25,989 nucleotides of DNA, taken from contig LJUY01000037.1 of the NCBI GenBank assembly GCA_001304015.1, positions 1-25,989 of the forward strand, in the 5' to 3' direction. Positions 1-25,989 of this stretch are shown here, one piece after another. The position numbers and the translations under genes are program-made. The DNA is from a candidate division Zixibacteria bacterium SM23_81. Its GTDB lineage: Bacteria > SM23-81. The notes below the pieces were generated by a model that saw nothing but the letters and a program-made list of their open reading frames with translations, was not told the DNA's origin and did no database searches. How positions within the stretch are numbered: position 1 is the first letter of the stretch; every line of letters starts with the position of its first letter.

Positions 1-199
1 CGGTGGCCACAGAATAAGAACGACTACCCGGCAAAAAATGAAACAACGGCTTCTTCTCTATAGGATCAATGTGAACGGCACAGGGATTGCCATACACCAG
101 GGTCTGAAGTTTCCCGTCAAGGTGAATGCGCACCCGGCAATCCCCCCGCTGGCCCTCTGCCAGCAGGCACTCCCGGGGACAGAGCAAACATTTAATCAT
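1..199 (-). CDS. amrS: AmmeMemoRadiSam system radical SAM enzyme, 5' end only (cut by window edge)
   Basis: The first 66 codons on the minus strand begin MIKCLLCPRECLLAEG and include GQRGDCRVR, LVYGNPCAVHIDPIEKKP and FHFLPGSRSYS. This is the conserved amino end of the radical SAM protein of the AmmeMemoRadiSam family, formerly annotated as a pyruvate formate-lyase activating enzyme homologue. The DPIEKKPLFHFLPG block is the family signature. The CxxxCxxC cluster motif would lie beyond the window edge, so catalytic residues cannot be checked. The ATG at 199 is chosen because the family starts a few residues before the CLLCPREC motif; no clear Shine-Dalgarno precedes it. Family membership is seen in sequence; the substrate of this enzyme class is not established. 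It lies downstream of Memo and AMMECR1 genes on the same strand, which supports the assignment, but a 513-base gap separates it from the nearest of them, so it may have its own promoter. Confidence 0.88.
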   Translation of the reverse strand, partial: MIKCLLCPRECLLAEGQRGDCRVRIHLDGKLQTLVYGNPCAVHIDPIEKKPLFHFLPGSRSYSVAT

Positions 200-296
200 G
201 GAAGACTTTATGGATTAAGATGATGAATCATGGAAAAAAACATGACGGAAAAATACATATGGAACGACAAGGAAAAAAACTGAAACTACTCTGAAT
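197..296 (-). repeat. Imperfect tandem duplication, copy next to amrS start
   Basis: This AT-rich stretch immediately upstream of amrS, including its ATG, matches 434-530 at an offset of 234-237 bases. Shared blocks include ATTCAG, AGTTTCAGTTTTT, TCATGTTTTTTTCCATGATT and the ATG itself. I estimate roughly three quarters identity by eye. On the minus strand it is rich in TTCCATG-like words. It forms the presumed 5' untranslated leader of amrS. Confidence 0.75.
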
Positions 297-309
297 CTCT
301 GGCTCTTTC

Positions 310-436
310 CCGAATTATAGACCGGCGCAATATACTATGTCCGAACCGCTTTGCTCCTAAGACATGCGAACTAGACAACCTTCCCCTGACCCTTGGGAAG
401 TCTGCACACCTGAGGTCAGAGCACACATCGAACCAT
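310..436 (-). pseudogene. Decayed duplicate of the amrS 5' coding end
   Basis: Reading the minus strand from ATG at 436 gives MVRCVL*PQVCRLPKGQG, which aligns with MIKCLLCPRECLLAEGQRG of the real amrS start. The first 24 bases from the shared TGT codon (427-404) differ at only five positions. The copy is interrupted by TGA where amrS has Cys7, then by TAG codons, and similarity fades near the position matching YGNPCA (~codon 40). With the repeats at 434-530 and 197-296 this shows a tandem duplication of about 235 bases covering the leader and the first ~40 to 46 codons. It cannot encode a working protein. Confidence 0.6.
314..343 (-). promoter_or_regulatory. Candidate sigma70-type promoter for amrS
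   Basis: On the minus strand a perfect -10 TATAAT (319-314) is preceded after 18 bases by CGGACA (343-338), which matches the last four bases of the -35 consensus. Transcription would start near 307 and give a leader of about 108 bases before the amrS ATG at 199. The site lies inside the decayed duplicate of amrS coding sequence. Confidence 0.45.
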
Positions 437-530
437 GGAAAAGTTCATGAACAAGACAATGAATCATGGAAAAAAACATGATGGAAGAAAACATGTGGAA
501 CAACATGGAAAAACTGAAACTGCGCTGAAT
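434..530 (-). repeat. Imperfect tandem duplication, distal copy
   Basis: This is the second copy of the element at 197-296, placed upstream of the decayed amrS 5' end. It carries the same order of TTCCATG-like words and ends at an ATG that corresponds to the amrS start codon. The remainder of the gene-free stretch (about 531-690) shows no coding signal or known motif. Confidence 0.75.
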
Positions 531-691
531 TCTCAGAACCTTTCACTTGAGGCTCCGCCATAAGCTTGCATGGCTAAAAACCGCTTCCTTCCAAAGAGCC
601 TGAAGCTTCCCAGCCGCGCTGATGTGAACCGGAAAATCTCCACCCCCCCAACCCTCCAGCAATTGGTGTTCTCAAGGCCAGAACTAAATTG

Positions 692-713
692 GTCGATGGC
701 GGAGGCCATCGAC
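692..713 (-). terminator. Stem-loop at the end of the small membrane-protein gene
   Basis: Arms GTCGATGGC and GCCATCGAC pair perfectly over nine bases around a GGAG loop and overlap the stop codon at 713. No T-run follows on the minus strand (CCAATTTAG), so this is a weak intrinsic terminator or an mRNA-end stabilising hairpin. Confidence 0.4.
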
Positions 714-943
714 TACTTCTCCTCCCAGCCATCCGGCAAGACTCGATAGTAGCGGGCCTCCCTGGGTTCCAGCCCAGCCTCCTGGATGGCCCTCTTTATC
801 TTGGCCACATCGACCTGGGGCACGTGGGGCTGCTCCCCAGGAAGGAGGTTGACGCCCCAGGTCATCACAATAAGAAGCCAGGTCACACACAGCAGAACCA
901 GAGGGGCAATGTCACTTCGTCGCAAACCTTTTTTCATCGGCAC
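713..943 (-). CDS. Small single-pass membrane protein of unknown function (76 aa)
   Basis: I do not recognise this protein. It has a basic start (MPMKKGLRRSD), one hydrophobic segment at about residues 12-34, and a polar tail containing VDVAKIKRAIQEAG and YRVLPDGWEEK, which would face outside if the positive-inside rule holds. The GTG at 943 is preferred because GAGG sits nine bases upstream; an in-frame ATG at 937 is possible. It begins six bases after the uridine kinase stop codon, so it is almost certainly cotranslated with the upstream operon. Translational coupling, a clean membrane segment and lack of competing frames argue that it is real. A small accessory of the nearby flavin/Fe-S membrane protein is one possibility, but nothing in the sequence proves it. 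Confidence 0.65.
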   Translation of the reverse strand: MPMKKGLRRSDIAPLVLLCVTWLLIVMTWGVNLLPGEQPHVPQVDVAKIKRAIQEAGLEPREARYYRVLPDGWEEK

Positions 944-949
944 ATCCGC

Positions 950-1576
950 CTACCTCATGTCAGCCAGTAGAGTTCTGATCTTGGCAACGACCATGTCGAT
1001 GGCCACCTTATTCCAGCCTCCCTCTGGGATGATCACATCGGCGTATCTCTTGGAAGGCTCCACGAACTCCAAGTGCATGGGCCTGACCGAGCCCAAGTAC
1101 TGCTCGATGACGCTTTCGAAGGTGCGACCCCGGTCGAGGATATCCCGCCTCAGACGGCGGATAAGCCGGACATCCGGATCGGTATCGACGTACAGCTTCA
1201 CGTCCAGCATGTCGCGCAGGCCCTCGTCCTCCAAAACCATGATCCCCTCCAGGATGGTAACCGGCTTGGAGGGCACCTTTCCCGGCAGCATTCTGCGAGT
1301 GTGAGTAACATAGTCGTAGCTCAACATTGGCACATCCTTGCCCGCCTTGAGTTTTCGGAGATGTTTAACCAACAGGCTGATATCGAAAGAGGAGGGATGA
1401 TCGTAATTGATCTTCTCCCGTTCCTCCAAAGGCAAATTGTTCCGATCCTGATAATAGGCATCCAGAGGTATCACCACGACGTTGTCCGTTCCGATCTGCT
1501 CGATGATTTTCTCGGCGATGGTCGTCTTGCCGGAACCAGTACCTCCCGCAATGCCGATGGAAATAGATGTGGCCAT
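950..1576 (-). CDS. udk: Uridine kinase
   Basis: The protein phosphorylates uridine and cytidine to UMP and CMP in pyrimidine salvage. The 208-residue product has a P-loop GGTGSGKT at residues 11-18, the DAYYQDRNNLP segment after the first strand, NYDHPSSFD, and the VTILEGIMVLED stretch, all typical of the uridine kinase branch of the phosphoribulokinase/uridine kinase family. Length is normal. The ATG at 1576 is chosen because GAGGTG lies just upstream (spacing three to five bases); an in-frame GTG at 1582 overlaps that ribosome site. It sits between the flavin/Fe-S membrane protein and the small membrane protein in the same operon. There is no obvious metabolic reason for salvage to be here, so the link may be only cotranscription. 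Confidence 0.93.
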   Translation of the reverse strand: MATSISIGIAGGTGSGKTTIAEKIIEQIGTDNVVVIPLDAYYQDRNNLPLEEREKINYDHPSSFDISLLVKHLRKLKAGKDVPMLSYDYVTHTRRMLPGKVPSKPVTILEGIMVLEDEGLRDMLDVKLYVDTDPDVRLIRRLRRDILDRGRTFESVIEQYLGSVRPMHLEFVEPSKRYADVIIPEGGWNKVAIDMVVAKIRTLLADMR

Positions 1577-1608
1577 AATCACCTCAATGTGCTAAAAGCA
1601 TTCTGACC

Positions 1609-2820
1609 TCAGAAATCACCCACCATCTCCACGCTCTCCGAGCGCTCGCACCGCTTTCTCCTCAATCCCAGCTTGCCCAGCAGATGCAGGGCCATACCCA
1701 CCACACAGAAATAGCGGCACCAAAATCGATCGATGACCACAGAGGCTGCCAGGATGAGAATCAGAGAGGCCCACATCAAGTGAGTGCCCCTCAGGCTAAA
1801 GGCCATGGCAAAGGGCTCATACCGGAGCACCTCCTGGCTGCCGCTGAGGATCACCAGACAGATCACCAACCACAACAGCAAGGTTCGCAGACGGCTGGCC
1901 GTTCTATGCAGGGCGGGGGAGAGACGCAGGCGATAGGGAACCAGTTTCTTGAGGAACTCCTGCAGGGCGCCAAAGGGACAGAGCCAGCCGCAATAGATTC
2001 TTCCCACCATCAGTGCCGTCACCACCCCGAAGAACAACAGAAGGTACCAGGGGGCATGAACGGGAAATGGCGGAAACCGTAAGTTGATGATATTGACCAA
2101 GTGCACCACCGAAAGGGAGCCGTTTAGATAGAAGCCCACGATGCCCAGGCTCAAGATCAGGCTGACGACGCGCAAACCCCTCTTTCTCCGCCAAAAAGCC
2201 GCCAGACTCAAGGACATCAACGCCAGGAGTGCCCCCCCCTCCAGCCACCACCTATGCACCACAGAGACACCTTCCCTCTGGGCCTGAGTGGTACGCAGCA
2301 AGGCGGGCATCGCTATGGCCAGGCCTTCTCTTATGCCCCTGGCTACGGCCCTGGAGGAGATGGTCGCTCCGGAAAGGCCGTCCAGATCCTGTCCCATCAC
2401 CAGAATATCTTCCACCCCTTTTCCCACAAACTGCTCTGTAAACCACGATTCCTGAAATCCCTCTACGAAGAAGGGGGTTTCAGCGTGCTCCCCGATTTCC
2501 ACGCCCACCAGGTGTCCGGAGAGGTCCAAGCCCACCAGAATGTGGATCAGACCGCCATATCCTCTCACCTGCGGTACGATCTCGGCGGTGTCAAAGCAGT
2601 ACCCGACGAGCTGGGCATCGCCCGTCTGCCAATTTCTGGCTAAGGCCTGATAGTGGGGAAGGGGCTCTGTCTGGGGAAGGAAACGTTCCGCTTGGGGAAA
2701 AACGGCCTTCAGGAACTCCAACTCCCGCCCGCCCTCACCCCTGTGGAGATTGCGGACGGCAAGGTTGGCGACGATGAGGAATGCACCACTTATGAGAAGA
2801 AATTTATCCAAGCCCCTCAA
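1609..2820 (-). CDS. Membrane FMN-binding / 4Fe-4S redox protein, NosR/NapH/RnfG-like
   Basis: This 403-residue protein joins an RnfG-like FMN-binding domain to a NapH/NosR-like membrane domain. An N-terminal membrane segment (about 7-22) is followed by the flavin domain with DGLSGATIS at 147-155, the motif in which a Ser/Thr carries covalently bound FMN in RnfG, NqrC and NosR. About four to five membrane helices follow (roughly 195-380), with CGWLCPFGA at 277-285 and CRYFCVVGMA at 368-377. NosR and NapH normally have CxxxCP twice plus a ferredoxin tail; here the second motif lacks the proline and the protein ends at RKRCERSESVEMVGDF without ferredoxin cysteines. Family topology places the flavin domain outside the cytoplasmic membrane. 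Start is TTG at 2820, ten bases after GGGAG and just past the AMMECR1 stop. The role is inferred as electron transfer across or along the membrane; its partner is unknown. Confidence 0.8.
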   Translation of the reverse strand: MRGLDKFLLISGAFLIVANLAVRNLHRGEGGRELEFLKAVFPQAERFLPQTEPLPHYQALARNWQTGDAQLVGYCFDTAEIVPQVRGYGGLIHILVGLDLSGHLVGVEIGEHAETPFFVEGFQESWFTEQFVGKGVEDILVMGQDLDGLSGATISSRAVARGIREGLAIAMPALLRTTQAQREGVSVVHRWWLEGGALLALMSLSLAAFWRRKRGLRVVSLILSLGIVGFYLNGSLSVVHLVNIINLRFPPFPVHAPWYLLLFFGVVTALMVGRIYCGWLCPFGALQEFLKKLVPYRLRLSPALHRTASRLRTLLLWLVICLVILSGSQEVLRYEPFAMAFSLRGTHLMWASLILILAASVVIDRFWCRYFCVVGMALHLLGKLGLRRKRCERSESVEMVGDF

Positions 2821-2834
2821 AGAGGTTGAGCTCC

Positions 2835-3416
2835 CTACTCGCTGAATATATCCGCTGAAAAGACGAAAAGTTCACACTGCGGATCCTGCCAAGCCTCCGG
2901 GGGTAAGCCAGCTTTCAAACAGGTCTGTTGGAGAAAGCTGGTCCGGTCCCAACCGTACTCCGTGGCAACCTGAGGCAACAGCAGGCCTGACTGCGAACCC
3001 CGAACGATGTAGATGCCATGTGTTCCCACCTGAATTTCAGAGACTTCACGAATCTTATGTAAAGGCGTCAACACGGAGATCTCCAACTTCAGGTCCTGCA
3101 GTTCTTCGGGAGAAACGGGTGGAAACCTGGGGTCTTGAAAGGCTGCCGCCTCGGCCATCTCTGCGACGGCCAAATACAGAGGCTTGATCCCCTGGATATA
3201 GCCGATGCAGCCTCGAAGAGCACTCCCCTTGTGGAGGGTCACGAAGAGACCCCTTTCTTCCTTTAAGCTCTCCGACGATACTTGAAAAGCAGGGATTTCC
3301 TTGCTCTGGACCCTTCGTTCGATCACGCTCCGAGCGATGCGCAGGAGCTGTCTTTTCTCCTCCACGCTCAAACCAGAGTGCCCACCAGCGTCTCGGGGGG
3401 CTTTGACTTCACCCAC
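2835..3416 (-). CDS. amrA: AMMECR1-domain protein (AmmeMemoRadiSam system protein A)
   Basis: The 193-residue protein is a stand-alone AMMECR1 domain. It shows the signature LRGCIG at 67-72, then AAAFQDPRFPPVSPEEL, LEISVLTPL and GTHGIYIVRGSQSGLLLPQVA, all family hallmarks. The conserved Cys of LRGCIG is a plausible functional residue, but the activity of the family is not established. The GTG at 3416 is the only start codon after an in-frame TGA that lies three codons upstream; GGGGAG directly precedes it, closer than ideal, so an internal start a few codons later is possible. It follows Memo by 98 bases and is followed by the flavin/Fe-S membrane protein after 14 bases. A second AMMECR1 domain is fused to Memo further upstream in the same operon. 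Confidence 0.9.
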   Translation of the reverse strand: MGEVKAPRDAGGHSGLSVEEKRQLLRIARSVIERRVQSKEIPAFQVSSESLKEERGLFVTLHKGSALRGCIGYIQGIKPLYLAVAEMAEAAAFQDPRFPPVSPEELQDLKLEISVLTPLHKIREVSEIQVGTHGIYIVRGSQSGLLLPQVATEYGWDRTSFLQQTCLKAGLPPEAWQDPQCELFVFSADIFSE

Positions 3417-3514
3417 CTCCCCTCATTTTCTCCCGTTCGCATGCCAAATCGGCTTTTCCGGTTTAAAGTCTATGGACATAGTTAATGTCAATGACCCGTG
3501 GCCTGATGGTGTAT

Positions 3515-4384
3515 TCACGCTCCAGCGCCAGGCCTTCCCGGTCCGAACACGGCCGCCGCCATGTAACCGACCACCTGGCCCCGATCCCCCGTCACATCGC
3601 CCGAGTTGGCATATTTCAGGACCTTGGCGCCTCTGGCGCCAAGCTTTTCGGCGGCCAGCATGGCTGCGACCATGGGACCGCCGCCACAGGCCTCACTTTC
3701 CCTGCTCTGCAGAGCCCGGTAAAGCCTCAGGGGCTCAAAGGCGTTCACGGCCTCCAGAATGGTTCCGTCTAGCTTCACGGCCCACTCGTAGGGATGGTAA
3801 TGGGATAAATCGGAGCTGGCCACAATAAGCACCTTCTCCTCTCCCAGAGAAGAGGCGATGGCCTCGGCCAGGGACTGGCAGGTGGGCAGACTCTGATCGC
3901 CCATGACGATGGGCACCAACTCGAAATCCTTCAGGATGTGCTGCAAAAAGGGAAGCTGCACCTCCAGCGAATGCTCCATGGAGTGGGCTTGGGGATAAAA
4001 GTTAAGCTTCTCACTACGGGTGATAATGGCTGAAGATAACTCTGAATTAACGGGAATTACCCCCAGTGGGGTTTGGTAGCCCCCTTGTTCATAAACCGAG
4101 GCGCCCACGAAAGAGACGTGATGGCTGGGAGCTATGACGACAACCGTCTTGAAAGGTGTATCCTTAACCTGTGCATAGGCATACGCCGCGATTTGGCCGG
4201 AATACATATACCCGGCATGGGGGGCAATCAAAGCTATAATCTCACCAGGCAGTTCCTCTTTTTGCACCGCCTCCAGAAAGCCTTCTATGTGGCTGGTCAA
4301 GAGCTCAGGGTCGTCTGAGTAAAACTGCCCGGCCACCACGGGCTTGCGTATCTCTTCAGGAGGAATGGATGTGGGAGAGCTCAT
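3515..4384 (-). CDS. amrB: Memo-like protein (AmmeMemoRadiSam system protein B), cytoplasmic copy
   Basis: The 289-residue protein spans a full Memo domain. It carries VRKP-like IRKPVVAGQFYSDD, APHAGYMYSG (His56), APSHH (His88), EHSLEVQLPFL (137-147), SSDLSHY (190-196), CGGGP (Cys233) and KYANSGDV. His56, His88 and Cys233 correspond to human MEMO1 His49, His81 and Cys244, the metal-binding trio in that protein. No signal peptide or membrane segment is visible, so it should be cytoplasmic. ATG at 4384 has GGGAG six bases upstream. The family is structurally related to extradiol dioxygenases, but its bacterial reaction is unproven. It lies 41 bases downstream of a fused paralogue. Confidence 0.92.
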   Translation of the reverse strand: MSSPTSIPPEEIRKPVVAGQFYSDDPELLTSHIEGFLEAVQKEELPGEIIALIAPHAGYMYSGQIAAYAYAQVKDTPFKTVVVIAPSHHVSFVGASVYEQGGYQTPLGVIPVNSELSSAIITRSEKLNFYPQAHSMEHSLEVQLPFLQHILKDFELVPIVMGDQSLPTCQSLAEAIASSLGEEKVLIVASSDLSHYHPYEWAVKLDGTILEAVNAFEPLRLYRALQSRESEACGGGPMVAAMLAAEKLGARGAKVLKYANSGDVTGDRGQVVGYMAAAVFGPGRPGAGA

Positions 4385-4425
4385 CGGTATCTCCCTTCTG
4401 CCCGAAAAATCCCAGCGCGCCCAGC

Positions 4426-4980
4426 CTAGTCCTCATGGAAAACCTGGGCGGTAAAGGTGTAGATTGTGGTGCCCTCTTGGAGATAGGCGTCCTTGGGGAG
4501 GAAGGCTTTATCCTGGCAGCAATGTTCCAGAAATTCCTGCTTGGACCAGCCTGTCTCAGTGGCCACCTGAGGCAGAAAACAGCCGCTTTGGCCTCCCCGG
4601 GTGATCCAAATGCCATGTGTGCCCAGCTGGATCTCATCGACGCTGCTGATCTCCTTCAGGGGTGACAGCACCGAAATCTCGATTTCGATTTCATTCAACT
4701 CTGAAGAGGAAACAGGAGGAAAGCGCCGATCGGAAAAGGCTGCCGCCTGAGCCATCTGGGCCACCGTTTGGCAGAGAGGGATGTCTGGCTGGAACCTCCC
4801 GATACAGCCACGCAGTTGTCCCTTTTTGTGGAGGGTCACAAAGCTGCCTCGCCTCTCATTCAACTTCGGATAAGAACTTTCCGGTGGTAAATGTTGCTTC
4901 CCCTCAAGTTTCTGCTCAATTGCCATCCGCGCGATCTTCAAAAGCTCCCTTTGCTCCTGGAGGTTTAATTCCTCACTCAC
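4426..4980 (-). promoter_or_regulatory. Possible internal translation start releasing the AMMECR1 part of the fusion
   Basis: In the linker of the fusion, AAGGAG (4992-4987) is followed by an in-frame ATG at 4986 and an in-frame GTG at 4980; the GTG is six bases from GGAG, an ideal distance. Starting there would give a 184-residue AMMECR1 domain, close to the 193 residues of the separate copy. It is either a relic of a once separate gene or a working internal start. Confidence 0.4.
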
Positions 4981-5973
4981 AATCATCTCCTTCCCAGATA
5001 TTTCACCGCCCCTCTGGTAAAAAGCCACCGCACAGTAGCCCACCACTCTGTTGCGATCGCCGATGGGCACATCGCCCGAGTTGGCGTATTTGAGGACCTC
5101 GACCTCATCCGCGCCCAACGCTTTGGCAGCCATCATGGTCACCATCACCGCATCCAGACCACACAGGGTGCACGACAGGTCGGGAATGTCCTCCTTGAGC
5201 CAGCGGGCTTCATTCTGGGCCACGGCCTGGGGTGAAAAACTCTCTATGGCCCTCAGAGTTCCCTTGTCCACACGGCAAGCCGCATCATAGGAAGGATAGT
5301 GAGACATGTCCGTGCTGGCCACGAGAAGAACCTCTCCGTCTCCCTGAGCCACCTGAGCAACGGTCCCAGCCAAAGCCTCCAGCTCCTCAGAGGAACATCG
5401 CGGACCAAGCACTATAGGCAAAATGCGAAAATCACCCAAAACCCTCTGCAGAAACGGCAGCTGCACCTCCAGGGAGTGTTCGGCCATATGGGCCTGGGGC
5501 ACGTGGCGAAGTCCTTTGTTTAAAGACATCATCTCCCTGGCCATCTTCACGTTCACGGAAACGCGCCCCAGGGGGGTCTCATAGGCCCCTCCGTCGTAAA
5601 GGGAGGCGCCCGAAAAGAGAGCTCGATGGCTGGGTCCTATCAGGATCACCGTGTCGAAGGTTTTCCCCTGGATCTGCTTATAGGCATAGGCAGCCACTTG
5701 GCCTGAGTAAACATACCCGGCATGTGGGGCCACCAGCGCGACGAGGCGACCAGGCACTGGCTGTTGGGGCACATTGGCCAGAAAGCGATCTGCCTGTTGC
5801 GCCAACGCTTGGGGGTTATCCGGGTAGAACGCCCCTGCAACCGCTGGTTTGCGAACCTCAGTTGAGGACTTCATCTCGTCGGTCTTGGCCTTCTGCTGAC
5901 AACGCCCTCCCGTGGATATCACAAGCAGGGCGCCGCAGATGGCGACGATCTGGTGAACTGGATGTCTTCTCAT
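4426..5973 (-). CDS. Exported or membrane-anchored Memo-AMMECR1 fusion protein
   Basis: This 515-residue protein joins both cytoplasm-type components in one chain. Residues 1-25 (basic MRRHPVHQ then a hydrophobic stretch ending STGGRC) look like a signal peptide or anchor; the -1 Arg argues against a standard lipobox and no AxA site is seen, so an uncleaved anchor is likely. Memo occupies about 40-317 with APHAGYVYSG (His84), GPSHR (His116), EHSLEVQLPFL, STDMSHY and LCGLDAV (Cys271). AMMECR1 occupies about 335-510 with LRGCIG at 387-392 and RRFPPVSSSEL. The linker contains SGKEMIVSEE. ATG at 5973 has GGGAGG five bases upstream; longer starts at 5976 (GTG) and 5994 (TTG) overlap that site. The domain order repeats the order of the two separate genes downstream, which suggests duplication of the pair and then fusion. 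Extracytoplasmic location is inference. Confidence 0.9.
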   Translation of the reverse strand: MRRHPVHQIVAICGALLVISTGGRCQQKAKTDEMKSSTEVRKPAVAGAFYPDNPQALAQQADRFLANVPQQPVPGRLVALVAPHAGYVYSGQVAAYAYKQIQGKTFDTVILIGPSHRALFSGASLYDGGAYETPLGRVSVNVKMAREMMSLNKGLRHVPQAHMAEHSLEVQLPFLQRVLGDFRILPIVLGPRCSSEELEALAGTVAQVAQGDGEVLLVASTDMSHYPSYDAACRVDKGTLRAIESFSPQAVAQNEARWLKEDIPDLSCTLCGLDAVMVTMMAAKALGADEVEVLKYANSGDVPIGDRNRVVGYCAVAFYQRGGEISGKEMIVSEELNLQEQRELLKIARMAIEQKLEGKQHLPPESSYPKLNERRGSFVTLHKKGQLRGCIGRFQPDIPLCQTVAQMAQAAAFSDRRFPPVSSSELNEIEIEISVLSPLKEISSVDEIQLGTHGIWITRGGQSGCFLPQVATETGWSKQEFLEHCCQDKAFLPKDAYLQEGTTIYTFTAQVFHED

Positions 5974-6017
5974 CACATCCTCCCAGCGATGCAAATCAGG
6001 TCGTAGAACACGATGGA

Positions 6018-8411
6018 CTACCTGGCTCTGGGCGTTTTTCTCGGCCGAGCAACCCTTCGCGACCTGCTGCCGAAAGCATTAGTGAAAACTTCGTCCACGG
6101 TCTCCACGAATACAAAGTCGAGGCCCTTCCTGATCTCCTCGGGAACTTCCACCAGGTCTTTCTCGTTTTTCTTGGGTAGGACAACCGTCTTGATTCCCGC
6201 CCGATGCGCCGCCAGGGCCTTCTGTTTGACCCCCCCGATGGGCAACACCTCGCCGCGAAGGGTGATCTCACCGGTCATGGACAGCTCCGGCTTGATGGGC
6301 TTGCCGGTCAATAGAGAGGCAATGGCCGTGGCGATGGTGATGCCCGCCGAGGGACCATCTTTGGGAATGGCTCCGGCTGGAACATGCACATGGATATCCA
6401 CCTTGCTGAAGAAATCCTCTGGTATCTTGAGTTTTTTAGCGCTGGCACGAACGTAGCTGAGGGCGGCCTGGGCCGATTCCTTCATCACATCTCCGAGCTG
6501 GCCAGTCAGGATAAGGCTCTTCCGGCCAGGCATCTTGGTGGCCTCCACGAACATGATGGCTCCACCCGTCTGTGTCCAGGCCAGCGAAGGTACCACACCG
6601 ACTTTGGTATCATGGGTGGCCATCTCCCTGAAGAACTTCTCTGGACCCAGATACTCTGAGAGGTTATCAGGAGCGACGGTGGCTGCGATCACCTCGCCTT
6701 CGGCCACCCGCTTGGCCACCTTTCGACAGACGGTGGCGATTTCCCGGTCCAAATTCCTCAGACCGGCCTCTAAGGTGTATTTGGAGATGATCTCCCGCAA
6801 GGCCTCATCCTGGAACTGGATCTGTTCCTCCTTCAGGCCGTGTTCCTCACGTTCCCGAAGCACCAGGTACTTCTTGGCGATGTGTAGTTTTTCCTCATCG
6901 GTGTACCCAGGAAGGTCGATGACCTCCATTCGGTCCCTGAGGACGCCTGGTATGGGGTCCAATATGTTGGCCGTGGTGATGAACATCACCCTGGACAGAT
7001 CAAAAGGCACCTCCAGGTAGTGATCGGAGAAACTGTTGTTTTGCTCGGGATCCAGAACCTCCAGCAGGGCGGCTGCGGGGTCCCCTCGAAAATCCTGACC
7101 GATTTTGTCCACCTCGTCCAACATGAACACGGGATTCTTGAATCCGGCCCGGCGAATCCCCTGGATGATCCTGCCCGGCAAAGCGCCCACGTAAGTACGC
7201 CTATGTCCCCGTATTTCAGCCTCGTCCCGCATTCCCCCAAGAGAAATGCGGACAAACTCGCGCCCCAAAGCTCTGGCGATGGATCTGCCCAGGGAGGTTT
7301 TCCCCACACCGGGTGGCCCCACGAAACAGAGAATGGGACCCTTCATCTCAGCCTTGAGCTTTCTCACCGCCAGGTATTCTAAAATCCTCTCTTTTACCTT
7401 CTCTAGATTATAATGGTCCTCATCCAGAACCTGCTTGGCTCGGGGAATGTCCAGATTATCCTTTGTTCCCTTACTCCAAGGCAGAGAGACAAGCCAATCC
7501 AGAAAGGTCCTGGACACTGTGTACTCTGCAGCAGCGGGAGGAATTCTGGACAACCGGTCTAACTCTCTATTAGCAGCCTCTAGGGCCTCAGAAGGCATCC
7601 TCGCGGCGGCGATCTTCTTTCGAAACTCCTCGATCTCTGCCGTTTTCTGATCGGTTTCCCCCAACTCATGCTGGATGGCTTTAAGTTGTTCCCGGAGAAA
7701 ATACTCCTTCTGATCTCGTCCCATCTCCGAGGCAGCTCGGCTCTGAATCTGCTTGCCCAGCTCAAGGACATTGAGCTCCCTGTTGACATAAGAAGTCAAT
7801 TTCATCAACCGTTCTTTGACGCTCGCCGTGTCGAGGATATCCTGTTTAGACTCCACAGGCATGTTAAGATTCGATGCGATCAGGTCAGCCAGCTTGCCCG
7901 GTTGCTCGATGTTCATAGCTGAAATCTGCAGGTCATCGGGCAAATAAGGAGCCAGCGATACGACCTTTCCAAACTGTTCCAGAAGGTTTCTGACAAGGGC
8001 TTCAAGCTCGATGGAGGTCTCGGTGTGATCCTTAATTCTCTCGACTCTGGCCACCAGATAGGGTTCTGTCCGAAGGAACTTTTTAATTTTGATTCGGGCA
8101 GCTCCCTGAACGAGAAAACGAACGCTTCCATCGGGGAAGCGCAACATCTTGATGATCTGTCCAGCTGTACCCACGTCGTACAGACTTCGATCATCCCGTT
8201 CCTCGCTCTTCTCACCCATCTGTAGAAAAAGCCCGACAATTTTTCCCCCGACCAGGGTTTCATCGATGAGCCTAGCGTGCTCTTCTTGTGAAACAACCAG
8301 AGGAACTATGATATTTGGAAAAACTACAATCCCCTTGAGCGGAAGTATGGGTAGTTCCCCTGGGATTTTCGACCTTTGATTTTGTCCTCCTGCTAAATTC
8401 TTTCTGGTCAT
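6018..8411 (-). CDS. lon: ATP-dependent protease Lon
   Basis: Lon unfolds and degrades damaged and regulatory proteins in the cytoplasm as an ATP-driven hexamer. The 797-residue product has the usual layout: an N-terminal substrate domain ([12 protein letters not shown] at about 21-32), a coiled region with [16 protein letters not shown], the AAA+ module with Walker A GPPGVGKT at 365-372 and Walker B VFMLDEVD at 428-435, and the protease domain with catalytic Ser688 in DGPSAGIT and Lys731 in [12 protein letters not shown]. The Ser-Lys spacing of 43 equals that of E. coli Lon. ATG at 8411 follows GAGGGGGAA. It lies 46 bases after hsp20 and 44 bases before the Memo-AMMECR1 fusion, all on one strand, so lon may be cotranscribed with the AmmeMemoRadiSam genes. 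A HrcA or CtsR type operator was not seen. Confidence 0.97.
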
Positions 8412-8457
8412 TTCCCCCTCGCCCGCTACTAGTGGTTTTTAACCTTCTCTCAAGTGT

Positions 8458-8889
8458 TTATTCGACGGGTATTTGCTTGGATGGTCCGCTCTTGGGTAAG
8501 GTAACCTCCAGAAATCCATTGTGGTAGTTGGCCTCAATTCCAACTGTATTCACATATTGTGGAATGCGAAAACTGCGCTCAAAAGGGCCATGGTCGATCT
8601 CCTTGTTGTGATATGTGGTCTTGCCCTCCATATGATCCTCCTTGCGCTCCCCTCTGATGGTCAGCTCGTTTTCCTCGATGGTGATCTCGAAATCACTCTC
8701 CTCCATGCCGGCGATCTCACAGATGATAATCAGGGACTCGTTCGTTTCATACACATCGGTTGACGGCCGCCATTTCCTCTCACCCATTATAACCGGTGTA
8801 TGGCGCCATCCAGAAAGCTGTTGAAACAGCAAATCCATTCCCTCTTGGACACGACGTACGTTCCTGTCAAAATCGCTCTCTGTTCCCAT
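8458..8889 (-). CDS. Small heat-shock protein, Hsp20/alpha-crystallin family
   Basis: This 143-residue chaperone binds unfolding proteins without ATP and passes them to refolding or degradation systems. The alpha-crystallin domain covers about residues 40-130 (RPSTDVYETNESLIIICEI, ELTIRGERKE, FERSFRIP, ANYHNGFLEVTLPK). The tail KQIPVE holds a version of the IxI/V motif used in oligomer assembly. The N-terminal arm is short. ATG at 8889 has AGGAGG nine bases upstream. It is directly upstream of lon, a sensible chaperone-protease pairing, and 55 bases downstream of thi4. No heat-shock operator or sigma32-like promoter is obvious in that gap. Confidence 0.93.
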   Translation of the reverse strand: MGTESDFDRNVRRVQEGMDLLFQQLSGWRHTPVIMGERKWRPSTDVYETNESLIIICEIAGMEESDFEITIEENELTIRGERKEDHMEGKTTYHNKEIDHGPFERSFRIPQYVNTVGIEANYHNGFLEVTLPKSGPSKQIPVE

Positions 8890-8944
8890 CAGCTCATTCC
8901 TCCTTCATCTTTCATCGATATTTTGGGATACAAAGCCGTCTGTT

Positions 8945-9763
8945 TCATACAGAGCACTTCTTTTTAGCAGGGCTCTTGATCTTGGACAGGATCAACTCGG
9001 CCACCCGTTGCCCGGATAGAAGCATGCCACCAAAAATTGGACCCATCCGAGGACCGCCAAAGGCGGCGTTGGCGGCCATCCCGGTCACGTAAACCCCGGG
9101 GTACACCTCCCGGGTGTTTTCCAGAATGGTCTTCTCCCCCACCTCCGCCCACATGGGCTTCTCCCCCTCCACCTTTCCACTGGAGGTAAAGAGCTTCGGT
9201 CCGACCTTTCGCTGAATAATCTGCAGAACCTCTGAAGGGTGTCCGGTGGCGTCTACCACCCACTTGGCACGAATAGTGAGAGGGTCCACGTGGAGCTTGG
9301 CCACTTCTGTGGCCGTCCAGTTCAGCACCAGGCCAGTCACCCGCTCTCCCCGAATCATGACGTCCTCGACGCTGATCAAATTGAAGATCTTGGCCCCTGC
9401 CTGGCAGGCTTTGGAGCCAATGGTGGTGATAGCTTCCACAGAATCAGCGGTATGATAACCATCCTGATAGGGATAGCACGATACTCCAAATTCGTTTAAA
9501 ATTCCCTTGCCTGCCTCCTGAACCACCAGCTCGTTGAACATCATCCCACCACCCCACATCCCACCTCCAATGCGCAGCTGTCTCTCCAGTACTACCACCT
9601 TCACATTCTCCTTGGCGAGGTAATAGGCAGCTGTCAAACCCGCGGGTCCCCCTCCTGCTACAGCCACATCCACATCCACATGGTCCAGCAGCTTCTGGAA
9701 GTACCGCTCCACAATGGCCCGAGTAATCACAATGTCATCCAACGTTCCTATTTTCTCTGGCAT
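8945..9763 (-). CDS. thi4: Thi4-type thiazole synthase, His-type (probably sulfide-dependent)
   Basis: Thi4 builds the ADP-thiazole carboxylate precursor of thiamine from NAD, glycine and sulfur. The 272-residue protein has the dinucleotide motif GGGPAGL at 37-43, [15 protein letters not shown] at about 64-78, DATGHPSEV and the [20 protein letters not shown] tail block (at its ends). In yeast the sulfur donor is Cys205 in an HGTQCC segment; the matching segment here is KLHVDPLT with His158. This is the arrangement of archaeal and some bacterial Thi4 enzymes that use free sulfide and turn over repeatedly instead of being consumed. The ATG at 9763 (GGAG three bases upstream) gives family-like length; an in-frame GTG at 9817 directly after the gcvT stop would add 18 residues. 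No thiC, thiD or TPP riboswitch is visible nearby. Confidence 0.92.
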
Positions 9764-9817
9764 AATCTCCGTCCTCAAAGACCGCTGCGAATATAAAATG
9801 CCATTTAAAATAAGCAC

Positions 9818-10924
9818 TTATTTACGCGAACCCTTTTTGTAAAAGGGTGCTTTCACTACCTGCGCCGGAACGGCCTTGCCCCTGATATGGACATCCAGCT
9901 GGGTGCCTACTCCGGTATGTTCAATGGAGGCGTAACCCGTGCCGATGCCCCTATTCAGCGAAGGCGAGAAAACTCCGCTGGTCACTTGGCCTACCTTACG
10001 TCCTCGCACAGACAGATCATAATGAGACCGAGGGATAGCCCGTTCTTTCATCTCGAAGCCCACCAGTTTACGATCGAGCCCCTTCTCCTTAATATTCAAG
10101 AGTGACTGCCTTCCCACAAAGTCCCCCTTTTGAAGCTTCGTGATCCAAGAAAGGCCCGCCTCAAAGGGATTGGTGGTCTCGTCGATATCCTGCCCATAGA
10201 GGGCGTATCTCATCTCCAAACGAAGGGAATCTCTTGCCCCCAACCCCACCGCTTGGATGTGAAACTCCTGGCCCGCCTCCCAGACACAGTCCCAAATCTG
10301 ATGCGCATAACGGGGATCAAAATACAGCTCAAAACCATCCTCGCCGGTGTAGCCCGTCCGCGAGATCAACGCGGGACGGCCAACTACCTGGCCGTGGGCA
10401 AAGCGATAGAAAGCGATCTCCTTCAGCTTGGTATCCGTCAGCTTGGCCAGGACATCCTCAGATCGAGGGCCTTGAATGGCCAAAAGGGCATAGGCTTCGC
10501 TGTTGTTCTCCACGACCAGCCGGCCGTCTTTGTGGTCCAGAAGCCACCGGAAGTCCTTCTCGATGTTGGAAGCGTTGACCACCAACATGTAGGAAACCTT
10601 CAGCCGGTAAACCAGGAAATCGTCGACGATACCTCCCTCTGGAGTACACATGGCCGAGTATTGAGCTTGGCCAACCTTAAGGAGAGAGGCGTCATTGACG
10701 GTCATCTTCTGAACAAAGGCCAGGGCACCAGGGCCGCGAACCTCTATCTGGCCCATGTGAGAAAGATCAAACATGCCCACCGTAGAGCGAACCCGGATAT
10801 GCTCACCCACGATGCTCGTGTACTGAAGGGGCATGGCGAAGCCAACAAAATTGACCATGTGAGCACCATGCCGCACGTGTCTGTCATAGAACGGAGTTTT
10901 TTTTCCTAGCTCCTCCTTGGTCAT
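9818..10924 (-). CDS. gcvT: Aminomethyltransferase (glycine cleavage T protein)
   Basis: GcvT transfers the methylene group from aminomethyl-lipoyl-H protein to tetrahydrofolate and releases ammonia. From ATG at 10924 the protein has 368 residues, normal for the family. It shows TPFYDRHVRHGAHMV, MFDLSHMG, TPEGGIVDDFLVYR (with the conserved Asp), NASNIEKDF, SRTGYTGEDGFELYF, GLGARDSLRLEM and VTSGVFSPSLN. ATG 10924 is chosen because GGAG lies six bases upstream and the family starts just before TPFYD; in-frame ATGs at 10930 and 10963 are possible (the longest gives 381 residues). The H and P components are not in the window. It shares a transcript with thi4, which consumes glycine. Confidence 0.95.
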   Translation of the reverse strand: MTKEELGKKTPFYDRHVRHGAHMVNFVGFAMPLQYTSIVGEHIRVRSTVGMFDLSHMGQIEVRGPGALAFVQKMTVNDASLLKVGQAQYSAMCTPEGGIVDDFLVYRLKVSYMLVVNASNIEKDFRWLLDHKDGRLVVENNSEAYALLAIQGPRSEDVLAKLTDTKLKEIAFYRFAHGQVVGRPALISRTGYTGEDGFELYFDPRYAHQIWDCVWEAGQEFHIQAVGLGARDSLRLEMRYALYGQDIDETTNPFEAGLSWITKLQKGDFVGRQSLLNIKEKGLDRKLVGFEMKERAIPRSHYDLSVRGRKVGQVTSGVFSPSLNRGIGTGYASIEHTGVGTQLDVHIRGKAVPAQVVKAPFYKKGSRK

Positions 10925-11077
10925 CCTCATCTCCAGAACCGAGGGGTCTCGGGACTCAGACATCGGCGTGCCAGGCGTTTATGGTTAACTCCTTAAGAAA
11001 TTGAGTCTTTCACGTCCTTCTCGACCCTCTCAATCCTTCTGAACTAATGGTCAGCGTTCTCTCCGAAAGCCTCTCTT

Positions 11078-11106
11078 AATATATCACCGGGAGCCCGTTT
11101 ATGCAA
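11078..11106 (-). promoter_or_regulatory. Candidate promoter for gcvT and downstream operon
   Basis: TTGCAT (11106-11101), a 17-base spacer and TATATT (11083-11078) form a sigma70-like promoter with a good -10. The transcript would start near 11071 and have a leader of about 145 bases before the gcvT ATG at 10924. I looked for a glycine riboswitch in this leader and did not find its conserved core. Confidence 0.55.
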
Positions 11107-11176
11107 GGGAAAAGCTGGCCGGAGCCGCCAAAGAGAGGTCGCTCTGCGCCTGATTCAGGGTTTGTGCAGGCCAAGA

Positions 11177-14005
11177 TCATGACAACCCCAGCTCTTGCCG
11201 GAGAAATTGCCCCGTATACGACTTCTTGTTCCGGGCTACTTCCTCGGGCGTCCCCTGGGCCACCACCTCTCCCCCCCTCTGGCCGCCCTCCGGCCCCAAG
11301 TCGATGATGTAGTCGGCGGTCTTGAGCACGTCCATGTTATGCTCGATGACCAGCACGGTGTTGCCCAAGTCCACCAATCGGTTGAGAACTCTCAGCAGCA
11401 TGTTGATGTCCTCGAAGTGCAAGCCCGTGGTAGGCTCGTCCAGGATATAGAAAGTCCTGCCAGTGCTTTTCTTGGAGAGCTCAGTGGCCAGTTTGACCCT
11501 CTGAGCCTCGCCACCGGACAGTGTGGTGGCTTGCTGCCCTAGGTGAATGTATCCCAAGCCCACATCGACCAAGGTCTGTAATTTTTTTCGAATCTGGGGG
11601 ATATTCTCGAAAAATACCAAGGCCTGGTCTACGGTCATATCCAGAACCTCGGCGATGTTTTTCCCCTTGTACCTCACCTCCAGCGTCTCCCGGTTGAACC
11701 TTTTGCCTTTGCAGACTTCGCATTTCACATACACGTCGGGTAAAAAATGCATGGCGATCTTGATGATGCCGTCCCCGGCGCAGGCCTCGCACCGTCCGCC
11801 CTTGACGTTGAAGCTGAAGCGGCCAGGTCGGTATCCACGCACCCTGGATTCGGGGAGCTGAGCATAAAGCCCGCGAATATGGGTGAACAAACCCGTATAG
11901 GTGGCGGGATTGGAGCGGGGAGTGCGGCCGATGGGCGATTGATCGATGTTGATGACCTTGTCGATTTGCTCCAATCCCTCCATGCTGTCGTATTCCCGGG
12001 GAGTCAGTCTGGATTTGTAAAACCGTTTGGCCAACGCCCGATAGAGAGTCTCGTCCACCAGAGTGCTTTTGCCCGAGCCGGAAACGCCGGCCACACAGCT
12101 AAACAGTCCCAGGGGTATATCCAGGGTTAGGGATTTGAGGTTGTTGCCCCTGGCCCCGACGATTCTCAAGCTGCCTTTCTGCTGGGGCCGGCGCTGGTCA
12201 GGGACGGGAGTTGACTTCTCCCCTTTCAGATACAGCCCTGTCAGAGAGTGGCTGCAGTTCTTGATGTCCTGAGGTGTCCCCTGAGCGACCACCTCTCCGC
12301 CCGCCAGGCCGGCGCCAGGGCCCAAATCGATGACGTGATCCGCGGCCAAGATGGTAGCCCGGTCGTGCTCCACAACCAAGACGGTGTTGCCCAGATCTCG
12401 CAGGCGAGTGAGCGTGTCCAACAACCTCCGGTTATCACGTTGATGCAGGCCGATGCTGGGCTCATCCAGGATGTACAGCACGCCCACCAGTTGAGAGCCA
12501 ATCTGGGTGGCCAGCCGGATCCTCTGGGCCTCACCGCCGGCCAGGGTACTGGTGGCTCGATCCAAGGTTAAATAGTCCAGGCCCACGTTGACCAGAAAGC
12601 CCAACCGTTCCCGGATCTCCTTCAAAATTTGGCGGGCCACGTGGAGTTCCTTCTCGCTTAAACGCAAATGAGAGAAGAAATCGAGCGCTTCCCGTACTGA
12701 TTTTTGGGTTACCTGGGCGATAGACAGGTCGGCTATCTTTACCGAGAGGCTCTCTTTGCGCAACCGGGCTCCACCGCACTGTGCGCAGCAACGGACGCTC
12801 ATGAATCTCTCTATCCACGTCCGTATGCCGGTGGACTCAGTCTGTCTATACCGCCTGGTCAGGTTGGGGATGACGCCCTCAAATCCTCCGTAATGTTCCC
12901 AGAAACCTTTTCGGGTCCTGGGTTTATATCTGAACCTGAACTCCTCCTTCCCGGAGCCATAAAGCAGAATCTGCTGCACCTCGGGCTTCAGCTTCTCAAA
13001 GGGAGTATCCAGGGCAAAGCGATATTTCTCGGCCACGGCACGCAGTTGATGATCAAACCAGCGTCCCATGGGCTTGCCCCAGGGCGCCAGGGCCCCTTGA
13101 TTGAGAGATAAACTCGGGTCCGGCGTCACCAACTGGGGGTCAACCTCCATCTTGGAGCCCAACCCCCCACACGCCTTGCAGGCGCCATAGGGGCTGTTGA
13201 AGGAGAACATTCTGGGCGATAGCTCCTCGAAACTGATCCCGCAGTGGACACAGGCGTACTTCTCGCTGAACAGGTACTCTTTATCCCCAACCACCCCGAC
13301 GAGGACCACTCCCGAGCCCAAATGCAGCGCAGTCTCCACCGAATCGGCCAGACGACCTCTGACAGCCTCCTCGATCCTGATGCGGTCCACCACCACCTCG
13401 ATGTGGTGTTTTTTGTTCTTCTCTAGGCGGAATTTGCTCTCTACATCCCGGATGCGGCCATCAACGCGGACACGAACGTAGCCCTCCTTGCGAATCTCAT
13501 CGAAAACCTCTCGATACTCCCCCTTCCTGCCTCTAACCAGGGGAGCCAAAATAAGGACTTTGCTCTGGTGCGGCATGGTCATGATGGCGTCCACGATCTG
13601 TTGCGGATTCTGCTGGGAGATCTGGCGCCCACAGTTCGGGCAGTAGGGCACTCCAACCCTGGCGAAGAGGAGCCGGAGGTAATCGTAGATCTCGGTCATG
13701 GTGCCCACGGTGGACCGTGGATTCTTTGAGGCGGTTCTCTGTTCGATGGAGATGGCCGGGGAGAGACCTTCGATGTAGTCCACATCGGGTTTTTCCATCA
13801 CCCCGAGAAATTGTCGGGCATACGCCGACAGGGATTCCACATAGCGACGCTGTCCCTCGGCGTAGATGGTGTCGAAGGCCAGAGAGGATTTGCCCGACCC
13901 TGACAGCCCGGTCACCACCACCAGGGAGTTGCGGGGAATCTCCAGGTCGATATTCTTGAGGTTGTGCTCTCGAGCTCCCTTGATCACGATGGCCGCCGGA
14001 GACAT
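11177..14005 (-). CDS. uvrA: Excinuclease ABC subunit A
   Basis: UvrA is the damage-sensing ATPase of nucleotide excision repair; it loads UvrB at distorted DNA. The 942-residue protein has the two ABC ATPase modules: Walker A GLSGSGKS at 33-40 and a second GVSGSGKST near residue 640, with ABC signatures [12 protein letters not shown] and [12 protein letters not shown]. Zinc-binding cysteine pairs are visible in CPNCG, CVHCG with CKACGG, and CEACAGDG with CEVCKGKRF. The [11 protein letters not shown] and [13 protein letters not shown] blocks are standard. Length is typical. ATG at 14005 has GAGGAG about six bases upstream. The 14006-14110 leader has no convincing promoter or LexA-type box that I could identify. 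A 171 to 250-base spacer separates it from gcvT downstream. Confidence 0.98.
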
Positions 14006-14159
14006 GCTCTCTCCTCACATCGAGATACTTGGGAATATCTGCATAAAATGCTCATAACCGCCAATTGCAGGCTCGTGCGCTTATGGACCTATAATTACAG
14101 TCATTTTGGGATAATCAGATCATCCCTCAATATAAAACGGATGCCCGCCACAGGTCAAT

Positions 14160-14193
14160 AAAAAACCACTGGGTCTTCCTTCCCAACCCAGTG
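14160..14193 (-). terminator. Intrinsic terminator on the minus strand with no obvious gene in front
   Basis: On the minus strand arms CACTGGGT (14193-14186) and ACCCAGTG (14174-14167) pair perfectly over eight bases around an 11-base loop, followed after CC-complement GG by six Ts (14165-14160). It lies upstream of uvrA and downstream of a gene-free stretch. Confidence 0.65.
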
Positions 14194-14408
14194 ATCTCTA
14201 TCTCTTCGATTGGTGTCGGACCACCCTACCCGACAGCACATGTGTTGGTCGTAAGTCTGTGATCGGTTTCGAAGCTAGTTACGTCAGTGGATATTCGAAA
14301 CTCGTCAGGCAATGTGAATTTTTGTATCCTTCACGATTAACGATCCACGATTCACGATACGAGTATCAACACCGACAAACGAGCTTCGGTTTTTAAAAGA
14401 GGGGAAGC
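14194..14408. other. Gene-free stretch with small dyads; possible small RNA region
   Basis: No reading frame is convincing here. Visible structure includes TGTCGG/CCGACA arms with a 10-base loop (about 14214-14236), GTTTCGAA/TTCGAAAC arms with a 20-base loop (about 14266-14301), and short tandem CACGATT words. A minus-strand transcript across this region would end at the terminator at 14160-14193. No known RNA family was recognised. Confidence 0.3.
14332..14360. repeat. Short tandem CACGATT/CGAT repeat
   Basis: Four close copies of a CACGATT-like word occur in 29 bases (CACGATTAACGATC then CACGATTCACGATA). On the other strand this reads as ATCGTGAATCGTGG, a low-complexity intergenic repeat type found in many bacterial genomes. 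Confidence 0.6.
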
Positions 14409-14441
14409 AACCTTGCGAAGGTTCAGAACCTTCGCAAGGTT
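14409..14441. repeat. Perfect 33-base palindromic repeat
   Basis: Arms AACCTTGCGAAGGTTC and GAACCTTCGCAAGGTT are exact reverse complements around a single A. Each arm is itself nearly palindromic (AACCTT and AAGGTT around GCG or CGC). There is no T-run, so it is not a simple terminator. It resembles a dispersed mobile hairpin such as a REP or IS200/IS605-type end, though no transposase is present. Confidence 0.7.
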
Positions 14442-14519
14442 TAAATAGCCTCAAGGGGAAAGAAGAACAAAACTGACTTCAACTCCTTATCTTGCATAAA
14501 TTCTTTCGCTGTAGACGCT

Positions 14520-14580
14520 CTCGAATAGGCGGAGTTCGGGGTCGGGAGACCCCTCCTACATTTTTCTGCAGGGGCGGGAG
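14520..14580. repeat. GC-rich dispersed-repeat-like element
   Basis: This contains GGGGTC-GGGA-GACCCC (14538-14553), a perfect six-base-arm dyad within a GGAGTTCGGGGTCGGGAG context, followed by CTCCTACA. It looks like a copy of a dispersed intergenic repeat and has no coding signal. Confidence 0.45.
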
Positions 14581-14589
14581 GCCTGCTGT

Positions 14590-14646
14590 GCAAAGTGTAC
14601 CGCCTCGTTTACTTGGTAGAATGTAAACATAATAGGTCTTTATAAA
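14590..14646 (-). pseudogene. Fragment of a GIY-YIG nuclease gene
   Basis: The minus strand reads KTYYVYILPSKRGGTL, which matches the amino end of small GIY-YIG (UPF0213-like) nucleases, whose consensus is close to YYVYILxSKRNGTLY. The match stops where TLYVG would be expected (here TLCTAG) and the sequence runs into the GC-rich repeat. The remnant is about 18 codons, flanked upstream by a REP-like palindrome. It cannot be functional. Confidence 0.5.
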
Positions 14647-14650
14647 GTCC

Positions 14651-14679
14651 CTAGATTCCCGTTTGCACGGGAATGACAT
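14651..14679 (-). repeat. REP-like palindrome (ATTCCCG...CGGGAAT), inverted copy
   Basis: Core ATTCCCG-TTTGCA-CGGGAAT (14655-14674) with the flank TGTC on the minus side. It matches the widespread dRS3/REP-like repeat class whose consensus is close to TGTCATTCCCGCG..GGGAATC. It is the inverted partner of the copy at 14733-14762. Confidence 0.75.
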
Positions 14680-14732
14680 TTTCTCGTGCCGTCGGGCGGT
14701 CTTATCCAACGGCGCATCCACATAACACTCCT

Positions 14733-14762
14733 TGTCATTCCCGCGGAAGCGGGAATCCAGAG
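14733..14762 (+). repeat. REP-like palindrome (ATTCCCGC...GCGGGAAT), direct copy
   Basis: Core ATTCCCGC-GGAA-GCGGGAAT (14737-14756) in a TTGTC...CCAG context is a textbook copy of the dRS3/REP-like family. With the inverted copy at 14651-14679 it brackets about 55 bases, a BIME-like arrangement. Confidence 0.8.
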
Positions 14763-14845
14763 TCTTATCAGCTTCCATAATCTTAACCCAGCTTCACGCC
14801 TCTAATTGAAATCATCCGTTGGCTAAAACAACAATGGGCACAAAG

Positions 14846-14877
14846 AAAAAAGGGGCTGATCCTTTCGGATCAGCCCC
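14846..14877 (-). terminator. Strong intrinsic terminator downstream of the small UVR-like gene
   Basis: Eleven-base arms GGGGCTGATCC (14852-14862) and GGATCAGCCCC (14867-14877) with a four-base loop are followed on the minus strand by six Ts (14851-14846). It is the likely end of the transcript from the gene at 15026-15229, with about 150 bases of 3' untranslated sequence. Confidence 0.85.
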
Positions 14878-14880
14878 AAA

Positions 14881-14965
14881 ATAAAACAGGGTCGACAAAT
14901 TGACCTCTGGTCAGCGCCCCTTTTTTATTTGATCTGCTGACGGCAACTTGTCAACCCTGTTTTAT
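14881..14965. repeat. Long interrupted dyad (18-base arms)
   Basis: ATAAAACAGGGTCGACAA (14881-14898) and TTGTCAACCCTGTTTTAT (14948-14965) are reverse complements with one mismatch. Inside lies a smaller pair, GGTCAGC and GCTGAC, and a T6 run. The element sits between the small gene's stop and its terminator. It could be a MITE-like insertion, a structured 3' untranslated region, or a small RNA. Confidence 0.65.
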
Positions 14966-15025
14966 GTCAAAGAATTTATAGGTCTGTGTTTCCAGGTGCT
15001 GAATTGACATTGCATGAAGCTCTTA

Positions 15026-15229
15026 TTAGAGCTTCTCGTTAAGAAGCATCAGGTATTCCAAGAGCTTTTCCTGCTCTTCGGCAAGCTTTCTGGCTACATC
15101 GAACTCGCCCTTCTCAATAGCCCTCTGCATCTCCTGATCGAGAATCTCGATTTTGGCCTCCAAGCTTTTTCGATCCACCCGTCGGAAAGGCCTCGATTTA
15201 GTCACTTTTTTCTTACCTGTCGTCGCCAT
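15026..15229 (-). CDS. Small UVR-motif-like helical protein (67 aa)
   Basis: The product starts MATTGKKKVTKSRPFRR and continues with a helical segment LEAKIEILDQEMQRAIEKG then EFDVARKLAEEQEKL. The pattern of an acidic helix with EM..AIEKGEFDVAR.LAEE resembles the UVR motif of UvrB, UvrC and McsA, which mediates protein contact. ATG at 15229 is chosen because AGGTGAT lies just upstream; an in-frame TTG at 15256 would add nine residues. It has its own strong terminator at 14846-14877 and no close neighbour on its strand. Function is unknown; a link to nucleotide excision repair is suggested only by the motif and by uvrA lying about 1 kb downstream. Confidence 0.7.
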   Translation of the reverse strand: MATTGKKKVTKSRPFRRVDRKSLEAKIEILDQEMQRAIEKGEFDVARKLAEEQEKLLEYLMLLNEKL

Positions 15230-15381
15230 ATGATCACCTGGCTTCTTGAAACCCAAAAGCTAAAACTTGTGGTGCCGGAGCCCAGCCATGGTGAACTCCG
15301 TGGCATCGGCCTCGCGTGAATTTAATTTGAGCAAAAGCCATGCCAGTTTTGTACAGAAATCTTAAGGCCTCGGTGGTATCA

Positions 15382-15546
15382 CTAACGTCTTATGGAATAA
15401 TGCCTTAAATACTTTGTTCCTTCATCTAGAAACGTCTCTACCCAAGGAGCCCGTCCAGGATTTTCCTCACAAAAAGTCCGTTTGATCATATCTTGCAAAA
15501 TGCGAACAGCCCCCCAATTGCCTCTAATAGATTGTCGCTCAAACTT
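15382..15546 (-). other. Unassigned open stretch of 54 codons without a start codon at its head
   Basis: The minus frame is open from 15546 (just after TAA) to TAG at 15382 and would read through GNWGAVRILQDMIKR and ENPGRAPWVETFLDEG. The residues look protein-like, but the only ATG is inside and no ribosome site precedes it. It may be a remnant of a lost gene. The remaining bases of 15257-15577 show nothing recognisable. Confidence 0.25.
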
Positions 15547-15577
15547 TTAGTGTCAACCCAAAGCGGGCAAGTCTTTG

Positions 15578-15740
15578 TTAGTTCCGTGGCATCGCCGCCA
15601 TGCTGAATCCCTGGCTTTCAGGCCGCAGGTAGAGGGTTTGAGTGGGAAAGGCAAACTCGATGCCCTTTTCCTGAAAACGCCTCTTAATCTTCACATAATT
15701 CCTCGATGACCTCCAGGAATTGCTGGCACAGAGTTGAGCT
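15578..15740 (-). pseudogene. C-terminal remnant of an MscS-family mechanosensitive channel
   Basis: The minus strand reads KIKRRFQEKGIEFAFPTQTL then YLRPESQGF before TAA at 15578. The EKGIEFAFPTQTLYL block is characteristic of the C-terminal end of MscS-family channels. About ten codons upstream, QQFLEVIEEL is readable in a different frame, so the remnant is frameshifted as well as truncated. The rest of the channel is absent; the terminator of the upstream protease gene directly precedes the fragment. Confidence 0.6.
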
Positions 15741-15749
15741 CACAGTAAA

Positions 15750-15778
15750 CAAAAAGCCCCCAGAGAGACAAGGGGGCT
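15750..15778 (-). terminator. Intrinsic terminator of the C1 protease gene
   Basis: On the minus strand AGCCCCC (78-72 of 157xx) pairs with GGGGGCT (15761-15755) around a ten-base loop, followed by a T-run (15755-15751). It begins about 30 bases after the protease stop codon at 15810. Confidence 0.85.
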
Positions 15779-15809
15779 CATTGATATCCTCTGGTCGATG
15801 TGCAGATCC

Positions 15810-18620
15810 TCAGCGCAGCAGAACCATCCGCCTGGTTTCTCGAAACTGCCCAGCCTGCAGTCGACAAAAGTAGACGCCCGATCCCACATGGGCTCCACCG
15901 CTGTCTCTGCCATCCCATGTCACCCGGTGCTCCCCAACTTCATAGAACCCGCGGGCTAGGGTGGTCACCCTCTGCCCCAGGATGTTGTAGATCTCCAAGG
16001 TGAGCTGACCCTTCTCCGGTAGGGAAAAGCGAATTTGGGTCTCGGCGTTGAAAGGATTGGGATAGTTCTGCGACAGAGCGTATTGCCGAGGAGGCGCTGC
16101 ATGTCTCGAGTTATCTTCTATGCTCGTGCTGATGTTGTCGCCAAAGTAGCCTGTCCTGCGGCAATTACCCCGATACATAGGCCAGGGCATCTGCGAGCCC
16201 GCCGCCGATTTATAATCCCAGATAGAAAGGCCCGACGGGGTCCCCAGGGCGATTTCGAAATCTCCATCTTCGTCCAAGTCGACGATGGCGGCAGAAGAAA
16301 AAATTGCCCCCAAAGGCGGCGTGGGATATTCTTCCAGGAGAGATCCATCCCCAGCGAGAATATACAGCTTCTCTGCGGCAGTCCCGAAAATCACCTCTGG
16401 CAGGTTGTCGCCGTCTAGATCCACGATGGCCGGAGATGATTCGATGAAACCCTCGGCCTGAAATGGCCAGCCGGAAATCACGTCACCCCCGCCCTCCACT
16501 GCGTAGACCTTCCCGTTCTTGGAGGTGAAGACGATGTCCAGGTGATCATCGCCGTCAACATCTCCGATGGCCGGCGATGAGCGCACCATATGGCCACTGG
16601 AGAAGGCGAATTGGAGGCCACCCAAATGGTCGATGACGTAAAGAAATCCGTCATCGCAGCCGATGGCGATCTCTTTATGGCCGTCCTCATCGAGATCGGC
16701 CAGAGACGGCGCGGATACGACCATGCCGCCAGTGATCAGGGGAAATCCCGGGAGCGACTGACCATCGCTGGAGGAGATGGCGTGGACCTTTTTATCCACA
16801 TCTCCAATAACGATGTCCAAGGCGCCGTCAGCATCTAGATGGGCCACAGCGGGGGCGGCGAAAGTGGCTCCGCCCAAGCTGACCGGAAAGGGTCCGTAAT
16901 CGGTGCCGTCATCCTGAAGCACATATAAATAACCATCCAGAGCCCCCACGATGGTTTCCAGATGACCGTTGCCATCCAGATCGGACAAGGCGGGGGTGGA
17001 CAGCACGGCTCCCCCCACTCCTCTGGCGAAGAGGCGGGAGCCAGAGCTGGTGAAGGCATACACCGTGTCATTGCTGCTGGCGAAGACGATCTCCAGGTGC
17101 CCATCGCCGTCCACATCTCCCACCGCCGCAGAACCCCAAACGCTTCCAGAGACATCCACTGGAAAGCCGGGCTCCTCTTGGCCCAGCCGATCCCACACGT
17201 GAAGGGAGCCCAGATAATCGACGGCCAACACCTCCATTGCCGCATCTCCGTCCAAGTTCATGACCAGAGGTGAAGAGCGCACGGTGGTGCCCACATCCAC
17301 CGGCCAGCCGCGCTGATCGTAGGTCACATGGAGATTGAAATCCAAGGCGATAGTATAGGTCCCGGCGTTCGCCGAGACATCTAGGAACAGAGGGATCTCA
17401 GCCACACCTATGTCTTCGTCCACGCTAAGGCTGAACTCATCGCTTGTATTCCAGGCGATCTGGCCCGAAAGGATGGTCCCCTGGAAAGTGGCCAAGCTGT
17501 CTAAAATTGTGATCCGTGGATCGAAACAGGAGAGAGTCGCGGACACGTCCGTGGCTTGGTCCCAGGACTGTTGATTTTGGAGGCTGACCTGCAACCGAGC
17601 CGTCTCTCCAGGATTCAGAACCCCATCGCCATCACCCTGGATGTCCTCAACGGCGTATTCGTGAAACTTTAAACTGGGGTATTCGGCGGGCTCGGGAACG
17701 ACCCAAGCCACGTAGGACTCTATTTCGCTCTCGTTGGTGCCCTTGCGGATGCGAAACCAGCCCCCTTCCCCCCAGTCGGCCCCCCAACTGTTTTTACAGA
17801 TCCAGCTGCCTTCCTCGTCGTCCCATCCAACGATCGCGACGATGTGCCCTCCCGCCACCACATCTGTGGTGCGCTCATACACACCGGAGGAATATCCAAA
17901 GAAATCGTTGTATACCAGCAGGTAGGCAGCTAAGGGGCTGCTCAAAAGTGCATTCTTGATGGCAGTCTCCGAATACGGGGTGACCAGTCCCCAATTGGAA
18001 AGTTTTCTTGCCCTCATCTGCCAGTCCCCACAGGTTTCACCGCAGGGGGCGCCGGACGAGTTGTCCATGGCCCGATAGGGATAGCAATCCTCATCGGGGG
18101 CACCCTGCGACGTGAGGAAATTTAAGCAAGGTGCGACACTCCAGCCATACTCACAGCTTCCTCCTCCGCATGAGAAGATGTGCTGCTCCGAGAGATCGAA
18201 GGTTGGCTCTGGTGCCCCGAAATAAATGCTGATGGAGGCCTCAAACGCGGCCATACAGCCAAATGCCACGCAACTACCGCAGCCGGCCTGATCCCTGACG
18301 GAGGTGGTCCAATTATGCTCATCGTAGTCTCGCCAGTCCAGTCTGGTGAGACTGGCGGCCTGAGGAAAGAATAAGGGTGGAGATTTGATATCCCCGGGGT
18401 CAGGAACGGGACGCTGAGCGCCGCACAAACGCCGCCGCTCCTCTGGCGAAAGCCTTAAAACGGAGGTCTCTCTAGCTTCCCACTGAGCTCCTTTCTCCAC
18501 AATGGCCCGCTGTATCTCCTCTAATGTGAGGACATCCTCGGCCTGAGCAAGGGCAGCCCAGGCTACCAGCAGCAACAGCATACTCCACACAAGAATACAA
18601 GTTCGCAGCAATTCTCTCAT
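15810..18620 (-). CDS. Secreted papain-like (C1) cysteine protease with FG-GAP/VCBS-type propeller and FlgD-like C-terminal tail
   Basis: The 936-residue protein has a signal peptide with an AQA site at residue 27. The C1 domain shows Gln111 and Cys117 in DQAGCGSC, His259 in GGHIVAIVGWDD and Asn277 in CKNSWG, the full papain catalytic set with correct Gln-Cys spacing. Six or more extra cysteines suggest disulfides. A CARDB-like segment (about 325-435) is followed by eight repeats of about 45 residues with acidic D.DGDG.LEI cores (about 435-830), probably one beta-propeller. The last ~85 residues hold QNYPNPFNAETQIRF, IYNILGQRV and GSGVYFCRL, the FlgD-like/type IX-like tail used for surface attachment or secretion in FCB and related phyla. 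ATG at 18620 has GAGGAG six bases upstream. It is monocistronic, ending in a strong terminator. Substrate is unknown. Confidence 0.9.
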   Translation of the reverse strand: MRELLRTCILVWSMLLLLVAWAALAQAEDVLTLEEIQRAIVEKGAQWEARETSVLRLSPEERRRLCGAQRPVPDPGDIKSPPLFFPQAASLTRLDWRDYDEHNWTTSVRDQAGCGSCVAFGCMAAFEASISIYFGAPEPTFDLSEQHIFSCGGGSCEYGWSVAPCLNFLTSQGAPDEDCYPYRAMDNSSGAPCGETCGDWQMRARKLSNWGLVTPYSETAIKNALLSSPLAAYLLVYNDFFGYSSGVYERTTDVVAGGHIVAIVGWDDEEGSWICKNSWGADWGEGGWFRIRKGTNESEIESYVAWVVPEPAEYPSLKFHEYAVEDIQGDGDGVLNPGETARLQVSLQNQQSWDQATDVSATLSCFDPRITILDSLATFQGTILSGQIAWNTSDEFSLSVDEDIGVAEIPLFLDVSANAGTYTIALDFNLHVTYDQRGWPVDVGTTVRSSPLVMNLDGDAAMEVLAVDYLGSLHVWDRLGQEEPGFPVDVSGSVWGSAAVGDVDGDGHLEIVFASSNDTVYAFTSSGSRLFARGVGGAVLSTPALSDLDGNGHLETIVGALDGYLYVLQDDGTDYGPFPVSLGGATFAAPAVAHLDADGALDIVIGDVDKKVHAISSSDGQSLPGFPLITGGMVVSAPSLADLDEDGHKEIAIGCDDGFLYVIDHLGGLQFAFSSGHMVRSSPAIGDVDGDDHLDIVFTSKNGKVYAVEGGGDVISGWPFQAEGFIESSPAIVDLDGDNLPEVIFGTAAEKLYILAGDGSLLEEYPTPPLGAIFSSAAIVDLDEDGDFEIALGTPSGLSIWDYKSAAGSQMPWPMYRGNCRRTGYFGDNISTSIEDNSRHAAPPRQYALSQNYPNPFNAETQIRFSLPEKGQLTLEIYNILGQRVTTLARGFYEVGEHRVTWDGRDSGGAHVGSGVYFCRLQAGQFRETRRMVLLR

Positions 18621-18716
18621 CTACATCTCCTCTTCGGCTACAATGTATCTGTCTCTTCGGCTCATTGAGTGAACTTTGACATGCCCGTTGAAAATCCTGC
18701 TCCCGAAAAGAATCTG

Positions 18717-18745
18717 TTGACCTGAGTATGGAAAAATGATAAGTT
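18717..18745 (+). promoter_or_regulatory. Weak candidate promoter for the WHy lipoprotein
   Basis: TTGACC (18717-18722), a 17-base spacer and TAAGTT (18740-18745) lie about 60 bases before the ATG at 18804. The -35 is good and the -10 poor, so support is limited. Confidence 0.3.
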
Positions 18746-18803
18746 AATACATCGGTGTCAAAACTTCATAAGGTCGTTGCCCAACTTGATGGAGGGAGCG
18801 AAG

Positions 18804-19691
18804 ATGAAAAACGTCATACAAAGAAGAAATTCAGGAGTTATTGGCCTGTGCCTGATCTTAAGCGTTGTGCTTTTCAGCGCTTGCTCTACACTGCGTGGTC
18901 TCCTTGGCCAAGCCACGATTCAGCGCCCTCAAATCGATTTCATTGGGGCCAAGTTGACCGGCCTTTCATTTGATAAAGCCAGCTTTCTGTTTGATCTCCA
19001 AATCCGGAATCCGAACTCCCTAGGAGTGAAGCTGGCCGGTTTCGGTTACGACCTGTCCATCAACGGCAACTCTTTCCTGAAGGGCAGAGAGAACAAAGAG
19101 CTCAATATTGAAGCCCAGGGAGAAACTATCTTCCAGATCCCCCTGACGCTCAGTTACAGCCATCTCTACCAGGTATTCCAGTCGTTGCTCCAACAGGATA
19201 GTGCGTCCTACCAATTGAAGTGCGACTTGTCCTTCGACCTTCCAGGCTTGGGCCTGGTACAAATTCCGGTGAGCAAAGGAGGCGATTTCCCCTTACCCAA
19301 GCTTCCCACGGTAAATGTGGCCAAGATCGAACTCAAACGTCTAGAACTCTCCGGAGCAGACCTTCTGTTGGGAATCCAAGTCAATAATCCCAACGTTTTT
19401 TCAATGATCATGGAGGGAATGCAATATCGGCTCAACATCAACGGCCAGCCCTGGGCATCGGGGGAAACGGGAACGAGGGTTCAGATCACGGAAAAAGGAA
19501 ATAACCTTCTGGAGATCCCCATCTTCCTTAACTTCCTCCAGATAGGGCAGTCGGCTTACCAGGCGCTGGCCGAAGGCCAACGCCTCAACTACCAGTTCCA
19601 CGGGGATCTGGACCTGTCCTCATCGCTCTCGCTTTTGGGACGAACACACCTCCCCTTTCATCGCTCAGGTCAAATCGAGGTGTTCAAGTGA
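18804..19691 (+). CDS. Lipoprotein with two LEA14/WHy domains
   Basis: The 295-residue product has a lipoprotein signal: basic start, hydrophobic stretch and LFSAC with Cys27 as the lipidation site; Ser at +2 favours the outer membrane over inner-membrane retention. Two similar domains follow. The first (about 35-150) contains FDLQIRNPNSLGVKL and YDLSINGNSF; the second (about 165-290) contains LLGIQVNNPNVFSM and YRLNINGQPWASG. The NPN motif in each is the hallmark of LEA14/WHy (water stress and hypersensitive response) domains, which bind or shield hydrophobic surfaces. ATG at 18804 is preferred because GGAGG lies eight bases upstream; upstream in-frame starts (18777 TTG, 18789 ATG) lack one. 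It diverges from the protease gene and converges on recJ. The precise function in bacteria is not known. Confidence 0.88.
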   Translation: MKNVIQRRNSGVIGLCLILSVVLFSACSTLRGLLGQATIQRPQIDFIGAKLTGLSFDKASFLFDLQIRNPNSLGVKLAGFGYDLSINGNSFLKGRENKELNIEAQGETIFQIPLTLSYSHLYQVFQSLLQQDSASYQLKCDLSFDLPGLGLVQIPVSKGGDFPLPKLPTVNVAKIELKRLELSGADLLLGIQVNNPNVFSMIMEGMQYRLNINGQPWASGETGTRVQITEKGNNLLEIPIFLNFLQIGQSAYQALAEGQRLNYQFHGDLDLSSSLSLLGRTHLPFHRSGQIEVFK

Positions 19692-19743
19692 TCACAAACT
19701 CAAAATAACCAAATCGGTTCTCGATGTCAAGGCTGCTGTAACT

Positions 19744-21396
19744 CTAAACTACTTTCACATCTTCGATGATGACCCTGGGCGTCTTGTCTTGTGATGTTCC
19801 CAGAGTATAGATCACGTCGGCCGCTTTTGCCGAAGCCAGGGTTTCCAGGATGCCTGGTCGTATCCAATCATTGTTGGCAAATTGAAAAGCGACGGAGTTG
19901 ACCGTTCCCAGGGAGTCATCCTCTTGGGGCTCTGGAAAAATCTCGATGTGTGCCCTCTGACAGCAAAATTGCGGAGCTGCATTGGCCTGCCCGAAAGGAA
20001 TCAGCTGGCTTAGCTCAGCCAGCAGGTTTCCATCAACCCTAGCTGGATCCAGAAGGGCATCAATTCTCAGAAAGGGAGGGGAAAATCGCCAGCCGGAAAT
20101 CTCCTGGGCGTACTGATTTATTCTCAGGCGAAACTCGTTGATGTTCTTGGGATCCATGGAGAATCCCCCAGCCCCCCTGTGGCCCCCATACTGAATGAAC
20201 AGATCCTGACAATATTTGAAGGCCGCGAAGATGTCGAAGCCCAGCGGAGCGCGGCCTTCACCCACCACTTGCTCCCCCTTGAATCCGATAACCACCGCTG
20301 CCTGACTATAATGTCTCCGAATGGCGCTGGCACAAGCCCCCAGGACTCGAAGGGGCGTGTCTCGGTCGACGATGACGATGACCGTAGATTCGAACAGCCT
20401 CTTTTCATGAACCCTGGCCAGCACTTGCTCGCACGCGCTTTGGGTTTCCTGACGTTGACGTCGGCTCTGTTCCAGCAAATTCACGGCAATCCCCTCAGCT
20501 TCCTCCGGCTCATCTGTCAACAGGAGCCGAGCAGATGAATATTTGCCATTATGGCTGATTCCAAATTTCAGGGCACCGATCAATTCCTGTTGCCAATCCT
20601 TCCCCGTCATCAAGCGGCGCAGAGCAGCAATACCCACTCGCGATGAGCTCTTCAGGATATCATAACCCAGGCGGCTGAAGATCCGATTATCGTTGACCAA
20701 GGGCACACGATCGGCAATGGTTCCCAGGGCCGCCAAGTCCAAGAATTGCTTAAACTCAAAATCGGATTCGCCGGAAAGCGCCCTGGCTACTTGGAAAGCA
20801 ACTCCCACACCCGCCAGATTGCGAAAGGGATATTGACAATCTCCCCGTTTGGGATTGACCACGGCCAGGGCTCGCGGCAACCCGTCGTGAATCTCGTGGT
20901 GGTCGGTAATCACCACGTCAATGCCCAGCTCCCGAGCCATGTCGACCCCGGGGAAATCGCTGGTCTCGCTGTCCACGGAAACGATGAGCTTGACTCCCCT
21001 CTTATCAAACGCCTCCAGTACTTTCCGTCGAAATCCATAGCCCTCAGTGGCCCGATTGGGGATATAGTCATCGGCGCTGGCACCCAAACGCCTCAGAGTC
21101 TCCATCATAATGGTGGTGCTGGTGGCACCATCCACATCATCATGCCCGAAAACCACAATTTTCTCGTGATCGGTGATAGCCTTCCAGATTCTTCCCACAG
21201 CCAGCTCGATATCCGGTAACAGAAAATGGTTGTTGAGATGAGATATCTGGGGATGCAGAAATTTCTCCGCCTCCCCTGGCTCCTCTATTCCTCTGCTGAT
21301 CAGAATGGTGGCCAACAAGGGGGAAATGCCCAATTGGCGGCTGATCCAGTCGCGTTTCTCTTCATCTATCTCGTTGATAACCCACTGTTTGGCCAC
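19744..21396 (-). CDS. recJ: RecJ-like single-stranded DNA exonuclease (DHH/DHHA1)
   Basis: RecJ degrades single-stranded DNA 5' to 3' in recombination and repair. The 550-residue protein has the DHH phosphoesterase core: GHDDVDGATST at 84-94, a motif II with Asp142 in SVDSETSDF, ITDHHE with DHH at 165-167, NLAGVGVAFQ, and LDLAALGTIADRVPL. The DHHA1 domain carries GGHRGAGGFSM. Length is normal. Motif I starts with His instead of the first Asp of DYDxDG, and motif II reads DSETS where most RecJ have DNGIS; the metal-binding Asp residues are kept. GTG at 21396 is chosen because GAGG lies five bases upstream and it begins seven bases after the ltaE stop; longer starts overlap ltaE. It could be a RecJ paralogue and not the main RecJ. 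It is cotranscribed with ltaE. Confidence 0.88.
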   Translation of the reverse strand: MAKQWVINEIDEEKRDWISRQLGISPLLATILISRGIEEPGEAEKFLHPQISHLNNHFLLPDIELAVGRIWKAITDHEKIVVFGHDDVDGATSTTIMMETLRRLGASADDYIPNRATEGYGFRRKVLEAFDKRGVKLIVSVDSETSDFPGVDMARELGIDVVITDHHEIHDGLPRALAVVNPKRGDCQYPFRNLAGVGVAFQVARALSGESDFEFKQFLDLAALGTIADRVPLVNDNRIFSRLGYDILKSSSRVGIAALRRLMTGKDWQQELIGALKFGISHNGKYSSARLLLTDEPEEAEGIAVNLLEQSRRQRQETQSACEQVLARVHEKRLFESTVIVIVDRDTPLRVLGACASAIRRHYSQAAVVIGFKGEQVVGEGRAPLGFDIFAAFKYCQDLFIQYGGHRGAGGFSMDPKNINEFRLRINQYAQEISGWRFSPPFLRIDALLDPARVDGNLLAELSQLIPFGQANAAPQFCCQRAHIEIFPEPQEDDSLGTVNSVAFQFANNDWIRPGILETLASAKAADVIYTLGTSQDKTPRVIIEDVKVV

Positions 21397-21403
21397 AGTA
21401 ACC

Positions 21404-22447
21404 TCACAATTTGGGGTCTGAGAAAGTCTTCTGGAAAACACCGATGGCCTCCAAAACGTCCTCCTCATCCACGTCCAGATGGGTCACGGCCCTGATCTTT
21501 GTGGGCCCGAAAACGACCACCATGCACCCGTTCTCCTGGAGCTTTTCCACTGCCTGGAAGGAGTCCATGCCCAGGGCGGCGATGTCCATGACCACGATGT
21601 TGGTCTGCACCGTGTCTATGTCGATCTCGATGCCCGGGATTCGGCTGACCTGCTCGGCGAAGAGCCTGGCGTTTTTATGGTCTTCGCTCAGGCGTTCGAT
21701 GTTGTTCTCCAAAGCATAGATGCCGGCGGCAGCCAGGATGCCCACCTGGCGCATGCCCCCGCCGTACATCTTGCGGTACCGGCGGCAGCGCTTGATGAAA
21801 TCCCTCTGACCCACTATCATCGATCCCACCGGGGCTCCTAGGCCTTTGGAGAGGCAGATGCTCACCGAGTCGAAATGGCGGGCATATTCGTTGGCGGGAA
21901 TCCCAGAGGCCATGCTGGCGTTGAACAGGCGGGCGCCGTCCAGATGCATGCGCAGGTCCCTGACCTTGGCAAGCCGGGAGATGCGTTTGATCTCTTCGAT
22001 GGGATAGACAACTCCCCCGGCGCGATTATGGGTGTTCTCCAGACATATCAAAGAGGTGCGCGGCAGGTGCACATCATCGGCCCGGATGGCCTCGCTAACT
22101 TGCTCGGCGGTTAAAATACCATGGTGACCTTGCAGAGCGGCCAGCTGCACTCCTGACAGGACGGCATGGGCGGCTACCTCGTAGTTGTAGGTATGGCAAT
22201 CCCGCTCTACAATCACCTCATCCCCCGGCTGAGTGTGAGCATTGATGGCTACCTGGTTGGCCATGGTACCGCTGGGCACGAACAGGGCCGCTTCTTTGCC
22301 CAGGATGGTGACCAACATCTCTTCCAGGCGTTTGACGGTGGGGTCATCCTCGAAAACGTCGTCTCCCACCTCCGCCTTGAAGATGGCCTCCCGCATCCCG
22401 GGCGAGGGCCTGGTGACGGTATCGCTGCGCAGGTCGATGACTTTCAT
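21404..22447 (-). CDS. ltaE: Low-specificity L-threonine aldolase
   Basis: This PLP enzyme splits L-threonine or L-allo-threonine to glycine and acetaldehyde. The 347-residue protein begins [19 protein letters not shown] and has [34 protein letters not shown] at 168-177, and the PLP lysine Lys201 in [14 protein letters not shown], followed by [13 protein letters not shown]. All are family hallmarks and the length is typical. ATG at 22447 has AAGGTG seven bases upstream. It is the first gene of an ltaE-recJ transcript driven by a consensus promoter at 22503-22531. It supplies glycine, as used by gcvT and thi4 elsewhere in the window, but there is no direct evidence that they are linked. Confidence 0.96.
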
Positions 22448-22502
22448 GAAATCACCTTCTTATAGGATAGGACCGACTGCCAGATAATTGATTTAGCCTA
22501 TT

Positions 22503-22531
22503 ATTATAACGCAAAAGCATGATTGTGTCAA
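22503..22531 (-). promoter_or_regulatory. Consensus sigma70 promoter for ltaE-recJ
   Basis: TTGACA (22531-22526), a 17-base spacer and TATAAT (22508-22503) match both hexamers perfectly on the minus strand. Transcription should start near 22496, about 49 bases before the ltaE ATG. Confidence 0.85.
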
Positions 22532-22688
22532 TGAGAAAAGAGAGGAAATCGGGGATCGTTTCTGGAAAACTTTTGACTTGTAAGCCTTCTTGTCGCCACT
22601 AGTTTTTTGGACGACAAACGCCACACGAAATCCGACATACGGTACGCTTATGGAGACCACAAACCGACAGACGAATAGCCAGTGGGGG

Positions 22689-22712
22689 GAGCTCGGGAAC
22701 TGTTCTGAGCTC
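22689..22712. promoter_or_regulatory. Dyad just upstream of the fibre-gene promoter; possible operator
   Basis: GAGCTC (22689-22694) and GAGCTC (22707-22712) flank a perfect GAAC-T-GTTC dyad (22697-22705), making a 24-base imperfect palindrome. It ends 12 bases before the -35 at 22725, a typical place for an activator or repressor site. The regulator is unknown. Confidence 0.35.
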
Positions 22713-22724
22713 TTCAATATCTCC

Positions 22725-22753
22725 TTGACAGATATGAGAACTTGTGATACAAT
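22725..22753 (+). promoter_or_regulatory. Near-consensus sigma70 promoter for the surface fibre gene
   Basis: TTGACA (22725-22730), a 17-base spacer and TACAAT (22748-22753) form a strong promoter. The start would be near 22760, giving a leader of about 100 bases with AAAGGAGG before the ATG at 22859. Confidence 0.85.
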
Positions 22754-22858
22754 GAAGATAAACGACCTTAGTTCTGAGCAATGGATAAAAGAGGTACCGA
22801 TTCATCGAGTTCAGTGCTCTCTTGTTTCATAACTCTCAATCCAAAAGGAGGTTCTACC

Positions 22859-25570
22859 ATGAAAGCGACTGCTTTTGTGACTATGATGGTGATGGCTTTG
22901 CTGTCGACAGCAGCGTCTGCCGGTGTGCCCGGTCTGATCAGTTACCAGGGCACATTGACCGACGGAGATGGTGTGGCCCTGGATACCACCGTGGCCATGA
23001 CCTTCAGCATCTACACGGATTCTGTTGGTGGGAGTCAAATCTGGACGGAGACGCAGTCGGCCGTGGCAGTTGTCAGTGGCGTGTTCAATGTCCTTTTGGG
23101 CAGCGTCAATGAGATGGCCGACACGGTGTTCAGCGATCCTGTACGCTGGCTGGGCGTTCAGGTAGGATCGGATCCCGAGCTGGCCCCCCGGCAGCGGATC
23201 GCGGCGTTGGGATATGCCTTCCGGGCAGCCAAAGCCGATACGGCAGAATACGCCCAAAGTGATGGCGGTGGCTGGGTGGACGACGGCACAGTCCTTCGAC
23301 TTGAGACGGACACCGATTCTGTGGGCATCGGGACAACCAGCCCAGCGGCCAAACTGGATGTGCGCGGAACCTTCAACGTGGGCGTCAACGACAGCGGCTA
23401 TAACGTGAACTTCTACGGGCAGTACAGTGGAAGTCGCCTGTTTTGGGACGAGAACAAGATGGCCCTCAGGGCTGGCTGGGACTACGACGGCAGCCACTGG
23501 GCTCCGGCAAACGTGGGCTCGAGATCCTTCGCTGTGGGATATAACCCCATGGCCAGCGGAACCGCCTCAATCGCTATGGGTGCCCTCACCACGGCCAATG
23601 CCAACTATGCCACTGCCATGGGCTATCAAACCCTGGCCAGCAATCTCTACGCCACCGCCATGGGACAAAACACCACCGCCAGCGGTCCTTTTTCAATGGC
23701 CATGGGGACAGAGACAGTTGCCAGCGGGGGCGCTTCGATAGCCACCGGATTGTTGACAACGGCCAGCGCGGACCTGGCCATAGCCATGGGAGATCGCACC
23801 ACCGCCAGCGGTAACTACTCGCTGGCCATGGGTCAGTATCTCACGGCAGGGCCGGGGGCCAACACCATGATCTTGGGCCGGGGGATGAGCAACTCCAACC
23901 GCCTGGTCAACAACATCGCCAACTCCCTCATGGTCGGTTTCAACGATACTACGGCCACCCTGTTCGTGGGCGGACCGGATTCCCGCGTGGGCGTTGGGAC
24001 CAGCAGCCCTTCTGAGAAGCTGCATGTCCATGGGAACATTCGAGCCGAAAACGCTTATCTGATCGGGGCATCACCGGTGTTCTCCATCGCGGGCACAGAA
24101 AACCTTCTGGTGGGCGCCGCTGCCGGGGCCAGCAACACCGGTGAGTATGGCACCTTCGTGGGGCATTATGCCGGACAGGACAATCAGGGAAACTTCAATA
24201 CCTTCCTGGGGCTGTCTGCCGGCACCTCCAATCTCACGGGCTCTAAGAACACCTTTGTAGGTCAAGGAGCGGGCTACAATAATACCACCGGCTTTGAGAA
24301 CACCTTCTTGGGACAGGTGACGGGTCTGTCGAATACCTCGGGAAGCTGCAACACGTTTCTGGGAAAATCCGCCGGCTACCAAAATGCCACCGGAGACAGC
24401 AACGTCTTCATAGGCTATAAAGCGGGTTACACCGAGATTGGTTCCAACAAGCTCTATATCGCCAATGGCTCCGACACCAGCGATGTGCTGGTGTATGGTG
24501 ATTTCTCCTCTGGAAAGGTGGGCATCGGGACCCTCAGCCCCTCCTCAAGGCTGCACGTGGACGGGGCCATTCGGTTGGGCGCCGGAGAGCGCGATTTTCA
24601 GGTCCAGGAGGTGGAGCCCGGCGATCCGTCGGGTTGGTCGGCCCTGATCGATTATGGAGGCATCGGCATTGGCAGCGAGACCGGCAATAACCATCAGATG
24701 ATCATGTTCACCGATGGGGCCGGCTCTGAGGACATCTTCACCGTGGCCACCAGCGAGAACAACGGCAGCACCTGGGAGGCGGACTTCGTCATCCAGCAAA
24801 ACGGCCGAGTGGGTATCGGAACAGCCAGTCCGTCAAGCAAGCTCGATGTTAGCGGCGACATCAGTACCGATGCCCTTTATAAAATAGGGGGAAACGCGGT
24901 ACTATCGGTGTCGAGCCCCATGAACACCATGGTGGGTGTCGGGGCGGGAGGAAACAATACCGGATATTACACAACTTTTGTGGGAGACAGCACCGGGTAT
25001 AATAACCAAGGCTATCAGAACACATTCTTAGGAGCCTGGGCAGGCCGCTCTAACACCACGGGCGACTACAACACATTCTTAGGATACGCGGCGGGCTACA
25101 GCCACGACCAAGGCCCTTGGAATACATTCATAGGATCTTTCGCAGGACAATTAAACACAACAGGTTGGAGGAACACGTTCTTAGGAGCACGTGCAGGTGT
25201 GACCAGCACTTCAGACACCGGCAACGTCTTTATCGGTTTTGAAGCCGGACAAAACCTGACGGGCTCCGATCAACTGTGCATCGCGAATAGTGCAGGTAAT
25301 TGCTTAATTTATGGTGATTTCTCAACTCGCTATGTGGGCTTCGGAACGACCAATCCAACAAGCAAAGTGCAAGTCATTGGAAATGTTGACGCACAAGGTT
25401 TCACCATCAGCGGTGTGCCTGTGGGAACCTCTAGCGATTCATACTGGTCAGCAAGTGGTGGTGACATCTACTACAATTCTGGCAATGTAGGAATCGGAAC
25501 CAGCAGTCCTGAGGTACCGCTTCACGTACAGGGCGGTACCTCCATATCAACAGGAACGGCGGAGATGTGA
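22859..25570 (+). CDS. Large secreted fibre-like protein with YadA-head-like and NTFLG-type repeats (frameshifted at its end)
   Basis: From ATG at 22859 (AAAGGAGG seven bases upstream) the frame gives 903 residues. A signal peptide ends near STAASA. A conserved N-terminal domain follows (SYQGTLTDGDG, MTFSIYTDS, WTETQ, GVFNVLLGS, RWLGVQVGSD, AALGYAFRA), common in secreted proteins of candidate phyla. About eight 14-residue repeats of the type AMG..T.A.SG.Y (DNA about 23540-23870) resemble the YadA/Hep_Hag left-handed roll. Two blocks of NTFLG..AG..NTTG repeats (about 24100-24430 and 24900-25260) alternate with six VGIGT..P..KLHV.G motifs. The frame stops at TGA 25568-25570, but the coding pattern carries on in the -1 frame. 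It is probably a trimeric or fibrous surface appendage. The 3' part uses more A/T-ending codons than the 5' part. Confidence 0.85.
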   Translation: MKATAFVTMMVMALLSTAASAGVPGLISYQGTLTDGDGVALDTTVAMTFSIYTDSVGGSQIWTETQSAVAVVSGVFNVLLGSVNEMADTVFSDPVRWLGVQVGSDPELAPRQRIAALGYAFRAAKADTAEYAQSDGGGWVDDGTVLRLETDTDSVGIGTTSPAAKLDVRGTFNVGVNDSGYNVNFYGQYSGSRLFWDENKMALRAGWDYDGSHWAPANVGSRSFAVGYNPMASGTASIAMGALTTANANYATAMGYQTLASNLYATAMGQNTTASGPFSMAMGTETVASGGASIATGLLTTASADLAIAMGDRTTASGNYSLAMGQYLTAGPGANTMILGRGMSNSNRLVNNIANSLMVGFNDTTATLFVGGPDSRVGVGTSSPSEKLHVHGNIRAENAYLIGASPVFSIAGTENLLVGAAAGASNTGEYGTFVGHYAGQDNQGNFNTFLGLSAGTSNLTGSKNTFVGQGAGYNNTTGFENTFLGQVTGLSNTSGSCNTFLGKSAGYQNATGDSNVFIGYKAGYTEIGSNKLYIANGSDTSDVLVYGDFSSGKVGIGTLSPSSRLHVDGAIRLGAGERDFQVQEVEPGDPSGWSALIDYGGIGIGSETGNNHQMIMFTDGAGSEDIFTVATSENNGSTWEADFVIQQNGRVGIGTASPSSKLDVSGDISTDALYKIGGNAVLSVSSPMNTMVGVGAGGNNTGYYTTFVGDSTGYNNQGYQNTFLGAWAGRSNTTGDYNTFLGYAAGYSHDQGPWNTFIGSFAGQLNTTGWRNTFLGARAGVTSTSDTGNVFIGFEAGQNLTGSDQLCIANSAGNCLIYGDFSTRYVGFGTTNPTSKVQVIGNVDAQGFTISGVPVGTSSDSYWSASGGDIYYNSGNVGIGTSSPEVPLHVQGGTSISTGTAEM

Positions 25571-25770
25571 TCTTCAACGAGAACGGCGGTGATGTGGGAA
25601 TAGGCACCGCAAGTCCGGCCAGGAAATTACATGTCAACGACGTTCTCAGGCTGGAGCCACGTTCTACATATCCTTCCAGCCCAAGCGATGGTGATATCTG
25701 CGTCGTAGGTAGCGCAGGCGGCCGGCACATCTACTGTTACTTAAACGGTGCTTGGAGACAACTGGATTAG
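25567..25770 (+). CDS. Frameshifted C-terminal piece of the fibre protein
   Basis: This frame contains NENGGDVGIGTASPARKL, then RLEPRSTYPSSPSDGDICV and YCYLNGAWRQLD before TAG. The VGIGT..P..KLHV motif is the seventh of the series in the upstream gene, and the DGDI...IYCYLNGAW end is a standard terminus for such fibre proteins. A GTG at 25567 could start it, but it has no ribosome site. The frame is open upstream as well (NRNGGDVIF from about 25550), so it is almost certainly the tail of the upstream gene separated by a single-base indel near 25545-25565 or by a sequencing error. No slippery heptamer is evident. Confidence 0.7.
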   Translation: MIFNENGGDVGIGTASPARKLHVNDVLRLEPRSTYPSSPSDGDICVVGSAGGRHIYCYLNGAWRQLD

Positions 25771-25841
25771 AAAAGCCCAGTAGATGAGGATGTAAAGCAC
25801 AGTTAAATATTGAAATGACTGTATCAGACCCTTTTTTCCAG

Positions 25842-25868
25842 GGGCACAGCACGCTGTGCCCATTTTTT
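25842..25868 (+). terminator. Intrinsic terminator of the fibre gene
   Basis: GGGCACAG (25842-25849) pairs with CTGTGCCC (25854-25861) around a four-base loop and is followed by A and six Ts. It lies about 70 bases after the stop of the frameshifted tail at 25770, supporting one transcript for both pieces. Nothing recognisable follows to the window end. Confidence 0.85.
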
Positions 25869-25989
25869 ATGGCCCTCCTGTGTAAGTTCAAAGTGAGGCT
25901 TTTTATAAGCAAGAAGCGAAACGAACCTTAAAAAGTCTGGAATCCTTGGCGCGGGCCTTCCCTTCACCTCAACAGTCACTGTTTTCTTT

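Follow-up and report, generated by a model that had tools for sequence, protein, structure and literature searches.

A predicted exported Memo-AMMECR1 fusion and a candidate extracytoplasmic branch of the AmmeMemoRadiSam system

Background

Conservation of Memo and AMMECR1 extends from bacteria to humans, and to our knowledge neither protein has an agreed biochemical function. Radical-SAM chemistry, with which both are associated in the AmmeMemoRadiSam system (TIGR04335, TIGR04336 and TIGR04337; amrA, amrB and amrS), is normally regarded as strictly intracellular. Burroughs et al. 2019, as cited in PMC7159879, reportedly describe Memo-AMMECR1 systems with the same gene partnership as the locus analysed here.

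Two other groups of proteins bear on this locus. Human MEMO1 (7KQ8, 3BCZ) and the LigB-type extradiol dioxygenases have a fold and metal ligands in common with the Memo-AMMECR1 fusion protein described below, whereas MEMO1 is a stand-alone human protein and the fusion is joined to AMMECR1 and predicted to be exported. The metal ligands of MEMO1 include H49, H81 and C244 (PMC11081632); the protein binds iron or copper, and dioxygenase activity was not found (PMC11081632, PMC9477392). The NosR, RnfG and NapH proteins provide the second comparison, as their FMN_bind domain and NapH-type Fer4_5 membrane part also occur in a protein at 1609-2820; this protein, however, has 403 amino acids, scores far under their curated cut-offs and is unlinked to AmmeMemoRadiSam elsewhere.

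The window, by which we mean the whole stretch of 25,989 nucleotides analysed from candidate division Zixibacteria bacterium SM23_81, contains genes matching the same three AmmeMemoRadiSam families. It differs from the described system in being duplicated, with a predicted export signal on a fused copy, a feature on which the family names are silent. Relatives of the window add a Tat signal on AmrS itself and a DUF362 protein with a Tat signal. The fused protein is annotated plainly as amrB in Segatella and Ideonella. An exported form was not found in the literature on AmmeMemoRadiSam, on Tat and radical SAM, or on DUF362 and radical SAM, a coverage that excludes Burroughs et al. 2019, the most relevant paper.

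Gene organization of the window

The features of the window that concern the locus are as follows:

8889-8458, minus strand: hsp20
8411-6018, minus strand: lon
5973-4426, minus strand: Memo-AMMECR1 fusion, 515 aa (TIGR04336, 270 bits, and TIGR04335, 184 bits)
4384-3515, minus strand: separate leaderless Memo, AmmeMemoRadiSam protein B (TIGR04336, 299 bits)
3416-2835, minus strand: separate leaderless AMMECR1, AmmeMemoRadiSam protein A (TIGR04335, 192 bits)
2820-1609, minus strand: membrane FMN_bind/Fer4_5 protein, 403 aa (PF04205, 45.3 bits, and PF12801, 58 bits)
1582-950, minus strand: uridine kinase udk (NF004018, 285 bits)
937-713, minus strand: 74-aa ORF, a membrane anchor and the first AmrS-core residues
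530-404 and 296-167: degenerate direct repeat, 130 bp, 80% identical
199-1, minus strand: 5' part of amrS, 66 codons (TIGR04337 positions 12-76, 71 bits)

Measured against curated cut-offs of 26 bits for TIGR04336, 99 bits for TIGR04335 and 220 bits for TIGR04337, both Memo domains (299 and 270 bits) and both AMMECR1 domains (192 and 184 bits) exceed the thresholds of their families. The names and coordinates that the first-pass annotation gave to Memo, AMMECR1, the fusion and the start of amrS, all on the minus strand, were correct; the udk gene between the FMN protein and amrS had been overlooked, as had the 74-aa ORF and the interruption of amrS. The source genome has exactly two Memo genes, and both lie in the window. 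Taken jointly with the full explanation developed below, it is reasonably probable that the window represents a duplicated AmmeMemoRadiSam system, in which a cytoplasmic Memo and AMMECR1 are accompanied by an extracytoplasmic fusion.

The fusion protein and its predicted metal site

The fusion consists of a signal region (residues 1-36), a Memo domain (about 41-318) and an AMMECR1 domain (343-512). Its N-terminus starts with MRRHPVHQIVAICGALLVISTGGRCQQ, the hydrophobic first residues being MRRHPVHQIVAICGALLVISTGGRC, and an AlphaFold model places a helix at residues 5-36. The separate Memo and the separate AMMECR1 have no hydrophobic N-terminal segment, and the signal-like start that had been claimed for the fusion alone is plainly visible in the sequence. 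Export signals were judged by hydropathy and sequence motifs. Neither a canonical lipobox nor a clear AxA site was found in the window's fusion, which has GGRC instead of a lipobox; clear lipoboxes (LSAC, LTAC and LSGC) are present at the same place in Patescibacterial relatives.

Equivalent segments occur in the related genomes of the phylum. In G003, which belongs to the window's own family, the segment is in frame behind a non-ATG start, and the fusions of the phylum's other family (G001 and G002) have MRQTIFTIGFLALFVIGLRC and MKQITFIIGFLALLALGPSC. A cysteine is also found in G001-G003 at the place of the one in the window. Because G003 and the other family carry these equivalents, the signal segment and its cysteine are conserved in the phylum.

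AlphaFold modeling of the fusion yields two domains with a mean pLDDT of 92.6 and a pTM of 0.63, a value that leaves the arrangement of the domains unsure. The best PDB matches of the model are MEMO1 and archaeal AMMECR1 proteins (1vaj). Five Memo residues, H84, H116, D222, H225 and C271, are invariant in an alignment of 65 fused and 23 single copies, and C271 is the sole invariant cysteine of the domain. H84 and H116 align with the MEMO1 sequence, and the five residues correspond to H49, H81, D189, H192 and C244 of MEMO1, with C271 equated to C244 by its invariance. None of the Memo metal ligands has been lost from the window's fusion.

Distribution of the fusion

Fusions with a predicted export signal were identified in six or more bacterial lineages: a KSB1-type phylum, Patescibacteria, Endomicrobia, a second phylum around G013, the window's phylum and Bacteroidota. 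Of 61 complete fused ORFs, 60 have a hydrophobic N-terminus, compared with 2 of 23 complete single copies, and in the single fused exception the hydrophobic segment lies behind a non-ATG start. Across 82 genomes of the KSB1-type phylum, the fusion directly adjoins amrS in 44 (43 chosen for this adjacency, plus G011), with a median gap of 19 bp, and in all 45 adjacent amrS-fusion pairs the fusion has a hydrophobic N-terminus. The predicted exported branch is therefore, on well-supported sequence grounds, wider than the first-pass annotation had guessed.

Some lineages carry only part of this arrangement. In five Patescibacteria, the fusion with an export signal is the only Memo found; as these are draft genomes, the absence of others is provisional. 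The fusion of Ideonella lacks a signal, and that of Segatella, with its signal-like start, adjoins a leaderless amrS. These two cases indicate that the fusion itself, Memo-AMMECR1 export and AmrS export can be separated from one another.

The proposal that fused copies form a clade of their own holds insofar as they are set apart from single copies in both the Memo and AMMECR1 trees, but they do not make up one strict clade. The Memo tree did not recover one strict origin for all fusions; it contains nine label changes, some of them from truncated loci mislabelled as single. The window's separate Memo groups mostly with single copies (89% SH-aLRT). As part of the same joint assessment, the fusion branch with export signals is fairly likely to be an old and recurrent variant.

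Tat-type AmrS

Among fusion-adjacent amrS genes with complete 5' ends, 39 of 40 encode a Tat motif with a hydrophobic stretch after it; the remaining one has ISRRQFLRQ in frame upstream of the chosen start. These Tat-type proteins form a clade of 52 rows (SH-aLRT 92), of which 49 have a Tat signal, two are truncated and one has an alternative start. All Tat-AmrS retain CxxxCxxC, and the clade has peculiar residues at Y41, K173, V212, Y213, W232 and F245. Dozens of genomes encode a Tat-AmrS with intact CxxxCxxC beside the fusion together with a second, cytoplasmic AmrS. A Tat signal on AmrS itself, seen in the sister family and many other genomes, goes beyond what the first-pass annotation had envisaged.

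TatC occurs in each of the 34 genomes tested from outside Patescibacteria, and all tested genomes with a Tat-AmrS are among these. TatC was not found in any of the 10 Patescibacteria tested, absences that are provisional because the genomes are drafts; AmrS is leaderless in Patescibacteria. The sister family of the window (G001 and G002) has the gene order hsp20-lon-memo-x-udk-Tat-amrS, syntenic with the window, where x, between memo and udk, is an M23 peptidase.

The interrupted amrS of the window

The window's own amrS runs for 66 codons up to the contig end, scores 71 bits against the TIGR04337 cut-off of 220 and does not reach the CxxxCxxC stretch; the remainder is absent because the contig starts at window base 1. 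Identity between this 66-codon part and the Tat-AmrS of G001 (L031) is 70%, and at position 41, the only subfamily-specific position covered, the window has Leu, the cytoplasmic-type residue. The 74-aa ORF (937-713) ends in REARYYRVLPD, the sequence with which the AmrS core begins in Tat-type relatives, and this ORF is probably the detached N-terminus of amrS. Between it and the ATG at 199 lie about 513 bp with stops and the degenerate 130-bp repeat, copies of which are located in and at the edge of this stretch; amrS is therefore interrupted in the assembly. A Tat consensus was not found in the 74-aa ORF, which has LRRSDI, in contrast to the Tat-amrS genes of the sister genomes (L031 and L032). 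A terminator-like hairpin follows the ORF, although such sites occur at chance level in the region.

The source genome has two further amrS genes above the TIGR04337 cut-off. We asked whether a fragment on contig C79 (L040) could be the 3' half that the window's amrS lacks and discarded this idea, since the fragment has an overlap (40 of 41 residues) with the amrS on C12 and looks like the cytoplasmic amrS linked to rtcB. The interrupting DNA was also considered as a repeated mobile element, but it is single-copy in the genome. The interruption may reflect gene decay, a genuine insertion or faulty assembly close to the contig end, and the exported AmrS may be broken in the source genome.

The FMN/Fe-S protein and flavin-related neighbours

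The protein at 1609-2820 has one FMN_bind domain (PF04205, 45.3 bits against a gathering score of 22) and two Fer4_5 stretches, with an SGAT flavinylation motif (SGATI) at residue 150. Hydropathy and positive-inside charges predict an RnfG-like FMN domain on the outside and a NapH/NosR-like Fe-S part in the membrane. The protein is below the cut-offs of both NosR (NF046105, 93.5 bits versus 1000) and RnfG (TIGR01947, 51 bits versus 102).

A full-length relative was not found in the other three genomes of the window's phylum, and in the 82 genomes of the KSB1-type phylum relatives were never found on contigs beside amrS and the fusion. The expected co-occurrence of the fusion with a NosR/NapH-like FMN protein beside amrS was thus seen in neither set, and we rejected this protein as a conserved partner. 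Of the wider claim of an extracytoplasmic branch coupled to membrane electron transfer, the exported fusion is supported, given the hydrophobic starts, and the NosR/NapH-like coupling is not supported.

Other redox genes lie beside the amrS-fusion pair, namely FMN_bind at 3 loci, ApbE at 8 and nitroreductase at 4. At 30 loci in two phyla, the pair or the fusion has a DUF362 protein beside it, in most cases one with a Tat signal. One subgroup has instead NfeD, SPFH, an FMN_bind lipoprotein or nitroreductase, polyprenyl synthetase and ApbE. As flavin genes adjoin only a subset of loci, flavin chemistry appears recurrent yet not universal.

Proposed function and alternative explanations

These comparisons lend good support to an extracytoplasmic AmmeMemoRadiSam branch: the genes, sequence signals, conserved catalytic residues, conserved operons and TatC distribution are observed, and actual export, iron content, substrate and electron path are predicted from them. 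In the explanation that we favor, the fusion would leave the cytoplasm through Sec and probably stay attached to the outward side of the membrane. It would most likely be a non-heme iron protein whose LigB-type fold holds a His2-Cys site like that of MEMO1, and the ligands and signals suggest that it acts on a membrane or cell-envelope substrate. In many genomes, AmrS would be exported via Tat, folded and cluster-loaded beforehand, and would work in the same compartment as the fusion, joined by a Tat-exported DUF362 protein. Electrons would cross the membrane via flavin carriers, in the window plausibly the FMN/Fe-S protein. We consider this explanation as a whole probable, although by no means certain. 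AmrS need not act outside, because the exported fusion of Segatella and Patescibacteria is accompanied by a leaderless AmrS, and "the whole system outside" fits only some lineages. A bolder proposal is that Tat-AmrS works as a radical-SAM enzyme outside the cytoplasm with an exported Memo-AMMECR1 iron protein, trans-membrane flavin electrons and a supply of S-adenosylmethionine or of some other co-substrate, and that the operon of the window is a derived member. This is possible but tentative, and we know of no source of S-adenosylmethionine outside the cytoplasm.

The missing lipobox and AxA site in the window's fusion would also be expected if its N-terminal segment anchored the catalytic part on the cytoplasmic side of the membrane. 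However, a short positively charged start and a single hydrophobic helix, as in this fusion, normally put the downstream part outside, and the lipoboxes of the Patescibacterial relatives occupy the same place, making such an anchor very improbable. Still harder to credit is that the AmmeMemoRadiSam genes here are of the usual cytoplasmic kind and that one copy has acquired its hydrophobic start by chance: fusion members without a signal do exist, as in Ideonella, but nearly all complete fused ORFs have a hydrophobic N-terminus, with Tat-AmrS beside them.

More serious is the suggestion that AmrS chemistry is completed in the cytoplasm, that the exported fusion binds the metal or product, and that the Tat signal merely exports a finished complex. 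The leaderless AmrS alongside the exported fusion in Segatella and Patescibacteria is consistent with this, as is the binding of iron or copper by MEMO1 with no dioxygenase activity found (PMC11081632, PMC9477392); the many genomes that keep an intact CxxxCxxC in the Tat-AmrS beside the fusion, in addition to a cytoplasmic AmrS, argue against it, and we regard it as rather doubtful. Somewhat less likely again is a role of the NosR/NapH-like FMN protein as dedicated electron donor of the exported branch. It shares strand and gene cluster with the fusion, its FMN domain is predicted outside, it has the SGAT motif, and in part of another phylum the exported branch is adjoined by other flavin genes. 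Linked relatives were nevertheless not found in the window's phylum or the 82 other genomes, and in G001 and G002 the position between memo and udk is taken by the M23 peptidase instead.

Implications

An exported version of AmmeMemoRadiSam with its own conserved operon and partners (Tat-AmrS, Tat-DUF362 and flavin proteins) would narrow the possible substrates of Memo and AMMECR1 to the cell envelope. Segatella hominis is cultured and its fusion starts with a signal-like segment, which makes localization directly testable. The predicted exported branch thereby poses the question of whether radical-SAM chemistry is possible outside the cytoplasm.

The interrupted amrS gene contains a single-copy spacer at window positions 200-712. 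In and at the edge of this spacer lies a direct repeat of 130 bp whose copies are 80% identical, and both copies carry the amrS core start, which is degenerate in one of them. The interval between memo and udk also differs between the window and its sister family: an M23 peptidoglycan peptidase is found there in genomes G001 and G002 (loci L042 and L043, respectively), in the place taken in the window by AMMECR1 and the FMN protein.

Two further window genes encode repeat-containing proteins:

15810-18620, protease of the papain family that carries FG-GAP repeats and ends in a Por_Secre_tail-like region
22781-25570, 929-amino-acid protein with YadA-head repeats and numerous similar repeated motifs

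The FG-GAP repeats and Por_Secre_tail-like end of the protease suggest that it may be secreted and sorted by a type IX-like system.

Additional Memo-like proteins occur elsewhere. A third, distant Memo-like family (E about 1e-30) is recurrent in the KSB1-type phylum, as exemplified by:

G048:C20:5632-6525 (genome:contig:positions) and similar matches, lying in open frames of about 390-490 amino acids

A phage contig of human faecal origin that carries no annotation also encodes, at MT836786.1:3903-4697, a Memo protein with 39% identity to the window's separate Memo.

Genome G017 encodes Memo and AMMECR1 as separate proteins (loci L198 and L027), each with an N-terminal hydrophobic segment, together with a Tat-like AmrS. 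These two proteins appear to be an unfused version of the exported Memo/AMMECR1.
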